This document shows, piece by piece, positions 1 through 64,000 of a stretch of DNA of 64,000 nucleotides. Under the pieces are notes generated by a model. That model ran no database searches and was not told the origin of the DNA. It saw only the letters and a program-made list of their open reading frames with translations. The DNA comes from Thermosipho japonicus. GTDB taxonomy: Bacteria; Thermotogota; Thermotogae; Thermotogales; Fervidobacteriaceae. The stretch spans positions 248,001 through 312,000 of the forward strand of contig NZ_JACHEX010000002.1 of NCBI RefSeq assembly GCF_014201655.1, read 5' to 3'. A program made the translations under genes and the position numbers. Position 1 is the stretch's first letter; each line of letters starts with the position of its first letter.

Positions 1-340
1 TGAAAAACACAAATTAGAAGTAATATATCCGAAAATTCTTAATAAACCTTACAAATACCACGTATTCCACCAATATGTAGTAAAATTCAAAAGTAATAAA
101 ATAAGAGAAAAGGTTAGAGAATATATATCTGAAAATAAAATAGGAACAAGCCTTTATTATCCGGTTCCACTTCATCTTCAAAAATGTTTCACTTATTTAG
201 GATATAAAGAAGGAAGTCTCCCTGTTTCAGAAGAACTTTCCAAAACAACTCTTGCTCTACCAATATTCCCAGAATTAGAAGAAAAAGAAATTGGAATAAT
301 TGTTCAAAAAATAAAAGAGGCTATAGAGGAGGTAGAATAA
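1..340 (+). CDS. DegT/DnrJ/EryC1/StrS-type aminotransferase, C-terminal part (5' end outside window)
   Basis: The reading frame is open from base 2 to the TAA at 338-340 (112 residues). It reads HVFHQYVVKF followed by YYPVPLHLQ and ends ALPIFPELEEKEI, which is the typical C-terminal pattern of PLP-dependent sugar/amino-sugar aminotransferases of the DegT/StrS fold. Such enzymes make amino sugars for surface polysaccharides. The lysine and cofactor-binding half lies upstream of the window, so substrate cannot be judged. The next small gene starts 1 nt after the stop, and its ribosome binding site (GAGGAGG, 326-332) lies inside this gene, so the two are probably cotranscribed. Confidence 0.85.
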   Translation, partial: EKHKLEVIYPKILNKPYKYHVFHQYVVKFKSNKIREKVREYISENKIGTSLYYPVPLHLQKCFTYLGYKEGSLPVSEELSKTTLALPIFPELEEKEIGIIVQKIKEAIEEVE

Positions 341-341
341 A

Positions 342-536
342 ATGGAAAACAACACACTCGAAGAATTAGTCAGGAGATATTTAAAGGTAAAAGAAACAAT
401 AAAGGAATTAAACAGAGAAAAAAAGGAATTAGAAGAAATGATCGTAGAATTTGTTGAGCATATGGACATAGATAACATCATAGTGGATGGGGTTATGGTA
501 GAATTTACTAGAAAAACAAAAATCCAAATAAAATAA
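342..536 (+). CDS. Small coiled-coil protein, function unknown
   Basis: A 64-residue acidic/basic helical protein. Residues about 5-40 are a charged heptad-like stretch (KVKETIKELNREKKELEEMI), followed by a short beta-like tail ending TRKTKIQIK. The start ATG at 342 has the GAGGAGG site about 9 nt upstream and follows the aminotransferase stop directly, so it is a real translated gene rather than chance. It has no signal peptide or cysteines. I do not recognise the family; it resembles small phage or housekeeping coiled-coil proteins in composition only. An A/T-rich hairpin (AAATAAAG/CTTTATTT) follows the stop, but it is too weak to call a terminator. Confidence 0.7.
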   Translation: MENNTLEELVRRYLKVKETIKELNREKKELEEMIVEFVEHMDIDNIIVDGVMVEFTRKTKIQIK

Positions 537-577
537 AGCTTTTTTCTATCTTTATTTCTCAAGGGGGAGGAGAGAGT

Positions 578-1918
578 ATGGAAAAATTTTTTAAGTTGAA
601 AGAAAGTGGCAGCTCTGTCAAAACTGAGATTATTGCAGGTATAACTACATTTTTAACTATGGCTTACATCATATTTGTGAACCCAAACATCTTGATCAAC
701 GTAATTCCCGGTGCAACTCCTGATAGTCCTCTTTATGCACAGTTTTTTGGTGCATTCATGGTTGCAACTATATTAGGTGCCGCAACTGCAACTTTAATTA
801 TGGGACTTTGGGCAAATTATCCATTTGCACTTGCACCTGGAATGGGACTTAACGCATATTTTGCATTTACTGTTTGTGGAAAACTTGGAATTGATTGGAG
901 AGTTGCACTTGCTGCAGTATTTGTAGAGGGTATATTATTCATTCTACTTGCAGTTAGCGGTGTTAGAGGATTTGTAGTTAAAGCAATTCCAAATTCAATT
1001 AAACTTGCAACAAGTGCCGGTATAGGACTTTTCATTGCATTTATAGGACTCAAAAGTGCTGGTATCGTAATTGCTGATGGTGCAACTTACGTAACACTAG
1101 GTGATTTAACTTCCCCAACTGCTTTAGTAACAATAATCGGATTTTTCATTATTGCTATTTTATTTGCACTTAGAGTCCCTGGTTCAATTTTAATAGGTAT
1201 TCTAGCATCAACATTTATAGGGATGATACCTGCTTTTAATGTAACAAACTTCCAAGGAATAGTAGGAAAAATACCAGATATCTCTCCTACATTTTTCAAA
1301 TTATTTGAAAAATTCTCATGGGCCGATCTTGCAAGTGGAACATTCTGGATAGTCGTATTTACTTTCTTCTTTGTTGACTTTTTCGATACTCTTGGAACAT
1401 TAACAGGACTTGCCGAAAGTGCAGGATTTATTAAAAATGGCGAATTCCCAAGGGCTAACAGAGCTTATCTTTCTGACGCGGTTGGAACAACTGTAGGTGC
1501 ATTATTTGGAACTTCTACAGTTACTACATATATCGAAAGTAGTACAGGTATAGCAGAAGGCGGAAGAACTGGACTCACTGCAGTAGTTGTTGCAATTTTA
1601 ATGCTTTTAATGCTGTTTTTTGCACCTCTTGGAATGAGCATTCCAGCTGCAGCTACCGCACCTGCTCTTATATTTGTTGGCGCGTTAATGCTTAAAGGTC
1701 TCAAAGGTGTTAACTGGGATGATATAACAGAAGCACTACCTGCCTTCATCACAATGATAATAATGCCTCTTACATATTCAATTGCAAATGGTATTGCACT
1801 CGGTTTAATTGTCTATCCAATCGTAAAAACATTCAGCGGTAAAACAAAAGATGTTCACTGGCTCAATTGGATTCTTGCATTCTTGTTTGTACTATACTTA
1901 ATTTATTTAAGAGGATAA
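578..1918 (+). CDS. AzgA/NCS2-type purine (adenine/guanine/hypoxanthine) permease
   Basis: A 446-residue polytopic membrane protein of the NCS2 AzgA-like branch. It starts MEKFFKLKESGSSVKTE with the family's early motif GITTFLTMAYIIFVNP, then has about 12-14 hydrophobic segments. The motif GMGLNAYFAF (about residue 90) and the region FVDFFDTLGTLTGLAESAG (about 265-285) are family hallmarks, as is TSTVTTYIESSTGIAEGGRTG. It probably imports purine bases by proton symport. The length is standard. A strong ribosome site (GGGGGAGGAGAG) precedes the ATG. A rho-independent terminator follows. No purine riboswitch is visible, because only 41 nt separate it from the preceding gene. Confidence 0.93.
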   Translation: MEKFFKLKESGSSVKTEIIAGITTFLTMAYIIFVNPNILINVIPGATPDSPLYAQFFGAFMVATILGAATATLIMGLWANYPFALAPGMGLNAYFAFTVCGKLGIDWRVALAAVFVEGILFILLAVSGVRGFVVKAIPNSIKLATSAGIGLFIAFIGLKSAGIVIADGATYVTLGDLTSPTALVTIIGFFIIAILFALRVPGSILIGILASTFIGMIPAFNVTNFQGIVGKIPDISPTFFKLFEKFSWADLASGTFWIVVFTFFFVDFFDTLGTLTGLAESAGFIKNGEFPRANRAYLSDAVGTTVGALFGTSTVTTYIESSTGIAEGGRTGLTAVVVAILMLLMLFFAPLGMSIPAAATAPALIFVGALMLKGLKGVNWDDITEALPAFITMIIMPLTYSIANGIALGLIVYPIVKTFSGKTKDVHWLNWILAFLFVLYLIYLRG

Positions 1919-1936
1919 ATATATCTATAGCAAAAT

Positions 1937-1964
1937 AAAAAGCAGCCGCACATGCGGCTGCTTT
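1937..1964. terminator. Bidirectional rho-independent terminator
   Basis: AGCAGCCGCA (1941-1950) and TGCGGCTGCT (1953-1962) form a perfect 10-bp stem with a 2-nt loop, extended by AAAA/TTTT flanks. It sits between the convergent permease and lipoprotein genes and can serve both strands. Confidence 0.9.
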
Positions 1965-1985
1965 TGTTGTAATTTTTAATACCAA

Positions 1986-2798
1986 TCATTTGACATTTAT
2001 GGATCTGAACACATCTTCTCCACTTACAGTTACAACTTCAGAAGCATCTTCAGTAAGCGACAACAAATCCAAATCTTCAGTTTCGTCTGGTAATTCTACA
2101 TTCTTATACACTTTTATTAGATATTCACCATCTTTCCACTTTCCAAGATTAAATTCTCCATACTTGTTAGTCATCGTAATTCTTAATACAGTTGATTCAT
2201 CAGTTGGCATTAAAGCTACTATAGACAATTTTAAAGGATTTCCTGATTCAAGAACTTCACCCTTTATAAAATACAACTTTCCTCTTCTAAATGTTGGTTT
2301 TAACACTGGATTTAAAATATATACATTTGATAATCCTTTCTGATGTAGAGAACGTGCTAAATCAAAATCAAGTACTAATTCCCCACCACTTAGAATGTTT
2401 AATGCAGATTTAATTACTTTAACATCTTTATTTTTAACTTCTACAGGGTATTCTTCTCCTCCAACTGTTACAGTAGCTTCTTCAATTGTTAGTCTTAACT
2501 GAGTTAATGACGCATTTTCAGGAAGTTCAATATTAAGCCATGAAACTTCTGTCCCTGCAAGACTTAATATATCTATAGTAGTTGCAACATTAGTAGGCGC
2601 TGCCCATTCCCCTTCTTTATCACCTATTGCGTAATGATATGTAAAGGAAGAAATATCAACTGTTAATTTATCAATATCTGAAACTGGTCTATCTGTTAAA
2701 AGCACCGAAACTGTTGTTGTATCTTCAAACAAATTCAAACAACCAAAAAATGCAAATAAAATAACAAATAAACTTGAAATAACCAATACCTTCTTCAT
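1986..2798 (-). CDS. DUF4382-like lipoprotein
   Basis: A 270-residue lipoprotein. The start is taken as the ATG at 2798, because AAAGGAGGTG lies 8 nt upstream; the in-frame GTG at 2807 is part of that ribosome site. A signal peptide (MKKVLVISSLFVILFAFFGC) ends in a lipobox cysteine at about residue 20. The mature part begins TTTVSVLLTDRPVSDIDKL and contains ELVLDFDLARSL and a late VLKPTFRRGKLYFIKGEV, the pattern of DUF4382 beta-sandwich proteins, followed by a C-terminal carboxypeptidase-regulatory-like repeat. It is probably anchored on the outside of the cytoplasmic membrane or in the toga; function unknown. It is monocistronic, with a terminator on each side. Confidence 0.8.
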   Translation of the reverse strand: MKKVLVISSLFVILFAFFGCLNLFEDTTTVSVLLTDRPVSDIDKLTVDISSFTYHYAIGDKEGEWAAPTNVATTIDILSLAGTEVSWLNIELPENASLTQLRLTIEEATVTVGGEEYPVEVKNKDVKVIKSALNILSGGELVLDFDLARSLHQKGLSNVYILNPVLKPTFRRGKLYFIKGEVLESGNPLKLSIVALMPTDESTVLRITMTNKYGEFNLGKWKDGEYLIKVYKNVELPDETEDLDLLSLTEDASEVVTVSGEDVFRSINVK

Positions 2799-2864
2799 AA
2801 TCTTCACCTCCTTTTGAGTAATTCATTTCGAATAATGTTTTACCACGATTTTATTCATTTTTTG

Positions 2865-2870
2865 ATTATA
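2865..2870 (-). promoter_or_regulatory. Candidate -10 box for the DUF4382-like lipoprotein gene
   Basis: Minus-strand TATAAT at 2870-2865, downstream of the terminator of the preceding gene and about 70 nt before the start codon. No clear -35 box is seen. Confidence 0.4.
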
Positions 2871-2882
2871 TTCTGATAAAAA

Positions 2883-2908
2883 ACTCCGAAGCTATCTAGC
2901 TTCGGAGT
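2883..2908 (-). terminator. Rho-independent terminator of the O-antigen-ligase-like gene
   Basis: ACTCCGAAGCTA (2883-2894) and TAGCTTCGGAGT (2897-2908) make a perfect 12-bp stem with a TC loop. On the minus strand it is followed by TTTTT. It lies 15 nt after the stop of the large membrane protein gene. Confidence 0.9.
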
Positions 2909-2923
2909 CTTAATTTTTGGCTT

Positions 2924-5900
2924 TTATTCTTTTACTATATTTTCAAGATATTCAATAATTTCTTCTTTCGTATTCAGTGGTGTAGCCTCAAACAATGTAT
3001 TTGACCAATCCGAAATTACTGCTTCCCACATATTATCAGTCATTTCTTTATAATTATTTAGTAGTTGTTTTGCATTATATTTAAGATCATTTTCAACTAA
3101 TTTATAATGTGCAATAAATCTTGCATAACTTTCATACACCATTGCATAACTAGGTGGATTATTTATTATTCCTTCAATTTTTCCTTTAATACTAATTATC
3201 GAATCCGTATTTAAGCCCAATTTTTGAAGTTCTGATAAAAATTCATTTAAATACTTTACGGATATGGAAGGCCAAATAGTATCTTTTGCCGTATCATACC
3301 AACTTATATAATTCTTTCCAATCAACGTTTTCATATACGTTGCCTCAAGTGATAGATAGTTATAGTTCAAAAATCCTTCTTTTATTTTATCAACTGTATC
3401 TTTAAACTTATTTACTATAACCTTTATTGCTTGTGGATGAACATTCTTAGACAAAAGTACATTTTCTATTTGCCTGCTATAAGATTCCTTTAAACTTTCC
3501 ATTTGATTTTCAAAACCTTTAACATATTTTGCAACATCTTTTCTTGCTATTTCATACGATTCTTTATACTCATTCTTTATTTTCTCAAGCGTATATATAG
3601 ATTCTTGAAATTGTCCATTTTTGTAATATTCAAATGCAGTTGCATGAACAAAATCCATAACACCATTTGGAACGCCCCAAATGCCTTTTAAAGACATATA
3701 CTTTGCTGCTTTTATTTCCATGTTTGAAAGCCAATCTAAAAACTTCACTACTGATGGAATTGTAGGTGGTTGCAATTTAAATACCATGCCTGCAAAAAAT
3801 CTATATATATCCTGACCTCTCGATGCCTTTGAAATATTAGGATTTTTCCAATCTGGAAATCTATTCCATCCACCTGGCATATTAACTATCGTTTTTTTAG
3901 AGTAGTTAACATATCCATCAAAAGTCTTTATAACTAGATCTTTAACATATTCATAATACTCTGAATCTTTTGGCAAATATGAAAGTAATTCCTTAAAGAG
4001 ATTGTGTAAACTATGATATCTCATTGCAATTGCCTTGTAGGTATTTCTTTCATTAAATGCAAGAAGTGACGTTTCATAAATACCAATAGAATCTATTAAT
4101 GCTTGAGTCGTAGCAAAATCAAATTTATCTAAAATTTCAATGTTTTGTTTAATAAACGGAGTAAGTTTTGAAAGCCATTTGTACTTATATTGCTCTGCAA
4201 TTATCTTTTGATAATCATCGTATTCTTGATTAAATATCTTCTCGTAACTAGTCTTTATATTATTTTTCATCTTTTGCACTCTAAAATCTTGAACACAAAG
4301 AGTTGCAAGATAAAAATATGATTTACCATATGTATGTTCTACACTTACACTTTTCAATAACTTCTCTTTTGCAGTATCATAATATTGTTTTGCCATTTTT
4401 GGAAGTCTTACTTTTTGCTCTTTTAACTGCCTAATCTGTGAAAGTATCTGACTTCTTACATTATTTATTGCTGCTATTCTTTGGTTTTCAATTTCAATTT
4501 CATTGTACGGTAAATTCTTGCTTTCATACTCTTTTTTCTTAAGCTCTTTCCAAACTTCAGGTTTTAATTGTGAAAATTCTCCTCTAAAATTGTTTAAATC
4601 ATCAAGCCTACCTTCAAGTTGATTGATATATGCATCAATTTTAGGATACTCCTCCATTATTTTTGCATATGTAAGGTATGCTGTATTACCATTTTTAAAA
4701 TTGACTTCAGAAATAAATCTGTTCCATCTTAAATAAGTTGTTGTATAAACTAACAAAACAACAAGTATTGCTGTAACAATAGCTAAGATACCTTTTATTT
4801 GCTTATACTCCTTTTTGGTAAAGTATGGGCCAATAGCAACACTTGCAAAGAAAGTGGCCGCAAGAGCATTCGGTAAAAGATGCCCTGGAAAACTAAAGAA
4901 ACTTTGAATTGCAAATCCAACTATAGATATTGAAAGTGATAAAAATAGTAGTAAATCATCCCTGTCTTCTATTTTCTTTGGTATTGTAAAAAAGTAATAG
5001 GCTAGTATAATCAAAAGAGCTATTAACAATGAAAAACCAACTATCCCAGTTTCACCCAACACTTGAAAATAATCATTGTGGGCTCTTTTAAAGTTATTCC
5101 AGCCATAATAAAGTTCTGGATGCTTTTCAAGGTATTCTCCCATTTTTGATATTGATAAAAGTTGATAAGTTGCTATTCCGCTTCCAAAAATTTTGTGATC
5201 TTCCCAAAGTTCTAGAGATGTAAACCACGACAAAAATCTTTCATCTTTACTTGAAATTGAGCTCATAGCAGAAAATCTGCTTGTCATACTTACTTTACCA
5301 CCATTTGTTAAAGGATTATCAGTATTAAAAACAATCACTATAATAGTAGAAAGGACAATTAAACTTACAAATAGATATCTTGTAATAGCTCTTACCTTCT
5401 TTGGAATTTCTTTATTGATCTTTTTGCCCTTTCTCCATATAAAATACATTAAAATATAAAGTGATGTCATTATTATTATTGCAAGATACTCAGACCTTGT
5501 CTGTGATACTATAACTGCTACAAATCCTATTGCAAATGAAATAAACGCAAAAATTTTCATCAAAGCTACTTGCCAAAATTTCTTAAAAGATAATTCATTT
5601 GAAAGAATAAAATACAAAGCAATTGGAAGAAGCATATCAATGTAATTTGCAGTAAATATAACATTACCAACTGTTGATTTTATTGCTGCCCTTGAAAATG
5701 CTTGACCAACATTACCTAAAAACATAGAATATCCGCCATAAAAATTTAAAAGTGCATCAATTGAAATGACAAAGCCTGTAATCATAAATGTTATCAAAAA
5801 CATGTGAATCCTCTTTTTTTCTTTATACTCACTGCTTATAAAAATTGCAAGTAACGCATTAAAAACAACATACAATGCTATATCAACAGATCTTCTAAAA

Positions 5901-6163
5901 TAAAATGGATTATCTCTTAAAACATTAAATGATGAAATCACAGAAGATATAGAAAATAAAAACCATACAATATGTGCAGGTGTAATATAAAAACTTATCT
6001 TTTTTTCTTTAATCCATTTAAATGCAAGATAAGTAAACATTATTGACATAAAAAGTGTTAATATTGCATACTTTGGAACACTGAATTCATATGTGTATTT
6101 TGGACTTGCAAACAATGCTACTAACACTATCGCTATTTGAAATAACATGTCCTTGAATAACAA
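2924..6163 (-). CDS. Giant O-antigen ligase/polymerase-like membrane protein with long C-terminal helical domain
   Basis: A 1079-residue protein. About 12 membrane segments fill residues 1-470. They include the Wzy_C-like loop with AHNDYFQVLGETGIVGFS (about 370-390), the signature of O-antigen ligases and polymerases. The remaining 600 residues are hydrophilic, helix-rich and Tyr/Lys-rich, and lie outside the membrane core (TPR-like packing is possible but not proved). Start choice: TTG at 6163 has AAGGGAGGGG about 7 nt upstream, whereas the in-frame ATG at 6196 has no ribosome site and sits at the predicted transcription start (TATAAT at 6207-6202). The usual family length is 400-450, so the C-terminal half is an unusual extension. 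It probably ligates or polymerises surface glycan; the substrate is unknown. Confidence 0.8.
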   Translation of the reverse strand: MLFKDMLFQIAIVLVALFASPKYTYEFSVPKYAILTLFMSIMFTYLAFKWIKEKKISFYITPAHIVWFLFSISSVISSFNVLRDNPFYFRRSVDIALYVVFNALLAIFISSEYKEKKRIHMFLITFMITGFVISIDALLNFYGGYSMFLGNVGQAFSRAAIKSTVGNVIFTANYIDMLLPIALYFILSNELSFKKFWQVALMKIFAFISFAIGFVAVIVSQTRSEYLAIIIMTSLYILMYFIWRKGKKINKEIPKKVRAITRYLFVSLIVLSTIIVIVFNTDNPLTNGGKVSMTSRFSAMSSISSKDERFLSWFTSLELWEDHKIFGSGIATYQLLSISKMGEYLEKHPELYYGWNNFKRAHNDYFQVLGETGIVGFSLLIALLIILAYYFFTIPKKIEDRDDLLLFLSLSISIVGFAIQSFFSFPGHLLPNALAATFFASVAIGPYFTKKEYKQIKGILAIVTAILVVLLVYTTTYLRWNRFISEVNFKNGNTAYLTYAKIMEEYPKIDAYINQLEGRLDDLNNFRGEFSQLKPEVWKELKKKEYESKNLPYNEIEIENQRIAAINNVRSQILSQIRQLKEQKVRLPKMAKQYYDTAKEKLLKSVSVEHTYGKSYFYLATLCVQDFRVQKMKNNIKTSYEKIFNQEYDDYQKIIAEQYKYKWLSKLTPFIKQNIEILDKFDFATTQALIDSIGIYETSLLAFNERNTYKAIAMRYHSLHNLFKELLSYLPKDSEYYEYVKDLVIKTFDGYVNYSKKTIVNMPGGWNRFPDWKNPNISKASRGQDIYRFFAGMVFKLQPPTIPSVVKFLDWLSNMEIKAAKYMSLKGIWGVPNGVMDFVHATAFEYYKNGQFQESIYTLEKIKNEYKESYEIARKDVAKYVKGFENQMESLKESYSRQIENVLLSKNVHPQAIKVIVNKFKDTVDKIKEGFLNYNYLSLEATYMKTLIGKNYISWYDTAKDTIWPSISVKYLNEFLSELQKLGLNTDSIISIKGKIEGIINNPPSYAMVYESYARFIAHYKLVENDLKYNAKQLLNNYKEMTDNMWEAVISDWSNTLFEATPLNTKEEIIEYLENIVKE

Positions 6164-6194
6164 AGATACCCCTCCCTTTATCATTTTAATTTTC

Positions 6195-6225
6195 ATATCA
6201 AATTATATCACTAATTTGATATAAT
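6195..6225. promoter_or_regulatory. Divergent promoters on an inverted repeat
   Basis: ATATCAAAT (6195-6203) and ATTTGATAT (6214-6222) form a 9-bp inverted repeat. The plus strand carries an extended -10 TGATATAAT with TATAAT at 6220-6225. The minus strand carries TATAAT at 6207-6202. The -10 boxes of the two divergent genes therefore lie within or beside the repeat arms. A regulator could bind here, but the palindrome may also arise simply from the two A/T-rich -10 boxes. Confidence 0.5.
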
Positions 6226-6250
6226 TTCATTAATACAAGGAGGTGGATTA

Positions 6251-7501
6251 ATGAAAAAGTTAATTTTATTATTTCTTGGAGTTGGTCTTACATTATTTTC
6301 TAATGTTCCAATCGTTAAAATAAATATTACAGCTCCAAGTTATATAGAAATTATTAATGCAACTATTTATGATTCCATAATAGAAAGTGGGAAATTCAAA
6401 CTTTATTTGCAAGAAGAACTTAAAAAATTGTATCAAGAGCTCAGACTTCAAGATTTACTATCAAACAAAAATTCTATATTAAAAGAAAGCAAACAACCAA
6501 TCATAAATTTCAATGTTGTAGTAAAAAATTTGCAAATAAAAGAAAAAAAAATAAAAAAAGATTATCTTATAAACAATGAATCTGGAGATTATGTACGAGT
6601 AGGTGAAAAATACATTAAAGTTCAAAAGGGAATCTATTATTCATATGACGTAAACACCTCAAGATATATTCCTTCAAAAGAGGGGTATTACATAAAAGGA
6701 TACGACGGAAAATTTTATAACTCAAATAATTTTTACACAAAATTTTCCCATGAAGAGATAGTATATAAAGTTATTGGAAAAGTATATTACAATCTTTTTG
6801 GATATGCAAACGGTTCTTTTAGCTTTTCAAAAGAAATTAAAAAAAGATGGTATAAATGGGATGAAACGATTTTAAAGCCCTTAAAAAAAGAAAATAGTCA
6901 AATAGAAATTTTAAAATATATTGCATCAGTAATAAAATCAAACATACTTGAAAATATTAAAAATGCTTATAAATTAGAAGGAATAATTTACAACTTAAAA
7001 AAAGACAGAGTAATATTGAACATAGGCAAAAAAGATGGGGTGTTACCTGGAACAGTATTTACAATAGCAGAAAATAAAGGCCAAATAGTTATAAGAAATG
7101 TTGAAAACAATTATTCAGAAGCAGAATTTTACTACCTAAAAAAACATTCAAAAATAGAAATTGGAGATCAAGTAGTTGAAGATAGTAAAAAAATATTCAT
7201 TCCTATATCACTAGGAATATACTACACAAATAACGGCTTGCTATTTTCTTTTGGCCTAAGACAAAGAGATGTTTACAATGATAAAAAGGCATTTTTAGTT
7301 GTAGATTACTTTCCAAATACTCGAAATTACATAATTACACTTGGATATAACATATTCGATTTTTATGAACTAAAAACTTACCTTCTACTATCAAATGATT
7401 TTTCAATAGGAGGTATGATAAAGTACGATTTATTTGATCTGATGTTTAATTATTCATTACAAAACAAGACATTTAATTTTGGTGGTGGTTTTTCATGGTA
7501 A
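6251..7501 (+). CDS. Secreted envelope protein with Tyr-rich repeat and FlgT-C-like domain
   Basis: A 416-residue protein with an N-terminal signal peptide (MKKLILLFLGVGLTLFS). Residues about 45-75 (KLYLQEELKKLYQELRLQDL) resemble the CsgG/FlgO-type helix-strand pattern. Residues about 115-165 are Tyr-rich (YVRVGEKYIKVQKGIYYSYD, then GYDGKFYNSNNFYTKFSH). Residues about 245-305 read IIYNLKKDRVILNIGKKDGV, like the small C-terminal beta domain of FlgT. The tail is a series of amphipathic strands that could be outer-membrane. It overlaps the next gene by 7 nt; both share the Tyr-rich motif, so they are paralogous in part. Function is unknown; an envelope role is inferred. Confidence 0.7.
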   Translation: MKKLILLFLGVGLTLFSNVPIVKINITAPSYIEIINATIYDSIIESGKFKLYLQEELKKLYQELRLQDLLSNKNSILKESKQPIINFNVVVKNLQIKEKKIKKDYLINNESGDYVRVGEKYIKVQKGIYYSYDVNTSRYIPSKEGYYIKGYDGKFYNSNNFYTKFSHEEIVYKVIGKVYYNLFGYANGSFSFSKEIKKRWYKWDETILKPLKKENSQIEILKYIASVIKSNILENIKNAYKLEGIIYNLKKDRVILNIGKKDGVLPGTVFTIAENKGQIVIRNVENNYSEAEFYYLKKHSKIEIGDQVVEDSKKIFIPISLGIYYTNNGLLFSFGLRQRDVYNDKKAFLVVDYFPNTRNYIITLGYNIFDFYELKTYLLLSNDFSIGGMIKYDLFDLMFNYSLQNKTFNFGGGFSW

Positions 7502-9294
7502 AAAAAGTAATAATCTTAATTTTAATATTTTCAATATCACTATTTTCAAAAGTTATAATTATTAACAAAAGTGGATTCAAGCTAGACATAAATAGTGATT
7601 TATTCGACAAAAGTAACGATTTTGTTGTAATAAATATCTTTTCAGTTGAAAAAGAATTGGTACAAAGAAAAAAAGTAGAATTTTATCCTGATAGATACGG
7701 AAATTACATTTATTACAATGGAGATTATTATTACACCAGCAACCATCAAAGATATACATATAACCCTAAATACGATAGATTTATAGTAGATAATAAATAT
7801 GGACAATACGTATATGCAAGCCGTTTCTACTGGGCTAGGAACGAAAAGCAAAAATATATAAAAAGTAATTTTTATAAAAAGAGAGAAAAAATAATAAAAG
7901 AAGAATATTACTATATTTCAGGTTATATAGTAGAAATAAGTTACCAAAATTTATTTTTAAAATCATTTACCCCTTTTGTTTTCAAAGTAAGATCATTAAA
8001 TGATATAAACCAGCAAATAACAAATCTAAACAAAAACCTAAACAAATTTTACCCAGACAAAATAGATATTGTAGTAGATTTTGACGAAAAAATTCCTGAC
8101 AAACTAAAAGCATTTATTTTAGGAAAACTTCAAGAAGATAATAGATACAATATATACGATAGAAAATATCTATATTACATATTTGATGAACTAAGACTAA
8201 GAGATCTTATAGGTAAAAATGCTGAAATAAAATTTAGAGTTCCTGAATACATAATTTCAGTTGAATCTATTAGTAGTCAACAGGAAACTACAACTCAAGA
8301 TGAAATACTATTCTTTAGAAACGATATGAATGGGCAATACTTGTCAAACGGTTACAAGGTAGAAGTTGGTAAATATTATTCTTTCGACGGTAAAAATTAC
8401 ATACCGGACAGAGAAAATGGAAATTATGTAAAGATCTTAAACTTTATATGGAAAAAGGACAGATACACTACATTTTCCAATTTTTACGACGTTGTATCTA
8501 TCGATAATTTAAAATATACAAATATGTATTTTTCAACACTTTTGAACGTTATAGAAACAAAAACAGCAAGAGTAATTTATTCTAAATATCTAGAAAAAAG
8601 TTTGTACTTTCCTGAAATAAGAATACTTGATAGATTTAAAAGTTATGAAACAGAAAGCAAAATAGACAACTTACTTAATTTATACAAAAGCTTCTCTTCT
8701 GACATTAAAAATCTTCTAAAAAAAGCTTTTCCGCTTTCTTCAATGGTAAAAAAAGTAGAAAAATTAAACGTTGAACTCTACGATGGAGAAAACATTGGTA
8801 TAAAAAGTGGACAAGTATTTAGGATTTCAGATGACCACTGGACCGAAGGATATTTAAAAATAACTAATGTTTTTGCTACAAGTTCAAGTGGAGATATTTT
8901 CTATCTTCTTGATGAAAAAATTGAAAAATTTTCTCTTGCTTCTGAAGCATTTAAATACCCCTTAAGAGTTGGAATCAGCACAATGATAGGTTTATCAAAT
9001 TTTGAAGAATATTACCTTCTTTTTAATATTAGAAACCTTGATATTAAAGGAAACGACAATTTTTCAGTTGGATTTGGAATTTTTAGTGACTATTACACAT
9101 TTGAAATTTCAAAGAAGCTTTGGATTTTCGATGCCATTTTACGTTTATATTTTAAAGAAGAATCATTCGAATTTTTGCCAGCTTTAAGAATAAATACTGC
9201 AAAAAAATTTTCTTTGTTTTTAAATGAAATTTTTGGATTTTTCCTAGATGTTTCTCAAAAAGGATTTTCATCAGGTATTGTATTTGGATTTTAA
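7495..9294 (+). CDS. Secreted Tyr-rich envelope protein, partial paralogue of the preceding gene
   Basis: A 599-residue protein with a signal peptide (MVKKVIILILIFSISLFSK). It carries two versions of the Tyr-rich module: about residues 60-120 (YGNYIYYNGDYYYTSNHQRY) and about 275-330 (YKVEVGKYYSFDGKNYIP). Between them a CsgG/FlgO-like stretch reads KLQEDNRYNIYDRKYLYYIF followed by ELRLRDLIGK, matching the same element in the preceding protein. The C-terminal part has a FlgT-C-like segment (ELYDGENIGIKSGQVFRISD) and ends in beta-strands. The ATG at 7495 overlaps the end of the upstream gene, so the two are translationally coupled. I do not know a named family; export to the toga is inferred. 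Confidence 0.7.
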   Translation: MVKKVIILILIFSISLFSKVIIINKSGFKLDINSDLFDKSNDFVVINIFSVEKELVQRKKVEFYPDRYGNYIYYNGDYYYTSNHQRYTYNPKYDRFIVDNKYGQYVYASRFYWARNEKQKYIKSNFYKKREKIIKEEYYYISGYIVEISYQNLFLKSFTPFVFKVRSLNDINQQITNLNKNLNKFYPDKIDIVVDFDEKIPDKLKAFILGKLQEDNRYNIYDRKYLYYIFDELRLRDLIGKNAEIKFRVPEYIISVESISSQQETTTQDEILFFRNDMNGQYLSNGYKVEVGKYYSFDGKNYIPDRENGNYVKILNFIWKKDRYTTFSNFYDVVSIDNLKYTNMYFSTLLNVIETKTARVIYSKYLEKSLYFPEIRILDRFKSYETESKIDNLLNLYKSFSSDIKNLLKKAFPLSSMVKKVEKLNVELYDGENIGIKSGQVFRISDDHWTEGYLKITNVFATSSSGDIFYLLDEKIEKFSLASEAFKYPLRVGISTMIGLSNFEEYYLLFNIRNLDIKGNDNFSVGFGIFSDYYTFEISKKLWIFDAILRLYFKEESFEFLPALRINTAKKFSLFLNEIFGFFLDVSQKGFSSGIVFGF

Positions 9295-9317
9295 TATTTT
9301 TTTTAAGAATTAATTTA

Positions 9318-9326
9318 TGTTATAAT
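9318..9326 (+). promoter_or_regulatory. Extended -10 promoter of the CsgG/FlgO-like gene
   Basis: TGTTATAAT, with the -10 hexamer at 9321-9326, lies 20 nt before the ATG. It predicts a 5' leader of about 14 nt, just long enough for the GGGGGTGGG ribosome site (9334-9342). Confidence 0.6.
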
Positions 9327-9346
9327 ATTTCTTGGGGGTGGGAAAA

Positions 9347-10537
9347 ATGAAAAAATTGGTAATATTTTTAGCGATTGTTAGTTTGTTTTCATCATTACTT
9401 GCTGTTACAATATCAGAAAAAATTGGAATAGTAATACTTCCTGCAAAAGTTGGAAATGGTTGGAATATGGATGAAGCAGATTTTCTCATATCAATTCTAG
9501 AACAAAAAGCCTTAGAACTTGGAAGATTTAGAGTATTCTCCCGTAATGATTTAGACATGATAGTTAAAGAAAGAAACCTTGGAGATCTAGGACTTGTTGA
9601 GCAAACATTTGAAGCTGGAAAAATTTTGGGGGCAAGATATGCAATTTTACTAACACTCACAGAACTTACATCAAATTATGAAAAAAACGGTTATACTGCA
9701 AGTTTAAGACTTTCTTTAAAATTATACGATCTTAAAAACGGAGAGCTTCTTGCTTCAACTCCATTTGCAAAAGAAACTTACGTTGAAGAAGAAACTCCCC
9801 AGAAAGCTATTAATTCTGTACTTATGTCTGCTGCCGACGATATCTGGTTATCACTAAGGGAATATTTCAAATTAGAAGCATATGTTTCAAAAATTGAGGG
9901 AAACAAAATTTACCTTGCAGGACTCGATCCAAAAATTGCAAAAAAAGGTTTTATATTCAAATTAGAAACTTCTACTGGAGAAGTTGGGTACGCTGAGGTA
10001 ATAGGAATTGACAGAAATAATAATCTTGTAATTACAAAATTTAAGTATGGTGCAATGCCTTCAGTTTATGACCCTGCAATAGAATATCCTGTATCTTCAA
10101 TGTTTGGCGGAATAAGTGTTGGGTTATACTCTGGAAAAATTGCACTTGGAATTGCGGGATGGCAAAATAATTTATACTTTGAAAGCGGTATAATTCTTTC
10201 ATCTTTTGCAGGTTATATACCAGGCTATGTAACTTTGGGGGGAAGTTTTGATCTGATTGAAGTTGGGCAACTTACCGAAGCAATTTATGGAGGATTACAA
10301 ATCTTAGCTATATATGATACAGAAACTACTAGTGAAAGTTCATTTTTACCTATATTTGGTATAAATATTGGAACAAGAATTAAATATGAATTTGAACCTA
10401 AATCTGGAATTTTTGTATCTGTTGGTGCATCTGCTCTATTCCCAGATAGTGTCAGTCAAAGCATTTATGATATATTATTTGGAATGGATACAACTTCATT
10501 CTTGCAAATTGGAGCAGGATACTTTATGTCATTTTGA
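9347..10537 (+). CDS. CsgG/FlgO-like secreted protein with C-terminal beta domain
   Basis: A 396-residue protein starting at the ATG at 9347, behind GGGGGTGGG; an upstream in-frame TTG lies in that site. Signal peptide about residues 1-20. Residues 20-170 fit the CsgG/FlgO/TolB-N fold: IGIVILPAKVG, then LEQKALELGRFRVFSRNDLD and AGKILGARYAILLTLTEL, then LKLYDLKNGELLAST. Residues about 180-240 (VSKIEGNKIYLAGL) resemble the FlgT C-terminal domain. The last 150 residues are amphipathic beta-strands ending GAGYFMSF, a terminal aromatic typical of outer-membrane barrels. CsgG proteins form export pores and FlgO forms periplasmic rings; which applies here is not known. Confidence 0.75.
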   Translation: MKKLVIFLAIVSLFSSLLAVTISEKIGIVILPAKVGNGWNMDEADFLISILEQKALELGRFRVFSRNDLDMIVKERNLGDLGLVEQTFEAGKILGARYAILLTLTELTSNYEKNGYTASLRLSLKLYDLKNGELLASTPFAKETYVEEETPQKAINSVLMSAADDIWLSLREYFKLEAYVSKIEGNKIYLAGLDPKIAKKGFIFKLETSTGEVGYAEVIGIDRNNNLVITKFKYGAMPSVYDPAIEYPVSSMFGGISVGLYSGKIALGIAGWQNNLYFESGIILSSFAGYIPGYVTLGGSFDLIEVGQLTEAIYGGLQILAIYDTETTSESSFLPIFGINIGTRIKYEFEPKSGIFVSVGASALFPDSVSQSIYDILFGMDTTSFLQIGAGYFMSF

Positions 10538-10551
10538 GTAGGGGTGAACGA

Positions 10552-12600
10552 ATGAAGAAAATACTTATTGTATTTATCTCTATCTTACTATTTTTCCTAT
10601 TTTCATGCGATAATAACTCTTCAAGTAGTGAATCAAAAACATCAACAAACAATGTTGTTATTCCGTACGGCTTCATTGGAGCAGTAGGAGAAGGATATGG
10701 AAAAACCGATGTTGAATCAGAAGAAATTGCAAAAAAAGATGCTCTGAGAAAAATTGCAGAACAAATTTACGTGGAAATAAAAAGCGATTCTACTCTCAAA
10801 GAAAACCTAACACAAATTATTGAAAATAAACAAGTAAAAGAAAAAGCTGAAACAAAGCTTGAAAATATAGTTAACACAACAACTGATATAGAAATAGTTG
10901 GTGTTGATTTTACTTTGATCGATAAAAGATTAATCAATGGTCAATACTATACAAAAGTGTTAGGTCTTCTTGACAAAGAAACTGCATTATTTGCATATAG
11001 AACATACTTTGCCATCAAGATAGGGCAATCATTACTTGAAGGAAAAATGATATATTCAGCTCAAAAAATTGTTTCTGAATATGAAAAACTCATTTCCGAA
11101 AATAAGGATAAACTTCCTGCTAACATGGTTTCAGAGCTTATTTCAACCGTTTCTAAAATCAAAAAAAGCTGGAATAATATACTTGCACTTTATAATGATT
11201 TAGAAAATAAAGAAATTAATACGGTAGAAAATGCATTAAAGTTGCTAGAAGCAATTGATAAATTAAATTCTCAATGCGTTGATTTTCCACAAGATAAAAT
11301 AGAACCTTTAAAAGAAAAGGCTAAAACATTTGTCAAAGATATAAAAATTACTTTAAATGGTCCAAAATCAGTTTCAGTTGGTCAAAGAATAGATATCTTT
11401 GTGGAGCTTTCTCCAAAAATAAAAGGAAATCACACTTTCAGTGTAAAATCTAAAAATGCAGAATTCCCTGAATTTGTAACAATTAAAGACGGAAAAGGTA
11501 CTTTAAGTGGTATAGTAAAAGATAAAGATATCTTAGTAGAGGTATCACTTGGAAATCTCATTTTTGAAAGATACTCTCCAGGAACCAGCGAAGGTGCTGG
11601 CATTTCTTCACAAAAAGTAGGAGAGATAATTAGAATCTCATCACAAGGTGTAGCAACCCAAAGAAACGAAGCAATTGAAGAAGCGCTAATATTGGCTGTA
11701 AAAAAAGCAATCGGAATTGTCTTTTCGCAAGATGTTAACTTATTACTATCTATTCCAGTCGATAAAGATTTAATTAATGCACTTTTTGGTGTCTTAAAAT
11801 ACGAACTTGTAAATGAAAAATACGAAAACGGAACATATAATATAGTTATCAATGTAAGTTTCAACAGAGATGAATTTAAAGATTTAGTTACCAAGATTAT
11901 AAGTCAAAAGCCAGTTGGATATGCAGTAATTGTTGTAAATAATGACCAATATGGATATATCGAACCAATTTTCGAAAATAAACTCTTAGAATCTGGCATT
12001 AACTTAGTTTCAAAGGAATATTCAAGAAAACTTGCGCAATATTCAGACCCAAATATTCTCTCAAAACTTGCAATCCTTAGTGCTGCAAAATATGTAATAA
12101 ATATTAAAGTAAATTATGGAGAAGCGTACTCCAGTGAATACAAAATATGGTCAATGAGATTATTCTTAAACGTTCAAATAATAAATACTTTAACGGGACA
12201 AATTGTAAAAAGTGAAAACTTTGAAGATGTCGCAGCGGGGGCTACGAAAGAAGCTGCTTTATCAAAAATCCTAAATTCTGAAAAATTTTCTGATTTTATA
12301 AACAAGTTAATTGAGGAGCTAAAAAAGCCTTACTCATCTGCAGAAAAATCTAATGTAGTAAGAAAAATAAATCTAAAATTTTATTTTGAAAAATCAACTT
12401 ACATATTAATTATGAAAGATTACTTATCAGAAAAATTTGGAAAAGTAGAATTAATCGAAAAAGAAGAAAATTATGGAATATTATCACTAAATACAAATTT
12501 AAAAAATGAAGAAATTATAAGTATAGTAACCTCATTTAGAAATTTAAATATTAAAGTTCTAAAAGTATCCTCCAACCAAATAGAATTCAAAATTAATTAA
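10552..12600 (+). CDS. LPP20/FlgP-like lipoprotein with duplicated domain
   Basis: A 682-residue lipoprotein. The ATG at 10552 is preceded by AGGGGTGA; an upstream TTG overlapping the previous stop is unlikely. The signal peptide ends in FLFSC with the lipid cysteine at residue 19. Residues about 35-150 carry an LPP20/FlgP-like pattern (GAVGEGYGKTDVESEEIAKK then DALRKIAEQI), with a second copy at about 345-450 (SSQGVATQRNEAIEEALILA). Residues about 460-590 (YAVIVVNNDQYGYIEPIFEN) look FlgO/TolB-N-like. This order recalls FlgT, in which LPP20-like and TolB-N-like domains are fused. It follows the CsgG/FlgO-like gene by 14 nt, so they form one operon and probably one envelope complex. A hairpin follows the stop. 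Confidence 0.75.
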   Translation: MKKILIVFISILLFFLFSCDNNSSSSESKTSTNNVVIPYGFIGAVGEGYGKTDVESEEIAKKDALRKIAEQIYVEIKSDSTLKENLTQIIENKQVKEKAETKLENIVNTTTDIEIVGVDFTLIDKRLINGQYYTKVLGLLDKETALFAYRTYFAIKIGQSLLEGKMIYSAQKIVSEYEKLISENKDKLPANMVSELISTVSKIKKSWNNILALYNDLENKEINTVENALKLLEAIDKLNSQCVDFPQDKIEPLKEKAKTFVKDIKITLNGPKSVSVGQRIDIFVELSPKIKGNHTFSVKSKNAEFPEFVTIKDGKGTLSGIVKDKDILVEVSLGNLIFERYSPGTSEGAGISSQKVGEIIRISSQGVATQRNEAIEEALILAVKKAIGIVFSQDVNLLLSIPVDKDLINALFGVLKYELVNEKYENGTYNIVINVSFNRDEFKDLVTKIISQKPVGYAVIVVNNDQYGYIEPIFENKLLESGINLVSKEYSRKLAQYSDPNILSKLAILSAAKYVINIKVNYGEAYSSEYKIWSMRLFLNVQIINTLTGQIVKSENFEDVAAGATKEAALSKILNSEKFSDFINKLIEELKKPYSSAEKSNVVRKINLKFYFEKSTYILIMKDYLSEKFGKVELIEKEENYGILSLNTNLKNEEIISIVTSFRNLNIKVLKVSSNQIEFKIN

Positions 12601-12608
12601 AAGTTATT

Positions 12609-12640
12609 CCCACCTTACCAACAAAGTAAGGTAAGGTGGG
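12609..12640 (+). terminator. Probable terminator after the LPP20-like gene
   Basis: CCCACCTTACC (12609-12619) pairs perfectly with GGTAAGGTGGG (12630-12640) around a 10-nt loop. The trailing U-tract is short (GTTTC), so termination may be partial. Confidence 0.65.
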
Positions 12641-12780
12641 GTTTCATCCAAATGCCCACACATTAATCCATCTACCAAAGTGTTTCCCCAGAACTTGAAA
12701 AAATTGTTTTTTAATTTTTTTATTTATTTTTTACCATTACATAATTAATTTTATTTATTAATTTAAAGGAGGTGAGTAGT

Positions 12781-13269
12781 ATGAAAAAACTTTTGTTTAT
12801 CGCTTTACTTATTAGTTTAACAGTATCAGTTTTTCCATTCTTTTTAGGAGTAAGTGGTGGAAAAGAGCTAGGTGGTAAAAATAGATACATTCTAGGTGCA
12901 GAATTAGGATCTTACCAAAATTTACTAGGAATTTCAGTAAACGTATTTTATCCTCTTTCTGGTTCAGAAATCGATACATTTGAAAATGTTAATCTTTCTG
13001 AAATTCAACTTGTTGAAATTGATCCATATCTATTACTTGTTTTGAACTTGCTTGGTACAAAAGTTTATGCTGGAGCAGCGCCTATATTGATTGCAAATGT
13101 TCAAAGTGGTGAAATTGGTCTTTACTCTCAAGAAGTATTCCATGCAAAAGTGGGAATAAAATCTGGAACAGGCATTGCATTTTCTTTAGAGGCAATAACT
13201 ACTTTTAACACGCAATTTTTAAGCACTGGAATATACACAGTAAACTTTGGAATAGGACTTTCATTTTAA
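12781..13269 (+). CDS. Small secreted beta-strand protein
   Basis: A 162-residue protein. The start is the ATG at 12781 with AAAGGAGGTGAG upstream; the in-frame GTG at 12772 is part of that site. The signal peptide is MKKLLFIALLISLTVSVFPF. The rest alternates polar and hydrophobic residues with many glycines (FLGVSGGKELGGKNRYILGA) and ends NFGIGLSF, the pattern of a small outer-membrane barrel of about 8 strands. The family is not recognised. It is followed 23 nt later by the VWA lipoprotein gene, whose ribosome site is almost identical, so they are probably cotranscribed. Confidence 0.65.
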   Translation: MKKLLFIALLISLTVSVFPFFLGVSGGKELGGKNRYILGAELGSYQNLLGISVNVFYPLSGSEIDTFENVNLSEIQLVEIDPYLLLVLNLLGTKVYAGAAPILIANVQSGEIGLYSQEVFHAKVGIKSGTGIAFSLEAITTFNTQFLSTGIYTVNFGIGLSF

Positions 13270-13292
13270 AAATTTAGAAGGAGGTGAGTAAA

Positions 13293-14345
13293 ATGAGAAA
13301 AATTTTATTAATAATATCCATTTCAGTTTCACTTTTGGTTATTTTGTTTAGTTGTACAAATATTCCAACACTTCCACAAATTATACCTGCCGATCCAGAA
13401 GGTGTAGTCAAACCTGATCCAAGTTTATACAATGATTTACAGGTTTATATTTCTAGCGATAAAACACCATTTTTGGTTCCAATATCAATTCCTGACTATG
13501 TAAGAGTTAAAATTAGTGTTCCTGAAATATCGAACTTAACTGAAGAAAATTTGAAAGTTTTTGAAGATGACAAAGCACAAGGATTTTTAGTTTTTAAAGA
13601 ATCAGAAACAAGAAGCAATATAGATATAATGATTGTACTGGATACAACTGGTAGTATGGATAATGCTATCGAAGGAGTAAAAAGTAGTATAAAAAACTTT
13701 ATTGATACATTGGAAGCTAGCGGCCTTGATGTTAGAGTTGGAATAGTACCATACGATGATGCAGCACCTGCAAAAGATATAACTCTTACAAAACCATGGC
13801 AAGATTTAACTGATCTTAATACTGCAAAAAATTTTGTAGACGAACTATCTGCATATGGTGGAGGTGATTTCCCCGAAAATCCATATGCCGGAATAATGTA
13901 TGCATGGAATAATGCTTCTTGGAGACCTTCTTCACAAAAAATTATTATTTTAATTACTGACGCATCAGCTCACTATAAATCTGAGGAATATCCAGGAGAT
14001 GCGGCAGGTGAGACATTATACGATAAAGATGAAGTAATCTCAGCAATTCAAGGATACGTTACCGTCCATGGGGCATTTGTACCTGGTTGGTATAATGAAT
14101 CAACAACAGACTATACATCTCCAGATGATCCTAGAGAAATTGTTCAAAAAACAGGTGGTATAATAAAATATACTGATTCTTCTGGAAATGTTGATTTAAC
14201 AACTCTTGGAATATTAGAATATGTTCAATCAAGTTGGATAATTGCATTTGAAAGTGACTCACCAAGTGCAACCCACACAATTGAAGTATTCATTGAAAAG
14301 GATGGAAGAAAGGGTTACAGTAAATTAGAAGACATTTCTTATTAA
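13293..14345 (+). CDS. VWA-domain lipoprotein
   Basis: A 350-residue lipoprotein. The start is the ATG at 13293 behind GGAGGTGAG. The lipobox VILFSC places the lipid cysteine at residue 21. A von Willebrand A domain spans about residues 108-330: its metal site motif is DTTGS at about 117-121, preceded by IDIMIVL. Later come DVRVGIVPYDD and KIIILITDASAHY, the second and third metal-site regions. The N-terminal 90 residues form a beta-rich stalk. VWA lipoproteins bind proteins in a metal-dependent manner on cell surfaces; the ligand is unknown here. A terminator follows. Confidence 0.88.
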   Translation: MRKILLIISISVSLLVILFSCTNIPTLPQIIPADPEGVVKPDPSLYNDLQVYISSDKTPFLVPISIPDYVRVKISVPEISNLTEENLKVFEDDKAQGFLVFKESETRSNIDIMIVLDTTGSMDNAIEGVKSSIKNFIDTLEASGLDVRVGIVPYDDAAPAKDITLTKPWQDLTDLNTAKNFVDELSAYGGGDFPENPYAGIMYAWNNASWRPSSQKIIILITDASAHYKSEEYPGDAAGETLYDKDEVISAIQGYVTVHGAFVPGWYNESTTDYTSPDDPREIVQKTGGIIKYTDSSGNVDLTTLGILEYVQSSWIIAFESDSPSATHTIEVFIEKDGRKGYSKLEDISY

Positions 14346-14368
14346 ATTAAGAGATCTATATAATCAAA

Positions 14369-14400
14369 AAAAAAGGAGTGGCTTTTGCCATTCCTTTTTT
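14369..14400. terminator. Bidirectional terminator between VWA lipoprotein and amidase genes
   Basis: AAAAAAGGAGTGGC (14369-14382) pairs with GCCATTCCTTTTTT (14387-14400) with one G-T pair and a TTTT loop. A/T tails on both sides allow it to serve both convergent genes. Confidence 0.88.
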
Positions 14401-14431
14401 ACTAATTCATCTAAAGATCTATTTTTAAAAT

Positions 14432-15814
14432 CTAATCAATATCTGGAAGTTTTCTTTCTTGGAAACTTTTTTCAAATAGTAAAGCAATGGAAAATAATTT
14501 ACTTTCTTCGAATGCCCTTGCTGAAAAAGTAAGGCCAAAAGGTCCTTTTTCAGTAAAACCTGCTGGGACAACAATTGATGGATACTGCGCTTTTGCTGTA
14601 ATATGTGCTCCATAATTTGCTGGAAACAATAATGCATCAAGATCATTTTCATTGAATAATCTATCTATCTCACCTTTTGCATACTTTTTATCATTTAAAA
14701 GATATTCTATGTATCTTCCTTCTTTAATATCAGTTGCATCTGAATGAAGCAAGATATTCTGCCCAAATGGTATAGCATCTCTATTTTCAAAATTATACTT
14801 TATAATATCACTCAACGTTTTAACCTTTAAATTTTTATCTTTTAGATAATTGTTAATCCCCAATTTAAACTCATAATATAAAACTTCTATGTTATTTATT
14901 TTATCAAGATTTTTAAATTCTACTTTTTTTATCTTTCCACCCAATTTTTCAATTCTTTTTAAATTTTCTAAAAATATATCTACCATCTCTTTATCGAGCC
15001 ATCCAAATATTTGATCTGTATAGCCAAATTTCATACCATATAAATCGTGAATAATTTCTATTTTACTATCAAAAGAAGAATTTTCAATTGAGTATGTTGC
15101 AGGATCTTGATGGTCATATCCAAAAATAACCTTAAATAATTCAAAAGTATCTTCTACCGTTCTTGTTATTGGTCCTGCCGTATCCTGTGTGAATGAAATT
15201 GGTATAATACCTGTCCTACTTACTGTACCTACCGTTGGTTTTAAACCCACACAAGAATTCATACTAGAAGGCGAAAGAATAGAGCCCGAAGTTTCAGTTC
15301 CTATCGAAAGAAGCGCTAAATCTGCAGCTATTGCAACTGCTGACCCAGAACTTGAACCACCTGTATCAAAATCTCCATACGGATTTCTAGTCTGTCCTCC
15401 CAACCTACTATACCCATTGGGCATTTTAAAAGATACAAAATTTGCAAATTCGGTCAAATTTGCCTTACCTATGATTACACAGCCTGCTTCCCTTAACTTT
15501 TTAACTACAAAAGCATCGGAATTTGCAAAATTTCCTTCCAAAGCTTTAGCACCAGCTGTAGTTTGCATTTTATCTTTAGTATCAATATTTCCTTTGATGA
15601 CAATAGGAATTCCATGTAAATTACTCCTTTTTTTTCCGTTTCTTCGCTCTCTATCTAAAGCTCTTGCAATAAAAAGTGCATCAGGATTAATTTCAAGAAT
15701 TGCGTTCAAATTAATTTTTGAAATACGTTCAAGATAAAACTCCACCAGTCTTTCAGAAGTTATTTTGCCCTCATCGTATAAATCATTAAATTTCTTAACA
15801 GTTAAATTTTTCAA
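14432..15814 (-). CDS. Amidase-signature family hydrolase (GatA-like)
   Basis: A 460-residue member of the amidase signature family, which hydrolyses C-N amide bonds. The Ser-cisSer-Lys triad is visible: Lys in GIPIVIKGNID (about residue 72), the Gly/Ser stretch DTGGSSSGSA (about 150) and the nucleophile region IGTETSGSI (about 173). It starts at TTG 15814, with AAGGATGA 7 nt upstream overlapping the stop of the sugar permease gene, so it is the last gene of the sugar-import operon. True GatA would normally lie with gatB/gatC and is somewhat longer, so this is more likely a stand-alone amidase. Substrate unknown; its link to sugar uptake is odd. Confidence 0.85.
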   Translation of the reverse strand: MKNLTVKKFNDLYDEGKITSERLVEFYLERISKINLNAILEINPDALFIARALDRERRNGKKRSNLHGIPIVIKGNIDTKDKMQTTAGAKALEGNFANSDAFVVKKLREAGCVIIGKANLTEFANFVSFKMPNGYSRLGGQTRNPYGDFDTGGSSSGSAVAIAADLALLSIGTETSGSILSPSSMNSCVGLKPTVGTVSRTGIIPISFTQDTAGPITRTVEDTFELFKVIFGYDHQDPATYSIENSSFDSKIEIIHDLYGMKFGYTDQIFGWLDKEMVDIFLENLKRIEKLGGKIKKVEFKNLDKINNIEVLYYEFKLGINNYLKDKNLKVKTLSDIIKYNFENRDAIPFGQNILLHSDATDIKEGRYIEYLLNDKKYAKGEIDRLFNENDLDALLFPANYGAHITAKAQYPSIVVPAGFTEKGPFGLTFSARAFEESKLFSIALLFEKSFQERKLPDID

Positions 15815-15818
15815 AATA

Positions 15819-16658
15819 TCATCCTTTCACAGAACCTGCCGAAAGACCGGCAATAATCTTTTTTTGGAAAATCAAAACTAGAATAACCAGCGGAGTAGTT
15901 ACAATTACAGCAGCAGCCATTATTTGCCCCCAAGGAATCTCATATTGCGAGGCTCCCTTAAAAAGTGCAATCGCTACAGGGACAGTGTACTTTTCAGGAC
16001 GTTGCATAAACGTTAAAGCAAATAAAAACTCATTCCATGCTGAAATAAAGGTCAACAATCCAGTTGCAACAAGTCCAGGAGCCGCCATAGGAAGAACTAT
16101 TGACCATAGTGTCCTTAATCTTGAACATCCATCAATAGCTGCTGATTCTTCAACTTCTTTTGGTAACTCTCTAAAGAAATTTTGCAAAATCCATGTTGTT
16201 AATGGCAAAGTAATAGCTATATACGGTAATATCAAACCAGGATATGTATTTATTAAATGCATTTTTCTCAAAAGGACAAATAGGGAACCCAATATAGAAA
16301 CCTGAGGAAACATGCTAACAGCCAATATCAAAGACATCACTATTACTTTACCTTTAAATCTTAACCTTGCAATAGCGTATGCTGCAAGAGAACCTATCAA
16401 AAGTGAGGCAAGTGTTGTAACACCCGCAACAATTACACTGTTTAAAATATTAATATGAAAAGGTCTTTCAGTAAATACTTTAATATAATTTTCAAAGGTT
16501 ATTCTCTTAGGAAACAAAGAAGGATAAACTTCAAACAAATCCTTATCAGGCTTTAAAGATGATATTATTGCCCAATAAAAAGGAAAAATACACCATATCA
16601 AAATGATAGCAACCAAGAAATACAATATAAATCTATAAATTATCTTTTTTGCCTGCAT
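15819..16658 (-). CDS. Sugar ABC transporter permease, MalG type
   Basis: A 279-residue inner-membrane permease with six membrane segments. The start is the ATG at 16658 (AAGGAG 9 nt upstream) rather than the GTG at 16667. The EAA loop contacting the ATPase reads EESAAIDGCSRLRTLWSIVL (about residues 180-200), and the early AAYAIARLRFKG and final GLSAGSVKG are MalG-type hallmarks. It works with the MalF-type permease 14 nt upstream and the binding protein. No ATPase gene is in this operon, so a shared MsmX/MalK-type ATPase elsewhere is implied. Confidence 0.93.
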   Translation of the reverse strand: MQAKKIIYRFILYFLVAIILIWCIFPFYWAIISSLKPDKDLFEVYPSLFPKRITFENYIKVFTERPFHINILNSVIVAGVTTLASLLIGSLAAYAIARLRFKGKVIVMSLILAVSMFPQVSILGSLFVLLRKMHLINTYPGLILPYIAITLPLTTWILQNFFRELPKEVEESAAIDGCSRLRTLWSIVLPMAAPGLVATGLLTFISAWNEFLFALTFMQRPEKYTVPVAIALFKGASQYEIPWGQIMAAAVIVTTPLVILVLIFQKKIIAGLSAGSVKG

Positions 16659-16672
16659 TTTTTTCACACTCC

Positions 16673-17554
16673 TTAATCAAACTGGAGCTTTAAAGACTTA
16701 ATATAAATAATTGCAAAAATTGAGATTAATAGAAAAATTATAACCGACAATGAAGAACCATATCCAAATGAAGCACTTGTAAATGCTCTATCCATTAACA
16801 ATACTCTATTGTAAACCGACAAAGTTTCCGTACCTACACTTCCTCGAGTCATAACATAAACAACATCAAACACCCTTAACGCATCCAATGTTCTAAAAAT
16901 TAGAGCAACAGCTATGGTAGGAGCTAGCTGTGGCAATGTAATTTTAAAAAATCTTTGAATCATATTGGCTCCATCAATTTTTGCTGCTTCATACAACTGC
17001 TCTGGGATCAATTGCAAACCAGCCAATATTAAAAGAGCCATAAAAGGTGTTGTTTTCCAAACATCTACTTGTATAATAGCCCAAAGTGCTAAATTAGGTC
17101 TTCCAAGAATCGGTGTTCCAGGTTCTATTATATGAAGTGCTTCATAAAATCTTGACATAATCCCAAATTGATCATTAAACATCCATCTCCACATCTGAGA
17201 AGATATTGCTGTAGGAATTGCCCATGGAATAAGCATAGCAGCCCTTACAGCTCCGCGAAATTTAAAATCCTGATTAACAATCAAGGCAATCATTAAACCC
17301 AAAATTGTTTCTAGTGCAACCGAAACGAGAGTAAAAATTATTGTAGTTTTTAGTGCATCCCAAAATCTATAATCATTGAAAAGCCTTATATAATTACCAA
17401 ATCCAACAAATTGTCTTGGAAATCTTGGATTTAAACTAAATGAATAAAAACTATCATAGAATGTTTTAAAAAGTGGAAAAAACGCAATCACTGAGATGAC
17501 TAATATAGCCGGCAAAATCATCCAAAAAGCAATTAAAGGCTCCTTCCTCTGCAT
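16673..17554 (-). CDS. Sugar ABC transporter permease, MalF type
   Basis: A 293-residue permease with six membrane segments. After LIAFWMILPAILVISVIAFF it shows the periplasmic loop FYDSFYSFSLNPRFPRQFVG and the ATPase-contacting EAA loop YEAAKIDGANMIQRFFKITL (about 210-230). It belongs to the CUT1 class for oligosaccharides. It lies between binding protein and MalG-type permease on the same strand. By context (trehalose synthase on the other side of the control region) the substrate is probably trehalose, maltose or a related disaccharide; this is inference. Confidence 0.92.
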   Translation of the reverse strand: MQRKEPLIAFWMILPAILVISVIAFFPLFKTFYDSFYSFSLNPRFPRQFVGFGNYIRLFNDYRFWDALKTTIIFTLVSVALETILGLMIALIVNQDFKFRGAVRAAMLIPWAIPTAISSQMWRWMFNDQFGIMSRFYEALHIIEPGTPILGRPNLALWAIIQVDVWKTTPFMALLILAGLQLIPEQLYEAAKIDGANMIQRFFKITLPQLAPTIAVALIFRTLDALRVFDVVYVMTRGSVGTETLSVYNRVLLMDRAFTSASFGYGSSLSVIIFLLISIFAIIYIKSLKLQFD

Positions 17555-17599
17555 ATACTCACCTCTTTATAAATTGTGGGGGGAAAGCCCCCCACAAAT

Positions 17600-18844
17600 T
17601 TATTTTCCAAGCAACATTTTTAGCTCTTTTTCCAATCTTGAAATTGCTTGCTCAGGTGTTAGTTCCCTGGTTAATGCAGCATGTACATATCTTTGGATAG
17701 CATCAGAAACTTCTGCATAACTTGCTGTTCTTGGTCTTGGAAGTGCATTAATAAATACATCAAACAATTCAACCATAAATGGATTAGCTTCTTTTAATTC
17801 TGGTTTGTCATAAACTTCTTTTCTAGTTGGATTTTGACCTGCATTTACTGCCTTATAAAGTTGTTGTTCTGAACTTGTTAAGAACTTTATAAGTTTTTTA
17901 GCAGCTTCCTTTTCTTTTGGAGAAGAATATACATTTATTCCAAGATTCCATCCACCTAATGTTGCTGCATGTTTTCCATCTGGACCAGGTCCCTTTGGAA
18001 GTGGTGCAATTCCAACCTTACCTTTAATTGGTGAATCATCACTATTAGCAAGTGACCATGCATATGGCCAGTTTCTCATAAATACCGCATTTCCTGTCTG
18101 GAATATTCTCCTTGCATCTTCTTCCATATACGTTGTAACACCTTCGGGTGAAATCTTATACTTGTAGATTAAATCAACCATGAATTTTAATGCGTCAATA
18201 GCTTTTGGGTTATTAATAATTACATTACCATTTTCATCCAAAACATCTGTTCCAAATGACCAGACATATTCCATAAAATCACAAACAAGTCCTTCATATC
18301 TTGCACCTTGCCAGACAAATCCTTCAATACCTTCTGCCTTTGAAATCTTTTGAGCCATTTCTACAAGTTCATCCCATGTTTGAGGTGGATGATCATATCC
18401 ATACTTTTCTAATAAATCCTTTCTGTAATACAATAGTCCTGCATCAGTAAACCAAGGAACGGCAACAATTTTTCCATCAACGGTAACAGATTTTACAGTT
18501 CCTGGTAAAAATTTATCAAGTTCAAAATAATTATAGTCATCTGTTAGGTCTTCTAAAAATGGAGCAAATTCTGGTGGCCAAATTACATCTAACATTAAAA
18601 CATCTGGATCACTTTCACCAGCAGCCAAATAAGTAACGTACAAATCATGCCTTTCTGTAGAAGAATCAGGCATTGGAATTACCGTAACAACAATGTCAGG
18701 ATTTTGCTTCATAAATTCTTTTAATTGTGCATACAAAACTTCTAGTTCCTTTCCCACACCTCCAGAAGTCATAGTAATAGTGGTAATTGAAAATGATAAA
18801 GCAAAAACTAAAAGCAAAGAAAATAAAACAAACAACCTTTTCAT
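17600..18844 (-). CDS. Sugar ABC transporter substrate-binding protein (CUT1, trehalose/maltose type)
   Basis: A 414-residue extracellular solute-binding protein. The signal peptide MKRLFVLFSLLLVFALSFS is followed by the family's opening TITMTSGGVGKELEVLYAQL. Characteristic parts are DVLMLDVIWPPEFAPFLEDL, AVPWFTDAGLLYYRKDLLEK (about 130-150) and GWNLGINVYSSPKEKEAAKK. It has no lipobox, which suits the Thermotogae, where binding proteins move free between membrane and toga. AAGGAGGTG precedes the ATG. It is the first gene of the divergent operon and carries an operator-like palindrome at its predicted start of transcription. Trehalose or maltose specificity is inferred from treT next door. Confidence 0.9.
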   Translation of the reverse strand: MKRLFVLFSLLLVFALSFSITTITMTSGGVGKELEVLYAQLKEFMKQNPDIVVTVIPMPDSSTERHDLYVTYLAAGESDPDVLMLDVIWPPEFAPFLEDLTDDYNYFELDKFLPGTVKSVTVDGKIVAVPWFTDAGLLYYRKDLLEKYGYDHPPQTWDELVEMAQKISKAEGIEGFVWQGARYEGLVCDFMEYVWSFGTDVLDENGNVIINNPKAIDALKFMVDLIYKYKISPEGVTTYMEEDARRIFQTGNAVFMRNWPYAWSLANSDDSPIKGKVGIAPLPKGPGPDGKHAATLGGWNLGINVYSSPKEKEAAKKLIKFLTSSEQQLYKAVNAGQNPTRKEVYDKPELKEANPFMVELFDVFINALPRPRTASYAEVSDAIQRYVHAALTRELTPEQAISRLEKELKMLLGK

Positions 18845-18883
18845 ACTTACACCTCCTTATTAGAAATAAATCAGAAATATTTT

Positions 18884-18908
18884 TTCGATTTTCGAATTTA
18901 TAATATCA
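18884..18908 (-). promoter_or_regulatory. Promoter and operator of the sugar-import operon
   Basis: Minus-strand extended -10 TGATATTAT (18908-18900) predicts transcription starting near 18893. Exactly there lies the palindrome TTCGATTTTCGAA (18884-18896), half-sites TTCGA/TCGAA around 3 bases. The same element occurs at the treT promoter. A repressor bound here would block initiation. Confidence 0.7.
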
Positions 18909-19142
18909 TATTACATACATCTTTCTAAACCATCAATAAAACAAAATATTTGCAAATAACATCAAATAATCGTCTCTAATTTAAATTATTTTACCAAAAC
19001 GAAAAATGAAAAAGTTTACATTTTAACCCACATATTTTTTTCAAAAGAAAGCAAAATATATTTTTATTCTCGATATAACCTAAACAACTGAAATATTCTA
19101 CTTATTTTCTATGATTAATCATTTTTGTATTTTTTTGTAGTG

Positions 19143-19167
19143 TGATATAATTTTTTCGAAATTCGAA
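19143..19167 (+). promoter_or_regulatory. Promoter and operator of treT and the ROK gene
   Basis: Extended -10 TGATATAAT (hexamer 19146-19151) predicts a start near 19158. The palindrome TTCGAAATTCGAA (19155-19167) covers it, with the same half-sites and 3-base gap as the site at 18884-18896. Including flanks, both sites read TTTTTTCGA-NNN-TCGAATT. The ROK repressor encoded two genes downstream is the likely binder. Confidence 0.72.
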
Positions 19168-19186
19168 TTAAAAGAGGAGGGAAAGT

Positions 19187-20401
19187 ATGAGAGTAAAACT
19201 TCCCATAAGGAAAATCAATGATTACAATACAGTGGCAAAAGAAGAGGTTGAAGAGTTGATAGAACTTTCAAAAGAATTAAAAGGTCTTAAAGTTGTCCAC
19301 GTAAATGCCACTTCATATGGAGGCGGAGTTGCAGAATTACTCTATACTTTAGTTCCATTAATGAATGATCTAGGTTTAAATGCATCTTGGGAAGTTTTAG
19401 AAGCACCAAATGAATTTTTTAATGTTACAAAAAAATTTCATAATGCTTTTCAAGGAGCCGACATTGATATCTCAGATAATGAATTTAAACTCTTTGAAAA
19501 GGTTAATAAAGATAATGCTGAAAAGTTAAATTTGGATGCCGACATTGTTATAATTCATGATCCTCAACCGTTCTTTATGCCTTTATTTAAAGATGGAAAG
19601 TACATATGGAGATGTCATATTGATACTTCAAATCCAAATTTTAATGTTTGGAATAAAATTACTTTCAAAGCAGCAGATAAATACTCAAAAGCTTTATTTC
19701 ACTTAAATGAATATGTTCAAGAACCGTTTAAACAAATAGCTGTTGAATTTCCACCAAGTATAGATCCTTTAAGTGATAAAAACAAGCAACTTTCAAAAAA
19801 AGTAATTGAAGAAATTGCTTTAAAGTACAATATTGACCTAAATAGACCTATTATTACAGTGGTTGCAAGGTTTGATCCATGGAAAGATTTAAAAAGTGCT
19901 ATTGATGTATATAGGATTTTAAAAGAAAAAGTTGACATACAATTACTTATTGTTTCAGCCATGGCTAAAGACGATCCCGAAGGATGGATATTATTCGAAG
20001 ATATATTAAGATATGCTGGCACTGATCCAGACATTCACTTTTTAACTGATCTAAAGGGTGTTGGACATATAGAAGTTAATGCTTTCCAGACTATATCAAC
20101 AGTTGGATTGCACACAGCAACAAAAGAAGGGTTTGGGCTTGTAATATCTGAAATGCTCTGGAAACAAAATCCTGTGGTAGCAAGACCAGTAGGCGGCGTA
20201 AAAGTACAAGTAATAGATGGATTTAATGGTTTTTTAAGAAATGATATAAAAGAACTTGCTGATGCAATATATGAAATAATAACAAATGAAAGTCTAAGGA
20301 GACAATTAGGCAAAAACGCTAGAAAAGTAGTTAAAGAGAAATTTTTAACTACTTCACATCTAAAAAGGTATTTAAAAGTTATAAAGGAGGTTATCAGTTG
20401 A
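19187..20401 (+). CDS. treT: Trehalose glycosyltransferring synthase (TreT)
   Basis: A 404-residue GT4-family glycosyltransferase. TreT interconverts trehalose plus NDP with NDP-glucose plus glucose, so it can both make and break down trehalose. The N-terminal domain shows VVHVNATSYGGGVAELL (about residue 38) and FNVTKKFHNAFQG, with IWRCHID at about 144, all strongly TreT-like. The nucleotide-sugar domain has ARFDPWKDL (about 225) and the GT4 motif ATKEGFGLVISEMLW (about 306-320) with its two glutamates. AGAGGAGGG precedes the ATG. Its stop overlaps the TTG start of the ROK gene. Being divergent to a sugar importer and sharing its operator, it probably handles imported trehalose. Confidence 0.9.
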   Translation: MRVKLPIRKINDYNTVAKEEVEELIELSKELKGLKVVHVNATSYGGGVAELLYTLVPLMNDLGLNASWEVLEAPNEFFNVTKKFHNAFQGADIDISDNEFKLFEKVNKDNAEKLNLDADIVIIHDPQPFFMPLFKDGKYIWRCHIDTSNPNFNVWNKITFKAADKYSKALFHLNEYVQEPFKQIAVEFPPSIDPLSDKNKQLSKKVIEEIALKYNIDLNRPIITVVARFDPWKDLKSAIDVYRILKEKVDIQLLIVSAMAKDDPEGWILFEDILRYAGTDPDIHFLTDLKGVGHIEVNAFQTISTVGLHTATKEGFGLVISEMLWKQNPVVARPVGGVKVQVIDGFNGFLRNDIKELADAIYEIITNESLRRQLGKNARKVVKEKFLTTSHLKRYLKVIKEVIS

Positions 20402-21519
20402 AATTAAATAATTCAAAAAAAATACTTTTAAACCTACTCTTTAAAAACGAAGCCTACAGAAATCAACTGCAAAAATCTTTAAAAGTTACTCCTTCCACCC
20501 TTTCGTATATATTAGATAATCTAAAAAAGAAAGGGTATATTACTGTATTAAAAAGCGAAAGTGAAACTGTAGGAAGACCTAAACATATAATCAAAATGGA
20601 TAAGGATTTTTGGAAAAGCATTGGAATTAGAATCGGTAGAGAAAGTGTAAATTTGACTGTTTTTAATGGATACTTTGAGGAAGAAGAGAAAATATCAATA
20701 AAGTTAACTAAAAATGATATTGGAAATGAAAATATATCAAAAATTATAGAGAAAATTATCAAAAAAGTATCATCTTTAGATAAAATAAAAGCTATCGGAA
20801 TTGCTCTTTCAGGAAATATAGATAAAGACAAAGCAAACTCTAAGATCTTAAAACTCGAAAACTTTAATCCACACTATATAATTAAAAAATTACTTCCTAA
20901 TGCCACTGTAAGCCTACTTAACGATGTTGAAGCAATTGCAACTGAAGAATTTTTAAAACATGGAGGAAAGAAAATTCTGGTAATAAATTATGGAACTGGT
21001 ATAGGAGCATGCTTTTATGAATCACATGGAATATACGAAAAAAGTGAAAGAAAAATAATCGAACTTGGGCATTTCTATGCAGGAACAAATGAAAAGTGCT
21101 ACTGTGGAGCAACTGGCTGCCTTGAAACCATAGCTTCAGATTATGCAAATCTTAAAAGATATAAATTTTCAAACTTAAAAATTGAAGATTTCATACTAAA
21201 TGAGGAGTTATACAACAATGACTTAGACGTACTTAGAAATTTGCACAAGAGATATGAAAAAAAAGCCCAAGAAATCTACAACGAATCTTTCAAATACCTT
21301 GCTATTTTTCTTACTAATATTTTTAAGCTTTTCAACCCTGAAAAAATAATTCTTTCTGGTGAAGGTGTAACAAAATGGTTTTCAAATGAGCTAGAAAGAA
21401 AAATTAATTCCATTTCTACTTTTCCAGTATCTATAACGTACAGAGGGCTTAAAAACAATATAGAATTTGGTGCAGCGGTAGATGCTTTAAGAGAATATAT
21501 CTTAAAATCTAATCTTTAA
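20398..21519 (+). CDS. ROK-family transcriptional repressor of the sugar locus
   Basis: A 373-residue NagC/XylR-type ROK regulator. Residues about 1-70 are a winged helix (SLKVTPSTLSYILDNLKKKG), followed by the ROK sugar-binding domain: IGIALSGNID, LLNDVEAIA, then the zinc motif ELGHF...CYCGATGCLE (about 222-242). It starts at TTG 20398 with GGAGG 8 nt upstream, overlapping the treT stop by 4 nt. It probably binds the TTCGA-NNN-TCGAA palindromes at 18884 and 19155 and releases them on binding its sugar effector. The effector is inferred to be trehalose, glucose or a related sugar. TreR-like ROK regulators are known in Thermotogales. Confidence 0.88.
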   Translation: MKLNNSKKILLNLLFKNEAYRNQLQKSLKVTPSTLSYILDNLKKKGYITVLKSESETVGRPKHIIKMDKDFWKSIGIRIGRESVNLTVFNGYFEEEEKISIKLTKNDIGNENISKIIEKIIKKVSSLDKIKAIGIALSGNIDKDKANSKILKLENFNPHYIIKKLLPNATVSLLNDVEAIATEEFLKHGGKKILVINYGTGIGACFYESHGIYEKSERKIIELGHFYAGTNEKCYCGATGCLETIASDYANLKRYKFSNLKIEDFILNEELYNNDLDVLRNLHKRYEKKAQEIYNESFKYLAIFLTNIFKLFNPEKIILSGEGVTKWFSNELERKINSISTFPVSITYRGLKNNIEFGAAVDALREYILKSNL

Positions 21520-21523
21520 AAAA

Positions 21524-21545
21524 ATAGGGGGAAACATCCCCCTAT
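21524..21545. terminator. Bidirectional terminator overlapping a stop codon
   Basis: ATAGGGGG (21524-21531) pairs with CCCCCTAT (21538-21545) around AAACAT. It ends the ROK gene on the plus strand. On the minus strand its 3' arm includes the TAG stop codon (21544-21542) of the chemoreceptor gene. Confidence 0.8.
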
Positions 21546-23524
21546 AAATTATTTAATTCATCTGATTTTTGAGATATTTGCTTAATCATTTGTGAAATTT
21601 CTTCCTGCTTTCTTCTTAATTCCTTGAATTTTTCCTCAACATCTCTTGCTATAGTTTCTATTTTTTGAACTTCTTCTTGAACATTTTGAGAAAGCTGATT
21701 TTGCATTTCCGTCATTTCTACAATTATCTTAAATTCTTCAAACATATCGGACATATCATTTGTATTTTCATCAATCGAATTTAAAACACTCTGATTTTTA
21801 TCAATTACAGTTGAAAGATTATTTGACAATTCCACAATTACTGAATTAACTTTTGAAAAAGTTCTTCTTGTACTACCCACTGTTTCATTTATAGATTCTA
21901 CCAACCTTCCTGTATCTTGGGACAATTTTCTAATCTCTTCTGCAACCACAGCAAATCCTTTTCCAGCTTCTCCTGCCCTTGCTGCTTCAATTGCAGCATT
22001 TAAAGACAACAAATTAGTTTGTTCTGCAATATCTTGAATCTTTGTTGTAACATCTTCGATCATATCAATTCCCTTTGAAAATTCAACAAATGATGCATTA
22101 AGAGATTCATTTACTTTTATAAGATCTTTAGTCATCTTCAGTACACTTGAAAGATTTGCTAAATTTTCTCTGGAAGATTCCTCAATCTTTTCACCTATTT
22201 TACTTACTTTATTGATCTTTTCTGAAATTTCATTTGTCTTTTCCTCTACTTCATTTAAAAATCCGTTAAATTTTTCAAGCACAAATAAAAGATTATTTAT
22301 ATCACTATCAACAATTTTTGCATTCTCATATAAACTCAAATCTATTTCCTGAACTTTTTTAGTTGTATCAAAAACAACATGAGAAAGTTCTCTTGCTTTC
22401 TGAGACCATTTTTCAAGAATTTTCATGTTCTCTCTTTCCTTTTCTAGCAAATTGTTAATCTTTTCATTTGCAATTTTTGTTTCATTGTTAATTTCAATTA
22501 TTTTTACAAAAGCATACATACCAATGGTGATTCCAAAGCCTGTTTGAGCAAGATTAAAAAACATATAGTTTATCTCAACTATTCCTAAGATTGAGAAAAT
22601 AGACAATAATATTCCAAATACTACGCTTCCCAATCCTAGTGTTACAATTCTTTCAGAAAAATTCTTAGAATTCTTTACAAAAATATATGAGATATAGAAT
22701 AAAGCCAAAATTGCAAATAGATAGAATTGGGAATAATATTCTCTAACAGTTGAAAGATTTGCAGCAAATAAAACTCTTATATACAAAATCCAATACATTA
22801 TTACATAGATTTTGAATAATAGATTTTTCTTTATTTTAAACAAACTATATGCAAATTCTAAAGCAAAATACATTGATAAGGCAGCTCCTAAAATTACGAT
22901 CTTCTTCCAAAATAATAAGGGAGGCATTAATAAATTCATCTCATCCAAAGACAATAAAACAGGACTTAAAACTGTTATTGCTCCAAACAATAAACTTTTA
23001 TCTCTTATTCCAAAATACATAAGGAGCATTAATATAAATATAGCGACTGCAAAACCAGATGTAAAATAATGAAGCATTTCGTTAGCAAAATTATGTTTTT
23101 CAACCACACTCTGAATAGCTTTTAAATTACCTATATACCAGCTTGATTCAACACCACCGACATTTTTTGAATAAAATAAAAATTTTGTTGTCCCATTTAA
23201 TGGAAGATAATAATACCTATGCCATGAATTTAGATCTGGTCCAGTTAAAGAAAATATTAATTTTCTATCTTGATAAACTTTCACTTCTTGATTTGCAGTA
23301 ACCGTAAATGCTACATACTTATTTTTTTGATCTAAAACAACTTCAAATTCATGCAGGTTTTCATCATCAAATGTTAAAAAACTTTCATCTAAAAGTGCCC
23401 CATCAACTTTAAGTTTTGGCAAAAATTCTTGTAGTCCATCCTCTTTTAAATACGAATTAATTGAAAAAATAACTAAAAGAATTACAATTCCTCCAAGTAA
23501 AAAGTACAATAAATTCTTAAACAT
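21542..23524 (-). CDS. Methyl-accepting chemotaxis protein with 7TM-like sensor
   Basis: A 660-residue chemoreceptor. One N-terminal membrane helix ([14 protein letters not shown]) precedes an outside beta-sandwich of about 120 residues, then about seven membrane helices (about 160-350), like 7TMR-DISM sensors. Next comes a coiled coil ([20 protein letters not shown]) and the MCP signalling domain, whose conserved hairpin tip [20 protein letters not shown] lies at about 500-520. No HAMP domain is obvious. Most chemoreceptors have two membrane helices, so the 7TM head is uncommon. GGGAGG precedes the ATG, and a minus-strand TAAAAT at 23568-23563 may be its -10. Ligand unknown; carbohydrate or small-molecule binding at the outside domain is possible. 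Confidence 0.87.
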
Positions 23525-23575
23525 AACAAACCTCCCTTCAATCTTTTATTAATCTTTTGATTATTTTACCATACC

Positions 23576-23605
23576 TTGACTTTAACCATAAATACATGAT
23601 ATAAT
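23576..23605 (+). promoter_or_regulatory. Sigma-A-type promoter of the ABC-TetR operon
   Basis: TTGACT (23576-23581) and extended -10 TGATATAAT (hexamer 23600-23605), spaced 18 bases apart. This is the best complete promoter in the window. Confidence 0.85.
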
Positions 23606-23611
23606 CTTAAC

Positions 23612-23625
23612 TGACCATGTGGTCA
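23612..23625 (+). promoter_or_regulatory. TetR-type operator of the ABC-TetR operon
   Basis: TGACCATGTGGTCA is a perfect 14-bp palindrome (TGACCA-TG-TGGTCA) starting 7 bases after the -10 box, at the predicted start of transcription. The TetR-family gene that ends the operon is the natural candidate to bind it. Confidence 0.78.
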
Positions 23626-23648
23626 AATAGTTAGGGGGTGATTTTTAA

Positions 23649-24506
23649 ATGATTAAGGTTAAAAATTTGAAAAAATATTATGGAAAAAATGTCGGTATTG
23701 AAGATGTAAGTTTTGAAGTAAAAGAAGGTGAAATAGTTGGATTAATAGGTCCTAATGGTGCTGGAAAAACAACAACCATTAGAATTTTAACGGGTTTTCT
23801 AACTCCCAATAATGGTGAAGCATATATTGATAATAAAAAGATGCCATTTGAAATTGACAAAGTCAAAAAAAATATTGGATATATTCCAGGTGAAGTAAAT
23901 TTCTATGGCGATATGAAAATAAAAGACTTTCTAAAATTTAACAGGGCATTTTATCAAAACATAGATCAAGATTATGAAAAATATATTATCAAAACATTAG
24001 GAATAGATTTAAATAAAAAATTTAAAGAACTTTCTCTTGGAAACAAAAAGAAAATAGCAATTCTTCAAGCACTAGTACACAAACCAAAATATTTAATATT
24101 AGACGAACCTACAAGTGGTCTTGATCCACTAGTCCAGCAAAAATTTTACGATCTTTTAGAAGAACATAAAAAAAATGGTGCAGCAATATTGTTCTCATCT
24201 CATATATTATCAGAAGTTGAAAAATTATGTGATAAATTTGCAATGATAAAAGAGGGAAATATTGTAAAATTTGGAAATATAGAAAGTTTAAAAGATTTTT
24301 CCATAAAGCTAGTTAATGTATACGGCTTAAAGGAATGCGATTTGATAAAAAAATACAGCTTCAAAAAAGACTCAAAAAGTTACACATTCGAAATAAGATC
24401 AATAGAATTAAAAACATTTTTAAATGATCTTTTAAATTGTGAGTTCAAAGATATTGAGATCAAAAATCCTGCACTCGAAGATGTCTTTTTAAAACTTTAT
24501 AAATAG
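23649..24506 (+). CDS. ABC exporter ATP-binding protein
   Basis: A 285-residue ABC ATPase of the DrrA/ABC-2 exporter type. Walker A is GPNGAGKTT (about residue 36), the signature is LSLGNKKKIAI (about 134; LSLGN in place of LSGGQ), and Walker B is YLILDEPTSGLD (about 155), followed by the switch histidine in LFSSHIL. The C-terminal 80 residues are the usual exporter extension, ending NPALEDVFLKLYK. It acts with the two membrane proteins directly downstream. AGGGGGTGA precedes the ATG. Under the TetR-family regulator, it probably exports a drug, lipid or other toxic compound; the substrate is unknown. Confidence 0.92.
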   Translation: MIKVKNLKKYYGKNVGIEDVSFEVKEGEIVGLIGPNGAGKTTTIRILTGFLTPNNGEAYIDNKKMPFEIDKVKKNIGYIPGEVNFYGDMKIKDFLKFNRAFYQNIDQDYEKYIIKTLGIDLNKKFKELSLGNKKKIAILQALVHKPKYLILDEPTSGLDPLVQQKFYDLLEEHKKNGAAILFSSHILSEVEKLCDKFAMIKEGNIVKFGNIESLKDFSIKLVNVYGLKECDLIKKYSFKKDSKSYTFEIRSIELKTFLNDLLNCEFKDIEIKNPALEDVFLKLYK

Positions 24507-24517
24507 GTGGTGAAAAT

Positions 24518-25315
24518 ATGAATATACTAAAAAAAGAAATAAATCAAAATATAATAGTCATCTTAATATGGATGATAGTTATATCGCTTTTTATTTGGAT
24601 GTTTTCAGCTGCAACAACATTCTTTTTAGACGAAAATACACCTGCTTTAAAAATAATCCAAAATATGCCAGAAAAATTATTAAAAACATTTAATATTGAA
24701 ATTGACGTTTTATCCAAACCGGAAGGTATCTTTGGAACCGAAGGTATGACATTTATGTATATCTTCTTTGGAATATTTTCCTCAATAATCGCAAGTAAAA
24801 TTTTTGCAGGTGAATTTGATAACAAAACAATAGAATATTTGCTTGTTAAACCAGTTAGTAGAACTAAAACTTTTTTATCGAAAATAGCAGCTACAATTTT
24901 ACTTATAACAATACTTTCATTTAATTTCTTGCTTTCAGAGCATATATTCTTCCCACTTTATATTAAAAATTTTAGCAAACAGGTTATGAATTATTTTTTT
25001 ATTTACATATTTATTTCTTCCATTTTCTTTGCATCATTTTCTACATTTTTATCTATGATATTTAGAAAAAGAAAGCTTCTAAATACTATATCTATATCGT
25101 TTGTCTTTTTAATGTTTTTTCTAAATTCTGTTACCGAAGGTGTAGAAAACTTTGAATTTCTTAGAAAAATAAGCATTTTCTATTATTTTTCAACAATAAA
25201 TATACTTAAAGAACTAACTATAAATTACAGTGCAGTAGCTTCAATTATCTTTATTTCAACAATTTTATTTATTTTATCACATTACATATTCAAAAATAAT
25301 GATATTTCAATCTAA
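24518..25315 (+). CDS. ABC-2 type exporter permease (first of pair)
   Basis: A 265-residue membrane protein with six predicted membrane segments, typical of ABC-2 permeases. Residues about 100-117 read FDNKTIEYLLVKPVSRTK, the conserved cytoplasmic coupling region of this group. The first segment (IIVILIWMIVISLFIWMF) is followed by an outside loop with a TEGMTFMYIFFG motif. It is a paralogue of the next gene, with which it shares a 39-nt stretch of identical DNA. It probably forms a heterodimer with that protein, energised by the ATPase encoded 11 nt upstream. Confidence 0.85.
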   Translation: MNILKKEINQNIIVILIWMIVISLFIWMFSAATTFFLDENTPALKIIQNMPEKLLKTFNIEIDVLSKPEGIFGTEGMTFMYIFFGIFSSIIASKIFAGEFDNKTIEYLLVKPVSRTKTFLSKIAATILLITILSFNFLLSEHIFFPLYIKNFSKQVMNYFFIYIFISSIFFASFSTFLSMIFRKRKLLNTISISFVFLMFFLNSVTEGVENFEFLRKISIFYYFSTINILKELTINYSAVASIIFISTILFILSHYIFKNNDISI

Positions 25316-25330
25316 GGGGAGGTGCAGAAA

Positions 25331-26128
25331 ATGTTAATTTTAAAAAAAGAATTGAGATCTAATATAAAGTTATTTATAATTTGGGCATTCGTATTATTTT
25401 TATTTTCTTACATGATCGCCCCTTTTATAGATACCGTAATGAAAGATTCAGAGGAAATGATAAATTTTATTAAATCACTTCCAAAATTTATGGTTAAAAT
25501 TTTTAACATTTCTGAAAATTCAATAACTCCAGAAGGATTTTTTGGAATGAAAATAATGATGATGGCTCAAATATTTGCAGGGGTTTTTTCCACAATACTT
25601 GCATCAAATTTTTTTGCCAATGAATTTGAAAATAAAACAATAGAATATTTGCTTGTTAAACCAGTTAGTAGAAAAAAAATATACCTTGAAAAACTAATTG
25701 CTATTCTTATTTTCTACACACTCTTTTTTTTAATATTCTGCGCAAGTGTGTTAGTACTTTTTAAGGTATATGTAAGTTATGAATACAGCCCTTACATCTT
25801 ATTTGGATATTCCCTATATCTATATGTCATAGAAATTTTCTTTGGCTGTTTAACAATTTTTCTATCTATAATATTTCAAAAAACAATGTTTTCTATATCA
25901 TTATCACTCTCAACTTTTATTTTAATGTACATAATCGATATTCTAGGAAGTGCAAACGAAAATTTTTCTTTTTTAAGGTATTTATCAATCTTCAAATACA
26001 TTTCAATTGGTGATACTATAAATAATAGGGTAGTGTATATAAATAATTCAATAATACTTATACTTATAGGTTTTGTAATTTCCCTTTTTGGACTCAAAAT
26101 CTTTACTAGAAAGGATGTCAATATCTAA
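25331..26128 (+). CDS. ABC-2 type exporter permease (second of pair)
   Basis: A 265-residue membrane protein with six predicted membrane segments, the same length as its upstream paralogue. The start is the ATG at 25331, behind GGGGAGGTG; the in-frame GTG at 25322 belongs to that site. It keeps FENKTIEYLLVKPVSRKK at the position matching the upstream permease, while most other parts have diverged. The stop TAA is directly followed by the ATG of the TetR gene, so translation is coupled. It is the second half of the presumed exporter channel. Confidence 0.85.
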   Translation: MLILKKELRSNIKLFIIWAFVLFLFSYMIAPFIDTVMKDSEEMINFIKSLPKFMVKIFNISENSITPEGFFGMKIMMMAQIFAGVFSTILASNFFANEFENKTIEYLLVKPVSRKKIYLEKLIAILIFYTLFFLIFCASVLVLFKVYVSYEYSPYILFGYSLYLYVIEIFFGCLTIFLSIIFQKTMFSISLSLSTFILMYIIDILGSANENFSFLRYLSIFKYISIGDTINNRVVYINNSIILILIGFVISLFGLKIFTRKDVNI

Positions 26129-26707
26129 ATGACAAAAAAGGAAAAAATTATTAAATATGCCCTAAAAGAATTTGCAGAGAAAGGTTTTCTTGCTGCCTCC
26201 ACAAATACAATTTCAAAAGCTTCAAAAGTTTCAAAAGGAGCAATTTTCTACCACTTTAAAAATAAAGAAAATCTATACATAGAATGTTTAAAAAAAATCC
26301 AAGGTGAATATGAAAAAGAATTTTTGAAATTTTATTCTAAAAATACTCATCTTGATTTTTTTGAATTTCTAATAAAATGGAGCTATAGAAAAATTGAAAT
26401 AGCAAAAGAAAAACCTGAGTACCTTCAATTTTTTAAAACACTTGAATCTATACCTGAGAGTCTAAAAGAAAAAATTTTCAAGTTAAATCAAGAAATTTAT
26501 TCAAAATATATTTCTTATTTTTTTGAAAAATTTGAAAAACTTGAATTAAAGGAAAACATGGATAGAAATTTTTCCTTTAAAATAACTTTCGAAATTTTGG
26601 AATATTTATCAAAAAAATACTACTACGAATTTGAAAGTAACTTTGAAAAAATAATGGAAGAAATAGAAAAAGTTATAAATATAATCAAATTTGGAATACT
26701 AAAATAG
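26129..26707 (+). CDS. TetR/AcrR-family repressor
   Basis: A 192-residue TetR-family regulator. The N-terminal helix-turn-helix reads KYALKEFAEKGFLAASTNTI, then SKVSKGAIFYHFKNKENLY (about residues 28-46), a textbook TetR recognition helix. The rest is helical, with no recognised ligand pocket motif. It starts at the base following the permease stop codon. It most likely represses its own operon through the palindrome at 23612-23625 and is released by the exported compound. No terminator is evident between it and the next promoter. Confidence 0.9.
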   Translation: MTKKEKIIKYALKEFAEKGFLAASTNTISKASKVSKGAIFYHFKNKENLYIECLKKIQGEYEKEFLKFYSKNTHLDFFEFLIKWSYRKIEIAKEKPEYLQFFKTLESIPESLKEKIFKLNQEIYSKYISYFFEKFEKLELKENMDRNFSFKITFEILEYLSKKYYYEFESNFEKIMEEIEKVINIIKFGILK

Positions 26708-26728
26708 TATAGATATTCTTTTCGAATG

Positions 26729-26764
26729 TGATATAATATTTTAGGTCAAATTGGAACCGTTTCT
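26729..26764 (+). promoter_or_regulatory. Promoter and possible LacI-type operator of the GH13-pulA operon
   Basis: Extended -10 TGATATAAT (hexamer 26732-26737) predicts a start near 26744. Just downstream GGAACCGTTTC (about 26753-26763) is an imperfect palindrome with a central CG, similar in form to LacI-family operators. The promoter is clear; the operator is tentative. Confidence 0.5.
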
Positions 26765-26778
26765 ATGGAGGTGACATG

Positions 26779-28779
26779 ATGTTAAAGGACTTAGAAAAAT
26801 ATTTAAAAAGCAAAATAAGTGGGCACAAAAATTATACAATACCAAAGCTTTGGATACACTCAAGTAAAGAAATATTTGGAAATATATTTGAAGAAAAAGG
26901 AAATACAATTTTTGCTGATCCATACGAGTTTTTCTATAAAGTTGTTTCATATATAAACTCGCAAAGAAAAGAAAAAGTAGAATATTCAAAATCAATTTCT
27001 AATATAACTGGTGAAAAAGATTGGCATAAAAAGGCAATAATATATGGTAGTTTGCCAAGAATGACAGTTGCATACAATCACAAGGGGTTTGCAAATTTTG
27101 AAGAAACAGATATATTAGGTTTTAAAGAATCAGGCACATTTTTAAAAATGATTGCTTTACTCATTTATCTTAAACACTTTAATGTAAATACACTTTACAT
27201 GCTTCCCATAAGCCAATCTAGCAATTTATTCAAAAAAGGCAGTATTGGTTCACCTTACGCAGTTAAAAATCCTTTAAAACTTGATGAAAATTATCATGAT
27301 CCTCTACTTGAAGGATTCAACGTAGAAGAAGAATTTCAAGCGTTAGTAGAAGCAGCTCATATCCTTGGTATTAGAGTTGTCCTTGACTTTATTCCAAGAA
27401 CCGCTTCAAGAGATTCTGATTTAATAAGGGAACATCCAGATTGGTTCTACTGGATAAAGGTAGATGATCTTTCTGAATATAAACCTCCAATCATTGATAG
27501 CCTACCGTTTAAAATCCCAGATGCAGAAGATATACCTGTAATTTATAGAAACGCAGAGGTTCGAAAACATCTAAAAAAATTTGTCGATTCTCCAGATAAG
27601 ATCGATCCAGAAAAATGGGAAAAGGTAAAAAAAATGGAAGGAAATATTCTAGTAAATATAATAAAAGAATTTGGTATAGTTACACCCCCAGGATTTTCAG
27701 ACTGGATAAATGATACTCAGCCAACATGGGATGATGTTACATTCCTAAGGTTGTACCTAGACAACCCAAAACTTGCAAAACCATATATATCACCTGATCA
27801 AAAACCTTACATTTTGTTTGACGTAATCAAATCTAGTAAATTCCCAGGTGAAGATGAAAACATAGCGCTATGGGAATATATTTCTGATATAATTCCTCAC
27901 TATCAAAAGAAATTTGGAATTGACGGTGCAAGAATTGATATGGGCCATGCACTTCCTAAAAAACTTCAAGAAATGATTATATCAAAAGCCAAAAATAATG
28001 ATCCAGAATTTATGTTTATAGCTGAAGAACTTGAAATGAAAAATGACAAAAAGGCAATGGAAGAAGGCTACAACGTTATACTAGGTAACAGTTGGTATTC
28101 CGTTGCAAGAAGAGAAGAAATGTACAAATTGGTAGAAGAAACATCGGTAAATTTAAAAATCCCATTTGTTGCTTCAGTTGAAACACCCGATACTCCTAGA
28201 ATAAAAGCAAGGGAATTTGGAGATAAATTAAAATTTCTTTCACCATTTTTAATGTATTTCATACCTAACGGACTTCCCTACATTAACTCAGGGCAAGAAA
28301 TAGGAGAAATCCAACCAATGAATTTAGGACTAGACAATACAATCTGGGGAAAAACTGTTCTTCCACCCGATGATGAATTTTATGGAAAACTTGCATTTTT
28401 TGATCATTACGTGCTTCACTGGAACAGTTATGATGAAAAGGTATTTTCTTTTTTGAAAAATCTTCTGCTTTATAGAAAAAAATACGAAGATTTTATACTT
28501 TCAGGTGAATTTAAATATGTTTATTTTAACTATCAAGACGGATTTTTGGCAAACTATTCATATTGGAAAGATGATAAGGGTATACTAATTATTGGAAACC
28601 TTGATCTTTCATGGGAAAGAGAGTTTGAAATACACCTTGATAAAACTGTTGGAAAACAAATCAAAATAAAAAGTGTAAAGTTATGGAATGGTTTTGAGGA
28701 ATATTCCTTAGAGGAAAGTAATATTTTAAGATTAAAACTTAATGCGGGCGATTTTGCTTTAATTATCATAAATGAGTAA
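26779..28779 (+). CDS. Atypical GH13 (alpha-amylase family) protein
   Basis: A 666-residue protein without a signal peptide, so cytoplasmic. ATG 26779 is favoured over 26776 because GGAGG lies 7 nt upstream. The GH13 barrel is recognisable: [15 protein letters not shown]; region [16 protein letters not shown] (about 215-229); region [14 protein letters not shown] (about 378-389) with the nucleophile Asp; region III FIAEEL (about 415) with the acid Glu; region [12 protein letters not shown]. The usual Asn-His of region I and the His of region IV (NHD) are absent, so this is not an ordinary amylase. It is cotranscribed with pullulanase and probably acts on linear alpha-glucans or maltosaccharides; the exact reaction is unknown. 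Confidence 0.78.
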
Positions 28780-28795
28780 ATTTGGGAGGGATAGT

Positions 28796-31330
28796 ATGGA
28801 CAAAAAGGTATTATTTTTAATTTTTGTATTAATTTCTTTGGTTGCATTTTCAAAAACAGTTATAACCGTCCATTATCACAGATTTGATGATAATTATGCA
28901 GGATGGAATCTCTGGATATGGCCTTCAAAACCTGTTTCAATGGAAGGAAAGGCCTACCAATTTACTGAAACTGATGATTTTGGTGTAGTTGCAAAAATAG
29001 AACTTGATATTGATTTAGAAGAAGTTGGAATAATAGTAAGATTAAACGAATGGCAAGCAAAAGATGTTGCAAAAGATAGATTTATCAAAATAAAAGATGG
29101 AAAAGCGGAGGTGTGGATCTTGCAGGGAGTCGAGGAAATATACACAACAAAGCCAGACACAAGCCCAAGAGTGTTTTTCGCTGCAGCAAAAGATTACAAC
29201 GTAATAGAAGCATACCTTACAAACAAAATCGACACTAAGACATTTAAAAACATCAAAGTAACTGTTGATGGAAAAGAATTACAAGTTGAAAAGATAGAAA
29301 AAGCAGATCCTACAGATCTTTCAAAAACAAACTATATTAGAATAATTTTAAAAGATGCACTAACAGAAGAAGATTTAAATAAAGATGTAAAATTATTTAT
29401 CGAGGGCTTCTCTCCGTCTACTGTTTATATGTTAGATGTTTTAGATAACATTTACTATGATGGAAAACTTGGATACTTATATAGCAAAGAAAAAACTATC
29501 TTTAAAGTATGGTCTCCTGTATCTAAAAAGGCCCAAGTTTTACTCTTCAAAAATGGTGAAGATGAAAAGCCTTACAAGGTTGTTAATATGAAATACGTTG
29601 GAAATGGTGTCTGGCAAGCAGAAGTTGAAGGAGATCTTGACGGAGTATTTTACAAATACAGATTTGAAAGTTATGGAAAAGTTAGAGAAACTGTTGACTA
29701 CTATTCAAAAGCAGTCTACAAAAACGGAACAAAAAGTGCAGTAGTAGATCTAAAAAAGACTGACCCAGAAGGTTGGAACAATGATATTAGACCAGCAATG
29801 GAAGCACTAGAAGACGCTATAATATACGAAATACACATTGCCGATATGACAGGACTTGATAACTCTGGAGTAAAAAACAAAGCAACATACATAGGATTAA
29901 CTGAAGAAAATACAAAGGGACCTGGTGGAGTTTCTACAGGGCTTTCTCACCTTGTCGAGCTTGGAATAACACATGTTCACATACTTCCAATATTTGATTT
30001 CTACACTGGGGATGAAGAAGATAAAGATTTTGAAAAAAGTTACAACTGGGGATATGATCCTTACTTATTTACAGTTCCAGAAGGAAGGTATTCAACAAAT
30101 CCAAGAGATCCATATGTTAGGATAAATGAAGTAAAGAAAATGGTTCAAAAATTCCATGAAAAAGGCATTAGAGTTATTCTTGACATGGTATTTCCACACA
30201 CTTTTGGCATTGGAGAACTTTCACCATTTGACCAAACAGTACCTTACTATTTCTATAGAATTGACAAAACAGGAGCATATCTCAATGAAAGTGGTTGTGG
30301 AAATGTAATTGCATCAGAAAGACCAATGATGAGAAAATACATAATTGATACTTTACTTTACTGGATAAACGAATACCACGTTGATGGTTTTAGATTTGAC
30401 CAAATGGGACTTATTGATAAAAAAACAATGCTTGAAATAGAAAAGGCTGTTCACTCAATAGATCCAACGATAATACTGTACGGTGAACCTTGGGGTGGAT
30501 GGGGTGCACCTATAAGATTTGGAAAATCAGATGTAGCTGGAACACATATTGCCGCGTTTAACGATGAGTTTAGAGATGCTTTGAGAGGCTCTGTCTTCAA
30601 TGAAAAGGTTAAAGGATTCTTAATGGGAGCAATAGGAAAAGAAACACGCGTTAAAAGAGGAGTTGTAGGAAGCATCTATTATGATTCAAGAATCAAAAGT
30701 TTTGCCAGTGATCCTGAAGAAACAATCAACTATGTTGCATGTCATGATAACCACACCCTTTGGGATAAAAACTATTTAGCTGCAAAATATGATAAAAAAT
30801 ACAAATGGACCGATAAAATGTTGAGAAATGCTCAAAAACTTGCTGGCGCAATCTTACTTACTTCTCAAGGAATTCCTTTCATTCATGCAGGTCAAGATTT
30901 TGCAAGAACTAAAAACTTTAACGAAAATTCTTACAATGCTCCAATTTCAATTAATGGTCTTGACTATCAAAGAAAATATGAATATTTAGATGTATTTGAA
31001 TACTATAAAGGATTAATTAAGCTAAGAAAAGAACATCCAGCATTCAGACTAAGAACAGCAGAAGAAATCAAAAAGCACCTCAAGCTTTTAACAAGTAGAA
31101 CTAGAAGGATAGTTTCATTTATGCTTGTTGATAATGCAGGTGGAGATTCCTGGAAGGATATTTTAGTTATATACAATGGAAACGTTGGACCAGTTGAGTA
31201 TGAACTTCCAGAAGGAATATGGAACGTTGTAGTAAACGGGCAAAAAGCAGGCATTGAAATAATAGAAAAAGTTTCTGGTAAGATAAAACTTGAAGGAACT
31301 TCTGCATATGTTTTGTACAAAAATGAATAA
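28796..31330 (+). CDS. pulA: Type I pullulanase
   Basis: An 844-residue secreted debranching enzyme that hydrolyses alpha-1,6 bonds in pullulan and branched starch. ATG 28796 follows GGGAGGG. Signal peptide [22 protein letters not shown]41 follows (about 22-120: [18 protein letters not shown]), then linking beta domains and a CBM48-like domain ([19 protein letters not shown]). The GH13 domain has the pullulanase tag YNWGYDP (about 417), region I LDMVFPHT, region [11 protein letters not shown] (nucleophile Asp), region [12 protein letters not shown] (acid Glu) and region [13 protein letters not shown]. It corresponds to known Thermotoga PulA. Exported to the toga or medium, it feeds maltosaccharides to importers. 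Confidence 0.95.
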
Positions 31331-31332
31331 TA

Positions 31333-31341
31333 TGATATAAT
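31333..31341 (+). promoter_or_regulatory. Extended -10 promoter of the receiver-domain gene
   Basis: TGATATAAT, hexamer 31336-31341, starts 3 bases after the pulA stop codon. It gives the receiver gene its own transcript with a leader of about 30 nt. Confidence 0.65.
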
Positions 31342-31378
31342 TTAGAATGGTGTACTTTGTACTCTAAGGGGTGATAAT

Positions 31379-31738
31379 ATGTCAAAGAAAAAAATTCTTG
31401 TCGTTGAAGACGAGGATAACATGAGACTTTTAATAACTGAAGAATTAGAGGAAAGTGGTTACGATGTTGATGAAGCAAGAAACGGTGAGGAGGCACTGAA
31501 AAAATTCAGAGAAAAAGAATATGACCTTGTTACTGTAGATATTGAAATGCCCGGTATGAATGGTTTGGAAGTTGCGGGAAAAATCAGAGAAATAAAAAAA
31601 GATGCAAAGATAATAATTTTAACTGCTTATTCTCATTATAAGAGTGATCTTGCTTCATGGGCTGCTGATGCATATGTCGTAAAATCTTCGGATTTAACTG
31701 AATTAAAAGACACAATTGCGAAAATAATTAATATGTAA
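31379..31738 (+). CDS. Single-domain response regulator (CheY-like receiver)
   Basis: A 119-residue receiver with no output domain. The acidic pocket is VVEDED (about 8-13), the phosphorylated Asp is in TVDIEMPG (about residue 54), the switch Thr is in IILTAYS (about 82) and the conserved Lys in VVKSSD (about 104). AAGGGGTGA precedes the ATG. No histidine kinase lies nearby. Residues after the Lys are SSDLTEL, which differs from the usual KPF of many receivers, so partner specificity may be unusual. It could be a phosphate shuttle or act by protein contact, but which pathway cannot be told here. Confidence 0.92.
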   Translation: MSKKKILVVEDEDNMRLLITEELEESGYDVDEARNGEEALKKFREKEYDLVTVDIEMPGMNGLEVAGKIREIKKDAKIIILTAYSHYKSDLASWAADAYVVKSSDLTELKDTIAKIINM

Positions 31739-31744
31739 GGCATT

Positions 31745-31787
31745 GCCCTCCCCAAGAAAAAAAGGTGGCGGGAGGGCCACCTTTTTT
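31745..31787 (+). terminator. Terminator with possible pseudoknot or alternative pairing
   Basis: AAAAAAGGTGGC (31758-31769) and GCCACCTTTTTT (31776-31787) form a perfect stem with loop GGGAGG, a strong terminator after the receiver gene. Upstream, GCCCTCCC (31745-31752) is fully complementary to GGGAGGGC (31770-31777), covering the loop and two bases of the 3' arm. A pseudoknot or a competing fold is therefore possible. Confidence 0.85.
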
Positions 31788-31833
31788 GTTAATTTAATAC
31801 CTAAAAGCAAATAGATCAAGTGGAGGTGTTTAT

Positions 31834-34566
31834 ATGGATTACAAAGAAACGTTAAACCTGCCTTCAACAGAATTTTCCATGAGGGCAAATCTTGTAAAAA
31901 AAGAACCAGAAATGCTTAAAAAATGGAAAGAAATGGATGACTATAACCTGGTCTTAAAATCAAGGGAGGGAAAACCAAAATTTGTTCTTCACGATGGTCC
32001 TCCATACGCAAATGGAAACATTCATATTGGAACTGCCACAAACAAAATATTAAAAGATATAGTTATTCGCTACAAAACTATGAGGGGATATTATGCCCCA
32101 TATGTTCCAGGTTGGGACACTCACGGTCTTCCAATAGAACATAGAGTTTCTGTAGAAATGGGAGAAAAGATAAAAGAAATGTCTCCTGTCGAAATAAGGC
32201 AAAAATGTAAAGATTTTGCACTCAACTTTGTAAATATTCAACGTGAACAATTCAAAAGATTAGGAGTAAGAGGTGATTGGGATAATCCATATTTAACACT
32301 AGATCCAAAATATGAAACTCACATATTAAATATTTTCAAAACACTTGTTAAAAATGGTAATGTATACAGAGGAAACAAACCTGTTTACTGGTGTCCAACT
32401 TGTAAAACTGCTCTTGCAGAAGCTGAAGTTGAATATCATGATCATTCTTCACCTTCAATCTATGTAAAATTTAAATTAATTGGTGAAGAAAATACATATG
32501 TTGTAATATGGACAACAACACCTTGGACACTACCTGCAAACGTTGCTATTGCAGTACATCCAGAATATGATTATGTAAAAATTAAAGTTGACGGTGAATA
32601 CTGGATAGTAGCTGAAGGATTATTAAATAAATTTGCAGCAGAAACTGAAATTAATTATGAAGTTGTTGAAAAATTCAAAGGTAAAGATTTAGAGTATAAA
32701 AAGGCAAAACATCCATTCATAGATAGGGAATCATTAATTGTGCTTGCTGATTATGTAACACTCGAAGATGGTACAGGTTGTGTTCATACCGCCCCAGGGC
32801 ACGGTGCAGAAGACTATTTAACCGGTTTAAAGTATAACCTACCAGTTCTTTCACCAGTAAATGAAGAAGGAGTATTTACTGAAGAAGCAGGAAAATATGC
32901 TGGACTAAAAATTTGGGATGCAAATAAAGTAATTATAGAAGACTTAGAAAAATTAGGTGCACTTATAAAGACACAAAAAATCGAACATAGCTACCCACAC
33001 TGCTGGAGATGTAAAAATCCAATTATATTTAGAGCAACTCCTCAATGGTTTATTTCTGTTGATAAAAATAACTTGCGTGAAAAAGTTCTAGAAGAGATCA
33101 AAAAAGTTGAATGGCACCCAAAATGGGGTGAAAATAGAATTACAGCAATGGTTAAAGAAAGACCTGACTGGACAATTTCAAGACAAAGAGTATGGGGAAC
33201 TCCAATACCTGCAATAAAATGTAAACATTGTGGTGAAGTATTTATTGATGAAAAAGTAATTGATAACTTTATAACAATCGTTGAAAAAGAAGGAACAGAT
33301 GCATGGTTTAAGCTTTCTGAAAAAGAGATTATTCCAGAAGATGTTAAGTGTCCAAAATGCGGACATAATGAATTTGAAAAAACATACGATACTTTGGATG
33401 TTTGGATTGACTCAGGTTGTTCATTTGAAGCTGTCATAAGATCAAAGGGTGAAAAATTTCCAGTTGACTTATACTTAGAAGGCGATGATCAACACAGAGG
33501 TTGGTTCCAGAGTTCTATCTTTATGTCCGTTGCACATACAGGACAAGCACCATACAAATCTGTTGTAACACATGGATTTATAAAAGACGAACATGGTAGA
33601 AAAATGAGTAAATCTCTAGGAAATGTAATTGATCCAAAAGAAATTGTTGATAAATACGGTGCTGATATTTTAAGACTCTGGGTTTCCAGTATAGACTTTT
33701 TTGACAACATCCGCGTTGGTAAAAATATCATTCAACAACAAGTTGAAGTATACAAAAAGATTAGAAATACGCTTAGATTCTTACTCGGTAATTTAAGCGA
33801 CTTTACAAAGAACGATTTAGTTGAATTTGATAAACTTTTACCACTTGATAAATGGGCTCTTGGAAGACTACAAGAAGTAATATCTCAAGTTACAGAACAT
33901 TACGAAAAATACGAATTCTCAAAAGTATACAGTCTTATAAACAGATATTGTACCGTGGAATTAAGTGCAACTTACCTTGATATATTAAAAGATAGGTTGT
34001 ACGTCGAAGCAAAAGATTCAATATATAGACGTTCAGCACAAACTGTTATGTTCTACATCTTAGAAGCATTAATAAAAATGCTTGCTCCAGTACTTGTATT
34101 TACTACAGAAGAAGCTTATCAATTAAGTCCACTTAAAGAATTTGAAACAGTACATCTTGAGTATTGGCCACAAGTTAGGAAAGAGTTTGTAGATGAAAAG
34201 CTAATGGATGAATTTAAAATACTATTCATGGTAAGAGATGACGTACTAAAAGCTTTAGAAAACGCAAGGAAAAATGATGTAATAGGTCATTCTTTGGATG
34301 CAAAAGTAACTTTAAAGGGTGTAAATGAAGAGATTAACAATATTCTTCTAAAGTATAAAGATTACCTTGAAGAAATTTTCATTGTCTCTCAAGTTGAAAT
34401 AGGAGAAGGAAAAGTTAAAGGTGAATTTGCAAATGTAAGTGTAGAAAAGGCAAGTGGTGAAAAATGTCAAAGATGTTGGAAATATAGCGAGGAAACAGGA
34501 AAAAATGAAGAATATCCAAATACATGTCCAAGATGTGCTGCTGTCTTAAAAGGTGAAAGAAAATAA
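31834..34566 (+). CDS. ileS: Isoleucyl-tRNA synthetase
   Basis: A 910-residue class I aminoacyl-tRNA synthetase that charges tRNA-Ile. The HIGH-type motif is in [14 protein letters not shown] (about residue 50), the editing domain includes [20 protein letters not shown] and [14 protein letters not shown] (about 310), and the KMSKS loop is [14 protein letters not shown] (about 590). The C-terminal zinc site is [12 protein letters not shown]...CPRC (about 885-905). Internal CKHC and CPKC pairs are also present. The length is as in other bacteria. GGAGGTG precedes the ATG. No T-box leader is present, as the preceding terminator is only 46 nt upstream. Confidence 0.97.
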
Positions 34567-34613
34567 AAGAACAAATATGTTTGAAACAAGAATCTTCATT
34601 CTTAGTTGTAACA

Positions 34614-34647
34614 AAACCCCATCCTGGTATAACCGAGGATGGGGTTT
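34614..34647 (+). terminator. Terminator of ileS
   Basis: AAACCCCATCCT (34614-34625) pairs perfectly with AGGATGGGGTTT (34636-34647) around a 10-nt loop. The U-tract is short. Confidence 0.8.
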
Positions 34648-34694
34648 GTCTATACTCAGAGCTAACCTTTTAAAACAATTAAAAAAGATTAAAA

Positions 34695-34703
34695 TGATAT
34701 AAT
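34695..34703 (+). promoter_or_regulatory. Extended -10 promoter of the LOG-DMT-mreB-flg gene group
   Basis: TGATATAAT (hexamer 34698-34703) lies 39 nt before the start codon. The following genes run without terminator to 38639. Confidence 0.6.
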
Positions 34704-34741
34704 ATATATTGTTCAAAAGCAAATAAGGAGTGAATTAAAAA

Positions 34742-35251
34742 ATGAAAAAAGTAGCAGTAATAGGTTCTTCAGGAAAAATAGATGAAAATCTTGAAAAATT
34801 ATGTGTAAAACTTGGCAAAGAACTGTCAAAAAATTATATAGTAATTACAGGTGGAAGAGATGGAGTGATGGAGGCTGTTTCAAAAGGAGTTAAAAATAAT
34901 TTAGGAACTTCTATCGGCATTTTGCCATATGATGAAAAAGGAAATGAATTTAACACTATAGAAATTTTAACAGGTCTTGATTTTCCCACAAGATCGTTTA
35001 TCATATTAAGAAATGTTGATGCCGTCATTTCAATTGCCGGAGAATGTGGCACAGCAATTGAAATATTTGGAGCTTACGCATACAAAAAACCTCTAATTTT
35101 ATTCAAAGGTACAGGTGGTTGGACTGATAGGATACAAAATGTTTTAATTGATGGGAAATATCTTGATAATAGGAAACATTCAGAGGTATACATAGCAGAT
35201 AGTATAGATAAAATTTTAAAAATTCTTGAAAAAATCTTAGGAGGTAGCTGA
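34742..35251 (+). CDS. LOG/lysine-decarboxylase-fold protein (TIGR00725-like)
   Basis: A 169-residue Rossmann-fold protein. It starts VAVIGSSGKIDENLEKL and carries VITGGRDGVMEAVSKG (about 36-52) and PTRSFIILRNVDAVISIAGE (about 81-100) followed by CGTAIEIFGAYAYKKPLIL, the nucleotide-binding core of the LOG-like family. LOG proteins cleave ribose-phosphate from modified nucleotides. This short branch lacks the full PGGxGTxxE motif (ISIAGECGTAIE instead), so catalytic function is uncertain. AAGGAG precedes the ATG. Its stop shares one base with the start of the transporter gene. Confidence 0.82.
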   Translation: MKKVAVIGSSGKIDENLEKLCVKLGKELSKNYIVITGGRDGVMEAVSKGVKNNLGTSIGILPYDEKGNEFNTIEILTGLDFPTRSFIILRNVDAVISIAGECGTAIEIFGAYAYKKPLILFKGTGGWTDRIQNVLIDGKYLDNRKHSEVYIADSIDKILKILEKILGGS

Positions 35252-36120
35252 TGCAATATATATCACTTATTTTAGTAATAATAGTTTGGGGACTTTCATT
35301 TATTGCAACAAGTATTGTGGTTCAAAATATTTCACCTTTACTTGCTGCTTTTATTAGATTTTCTATAGCTCTTTTGACACTACTTGTCATTCCAAAAAAT
35401 AGAAAAATTAACTTGTTTAATATTCACAAAGTCCTTGCAGGATTTTGGGGAATTACAATCTATTTTGTCTCAGAAAATTTTGCGCTTAAATTTACTACTC
35501 CAACAAATGCTGCTTTAATAGTTTCAACAGCTCCAATTTGGTACGTTTTGTTTACACAAATTGCTCATAAAAGAAAAACTCATTCTCTACAATACGTTGG
35601 ATCTCTAATTGCACTTTTTGGCGTGGGACTTGTAATTTTAAATGGAAGAATTATTTTAAAATTAAACCCTATTGGTGATTTACTTGCTTTTTTTGGAGCA
35701 ATTTCCTGGGTGTTATATACACATCATATTATTAAGCTTGATGATCATTCCTCAATCACAGCTGTATTTGAAATTACTTTTTGGGGTGTAATAACATTAA
35801 TTCCATTTACTATTATTGAAACTATCTTCTTTAAAACCAGTTTCAATTTAAATCTTAATATTATTTTTTCGCTACTTTACCTAGGAATTTTATGTTCTGC
35901 AATTGGATATCTTCTTTGGAATAAAGCAATTGAAACACTTGGAGATAGAACCACTACAAATGCTGTATATATAATTCCAGTTGTAACAGCAGTGTTTGAA
36001 AGCTTAATATTCAAAAAGATTCCATCAATATTACTTATTTCGGGTATAATATTAGTGATTATAGGACTTTTAATATTTGAAAAATTTGAAGAAAGGGGAG
36101 TAAATCATGGGAAAAAATGA
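35251..36120 (+). CDS. EamA/DMT-superfamily transporter
   Basis: A 289-residue membrane protein with ten predicted membrane segments in two EamA repeats. The first reads ISLILVIIVWGLSFIATSIV and the second begins GDLLAFFGAISWVLYTHHII. The end of repeat two has GILCSAIGYLLWNKAIETLG, a family hallmark. It is a metabolite exporter by family; the substrate is unknown. The TGATG junction couples it with the upstream gene (TAGGAGGTAG as ribosome site), and it overlaps mreB by 14 nt. Confidence 0.88.
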   Translation: MQYISLILVIIVWGLSFIATSIVVQNISPLLAAFIRFSIALLTLLVIPKNRKINLFNIHKVLAGFWGITIYFVSENFALKFTTPTNAALIVSTAPIWYVLFTQIAHKRKTHSLQYVGSLIALFGVGLVILNGRIILKLNPIGDLLAFFGAISWVLYTHHIIKLDDHSSITAVFEITFWGVITLIPFTIIETIFFKTSFNLNLNIIFSLLYLGILCSAIGYLLWNKAIETLGDRTTTNAVYIIPVVTAVFESLIFKKIPSILLISGIILVIIGLLIFEKFEERGVNHGKK

Positions 36121-37114
36121 TCTAGGAATAGACCTTGGAACAGCAAATTTTCTGGTTTATCAGAAAGGAAAAGGAATTGTTCTTTATCAACCATCTGTTG
36201 TAGCAATTTCTAAAAAAAATGGAAAAATAATTGCGATAGGTGAAGAAGCAAAAGAAATGCTAGGGAAAACTCCAGAAGATACAATTACTGCTGTAAGACC
36301 TATGAAAGATGGAGTGATTGCAGATTATACAATAATCTCTGAAGTTTTAAAAATATTTATAAAAAAAGTAACTAAAGGATTTTTATTTAAGCCAAATATG
36401 GTTATAGGAATACCTGCAAAGACAACCACCGTGGAAAAAAGAGCTGTTTTTGACGCTGCATCAAGCGCAGGAGCCAAAAAAGTTTTTGTTGTTTCTGAAC
36501 CGCTTGCAGCTGCAGTAGGTGCAGGCATTGATGTTACAAAACCTGAAGGAAATATAATTATAGATATAGGTGGTGGAACTACAGATATCGCAGTTATTAG
36601 CCTTGGTGGAGTTGTGGTAGGAGATTCTGTAAAGCTTGCCGGTGATGCCATGGATGATGCAATAGTAAAAAGTGTAAGAAAACTTCTTGGTTTAATAATT
36701 GGTGATTCAACAGCAGAAGAAATTAAAAAAAGAATCGGGAAAGCACACCCAGATATAGAAGATTTTGAAATGGAAGTAAAAGGGCGTGATGCGGTAACTG
36801 GCCTTCCCCGAACGGATAAATTAAACTCATCACAAGTATACAGTATGCTAAAACCGATTATTGAAAGTCTTATTTCCAGGATCAAGGTGGTTCTTGAAAA
36901 GACTCCACCAGAACTTTCTGCAGATATTATGGAAAAGGGAATAGTAATCACCGGCGGTGGAGCACTACTAAGAGGAATAGATAAGGCAATTTACGATGAA
37001 ATAGGCGTTCCCTGCAAGGTAGCTGAAGATCCATTAACTTGTGTAGCAAGAGGTACAGGAATTTTATTGGATGATGAAGAATTATTAAATGAAGTAGCTG
37101 AAACCTACGAATAA
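36107..37114 (+). CDS. mreB: Rod-shape protein MreB/Mbl (bacterial actin)
   Basis: A 335-residue actin-fold ATPase that forms membrane-associated filaments guiding side-wall peptidoglycan synthesis. Phosphate loop 1 is LGIDLGTANFLVY (about 6-18), phosphate loop 2 is IIIDIGGGTTDIAVISLGG (about 150-168), and the adenosine motif is GIVITGGGALLRGIDKAI (about 280-297). AAGGGGAG precedes the ATG, within the DMT gene. The two flagellar genes follow 19 nt downstream, the same order as mbl-flhO-flhP in Bacillus subtilis (recalled). It is not next to mreC/mreD, so it may be an Mbl-type paralogue. Confidence 0.93.
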   Translation: MGKNDLGIDLGTANFLVYQKGKGIVLYQPSVVAISKKNGKIIAIGEEAKEMLGKTPEDTITAVRPMKDGVIADYTIISEVLKIFIKKVTKGFLFKPNMVIGIPAKTTTVEKRAVFDAASSAGAKKVFVVSEPLAAAVGAGIDVTKPEGNIIIDIGGGTTDIAVISLGGVVVGDSVKLAGDAMDDAIVKSVRKLLGLIIGDSTAEEIKKRIGKAHPDIEDFEMEVKGRDAVTGLPRTDKLNSSQVYSMLKPIIESLISRIKVVLEKTPPELSADIMEKGIVITGGGALLRGIDKAIYDEIGVPCKVAEDPLTCVARGTGILLDDEELLNEVAETYE

Positions 37115-37133
37115 AAATTTGAGGTGATTAAAA

Positions 37134-37841
37134 ATGTACAAAGGTGTTTACCTTGCTTCTATGGGAATGTTGGCTGATATTACAAAACTTGATACGCTTT
37201 CAAATAATATATCTAATGCAGAAACTATTGGCTATAAAGCTGATAACTTGGCATTTAAGACATATCTTGAAAAAAGATTACACTCTTTTAAACCAATGCC
37301 TCAAGAAAAAAAGGTCGAAATTAAGGATATTGGAAAGTTCGAGCAAGCAGTTATTTTAGATGAAGTAAAAACTGATTTCACTCAGGGAAATATCGAACAT
37401 ACTGAAAATATGTTAGATTTTGCAATTGATGGTTCTGGTTTCTTTGTAGTAGAAAAAAACGGAGAAAAGCTATACACAAGAGCAGGAAATTTTAAAATTA
37501 GTAGCGACGGTTTTTTAGTTACAAGTGAAGGGTATTATGTATTAGATAAAAATGATCAAAGAATTAAAATATCCAATAAATCAGATCTTATTAATAATAT
37601 CAAAGTTGTAGATCTTGATAATCCAAGAAAGATTGGTTACACCTTCTACAAAGGCCAAGAAATTGAAAAAGAAAATTTTAGGATTTTACAAGGATATGTA
37701 GAAAAATCAAATGTGAACATTGTAAAGGAAATGGTAAAAATGATAGAAGCAAATAGGCATTACGAAGTTTTATCAAAAGCTGTAACTGTACACGATGAAT
37801 TACTTAACAAATCTATTAATTCCGCGGGTAATTTAAAGTAG
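37134..37841 (+). CDS. Flagellar hook-basal-body rod protein (FlgF/FlhO-like)
   Basis: A 235-residue rod protein. It has the N-terminal rod/hook signature MGMLADITKLDTLSNNISNA then ETIGYKAD, the central FAIDGSGFFVVEKNGEKLYT and the C-terminal GYVEKSNVNIVKEMVKMIEA helix. It is shorter than the FlgG homologue downstream and differs in its middle, as FlgF or FlhO do. It is exported by the flagellar type III system, so it has no signal peptide, and forms part of the rod. GAGGTG precedes the ATG; 12 nt separate it from flgG. Confidence 0.9.
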   Translation: MYKGVYLASMGMLADITKLDTLSNNISNAETIGYKADNLAFKTYLEKRLHSFKPMPQEKKVEIKDIGKFEQAVILDEVKTDFTQGNIEHTENMLDFAIDGSGFFVVEKNGEKLYTRAGNFKISSDGFLVTSEGYYVLDKNDQRIKISNKSDLINNIKVVDLDNPRKIGYTFYKGQEIEKENFRILQGYVEKSNVNIVKEMVKMIEANRHYEVLSKAVTVHDELLNKSINSAGNLK

Positions 37842-37853
37842 GAGGTGTAGTAA

Positions 37854-38639
37854 ATGATTAATGGACTTTATACAGCAGCAACAGGAATGTGGGCACAACA
37901 ATTTAAACTCGACACGCTTTCAAATAATATTGCAAACGTAGATACCGCTGGGTATAAAAAAGTTAAATCAGAATTTCAAGATCTTCTTTATGATTATTCA
38001 AAAAATGCTGGAGCAGCAACCGCACAAAATTCTTTGCATCCAACAGGTTTATATGTAGGACACGGAACAAAATTATCAGCAACCACAAGAATTTTTACTC
38101 AAGGAAATTTAGAAAGAACGGGAAATTCTCTTGATCTAGCCATTTCCGGTGATGGCTTTTTCCAAATCCAACTTCAAGATGGTAGAATAGCATATACAAG
38201 AGATGGGCAATTTAAAATTGATGGCAATGGTAGGATAATAACCAGCAATGGTAATTTACTATCACCAAACATTGTCGTACCACAAAATGCTGTATCGCTA
38301 AGTATATCTCCAGATGGTATAGTTACCGCAGAGCTTCAAGACGGAACTCTACAAAATCTTGGAACAATTACATTGGTAAGATTTATCAATCCTTCTGGTT
38401 TAAAGGCAATTGGGGATAACCTTTTCTTGGAAACACCAGCAAGTGGTACTCCTGTTGAAGGCACCGCAGGACAAGATGGTTTTGGCTCTATATTACAAGG
38501 TTATGTAGAAAAGTCAAATGTAGATATAGTTAAAGAAATGGTTGACATGATTAGTGCTATGAGAGCTTACGAATTAAATTCAAGAACAATCCAAACTGCT
38601 GATGAAATGTTGAGAACTGCATCAAGTATGAAAAGGTAA
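37854..38639 (+). CDS. flgG: Flagellar distal rod protein FlgG
   Basis: A 261-residue protein, the normal FlgG length. Signatures: YTAATGMWAQQFKLDTLSNN then IANVDTAGYKK at the N-terminus, DLAISGDGFFQIQLQDGRIA in the middle, and LQGYVEKSNVDIVKEMVDMI then RAYELNSRTIQTADEML at the C-terminus. It builds the distal rod of the flagellum. AGGAGGTGTAG precedes the ATG. It ends the mreB-linked transcription unit, with a strong terminator 30 nt downstream. Confidence 0.95.
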   Translation: MINGLYTAATGMWAQQFKLDTLSNNIANVDTAGYKKVKSEFQDLLYDYSKNAGAATAQNSLHPTGLYVGHGTKLSATTRIFTQGNLERTGNSLDLAISGDGFFQIQLQDGRIAYTRDGQFKIDGNGRIITSNGNLLSPNIVVPQNAVSLSISPDGIVTAELQDGTLQNLGTITLVRFINPSGLKAIGDNLFLETPASGTPVEGTAGQDGFGSILQGYVEKSNVDIVKEMVDMISAMRAYELNSRTIQTADEMLRTASSMKR

Positions 38640-38669
38640 TTTTTAAACAAATAATTTTTTAAATCATAA

Positions 38670-38703
38670 AAACAGGGCTCTAATTAACACTAGAGCCCTG
38701 TTT
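38670..38703. terminator. Bidirectional terminator between flgG and glmS
   Basis: AAACAGGGCTCTA (38670-38682) pairs perfectly with TAGAGCCCTGTTT (38691-38703). T-rich tails on both strands serve both convergent genes. Confidence 0.9.
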
Positions 38704-38749
38704 GCTTTTGATTTTATTTGAAAATTCCAAATTCTTGTATATTAATATC

Positions 38750-40555
38750 TTATTCGACAGTAACACTCTTTGCAAGATTTCTTGGTTTGTCAGGATCATA
38801 ACCTCTCATATCAGCAATTAAATATGCAAAAAGTTGTATAACAGGAGAAATCGTAAGAGGATACATGTCTTCTGGGCTATCAGGAACATAAATTATGTCA
38901 TCGGAAATACCTTCCAAATCCTTATTTGATTCATTAGTTACAGAAATTATTCTTGACTTTCTTGCCTTTGACTCTTCAATATTACTTTTTGTTTTTTCAA
39001 ATAATCTATCCTTTGGTGCAATAGCAAAAACAGGAAATGTCGGATCTAGCAAAGCAATTGGTCCATGTTTTAACTCTCCAGCTGGATATGCGGTAGCATT
39101 AATATAACTAATTTCTTTCAATTTCAAAGCGCCCTCTAACGCAGATGGATAATTAATTCCACGGCCTATGTACATAAAATGATGGTAATTTTTGTAATAT
39201 GCTGCATATTCTTCTAAGTTTATATCACTCAATAATTTTCTAAAAATTTCTGGTGCTTTTTTCAAAAATTCGAAATCTTTTTCAAGTTCTTCATTCCACA
39301 TATTTTTTTCTTTTAAAATATACATTCCAAGAATGTATAAAACAACAAGTTGATTTACATAAGTTTTAGTAGCTGCAACTCCAATTTCTGGGCCAGCATT
39401 CATCAAAATTGTAACATCACTTTCTCTAGTAATAGTTGAACCTACTACATTAGAAATTGCAACAACTCTTGCTCCTTTTGATTTTACAAGTCTAACAGAT
39501 TCAAGAGTATCTGCAGTTTCACCAGATTGAGAAATTGCAATTACCAACGTTTTATCATCTATATGTATGTTTCTGTATCTAAATTCTGATGCTACATCGA
39601 CTTCTACATCAATATTTGAATGTTTCTCTAAAAAATACTTAAAAACAAGCCCAGCATGATAACTTGTTCCACAAGCAACAAGTTTTATTTTTTCAACCTT
39701 TTCTAAATTAAACTCTTTTAATTCCGTAAGTATTGGCCCTTCATTAGTAATTCTCCCCACAAACGCACTTTCTATTGCTTCAGGTTCTTCATTTATCTCT
39801 TTTAACATGAAATGCTTGTATCCGCCTTTTTCTGCAGAAGCCTCATCCCAATCAACATGATAAACTTTTCTTAAAACAATATTTCCATTCACATCTGTAA
39901 TTTTATATTCTCCATTTTTCAATAGTGCAATATCTCCATCTTCTAAAAAAACTACGTCTTTTGTATATTTTATAATTGGTGTAACATCTGAGGCTAAAAT
40001 AACCTTATTTTCTGCCCTGCCCAAAACTAGTGGACTGCCTTTTCTTGCCGCAACTAAAGTATCCTTCATGTCAGAATGCATAACAACTATAGCATATGCA
40101 CCTTTAAGCATTTTCACAGATTTTAAGACTGCTTTATAGAGATCCCCTTCAAAATTTTCTTCGATCAAATGTGAAATAACTTCCGTATCAGTCTCTGATT
40201 TGAATTTATGTCCCTTTCTCTTTAACTCTTCTTTTATCTCTGCATAATTTTCTATTATTCCATTATGAACAATTGCAATTTTACCAGTACAATCCGTATG
40301 AGGATGAGCATTTTCGTCAGTTGGAGCACCATGAGTCGCCCATCTTGTATGAGCAATACCAACTGAAGTGTTAGAATTTGTAATTTGTTCTCTTAAATTT
40401 GAAATTTTTCCCGTAGCTTTTTGAATAACAATACTTCCATCTTTATAAAAAGCTATTCCTGCAGAGTCATAACCTCTATATTCCAACTTTTGCAAATCAT
40501 CAACAAGCTCTTTTATACTAAATTCCGTTCCAATTATTCCCACTATTCCGCACAT
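38750..40555 (-). CDS. glmS: Glutamine-fructose-6-phosphate aminotransferase
   Basis: A 601-residue enzyme making glucosamine-6-phosphate, the first step to UDP-GlcNAc for peptidoglycan. Cys2 (MCGIVGIIG) is the glutaminase nucleophile, with YRGYDSAGIA (about 27) and HTRWATHG (about 71) in the same domain. Two SIS domains follow: CGTSYHAGL with ISQSGETADTLE (about 335), then GRGINYPSALEGALKLKEIS. The C-terminus DKPRNLAKSVTVE is universal in GlmS. It overlaps plsX by 13 nt and ends the yceD-rpmF-plsX-glmS operon. I see no glmS ribozyme upstream. Confidence 0.97.
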   Translation of the reverse strand: MCGIVGIIGTEFSIKELVDDLQKLEYRGYDSAGIAFYKDGSIVIQKATGKISNLREQITNSNTSVGIAHTRWATHGAPTDENAHPHTDCTGKIAIVHNGIIENYAEIKEELKRKGHKFKSETDTEVISHLIEENFEGDLYKAVLKSVKMLKGAYAIVVMHSDMKDTLVAARKGSPLVLGRAENKVILASDVTPIIKYTKDVVFLEDGDIALLKNGEYKITDVNGNIVLRKVYHVDWDEASAEKGGYKHFMLKEINEEPEAIESAFVGRITNEGPILTELKEFNLEKVEKIKLVACGTSYHAGLVFKYFLEKHSNIDVEVDVASEFRYRNIHIDDKTLVIAISQSGETADTLESVRLVKSKGARVVAISNVVGSTITRESDVTILMNAGPEIGVAATKTYVNQLVVLYILGMYILKEKNMWNEELEKDFEFLKKAPEIFRKLLSDINLEEYAAYYKNYHHFMYIGRGINYPSALEGALKLKEISYINATAYPAGELKHGPIALLDPTFPVFAIAPKDRLFEKTKSNIEESKARKSRIISVTNESNKDLEGISDDIIYVPDSPEDMYPLTISPVIQLFAYLIADMRGYDPDKPRNLAKSVTVE

Positions 40556-41532
40556 TTTAAAAGTGCCTCCTTAATTTTTAAAGGAAGTTCTTCTTCTACT
40601 CCCTTTTTTGCAACCTTTAACGCGTTAAATATCGCCGTCCTATTTGAATTACCATGAGCCTTTACTACTACTCCCTCTACACCAATAAAGAATGTTCCTC
40701 CATATTTTTTTGGATCAAGTTTATTTTTCAATGAATTAAATACAGGCTTCATTAAAAGAGCACCCAAGGCAGATATTATATTCTTTTTTACTTCAGACTT
40801 TATAAGCTCTGTAATCATTTTTGCTGCACCTTCCATGGTCTTCATAGCTATATTTCCATGGAACCCATCTGCAACAACAACGTCTACTTTCCCCGTATTT
40901 AAATCGTTACCTTCAACATTTCCGATAAATTGATTACCAAATCTTTCTTTCAAAACCTGGAATGCTTCTTTTTCTTTTTGTGTTCCTTTATTTTCTTCTG
41001 TTCCAACATTCAAAAGTCCAATAGTAGGATTATCTTTGCCAAGCAACTTAGCATATTCAACACCCATAATGGCAAACTGGAGAAGGTTAGAAGGTTTTAC
41101 ATCTATATTTGCTCCTGCATCAGCTAAAACACAAAAATCATTCTTAGTCGGAATCGGTACTGCAAGAGTAGGTCTTTCAATTCCTTTAATTCTTCCTACA
41201 ACAAAAGTTGCACATGCCAAAAGTGCACCAGTATTCCCTGCACTAACAACCGCATCAACTTTCTTTTCTCTAGCAAGTTGACAGCTAACATACATTGTGC
41301 TTTTTCTTCGCCTAATCGCTTCTGTGGGTTTTACATCCATTGGCAAAAAATCGTCGGTTACTACCTTTACACAATTTTTTGGTAGTTGCACGTCTTTAAA
41401 ATTTTCTCCAATTCCTACAAGATAAAGTTCCACATCTTCATTTTCTTTTGCAAAGGAAAGAGCGCCAGCTAAAATTTCTGCTGGCGCATAATCTCCTCCC
41501 ATTAAATCAATTGCTATTTTTTTCATAATCAT
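40543..41532 (-). CDS. plsX: Phosphate acyltransferase PlsX
   Basis: A 329-residue enzyme that makes acyl-phosphate from acyl-ACP for membrane lipid synthesis. It begins KKIAIDLMGGDYAP and has VDAVVSAGNTGALLACATFV (about 90-110), IGLLNVGTEENKG and VVADGFHGNIAMKTMEGAAK, all PlsX hallmarks. ATG 41532 overlaps the rpmF stop (ATGA). The gene order rpmF-plsX is widely conserved. Here glmS follows, linking lipid and cell-wall precursor supply in one transcript. Confidence 0.96.
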   Translation of the reverse strand: MIMKKIAIDLMGGDYAPAEILAGALSFAKENEDVELYLVGIGENFKDVQLPKNCVKVVTDDFLPMDVKPTEAIRRRKSTMYVSCQLAREKKVDAVVSAGNTGALLACATFVVGRIKGIERPTLAVPIPTKNDFCVLADAGANIDVKPSNLLQFAIMGVEYAKLLGKDNPTIGLLNVGTEENKGTQKEKEAFQVLKERFGNQFIGNVEGNDLNTGKVDVVVADGFHGNIAMKTMEGAAKMITELIKSEVKKNIISALGALLMKPVFNSLKNKLDPKKYGGTFFIGVEGVVVKAHGNSNRTAIFNALKVAKKGVEEELPLKIKEALLKCAE

Positions 41533-41711
41533 TCTGCAACTTCAAATACTTGTTTTTTACCGTAATATCCACAATTTAAACAAACTCTGTGAGGAAGTTT
41601 TGGTGCACCACAATTTGGACATACGGAAACAGGAACAGAAAATGCTTTGTATATTTTTGCCCTCTTGTGATGTGTTCTGCTTCTTGACCTTTTTTGCTTT
41701 GGTACTGCCAT
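41529..41711 (-). CDS. rpmF: 50S ribosomal protein L32
   Basis: A 60-residue basic ribosomal protein. It starts AVPKQKRSRSRTHHKRA and has the zinc-ribbon pairs CPNCGAPKLPHRVCLNCG (residues about 32-48), the four-cysteine form of L32. GGGAGGG precedes the ATG. It lies between the YceD-like gene and plsX, the common bacterial order. Confidence 0.97.
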   Translation of the reverse strand: MAVPKQKRSRSRTHHKRAKIYKAFSVPVSVCPNCGAPKLPHRVCLNCGYYGKKQVFEVAE

Positions 41712-41736
41712 ATAAATCCCTCCCTTTTAATTTATA

Positions 41737-42288
41737 TCAATTCTTATTTTGCATTTCTTCTTTTAATTTTAAAAGCTTTTCAAATCTCGGATCTATATTA
41801 AATACTTCCATTTCTTTGCAAACATGATCTGGATGTTCATTTAAATTCTCCCCACAGAAAGGACATAAACCTTTACAATCTTCTTTGCAAACAAAAACGT
41901 CAGGAGCACTAACAACAAGTGCTTCAAGTATTCTTTCCTCAAGATCTATTTCTTCTCCTTTGTAGTATATCACATTTTTCAAATTTTCTATTTCAGAATT
42001 TTTAAAATTTGGTTCATTTTTTAAGTCATACACAGCCTCTATCGTTCCTTCCAAAGGCATTATAGCCATTTCAAGACATCTATCGCATGGTCTTTCAACT
42101 TTTCCAGAAACATATCCTCCAACTACAATTGTATCATCTGAATATACTATTGAAATTTTTACTTTAAATCTTTTATCAATTACTTTATACGTTCCTGTAT
42201 GTAGCTCAATGTATTCGCTTTCATAATAGTCCTCAATCTTAACATTTTTTTTAGCAATTATATCCTTTATTTTTATTTTCCATTTCAT
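41737..42288 (-). CDS. DUF177/YceD-family protein
   Basis: A 183-residue protein of the YceD family, commonly encoded beside rpmF and linked to 23S rRNA/ribosome assembly. Signatures are GYVSGKVERPCDRCLEMAIM (about 75-95) and a C-terminal cysteine cluster CKEDCKGLCPFCGENLNEH (about 135-153), which could bind zinc. A conserved helical region between them reads GEEIDLEERILEALV. It is the first gene of the rpmF-plsX-glmS operon; GAGGTGAA precedes the start, which diverges from the transglycosylase gene. Confidence 0.88.
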   Translation of the reverse strand: MKWKIKIKDIIAKKNVKIEDYYESEYIELHTGTYKVIDKRFKVKISIVYSDDTIVVGGYVSGKVERPCDRCLEMAIMPLEGTIEAVYDLKNEPNFKNSEIENLKNVIYYKGEEIDLEERILEALVVSAPDVFVCKEDCKGLCPFCGENLNEHPDHVCKEMEVFNIDPRFEKLLKLKEEMQNKN

Positions 42289-42318
42289 TTAATTCACCTC
42301 ATCTTTTCATTTTTATGG

Positions 42319-42329
42319 TATTATATAAT
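42319..42329 (+). promoter_or_regulatory. Candidate promoter of the 14-gene run
   Basis: TATTAT (42319-42324) overlaps TATAAT (42324-42329). The first predicts a start near 42331 and a leader of about 12 nt before ATG 42343, just including GGGAGGG. The second would start inside the ribosome site, so the first is preferred. Confidence 0.45.
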
Positions 42330-42342
42330 GGGAGGGAAGTGT

Positions 42343-43317
42343 ATGAAGAAAATATTCTTTCTGGTCATTTTATTTATCTCAACAATAACTTTATCTTTTT
42401 TATTTGATCCTTTAAATTATATAACAAAATCCAACATTGGTCTACAATTACAATTTTATAACAAAGGTGGTAAAATTTCCATATATAATCCCTTTGTTTA
42501 CAAAATTGTTTCATTTGATAGTTTTACCGATACTATGAGATTCCCTGAAATAGTAAAAGGACTTGCATATATCGAATCTGGTTTTAATATACATGCACTT
42601 TCTCATGTAGGAGCAATGGGTATAACTCAATTCAAAGCTGATGCCGCAATTGATTATGGAGTATTCAACGCATGGAATCCTCAGCAAGCACTCCTGGGTA
42701 CAGATAGGATGATAAGATACTATCATCAAAAATATAATGACATCTATAAAGTGTTAGCTATATACAATATAGGTGAATCAAATTACAAAAAAGGAAAATA
42801 TATAGAACAAGGCAACGCATATGCAAACAAAGTAATTGCTGCTTCAAGAAAGATAAGTAGAAAATCTTATTTGTACGATAGATACGTTTTATATTTGCAA
42901 GGAACACTCACAGAAAATTCCAGTCAAACTTACACTGCTTTTTCTTTTGGTGGCATTTTTGATTATTTAGGAATAGTTTATTTTGATATTTCTTCAACTA
43001 TTCATTTTAGAAAAGGTTATTTTCCAATTGAGTTGGGAACAAAATCTTACATTAGAATAAATCACTTCGATTCTTTTGTAATTGGATATAATTTGGGGTA
43101 TAATTTAAATTATGAAAATGAAATATCAATTGGCCCAATAATTGGATATTCTCATTTTAGACCTATAGGCGAAAGCTACGAAATATACTACGATTTTTCA
43201 AAAGGGTTTAGTTTAAGTAGCTTTTTTATTTCTGTTGGGTATGGAAATAAATATTGGAGGATAAACTTTGGATTTGAACCAGAGTTTGATAATTTATTTC
43301 TTAGTATAACAATATGA
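42343..43317 (+). CDS. SLT-type lytic transglycosylase with C-terminal beta domain
   Basis: A 324-residue secreted protein. ATG 42343 follows GGGAGGGAAG; an in-frame ATG at 42328 lies inside the promoter. Signal peptide KKIFFLVILFISTITLSF. Residues about 55-165 are a lysozyme-like transglycosylase: GLAYIESGFNIHALSHVGAM with the catalytic Glu (about 70), GITQFKADAAIDYG, and LAIYNIGESNYKKGK. It cuts peptidoglycan glycan strands. The final 130 residues are aromatic-rich amphipathic strands, perhaps an outer-membrane anchor. Located just before fliF, it might open the wall for flagellar assembly; this is inference. Confidence 0.85.
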   Translation: MKKIFFLVILFISTITLSFLFDPLNYITKSNIGLQLQFYNKGGKISIYNPFVYKIVSFDSFTDTMRFPEIVKGLAYIESGFNIHALSHVGAMGITQFKADAAIDYGVFNAWNPQQALLGTDRMIRYYHQKYNDIYKVLAIYNIGESNYKKGKYIEQGNAYANKVIAASRKISRKSYLYDRYVLYLQGTLTENSSQTYTAFSFGGIFDYLGIVYFDISSTIHFRKGYFPIELGTKSYIRINHFDSFVIGYNLGYNLNYENEISIGPIIGYSHFRPIGESYEIYYDFSKGFSLSSFFISVGYGNKYWRINFGFEPEFDNLFLSITI

Positions 43318-43327
43318 GGTGATGGGG

Positions 43328-44932
43328 TTGGAGTGGTTTAGAAAATTTTTAGATTCATTTTCTAAGTTTCCTGATTTTTGGAAAGGCTTAAAAAAGAATC
43401 AAAAAATTACTATGCTTTCACTTTTAGCAGCAATTTTAATTGCTATAGTTTTAACTGTTATATTAAATGCTCCAAAGTATGTTCTCTTAATCTCAGCCAA
43501 TAATGAAACAGATGCTGGAGCTATTATTCAGCAACTTGAATCACAAGGGATACCTTACAAAGTAGAAGCTGGAAATAGAATATTTATTCCATCATCTTAT
43601 AACGTATATGAAGTAAGAATGAAATTAGCATCTAGCGGAGCTTTAGGCTCTTCAACTAAAGGTTTTGAACTACTTGACCAAAGCAGTTTTGGTGCTACAA
43701 GCTTTGACAAACAAGTAAATTATCAGCGAGCATTACAAGGTGAATTAGAAAGAACAATTGCAACAATCAATGGAGTAAAATTTGCAAGGGTACACCTTAC
43801 TTTGCCAAAATATACATACTATGTTCGTGGTGAAATGGCAGAAACAAGAGCCTCTGTCCAGTTAGTGCTTGATCCAGGCGTTAGTCTTTCAAAAGAGCAA
43901 ATTAAGGGTATCATTTAACTTCTAACTGGAGCAGTAGAAGGTTTGAAACCAGAAAACGTTAAGGTTATCGACAACTATGGAAGGGCTCTAAGTGATTTAG
44001 TAAATTTCGATGATAATACAGTTTCAGCTTCAACAAAAGTCGAATTAAAAATGCAATTAGAAAGTTACTATAAAAAAAAGATTCAACCTGCACTTGAAAC
44101 AGTATTTGGTTTTGGTACAGTAGAAGTCATTCCAGATGTAAAATTGAACTGGCAAAAGGCAGAAAAAACAATAACAACATACAGCACACCAAAGGGTGGG
44201 CTTATCAGAAGTCAAGAAACCGAAAGTGAAAAAAGTACTACAGCTCCTGCAGACGGTGGCCCAGTTGGAACTGAATCAAATATACCAACTACATACTATC
44301 AAAGTGCTGAAGGATCAAACATTACTTTATATGAGAAAAATCATCAAATTACAAACTATGAACTAAATAAAATCGTTGAAAACATTGTTCAAAATAACGA
44401 AGGTGAGATAGAAAACATATCACTTTCCGTTATTATAGATTCTTCCTCAACAGTGTTTAATAAAATTTCAAAAGATGAAATAAATAAAATGGTTTCAGAT
44501 GTTATAGAAAAAAGCATAGCTGCAAATTCTAGTCCGTCCGCAATTTCATACTCTCTTGCATTCATTCCATTTAGCAGAGAAACAGAAGAAGAATTTTCAA
44601 AAATAATAGAGCAACAAACAAAACAAAAAGAGTTTCTTTACAAAGCAGGTCTCTTGCTAATAGCTACAATTCTTGTATTTTTTGGAACATATGGTTTTCT
44701 AATGCAATTAAAGAAAGTAAAAGCAAGAAAACTTGTCTTGCAAAGGTACAAAATGCTTGAAGAAGAAGTTCAAAAGGTTATGGAAGAAAAAACTAGCGAA
44801 GAAGCTGAAGAAATTCTTTCAGAAGCACAGAAAGTTATTGAAGAGCTTAGAGATTATGCAAAACAACTTGCAGTTAAGTCACCAGAAGAAGTAGCATCAA
44901 TAATAAAGATCTGGATTTCGGAAAGAGGGTGA
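43328..44932 (+). pseudogene. fliF: Flagellar M-ring protein FliF, interrupted by an in-frame TAA
   Basis: FliF forms the MS ring, the membrane base of the flagellum. Codons 1-196 (start TTG 43328 with GAGGTG 6 nt upstream) include a membrane helix (MLSLLAAILIAIVLTVI) and the ring domains ending LSKEQIKGII. TAA at 43916-43918 follows. The same frame then continues LLTGAVEGLKPENVKVIDNY to the true end at 44932, with the second membrane helix (AGLLLIATILVFFGTYGFL) and the C-terminal FliG-binding helix. Restored length is 534 residues, as expected, and both parts remain well conserved. The stop replaces a residue that is Tyr or His in FliF proteins I recall; TAT/TAC to TAA is one change. A TTG at 43943 could restart translation. 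Inactivation, readthrough and sequence error are all possible. Confidence 0.85.
43916..43918 (+). other. Premature TAA codon inside fliF
   Basis: The triplet lies in the context ATC ATT TAA CTT CTA, in frame with coding sequence on both sides. There is no frameshift or lost segment: flanking residues GII and LLTGAVEGL align directly with normal FliF. Confidence 0.9.
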
Positions 44933-44936
44933 ACAT

Positions 44937-45947
44937 ATGGCCGAGAAATCTAGTATACCTGGAAAAAGAAAAGCCGCTATTTTACTTGTTTTAATGGGGC
45001 CTGAAAATGCTGCAAATGTACTTAAAAATCTTGACGAATCAGATGTAGAACAGTTGACAATAGAAATTGCAAATTTAGGAAATGTTAAAGATGATGAAAA
45101 GCAAGAAGTTTTACAAGAATTTAAAGAACTATCAAAAGCTCGTGAAATGTTACTATCCGGTGGTATTGAATATGCAAAAGAAATGCTCATAAAGGCATTT
45201 GGTCCAGAAAGAGCAATGAAAGTAATAGAAAGACTTGTTTCTAACCTGCAAGTTAAACCATTTGAGTTTATGAGACTTGCAGATCCCATGCAAGTCGTTA
45301 ACTTTTTACAATCAGAACATCCCCAAACTATTGCTTTGGTATTAAGCTTTTTGGATCCACCGCTTGCTGCAAAAGTCTTATCTGCACTGCCAGAAAAAAT
45401 TCAAGCAGAAGTCGTTAAAAGAATTGCTCTGCTCGATAGAGCTTCACCTGATATTGTTAGAGAGATTGAAAAGAATCTTGAAAAGAAATTCAGCGGTCTT
45501 GGTGTCCAAACATTAAGTCAGGTTGGCGGTATAGATACTGCTGCTGAAATTATCAATAACATCGATAGAGCCACTGAAAAATCTATCATGGAAAAGCTTG
45601 GGTATGAATCTCCAGAACTTGCAGAAGAGATTAGGAGAAGACTATTTGTCTTTGAAGATCTTCTTAAACTTGATGATAGATCCATACAACTTGTTTTACG
45701 TGAAGTTGATACAAGAGACCTTGCCGTAGCACTAAAAGGTGCTTCTGAAGAACTAAAAGAAAAGATATTTAATAACATGTCAAAGAGGGCTGCTCAACTA
45801 TTAAAAGATGAATTAGAATTTATGGGACCAGTTCGTATTAAAGATGTTGAAGAAGCACAACAAAAAATTATTAATGTTGTAAGAAGACTTGAGGAAGCTG
45901 GAGAAATTGTTATCGCAAGAGGTGGAGGAGAAGAACTAATAGTTTAG
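44937..45947 (+). CDS. fliG: Flagellar motor switch protein FliG
   Basis: A 336-residue switch protein that sits on the MS ring and transmits torque. The N-terminal FliF-binding domain starts GKRKAAILLVLMGPENAANV. The middle domain has EHPQTIALVLSFLDPPLAAK, the EHPQT motif for FliM contact (about residue 123). The C-terminal torque domain holds FVFEDLLKLDDRSIQLVLRE (about 235-255) and ends DELEFMGPVRIKDVEEAQQK. All key parts are intact, in contrast to fliF 4 nt upstream. AGAGGGTGA precedes the ATG. Confidence 0.96.
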   Translation: MAEKSSIPGKRKAAILLVLMGPENAANVLKNLDESDVEQLTIEIANLGNVKDDEKQEVLQEFKELSKAREMLLSGGIEYAKEMLIKAFGPERAMKVIERLVSNLQVKPFEFMRLADPMQVVNFLQSEHPQTIALVLSFLDPPLAAKVLSALPEKIQAEVVKRIALLDRASPDIVREIEKNLEKKFSGLGVQTLSQVGGIDTAAEIINNIDRATEKSIMEKLGYESPELAEEIRRRLFVFEDLLKLDDRSIQLVLREVDTRDLAVALKGASEELKEKIFNNMSKRAAQLLKDELEFMGPVRIKDVEEAQQKIINVVRRLEEAGEIVIARGGGEELIV

Positions 45948-45958
45948 GAGGAAACTTA

Positions 45959-46519
45959 ATGTTAGATGAAAATGTATACTGTGTCATGGATACAGAAACA
46001 ACGGGATTAAACCCTTATTTTGGTGATAGAATAATCGAGATTGCAATTGTACCTGTATACAAAAATAAAATCGTCAAAAAATGGATCTACCACTCTCTTG
46101 TAAACCCGAATATAAGGATACCTGCTCTTACTGAAAAGATACACGGAATATCGAATGATGCTATAACAGATGCTCCGTCTCTTGAAACTATTATTTCAAA
46201 TGTTAGAGCATATGCAAAAGACACTATTTTTGTAATGCATAACGCATATGTTGACCTTTCTTTTATTGATATTGCTACAAAAGAAATAGGAGAATTTCCT
46301 ATAAATTTTAGATATATTGATACACTTGAAATTTCACGGGTATTGTACAATAAAAAAAGAAGCTTGGAAAGCCTTGTAAAAGAATTTAAAATAGCAAATA
46401 AAGTACCACACCGTGCTCTTGAAGATGCCATATTAACAGCGAAGGTCTTTTTAAAACTCTCAGAAAAAATAGGCTATAATAACATAAATGAATTTATAAG
46501 AATATGGGGGGATAGGTAA
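45959..46519 (+). CDS. DnaQ-like 3'-5' exonuclease
   Basis: A 186-residue DEDDh exonuclease. Exo I is VMDTETTGLNP (about 9-19), Exo II is FVMHNAYVDLSFID (about 90-103) and Exo III is HRALEDAILTAKVF (about 153-166) with the conserved His and Asp. This matches the proofreading domain of PolC or the epsilon subunit of DNA polymerase III, but as a separate short protein. GGAGG precedes the ATG. It could proofread for a replicative polymerase or act in repair; which polymerase it serves is not shown. Confidence 0.9.
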   Translation: MLDENVYCVMDTETTGLNPYFGDRIIEIAIVPVYKNKIVKKWIYHSLVNPNIRIPALTEKIHGISNDAITDAPSLETIISNVRAYAKDTIFVMHNAYVDLSFIDIATKEIGEFPINFRYIDTLEISRVLYNKKRSLESLVKEFKIANKVPHRALEDAILTAKVFLKLSEKIGYNNINEFIRIWGDR

Positions 46520-47751
46520 TGGTTAAAAATTTTATTTTAGATACAAACGTTTTAATACATGATCCACAATCAATTTACTCTTTTGAAGACAATAATGTAA
46601 TAATACCTCTTCCAGTTTTAGAAGAATTAGATAACTTGAAAAGACATTCCGGGGGACTTGGAAAATTTGCAAGAGATGCTATAAGGGAGTTAGACAATTT
46701 AAGAAAACTTGGAAAACTCTCAGAAGGTATAAAACTAAAAAATGGAGGAACATTAAAGGTAATTTCGCTTAAAAAAAGCGATCATGAAAATATAGATTTT
46801 TTATATGAAAAGTACATCGACAATTGGATATTAGTTTACACACTACATGTAATGAAAAATTCTAAAAATCCCACCTTTTTGGTTTCAAAAGATATTAATT
46901 TAAGGGTTAAAGCCGATGCTCTTGGAATCCCATCTCAAGATTATCTAACTGATAGATCAGATCTTGAAACTCTAAATCCTGGTTATTTTGAAACATCTAA
47001 CGTTGATATGCTCGATAAATCAAATTTATTTCCTAATTCCTATATAATTTCCAGAGATAAATACTTTAGATATGACGGGGAAAATTTACTTGAAATGAAA
47101 AAACACATTCAAGCCTGGAATGTAAAACCAAGAAATAGAGAACAATTTTTTGCAATGGACGCATTACTAAATGATGATATAAAACTTGTTTCACTGATCG
47201 GAATAGCTGGAACTGGCAAAACCTTTATTACACTCGCTTGCGCTCTTGAAAAGACTGTAACAGAACAAAAATACGAAAAGATAATTGTTGCAAGGCCACT
47301 TGTCGCTATGGGTGGAAAAGACATAGGATATTTACCGGGAAATATTGAAGAAAAAATGAAACCATGGATGTCACCAATATACGATAATCTTGAATATCTT
47401 TTCAAAATTTCAAACATAAATATGAAAGAATTTATGAAAAAGGAAATAATAGATATAGAAGCTTTAACATACATTAGAGGTAGATCAATACCTAATCAAT
47501 TCATTATTATTGATGAAGCACAAAACCTAACACCACATGAGATAAAAACTATTCTTACAAGAGCAGGAGAAAATACAAAAGTTGTTCTCCTTGGTGATCC
47601 ATATCAAATAGATACACCTTACCTTGATAAAGATAGCAACGGACTTGTATACGCTGCAACAAAATTCTTAAATAGCAAATTATCTGCACATGTTGTTCTA
47701 AAAAAAGGTGAGCGTTCACTACTTGCTAGTGAAGCAGCAAATCTTCTCTAA
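46519..47751 (+). CDS. PIN-PhoH fusion ATPase (YlaK-like)
   Basis: A 410-residue two-domain protein. Residues 1-135 are a PIN nuclease domain: FILDTNVLIHDP with the first Asp, PLPVLEELDNLKRHSGGLGK, and a later FLVSKDINLRVKA. Residues about 195-405 are a PhoH ATPase with Walker A GIAGTGKTFIT (about 232) and Walker B FIIIDEAQNLTP (about 329). The family is thought to couple RNA unwinding to cleavage; the biological target is unsettled. It overlaps the exonuclease stop by one base. Confidence 0.92.
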   Translation: MVKNFILDTNVLIHDPQSIYSFEDNNVIIPLPVLEELDNLKRHSGGLGKFARDAIRELDNLRKLGKLSEGIKLKNGGTLKVISLKKSDHENIDFLYEKYIDNWILVYTLHVMKNSKNPTFLVSKDINLRVKADALGIPSQDYLTDRSDLETLNPGYFETSNVDMLDKSNLFPNSYIISRDKYFRYDGENLLEMKKHIQAWNVKPRNREQFFAMDALLNDDIKLVSLIGIAGTGKTFITLACALEKTVTEQKYEKIIVARPLVAMGGKDIGYLPGNIEEKMKPWMSPIYDNLEYLFKISNINMKEFMKKEIIDIEALTYIRGRSIPNQFIIIDEAQNLTPHEIKTILTRAGENTKVVLLGDPYQIDTPYLDKDSNGLVYAATKFLNSKLSAHVVLKKGERSLLASEAANLL

Positions 47752-47766
47752 GGGGGTTTTAGATAT

Positions 47767-48324
47767 ATGGAAATAAAAGTTTCTAATCTAGAATTATTCA
47801 GTGTTCCATTTGGAATAAGTGTTCTCTGGAATCTTATTTTTCAAGCAAAAATAAATCTTATTGACAAACTATCAAAGCAATACGAAAACGCTCATTTTGT
47901 GTTTTCAAACATTCTTGGTGAGTTTGGAATGTATGATAAGGTAAATGAAATTCTTTCAGCATATTTTAACAACTACAGCATAACTGACGAAGAACTTGAT
48001 TTTAACTCCTCACCTATAAACAATATACCAATTATACAAATAGATAATGAAAAGCAAAAATTTGAAACTGAAACAATTGGAATTTTTTATCCTTCTGATC
48101 TTTCAAATCTTCCTGAAAAGAAATACTCAAAAAATATCATTGTTTTAAAACAAATTGTTGATCAAAAAAAGTATGAAAAATTATCCGAAGATTATATTGT
48201 TATAGGAGATTTTGAAAAGCTAGAATACAAAAATCTTCTTGAAAGAAAAGTGACAGATCTTACCCAAGATGACACCACAAAATCTTTCTTGTTAAAGGTT
48301 TTAAGAGGTGATAAAGTATGTTGA
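47767..48324 (+). CDS. Unknown protein, possible degenerate SbcD/YhaO-type partner
   Basis: A 185-residue soluble protein of unrecognised family. It lies where a nuclease subunit (SbcD/YhaO) would precede a Rad50/YhaN-type ATPase and overlaps that gene by 7 nt. No phosphoesterase metal motif (DxH, GD, GNHD, GHxH) is intact. A late segment, EDYIVIGDFEKLEYK (about 145-159), vaguely resembles the DYIALGHxH region of SbcD with the histidines lost. The N-terminal 40 residues (LFSVPFGISVLWNLIFQAKI) are mildly hydrophobic. AGGGGG precedes the ATG. A regulatory or structural partner of the ATPase is my inference only. Confidence 0.6.
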   Translation: MEIKVSNLELFSVPFGISVLWNLIFQAKINLIDKLSKQYENAHFVFSNILGEFGMYDKVNEILSAYFNNYSITDEELDFNSSPINNIPIIQIDNEKQKFETETIGIFYPSDLSNLPEKKYSKNIIVLKQIVDQKKYEKLSEDYIVIGDFEKLEYKNLLERKVTDLTQDDTTKSFLLKVLRGDKVC

Positions 48325-50774
48325 TCAAAAAAGTTAAAATCAATGGATTCGGAAAATTAAAAAATAAAGAAATAAAATTTAAACCAGGCCTAAATGTTAT
48401 TTTTGGGCCAAATTCATCTGGAAAAACAACACTAGCATATTTTCTATTAAATTCTCTTTCAAAACCAGGTAATGAAATAAAGAAGTACGAGCCATGGAAT
48501 CATTTTGAATTTGGCGGAGAAATTTCAACCGATGAAGGTGATTTTAAAGTCGACTTTCTCAATGGTGAATTTAACTCTTTAGTCGACAGAGAACTTTTAG
48601 AAACTATTGGATTTATAATGGAAGATGAAAAACTTGATACAATAAAGGAAAAAGATGCTTTTGTAATAAGTTACATGAAAAAAAGGATGCAAAAAAATGA
48701 ATGGGGCTTAAAACTAACAGATGCAATTAACAAAACTGATGAGTATGCAAATGAAATTCAATTATGTATTGAAAATATAAGCAAACAAATATCTGAAATT
48801 GATAGCTACATTGATTCAGTAAAAGAAAAAATAAAAAATTATAACAATAAAATATCGAAAAAAAATGAATTAAAAAGAAAGAGTGAGCAGTTAAAGCAAA
48901 TATTAGAAGAAAAAGAAGAAGAAATATCAAACTTAAAAAGAGAGTATATTCAAGAAATAACAGAAAAAATAAACTCTTTAAAAACTGAAAGAGATAAACT
49001 TAACTTAAACCTCAAAGAATATCTCAAATTTTCAAAGATTGACAGAGATACAGTTTCTCAAGCAAAAGAACTCTTGGAAACAATTGAGGTTTTAGAAAAC
49101 AACATCAAATCAATTTCTTCTCAGCTTGAAGAACTTGAAAATAACTTTTCTTCAATAGAAAATACCCTTAATGAAAAGATGAGAAACTTAAATATAGAAA
49201 ATGAAAAAGACCTTGAAAAGGTAAATTTAAAGATCAAAAATTTATCACTTTTAAAGAAGTTGTATGATGAAAAGAAAACAAAACTTGAAAATATATTAGA
49301 AGAAAATCCTCTCTGGAAGTTATTTACAGAAAATGAAGAAATAATTGAAGAAGTTGAAAAGCAAGAAGCAATTTATAGAGAAAATCAAGCAAAGATTCAA
49401 AATAAAATCGAAGAAAACGAAAAAGTACTAAAAAAATTGAATTCATCTATAAAAGTTCATAAAGACTTTTCGTTTGTCTTCTTTTTTGCAGCTATAATAT
49501 CTTTACTTCTTGGGTTTGTTATGAGAAATATAAATATATGGTTATTTTTTGGAGCAGCATTCACCGGCTTTATAGGTTTATTTGAAACAATTCTTTGGAG
49601 AAAGATAGAATCAAGAATGGATGAAGTGAAAGCAGAAATTCAGGAACTTACAAAGAAGAAAATGATACGTCCAACCTACTTGAGCATTTTAAAGGACTAT
49701 AATCTAAAATCAATAAAGGAATTAAGACAAAAATACTATGAATTTATAGAATGGAAAACCAGAAAAAAAGAATATAATCAAGTTAGTGAAGAATTTAAAA
49801 ATTTAGAATCTGAAATACTTAGAGAGTTAAAGGATTTCAACTTGGGAAGCGCAGCTCAAATAATTGATTCAGGTATTGCATACCTTGAAAAATTATACAA
49901 TGATATCCAAAAACTACTCCTTTCAAAATCCTCTATTGAAAGAGAAATTGCTAAATTAAACGAAGAATTAGAAAGAATGAAAGCTAAAAGAGAAGAAAGC
50001 TTTACCAGCTTAAACAAGATGTTGGAGGAACTTAAAATTTCAATTGATGAAATAAAAGACTTTGAGAATATATACAATGAATATTTGAAAATTAAAGAAA
50101 CAATAACAAAAATAGATTCTGAAATTGAAAAATTTGAAAATATCCTTTCCGAAGAAATATACCCAGAATATATAATGTCAAAAATATATGAAACCGAGAA
50201 ATTAAGAGATGAACTAAATTCATATGAAAAGGAGCTACAAGAAGATGTTGAAAAAGCTCCAGAATTTAGTGAAATACTTGAAAATTTAAAAAAGAGAGAT
50301 GAACTTTCAAGAAAACTTGAAACTCTAAAAGGATATTATTCAAACATTGAAGTATCAAAACAAATTCTTCAAAAAAATCTTGAAGAATACGTTGAAACAT
50401 ATGGTAAGAAATTTAAAGAAGAATTTACTAAAATACTTCTTTCTATTACAAACGAACCCTTACCATTAATAGTTGAAGAAAACCTATCAGTTAGATTGAA
50501 CATTAACGGTGAAAAACTCAATCCAAATGAATTTTTAAGCGCTGCAACATTTGACCAATTATTGTTTGCATACAAAATAGCATTATATAGAACTATGTCT
50601 GAACACAACTTGCCACTTGTAATAGATAACGCACTTATAAGATATGATAATACTAGATTACAAAAAACACTGGAAATATTAGATGAAGAATCAAAACGAA
50701 GACAGATAATCCTATTAACAAGCGATGAAAGGCTCAAAAATAAATTTAAAGAAGCCTTGATATTGGAGGGATAA
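48318..50774 (+). CDS. YhaN/SbcC-like SMC-type ATPase with membrane hairpin
   Basis: An 818-residue protein. Walker A is FGPNSSGKTTLAYF (about 31-44). Long coiled coils (about 150-375 and 440-700) flank a two-helix membrane hairpin (FSFVFFFAAIISLLLGFVM, then IWLFFGAAFTGFIGLFETI, about 380-430), as in YhaN-like proteins. The C-terminal half of the ATPase has a signature-like FLSAATFDQLLFAYKIAL (about 735-752) and Walker B LPLVIDNALIRYD. In canonical relatives the signature is LSxGT and the residue after the Walker B Asp is acidic; here they are LSAAT and Asn. ATP hydrolysis may thus be weak. Family members act in DNA-end processing, but this role is uncertain here. Confidence 0.82.
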   Translation: MLIKKVKINGFGKLKNKEIKFKPGLNVIFGPNSSGKTTLAYFLLNSLSKPGNEIKKYEPWNHFEFGGEISTDEGDFKVDFLNGEFNSLVDRELLETIGFIMEDEKLDTIKEKDAFVISYMKKRMQKNEWGLKLTDAINKTDEYANEIQLCIENISKQISEIDSYIDSVKEKIKNYNNKISKKNELKRKSEQLKQILEEKEEEISNLKREYIQEITEKINSLKTERDKLNLNLKEYLKFSKIDRDTVSQAKELLETIEVLENNIKSISSQLEELENNFSSIENTLNEKMRNLNIENEKDLEKVNLKIKNLSLLKKLYDEKKTKLENILEENPLWKLFTENEEIIEEVEKQEAIYRENQAKIQNKIEENEKVLKKLNSSIKVHKDFSFVFFFAAIISLLLGFVMRNINIWLFFGAAFTGFIGLFETILWRKIESRMDEVKAEIQELTKKKMIRPTYLSILKDYNLKSIKELRQKYYEFIEWKTRKKEYNQVSEEFKNLESEILRELKDFNLGSAAQIIDSGIAYLEKLYNDIQKLLLSKSSIEREIAKLNEELERMKAKREESFTSLNKMLEELKISIDEIKDFENIYNEYLKIKETITKIDSEIEKFENILSEEIYPEYIMSKIYETEKLRDELNSYEKELQEDVEKAPEFSEILENLKKRDELSRKLETLKGYYSNIEVSKQILQKNLEEYVETYGKKFKEEFTKILLSITNEPLPLIVEENLSVRLNINGEKLNPNEFLSAATFDQLLFAYKIALYRTMSEHNLPLVIDNALIRYDNTRLQKTLEILDEESKRRQIILLTSDERLKNKFKEALILEG

Positions 50775-50777
50775 AAG

Positions 50778-51479
50778 ATGTACAAAAGGGTTCTTTTAAA
50801 ATTAAGTGGTGAAGTACTTAGTGGTGAAGGTGAAAAAGGATTTAATATTGACAAAATTATTTACCTTATCAATGAATTAAATTCCGTCCTGGAGTACGGT
50901 ACTAATATTGGGATAGTAATAGGAGCCGGAAACCTTTTCAGGGGAAGAGAAATGAAAGAATTATCTCCCACAATTGCAGACCAAATTGGAATGTTAGGAA
51001 CCGTAATCAACGCATTATACCTTAAGGATCTATTTGAAAAACATGGGCTAAGAACTGTTGTGGTTTCACAGGTTACCTCACTTCCATCAATTAGACCTAT
51101 TCATTATGATGATATAAATCTTTATTTTGATGCGGGGTACCTTGTAATTTTTGCAGGTGGTACAAGCAACCCATTCTTTACAACTGATACTGCTGCAGCT
51201 TTGAGAGCTGTTGAAATGAAAGCAGATATATTAATTAAAGGCACAAAAGTTTCAGGAATATTTGATAAGGATCCAAAAAAATTTGAAGATGCAATAAAAT
51301 TTGATAAATTAACTTTTGATGATGCAATTGAAAAAGAATTAAAAATTATGGATACAGAAGCATTTTCGATTTGTAGACGATATAACATGAAAATTTTGGT
51401 AATAGACTTCTTCAAAAAAGGAAATTTACTGCGTGCAATTAGAGAAGAAAATGTTGGTACTTTGGTGGTGCCAAAATAA
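50778..51479 (+). CDS. pyrH: Uridylate kinase
   Basis: A 233-residue UMP kinase of the amino-acid kinase fold, forming UDP for nucleotide and cell-wall precursor synthesis. It starts YKRVLLKLSGEVLSGEG and has GIVIGAGNLFRGR (about 45-58), PFFTTDTAAALRAVEMKADI (about 133-152), LIKGTKVSGIFDKDPKKF and a final REENVGTLVVPK. The length is standard. GGAGGG precedes the ATG, overlapping the end of the ATPase gene. rbgA starts at the base after its stop. Confidence 0.96.
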   Translation: MYKRVLLKLSGEVLSGEGEKGFNIDKIIYLINELNSVLEYGTNIGIVIGAGNLFRGREMKELSPTIADQIGMLGTVINALYLKDLFEKHGLRTVVVSQVTSLPSIRPIHYDDINLYFDAGYLVIFAGGTSNPFFTTDTAAALRAVEMKADILIKGTKVSGIFDKDPKKFEDAIKFDKLTFDDAIEKELKIMDTEAFSICRRYNMKILVIDFFKKGNLLRAIREENVGTLVVPK

Positions 51480-52256
51480 ATGTGGTATCCCGGTCATATA
51501 AGTAAGGCAAAAAGGAAAATAAAAGAATACCTAAAAGCTGTCGATACTATAATGATAATTCTTGATGCAAGAGCTCCTCTTGCAACAACCGCCTTTGAAG
51601 AAAATATATTTTCACATAAAGATGTTTTGTTTGTTTTAAACAAAGCTGATCTTTCAAATGAGACATACAATAACCTCTGGGTTAAAGAAATTAGCAAAAC
51701 TAATCCTGTTATAACATTTTCAAAGAAAGAGTCAGTTGAAAAAATTAAAAAGTTTATTAAAACCTATTCAAAGGAAAAATTAAAAGAGACAAGGATACTA
51801 ATAGCTGGTGTTCCAAATGTTGGAAAATCATCTATAATAAACAAAATTTCTGGAAGAAAACTTGCAAAAACGGGAATGGCTCCTGGGATTACAAGGGGGC
51901 TTCAATGGATAAACCTTGGTAAAGTAAAGCTGCTTGATACTCCTGGAATACTATATTCAAAACTTTTTAATAAAGATGTGACCGCAAAATTACTTTTGAT
52001 TGGTAGTATTCCTGTAGAATCGGTTGATAAATATGATATAATTACACGTGCGTATGAAATTTTTAGTAATGAATTAAATATTAAGGAAACATTTGAAGAA
52101 TTTATAGAAAATTTTGGAAAAAAGCGTGGATATCTAGCAAAGGGCGGACTTGTAGATTTTGAAAGGGCAAAAAACAACTTTTTTAAGGCTGTTGCTGAAG
52201 GTAAATTTGGAAGGATGACATTTGACAAGGAGGTGCAACTATGGATGCAAAGATAA
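51480..52256 (+). CDS. rbgA: Ribosome biogenesis GTPase RbgA (YlqF)
   Basis: A 258-residue circularly permuted GTPase that helps late assembly of the 50S subunit. The motif order is G4 LNKADLS (about 57-63), G1 AGVPNVGKSSIINKI (about 108-122), G2 GITRGLQ and G3 LLDTPGI, the permuted order of the YlqF/YawG family. The opening MWYPGHISKAKRKIKEYLK is the YlqF signature. It starts at the first base after the pyrH stop codon and overlaps cheX by 16 nt. A TGATATAAT sequence inside it (52034-52042) could give cheX extra transcription. Confidence 0.94.
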   Translation: MWYPGHISKAKRKIKEYLKAVDTIMIILDARAPLATTAFEENIFSHKDVLFVLNKADLSNETYNNLWVKEISKTNPVITFSKKESVEKIKKFIKTYSKEKLKETRILIAGVPNVGKSSIINKISGRKLAKTGMAPGITRGLQWINLGKVKLLDTPGILYSKLFNKDVTAKLLLIGSIPVESVDKYDIITRAYEIFSNELNIKETFEEFIENFGKKRGYLAKGGLVDFERAKNNFFKAVAEGKFGRMTFDKEVQLWMQR

Positions 52257-52708
52257 TAAATTCTTTAATAACTGCGGTTAATTCAACTTTTAACATGGTA
52301 TTACAGGTAGAACCTAAGGTCTTAAAACCAGAGATCGCAAAAGGAATTGATCCAAAATACCCTATAGTCACAGTTATAGGTTTTAACGGCGATATAGATG
52401 GAAATTTAATTTACTCATTTAATGAAGAAACTGCAAAAAACGTTGTAAGTAAAATGATGGGAATGCCATATGACAACCTTGACGAGCTTGCACTAAGTGC
52501 ATTAGGAGAACTTGGAAATATGGCAAGTGGTTCAATAGCAATGAACCTTGAAAAAAACAATTATAAAGTCGACATAACACCTCCAACAGTTATAACAGGA
52601 AAAGAAATACAAATTACGGCTGAAGGTGTTATTCTAAAACTTCCTTTAAACATTTTCTCAGAAGGAGACTTTGAAATACACATGGTAATTAGAAGCGGGG
52701 GGAAATAA
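52241..52708 (+). CDS. cheX: Chemotaxis phosphatase CheX
   Basis: A 155-residue CheX/CheC-family protein that dephosphorylates CheY-P. The active-site helix reads ALGELGNMASGSIAMNL (about 86-102), with the conserved E-x-x-N pair (Glu and Asn of ELGN). TPPTVITGKEI precedes the dimerisation strand, as in Thermotoga CheX. Only one such helix is present, which fits CheX rather than CheC. AAGGAGGTG lies within rbgA. It shares a base with mtnN at TAATGA. A chemotaxis gene among housekeeping genes is typical for this lineage's scattered motility genes. Confidence 0.93.
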   Translation: MDAKIINSLITAVNSTFNMVLQVEPKVLKPEIAKGIDPKYPIVTVIGFNGDIDGNLIYSFNEETAKNVVSKMMGMPYDNLDELALSALGELGNMASGSIAMNLEKNNYKVDITPPTVITGKEIQITAEGVILKLPLNIFSEGDFEIHMVIRSGGK

Positions 52709-53361
52709 TGATAGTAATAACAAGTGTTTTGCGCGAAGAAATAGTGGGGGCGTTTAGAGAGCTAATGCCAGTTTTGGAAAATGGAGAAATCCTCAAAAGG
52801 CCATATATGAGAGGACTTATAGGTGCCAACGAAGTTCTTCTCGTCTACGGCCTTATAGGGAAAGTAGAATCTGCAATGATGGCCCAAGCACTTATTGATA
52901 ATTTTCATCCAAAATACTTTATACATTGCGGAGGTGCCGGTATAATTAACAGTGAAAGAAAAATTGGCGATATAGTCTGTGGGACTGAATATATTGAACA
53001 TGATATAAAATTCAGGCAAAAGCAAATTAAAAAAATTAAAGCCTCTCAAACACTTATCGAACGTATATCCGATGTGTATAACAAGGTTATACTTGGACCA
53101 ATTGCAAGTGGAGATATATTTGTCGATTCAGTAGAAGAAAAGACAAGAATATTCAACGAAACAAAAGCTGAATTAGTTGATATGGATAGTGCTGCTATTG
53201 CAAAGGTATGTTATGAAAACGACGTTGAATTTTGTGCAATAAAAATTGCGCTTGACAAAAGTGTTGAAGGAAGTACTATTGAAATACAACAAAATCTTAA
53301 AAAACTTGCTCCATTCCCTTCAGCAATAGTCGCTGAAATGCTCGAAAAACATCTTCTATAA
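52708..53361 (+). CDS. mtnN: 5'-methylthioadenosine/S-adenosylhomocysteine nucleosidase
   Basis: A 217-residue nucleoside phosphorylase-fold enzyme that splits adenine from MTA or SAH. FIHCGGAGIINSERKIGDIV (about 71-90) is the family's core glycine loop, ASGDIFVD (about 131-138) the adenine-site loop, and AELVDMDSAAIAKVCYENDV (about 151-170) contains the E-MDxAA ribose-binding motif, with Met-Asp-Ser-Ala-Ala present. The late Asp in IKIALDKSVEGS occupies the catalytic Asp position. Gene calls with GGGGGG before ATG 52708. It serves methyl-cycle salvage. Confidence 0.87.
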   Translation: MIVITSVLREEIVGAFRELMPVLENGEILKRPYMRGLIGANEVLLVYGLIGKVESAMMAQALIDNFHPKYFIHCGGAGIINSERKIGDIVCGTEYIEHDIKFRQKQIKKIKASQTLIERISDVYNKVILGPIASGDIFVDSVEEKTRIFNETKAELVDMDSAAIAKVCYENDVEFCAIKIALDKSVEGSTIEIQQNLKKLAPFPSAIVAEMLEKHLL

Positions 53362-53373
53362 TTGGAGGTAGAT

Positions 53374-54477
53374 ATGATAAACGTTGGATTATTCTTTGGT
53401 TCAAAAAGTGTAGAGCACGAGATTTCTATAATAACAGCACATCAAGTGCTGAATTTTGTTGATAAAAACAAATACAATATAATTCCCTTATATATTACTA
53501 AAGATGGAAAATGGCTAACTGGAAAGGTTCTTGAAAAACTTGAAAATTTTAAGAACCTTGAAAGACTTGAAAAAAAAGCAAAACAAATTTCATTTATCTC
53601 TGCAAAAGATGGGAAATTAATCTTACATAGCAAAATAAAAAAAATTACTATAGATGTTTGCCTTTTGACATTTCACGGAAGCAACGGTGAGGATGGTAGC
53701 ATCCAGGGAATGCTCGAATTTCTAAACGTTCCTTATACAGGTTGTGGAATGTACTCTTCAATGTACGCAATAGATAAAGTTATAACAAAACTTATTTTAA
53801 AAGAAAAAAATATTCCTGTAGTTGATTTTCTATACACAAGCAAAAAAAATTACACAAATGACTTTTTAAATCATTGTAAAGAAGTTCTTGAATATCCAAT
53901 GATAGTTAAGCCTGCAAGGCTGGGGTCAAGTATTGGAGTAAAAAAAGTAAATGATAAAGCAGAACTAGAAAAAGCAATTGAAGTTGCTTTTTCTTTTGAT
54001 GATAAGATTATAGTTGAAAAGTGGATAGATTCTAGAGAATTAAATTGTGCTGTAATGGGATACAAAAACATAGTTGTATCAGAAATAGAAGAAATAAAAA
54101 AGCAAAAAGATTTTTTTGATTATAACGAAAAGTACGTTCAAAAGGGAAAAAAGTTTTCAAATCATATAATTCCCGCACCAATAGATGAAAATTTAAAAAA
54201 TGCCATAAAATCTATAGCGCGTGATACATTTAATGCACTGGAATGTCATGGAAATATAAGAATTGACTTTTTGTTATCTAAAGATAATAAAATATACGTT
54301 AACGAAGTTAATAGTATTCCTGGTGCACTTTCATATTATCTATGGCAAATGAGTGGCTTTACATCCTCGCAGGTAATTGATAACATGATTTCAATTGCTT
54401 TTGAAGCTTTTAAAGATAAAAAATCTAAAATATATTCCATAGATACCAATCTCTTCGACTTAAAGGTGGAAAAATGA
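53374..54477 (+). CDS. ddl: D-alanine-D-alanine ligase
   Basis: A 367-residue ATP-grasp ligase making the D-Ala-D-Ala end of peptidoglycan precursors. ATG 53374 follows TTGGAGGT; an in-frame TTG at 53362 lies in that site. It begins VGLFFGSKSVEHEISIITAH, and has LTFHGSNGEDGSIQGMLEFL with NVPYTGCG (about 95-120), ATP-binding MIVKPARLGSSIGV and the metal-binding EVNSIPGALSYYLW (about 308). It overlaps the following hydrolase by 4 nt and is followed by a Mur ligase, forming a small cell-wall cluster. Confidence 0.95.
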   Translation: MINVGLFFGSKSVEHEISIITAHQVLNFVDKNKYNIIPLYITKDGKWLTGKVLEKLENFKNLERLEKKAKQISFISAKDGKLILHSKIKKITIDVCLLTFHGSNGEDGSIQGMLEFLNVPYTGCGMYSSMYAIDKVITKLILKEKNIPVVDFLYTSKKNYTNDFLNHCKEVLEYPMIVKPARLGSSIGVKKVNDKAELEKAIEVAFSFDDKIIVEKWIDSRELNCAVMGYKNIVVSEIEEIKKQKDFFDYNEKYVQKGKKFSNHIIPAPIDENLKNAIKSIARDTFNALECHGNIRIDFLLSKDNKIYVNEVNSIPGALSYYLWQMSGFTSSQVIDNMISIAFEAFKDKKSKIYSIDTNLFDLKVEK

Positions 54478-55232
54478 AGAAAAAAATTTTAGATCTAACA
54501 ATAAACTACAAAGTTATAGAAAATGGCACAAAAAACATCCTATTCTTACACGGATGGGGAGCAAATTTAAATTCTTTTTTGCCCGTTGCAAAAGAACTAA
54601 AATGTAGGTCGTTTTTAATTGATTTACCAGGATTTGGTGAAAGCTCTCTTCCAAACTCAATTTATTCAAGCTATGATTATGCTAATTTAATCGAACGTTT
54701 TATAAACGAGTTAAATTTAGATAATTTAATTCTAGTTGGACACTCATTTGGCGGAAAAATTGCTTCAATAATTGCAAGCAAAAACCCAAGTTGGCTTGAA
54801 AAAGTCGTTATAATATCCTCACCTGGAATTAAGACTAAGAAAAAATTTAAGACTAGATTTAAAATTTTTACTTATAAATTACTTGCAAAATTTTTTTATA
54901 CCTTTGGTCTAAAAAAAAGTCTTGAAAAACTGAGAAGTAAATTTGGCTCACAAGATTATAAATCATCAAAAGGTATTATGAGAGAAATTTTAAAAAATGT
55001 TATCAGTGAAGATATATCTACAGAATTAAAAAAGATCAAAAAGGATGCTTTAATAATATGGGGAAAAAAAGATGATGCAGTTCCACTTGAAGTAGGAATA
55101 AAATTCAACCAGTATATTGAAAATTCGAAATTAATAGTCTATGAAAATGCAGGACACTTTCCATTTTTGGAAAATTTTGATAGTTTTCTATATGATTTTA
55201 AAAAATTTATAGGAGAGATCAACAATGGATAA
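54474..55232 (+). CDS. Alpha/beta-hydrolase
   Basis: A 252-residue alpha/beta-hydrolase. The oxyanion region is LFLHGWGANLNSFLPVA (about 23-39), the nucleophile elbow is LVGHSFGGKIASII (Ser at about 91), the acid is Asp in IWGKKDDAVPLEVG (about 198-200) and the His is in NAGHFPFLENF (about 225). It has no signal peptide. A basic middle lid (TKKKFKTRFKIFTYKLLAKF) may touch the membrane. It lies between ddl and the membrane Mur ligase, overlapping both, so a role in wall or lipid metabolism is plausible, but the substrate is unknown. Confidence 0.87.
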   Translation: MKKKILDLTINYKVIENGTKNILFLHGWGANLNSFLPVAKELKCRSFLIDLPGFGESSLPNSIYSSYDYANLIERFINELNLDNLILVGHSFGGKIASIIASKNPSWLEKVVIISSPGIKTKKKFKTRFKIFTYKLLAKFFYTFGLKKSLEKLRSKFGSQDYKSSKGIMREILKNVISEDISTELKKIKKDALIIWGKKDDAVPLEVGIKFNQYIENSKLIVYENAGHFPFLENFDSFLYDFKKFIGEINNG

Positions 55233-56769
55233 GGTATTTTTATCACTTTTAGCTGCTAATTTTGTTATTAGATCTCTTTATTCACTTCATATGCTACAAT
55301 TAGAAGAATACTCAGAAAAAAAATATATAAGGTGGATCTTTTCACACATAAATAAATACATAATTAACATTCTTCTAATAGCATCTTTTATATTATACTT
55401 TTTTCACCCACTATATGCCTCTTTAATACTATTAATATCAATATTTCTTGACTTAAAACTATTTCTTTTGAAAAAGAAGAAGAAAAGATTAGTGTTTACA
55501 AAAAGACTTAGAAGGTTAATGTATACCTCATTTTCCTTATTTGCAATTTTTTTATCTTTAACATTTATATATAGTAACATAATCTATGAAATCATAGCAT
55601 TTACGTTTGTTTTATTCAATTCTCTTTTTTATTATATAACCAACGGAATTCTAATTCCAATTGAAAGGCTAATTAATGAATATTACTATAAAGATGCAAA
55701 AAGAAAGATATCAAGACTTAACCCTTCAACGGTTGCAGTTACAGGCAGTTATGGAAAAACCAGCACAAAGTACTATCTCTACCATCTTGTATCCGAGCAT
55801 TATAAGTCCTTAATGACACCCGAAAGTTACAATACAACAATGGGAATAACAAAAACAATACGTGAAAAATTAGATAAATCCCATGAAGTCTTCATCGTTG
55901 AGCTTGCTGAAAATGATAATTACGGCTATGATAAATTGTTAGAACTTGTAAAACCTCAAATATCTATTTTAACCTCAATTGGGATTCAACATTTTGAAGA
56001 ATTTGAAAGTCTGGACAACATCATTCAAAATTTTAAGAACTTTATTCTTGATAACCGCTCGGGGAAAAAAATTATTGCAAACATAGATGATGAAAATATT
56101 AAAAAGGTTTTAGAAAATATAGACGCAAACAAAGAAATAATTACCTGTGCAATCAATGAAAAAGAGGCACAGTATAAAGTAGAAGAATTAAAGCTTTCAA
56201 AAGATGGAGCTAGCTTTGTAGTTATCACACCGAATAATCAAAAATTTTATTTTGAAACAAATGTATATGGCAACGAAAATATTAGAAACCTTCTTCTTGC
56301 TATAGTTGCAAGCTTTGAGCTAAAAGTCCCAGTAGAAGAAGTAATAGAAAGGGCAAAAAATGTTGTAAAGCCAAAACACAGACTTGAAATAGTAAGAAAT
56401 GATACTATTACGGTTATAGATGACACATTTAATTCAAATCCGAAAGGATTTAAAATGGCCCTTGAATATCTCTCACTTTTTGAAAATAGAAGAAAAATCA
56501 TTGTAACTCCAGGATTTGTAGAACTTGGTGAGAAGGAAGACGAAGAACATTACAAAATTGGAAAAGAAATAGCAAAATATGTAGATGTTGTATTTTTAAT
56601 AGGTGAAAAAAGAACAGAAAAAATATACAAAGGATTGATTGATTCAAACTTTGAAGGTAAAATATTCATAGTGGAAGATCTTAACGAAGTTATAGAAAAA
56701 TTTAAAAGTTTCTTACAACCCGGCGATATAGTGTTATTTGAAAATGATCTTCCAGATAATTACAATTAA
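55225..56769 (+). CDS. Membrane-anchored Mur ligase (MurF-like)
   Basis: A 514-residue protein. About residues 35-150 hold four or five membrane helices (YIINILLIASFILYFFHPLY and others). A Mur ligase follows: P-loop AVTGSYGKTSTKYYLYHL (about 171-188), then SYNTTMGITKTIREKL, VELAENDNYGYDKLLELV and IDDTFNSNPKGFKMALEYL (about 396-414), which is the MurF-like DDxxNxNP motif. It ends DIVLFENDLPDNYN. Canonical MurF is soluble and about 430-450 residues, so the membrane part is an addition. It may be the true MurF or a separate Mur-like ligase; ddl in the same operon favours a D-Ala-D-Ala-linked reaction. Confidence 0.82.
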   Translation: MDKVFLSLLAANFVIRSLYSLHMLQLEEYSEKKYIRWIFSHINKYIINILLIASFILYFFHPLYASLILLISIFLDLKLFLLKKKKKRLVFTKRLRRLMYTSFSLFAIFLSLTFIYSNIIYEIIAFTFVLFNSLFYYITNGILIPIERLINEYYYKDAKRKISRLNPSTVAVTGSYGKTSTKYYLYHLVSEHYKSLMTPESYNTTMGITKTIREKLDKSHEVFIVELAENDNYGYDKLLELVKPQISILTSIGIQHFEEFESLDNIIQNFKNFILDNRSGKKIIANIDDENIKKVLENIDANKEIITCAINEKEAQYKVEELKLSKDGASFVVITPNNQKFYFETNVYGNENIRNLLLAIVASFELKVPVEEVIERAKNVVKPKHRLEIVRNDTITVIDDTFNSNPKGFKMALEYLSLFENRRKIIVTPGFVELGEKEDEEHYKIGKEIAKYVDVVFLIGEKRTEKIYKGLIDSNFEGKIFIVEDLNEVIEKFKSFLQPGDIVLFENDLPDNYN

Positions 56770-56773
56770 CTAA

Positions 56774-56798
56774 CCCCCCCAATGGGAGGTTGGGGGGG
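56774..56798 (+). terminator. GC-rich hairpin ending the 14-gene run
   Basis: CCCCCCCAA (56774-56782) pairs perfectly with TTGGGGGGG (56790-56798) around TGGGAGG. No U-tract follows; instead G-runs continue. It lies 5 nt after the Mur ligase stop, between convergent genes. Termination ability is likely but not canonical. Confidence 0.55.
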
Positions 56799-56803
56799 AT
56801 GGG
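56784..56803 (+). other. G-quadruplex-type G-run cluster
   Basis: Four runs of at least three G occur within 20 bases: 56784-56786, then two runs within the seven-G tract 56792-56798, and 56801-56803. This fits the G3-N5-G3-N1-G3-N2-G3 pattern, and further GG pairs follow up to about 56812. It is extraordinary in such an A/T-rich stretch. It overlaps the 3' arm of the adjacent hairpin, so the two folds compete. Confidence 0.6.
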
Positions 56804-56838
56804 ATGGTGTGGTGTCCATGTTGGCTTTTTTCGCTTTT

Positions 56839-62942
<6,104 letters not shown>

Positions 62943-62956
<14 letters not shown>

Positions 62957-64000
62957 TTTCTTCCTCCATGTATCTTTTAAATTCCGTAAAATGGGACTTT
63001 GTTTCTGCAATCGATTCTCCTAAAAGGCTTGCAATTTCTTGAGCTAGTAGCATTTGTTTATTTAAAACCTCTTCAATCTTTTCAATTGTATGCTTCTTTA
63101 TTATCTTTACCCTTTCTTCCTGTTCTAGTTCTTTTGTAACGTCTGTTAAAATAAATACTTCACCACTATCCTCTGGTAAATTAAATCTTTTAACGAAAAA
63201 CTTCAAATTTTTGCTATTTACAGCTATCTCTTTAAATCCACTTTGCTCTACATCTTTTAAAAATTCCCATAACTTTTTGTTAGATAAACTCATAAAAGTA
63301 AGGCGTGCTGCTTTATTTTTGTAATTTATATTTCCATCTTTTACAATTAATATAAGGTTTGGTGTTTCTTCTACAACCATATTACTGACAGTAGAGACTT
63401 TATCAATAAGGTAAGTTATACACATTTCCTTTTCTGCCTTCTTTTCAAGAACTGCAATTGCCTTTTCTCTGCAAGTATCATACCCACACGCACTACAATT
63501 TAATTCTTTAGATTTGTCTGTTTTACCTATCGAGAACAGAACTTCTTGAATTTGTTGTTCTGTGTAGTTGTAATAATGTTTTTTATCCTTGAACTTTCTT
63601 TTTAAATCCAATTCAACATTTTCTATTGTCTTTCCTTCTGGAATTTTTTTAATATTTTGAGATAATCTTATTCTTTTTTCAAGCTGACTTATATCTTTTC
63701 TTGATGCGGGACCTTCAATACATCCTCCAATGCAAGCAGACATTTCTACAAAATAGTTTCCATCTATATCATCAACTCTATCTAAAAAGTCTTTTATATT
63801 CTTTACTCCTTCAATATTAAAAACTTGATCAAAAGTTTCTCCAAGAGTTTTTAATATTCCACCAGAAATAGGATAAAATCTTGCTAATTTTGGATACGGC
63901 TCCTGTGGAAAATCATCTTCAAAATCCAATATATCTATATTTTCAGATTCTAAAAATTTTTCAAGTTCCTCAAATGTTAAAACCAAATCATATTCTTTCT
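62943..64000 (-). CDS. Sensory [FeFe]-hydrogenase-like protein, C-terminal part (5' end outside window)
   Basis: About 352 codons are visible and the frame stays open to the window edge (KEYDLVLTFEELEKFL at the edge), so the N-terminal part is missing. The visible part starts in the late H-cluster domain: MSACIGGCIEGPASR (about 85-100 of the visible part) matches L3 of group C sensory hydrogenases. A 4Fe-4S site CSACGYDTCREKAIAV follows, then a PAS-like domain (TPNLILIVKDGNINYKNKAA) and a C-terminal coiled coil. This architecture, next to a SpoIIE phosphatase, is known for putative H2-sensing hydrogenases. It probably senses rather than makes H2. Confidence 0.85.

Follow-up and report, generated by a model that had tools for sequence, protein, structure and literature searches.

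The sole fliF gene in the sequenced genome of Thermosipho japonicus is interrupted by a single in-frame TAA codon. We consider it probable that a very recent nonsense mutation has knocked this gene out, in which case no MS ring, flagella or swimming would be expected of the strain. The stop is truly present in the sequence and has an ordinary explanation, either a nonsense mutation of recent date or, with lower probability, a base-call error.

A single-copy fliF interrupted at codon 197

The window analyzed here is a stretch of 64,000 nucleotides of contig NZ_JACHEX010000002.1 (positions 248,001 to 312,000), and all coordinates of T. japonicus fliF and its neighborhood refer to it. Counting codons from the TTG at 43328, the premature TAA is codon 197 of fliF (43916-43918); the frame then resumes with LLTGAVEGL and is otherwise open up to the TGA at 44930-44932, with 534 codons before this terminator. 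The initial annotation had described an in-frame stop at this codon, immediate resumption of the frame and a restored protein of 534 residues, all of which is borne out by the sequence and its translation. The ribosome site ahead of the TTG, GAGGTGAT, is predicted to form a duplex of -12.5 kcal/mol, as opposed to -1.5 kcal/mol for the GTG at 43319 (energies computed against the consensus 3' end of 16S rRNA, the anti-SD), and the same start is kept in the alignment of relatives from the same genus. The strength of this site, together with the conservation, argues that TTG 43328 is the correct start of fliF.

The match to the Pfam family YscJ_FliF (PF01514) spans the stop, covering positions 2-178 of 179 with one TAA inside (E = 5.6e-60). 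It is the only such match in the whole genome (1,917,137 bases in 9 contigs, 99.96% complete), and a second copy that could take over is therefore absent. Hydropathy indicates membrane helices at about residues 26-46 and 435-458; in FliF, two helices flank a large periplasmic part within one chain, whereas here the TAA places them on two separate pieces. The features of the locus are as follows:

43316..43323, + strand: GAGGTGAT, fliF ribosome-binding site (sequence; duplex energy; conserved in relatives)
43328..44932, + strand: fliF, single copy, with one in-frame TAA (translation; PF01514)
43328..43915, + strand: 5' piece, residues 1-196, with the first membrane helix, RBM1 and part of RBM2 (hydropathy; alignment to solved FliF chains; domain order from PMC8092281)
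43916..43918, + strand: premature TAA, codon 197; TAC (Tyr) in the nearest relative (sequence; alignment of relatives)
43919..44932, + strand: 3' piece, residues 198-534, with the end of RBM2, RBM3, the second helix (~435-458) and the cytoplasmic tail (hydropathy; Ka/Ks 0.051 against the nearest relative)
43943..43945, + strand: candidate restart TTG, judged weak (duplex -5.6 kcal/mol)
44937..45947, + strand: fliG, intact and under strong selection (TIGR00207, E = 5e-126; Ka/Ks 0.02)

The proposed loss of function would start with a single base change converting a Tyr codon of the sole fliF to TAA. Translation would then end after residue 196, inside the ring-building domain RBM2, leaving a truncated FliF without RBM3, the second membrane helix and the FliG-binding tail, which we take to lie in the 3' piece. 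A protein lacking these parts should therefore fail to form the MS ring, and the strain would be without flagella and non-swimming, although the other flagellar genes examined are intact. Given that the pieces are fairly intact, they may still yield a partial product. Loss of flagella in the sequenced strain is nevertheless the most likely outcome.

The placement of residue 197 in D2/RBM2 comes from the alignment to Salmonella FliF and from published structures, which also provide the domain order and the topology (PMC8092281). Salmonella FliF, the MS-ring protein (6scn and related structures), is homologous to the T. japonicus protein over its whole length, including the position of codon 197 in RBM2, but is one intact chain, and deletion of fliF in Salmonella abolishes flagella and motility (PMC8092281). 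A close parallel to the proposed event comes from long cultures of Vibrio cholerae, in which single flagellar mutations arise, fliF included (PMC10654082). There, too, single-site mutants (nonsense in flhA, frameshift in fliF) have just one essential flagellar gene affected, by one lesion, in an otherwise intact regulon; their motility is lost, whereas in T. japonicus the loss is predicted from the genome. The cost of flagella in culture or in a recent habitat could explain the spread of the T. japonicus mutation, which was perhaps selected in culture. Our search of the literature on Thermosipho motility yielded nothing useful, and a Thermosipho comparative-genomics paper does not mention flagella.

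Age of the stop and codon 197 in relatives

The nearest relative in our set, G001, is 96.6% identical to T. japonicus in the FliF protein and about 92% identical in the fliF DNA, and has TAC (Tyr) at codon 197; therefore, one base change on the T. japonicus branch explains the TAA. In the alignment of the three relatives from the same genus, the codon is TAC, TAC and TAT, all Tyr. The searches covered 60 relatives and then 103 genomes of the phylum Thermotogota, among which FliF was found in 79, and no stop interrupts the FliF domain in any of the 78 FliF-bearing genomes other than that of T. japonicus. All aligned relatives have a sense codon at this position, with TAA present only in the T. 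japonicus genome. A contig search with the 3' half of fliF returned no relatives, and a search with the alignment returned distant FliF proteins only, none from a named Thermosipho.

The residue itself is variable. The initial annotation gave the position as Tyr or His in relatives; Tyr holds within the genus, and in Salmonella FliF the residue aligned with 197 is a His directly after Val-Val, but within the rest of the family the equivalent residue is Ser or Ala, outside the family it is mostly Glu or Gln, and across Thermotogota Glu, Gln, Ser, Ala or Asn occur. Because so many different residues occur across the phylum, position 197 is a tolerant one.

Comparison of fliF with that of G001 gives Ka/Ks of 0.048 overall, 0.039 before the stop and 0.051 after it. 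When changes in the 3' half were polarized with G002 and G003 as outgroups, omitting unpolarizable sites, the ratio of nonsynonymous to synonymous changes was 7/23 on the T. japonicus branch and 4/14 on the sister branch. Had selection been absent since the split, about 59-79 nonsynonymous changes would be expected per 23 synonymous ones, as opposed to the 7 observed; the 95% upper bound places the origin of the stop within the last 9-13% of the branch (roughly 10%). Neither the branch counts nor Ka/Ks show relaxed selection on the part downstream of the stop. These comparisons indicate that the fliF stop is very recent and that strong selection acted on the gene until very recently. The gene shows three features of a recent nonsense pseudogene, namely, little decay beyond the lesion (Ka/Ks 0.05, with the branch counts given above), no functional second copy (one PF01514 match) and relatives with a sense codon one base away (TAC, TAC, TAT). 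The earlier statement that both halves stay conserved is correct as to the sequence, with Ka/Ks of 0.04-0.05 on both sides, but they are conserved because the lesion is young, and the conservation is no evidence that the pieces work.

Alternative explanations of the stop

The initial annotation offered four explanations, a recent nonsense mutation, natural readthrough, restart of translation and a sequencing error, of which the first has the strongest support: the codon is a sense codon in relatives, selection was strong until very recently, and there is neither a suppressor tRNA nor a pattern indicative of readthrough. Readthrough or recoding of the TAA, yielding full-length FliF, would be compatible with the open frame on both sides of the codon and with the C that follows it, a context said to favor readthrough. 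This context carries little weight, given that TAAC ends 4 of 160 open reading frames (ORFs) in the stretches read, where TAA is the commonest terminator (84 of the 160). Among the 46 tRNA genes found, each of which was typed, no anticodon reads UAA, on which ground a suppressor tRNA was rejected; no other ORF among the 181 compared has an internal stop. A genuine readthrough gene would be expected to have a stop kept in relatives, accompanied by either a suppressor tRNA or a context that is likewise conserved, but this stop is unique to the T. japonicus genome, and the sense codon in all aligned relatives speaks against a conserved recoding site. Taken together, these observations make readthrough highly improbable.

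Nearly as improbable is a two-piece FliF, in which translation would restart at the TTG at 43943, or at another start, and the pieces would assemble. The conservation of both halves and a GGAG located 10 bases ahead of this TTG would fit such an arrangement, but the conservation is older than the stop, and the ribosome site is weak: 13% of ordinary internal NTG codons equal or better the duplex energy of the TTG, and 16 of 18 predicted starts surpass it. Furthermore, the cut falls inside RBM2, and, judging from hydropathy and the published topology (PMC8092281), the second piece would lack the first helix to bring RBM3 across the membrane. Both readthrough and restart are accordingly unlikely by our reckoning.

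A sequencing or consensus error, such that the strain really has a sense codon at 43916, is more plausible than either readthrough or restart, though still unlikely. One lone substitution in a gene otherwise free of decay and fully constrained on both halves is the very pattern that errors give. Substitution errors are rare in finished contigs, and the other 180 or so ORFs in the 194 kb compared show no internal stop; different fliF lesions in two of the four close relatives (see below) raise the prior for real loss.

The 194 kb are chosen stretches of the T. japonicus genome, including the flagellar operons found, and comparison with four relatives identified fliF as the only one of the 181 ORFs with an internal stop, in agreement with the earlier statement that the other flagellar genes are intact. 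The genes flhA, fliM/fliY, flgE/F/G and those for flagellin and flagellin-like proteins are open, and fliG and cheX, both in the window, evolve under strong constraint (Ka/Ks 0.02 and 0.013, respectively). These intact genes, along with the small age bound of the stop, largely refute an old flagellar decay of the lineage in which fliF would be one of many broken genes, an explanation that draws on the lack of any FliF, FlhA, FliM or FlgE/F/G family match in the four genomes of a sister genus and that we regard as very improbable. Further apparent disruptions (at 119 kb of contig C1 of T. japonicus, several antisense ORFs and a 104-codon ORF matching several frames) were disregarded; they resemble the products of misplaced starts or of spurious ORFs lying over RNA genes.

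fliF lesions and flagellar loss in the family

The Thermosipho-like, FliF-bearing group in our set consists of the T. japonicus genome (G000), G001, G002, G003 and G007 (n = 5), and fliF is disrupted in three of the five, by three different lesions. Kinship to G003 and a GC content of 30.9% agree with the placement of the window in a Thermosipho-like organism. In G003, a run of nine A residues (A9) near codon 22 (contig C1, about 502,000) leaves the initial 20 or so codons in a frame different from that of the rest; it may be a frameshift, a transcript slippage site or a sequencing error. In G007, one base is added after Leu-Pro-Lys, near codon 161 (C1:326453-326478). As in T. japonicus, each of these genomes has a single fliF lesion, and the other flagellar genes examined are open; unlike T. 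japonicus, the lesions are frameshifts rather than a nonsense codon and represent independent events. Both the A9 lesion and the added base are possibly sequencing errors. Phase variation through a homopolymer at codon 197 was considered and rejected: the T. japonicus lesion is a base substitution, and none of the other aligned relatives shares the A9 run found in G003.

Elsewhere in the phylum, one broken fliF was counted, in G089, an assembly that is 87% complete. There, the FliF domain lies over two frames (C11:232617-233140), probably owing to assembly indels. The contrast between 3/5 broken copies in the Thermosipho-like group and 1/71 elsewhere (Fisher p = 0.0006), or between 2/4 and 1/71 when T. 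japonicus, which prompted the look, is omitted (p = 0.006), is based on post hoc counts that exclude copies truncated at contig ends and on a less thorough search for lesions outside the Pfam domain in distant genomes.

Genus g4 of the same family (G006, G010, G012 and G014) yielded no matches to FliF, FlhA, FliM or FlgE/F/G. In G014, there is one flagellin match, on contig 57, perhaps a contaminant. The fliF lesions and the absence of these genes in g4 together fit a scenario in which the flagellum was lost more than once in the family. The lesions may have arisen in culture, by analogy with the single-gene mutations of V. cholerae (PMC10654082), or in nature.

Other broken genes were noticed in the stretches of the relatives that were read, none of them a recognizable flagellar gene (names assigned by eye). 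These include a frameshift in a gene for a 594-residue sugar epimerase-like protein of G001 (C2:210317-212058) that is intact in G000, G002 and G003; one in a phosphoesterase-like gene of G007 (C1:1844929-1846105; 396 residues in G003); and one in a G002 gene for a 305-residue protein (C22:194889-195802), which lies a few genes downstream of flhA and is intact in G000, G001 and G003. A flagellin gene of G001 is cut by the end of contig C3, and G002 yielded no full-length flagellin; both assemblies are probably broken by the repeated flagellin genes.

For the sequenced strain of T. japonicus, the predicted phenotype is the lack of flagella, and its genome would not represent the motile ancestor. 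The break in fliF is an ordinary kind of gene loss, to which the different fliF lesions in two of the four closest relatives add interest. With recent single lesions in three of the five species representatives and the other flagellar genes examined intact, fliF might be a target of repeated inactivation in Thermosipho, a proposal that we advance as speculative and more doubtful than not. Should it hold, it would suggest that the basal body is selected against, in culture or by phages or habitat, or else that the alleles can be reversibly switched on and off, and inactivation of fliF could be a first step towards the complete loss of the flagellum as in genus g4. If the repeated fliF lesions of this clade are real, the onset of flagellar loss in thermophiles would be directly observable, with fliF able to go first and the remainder of the regulon as yet intact.
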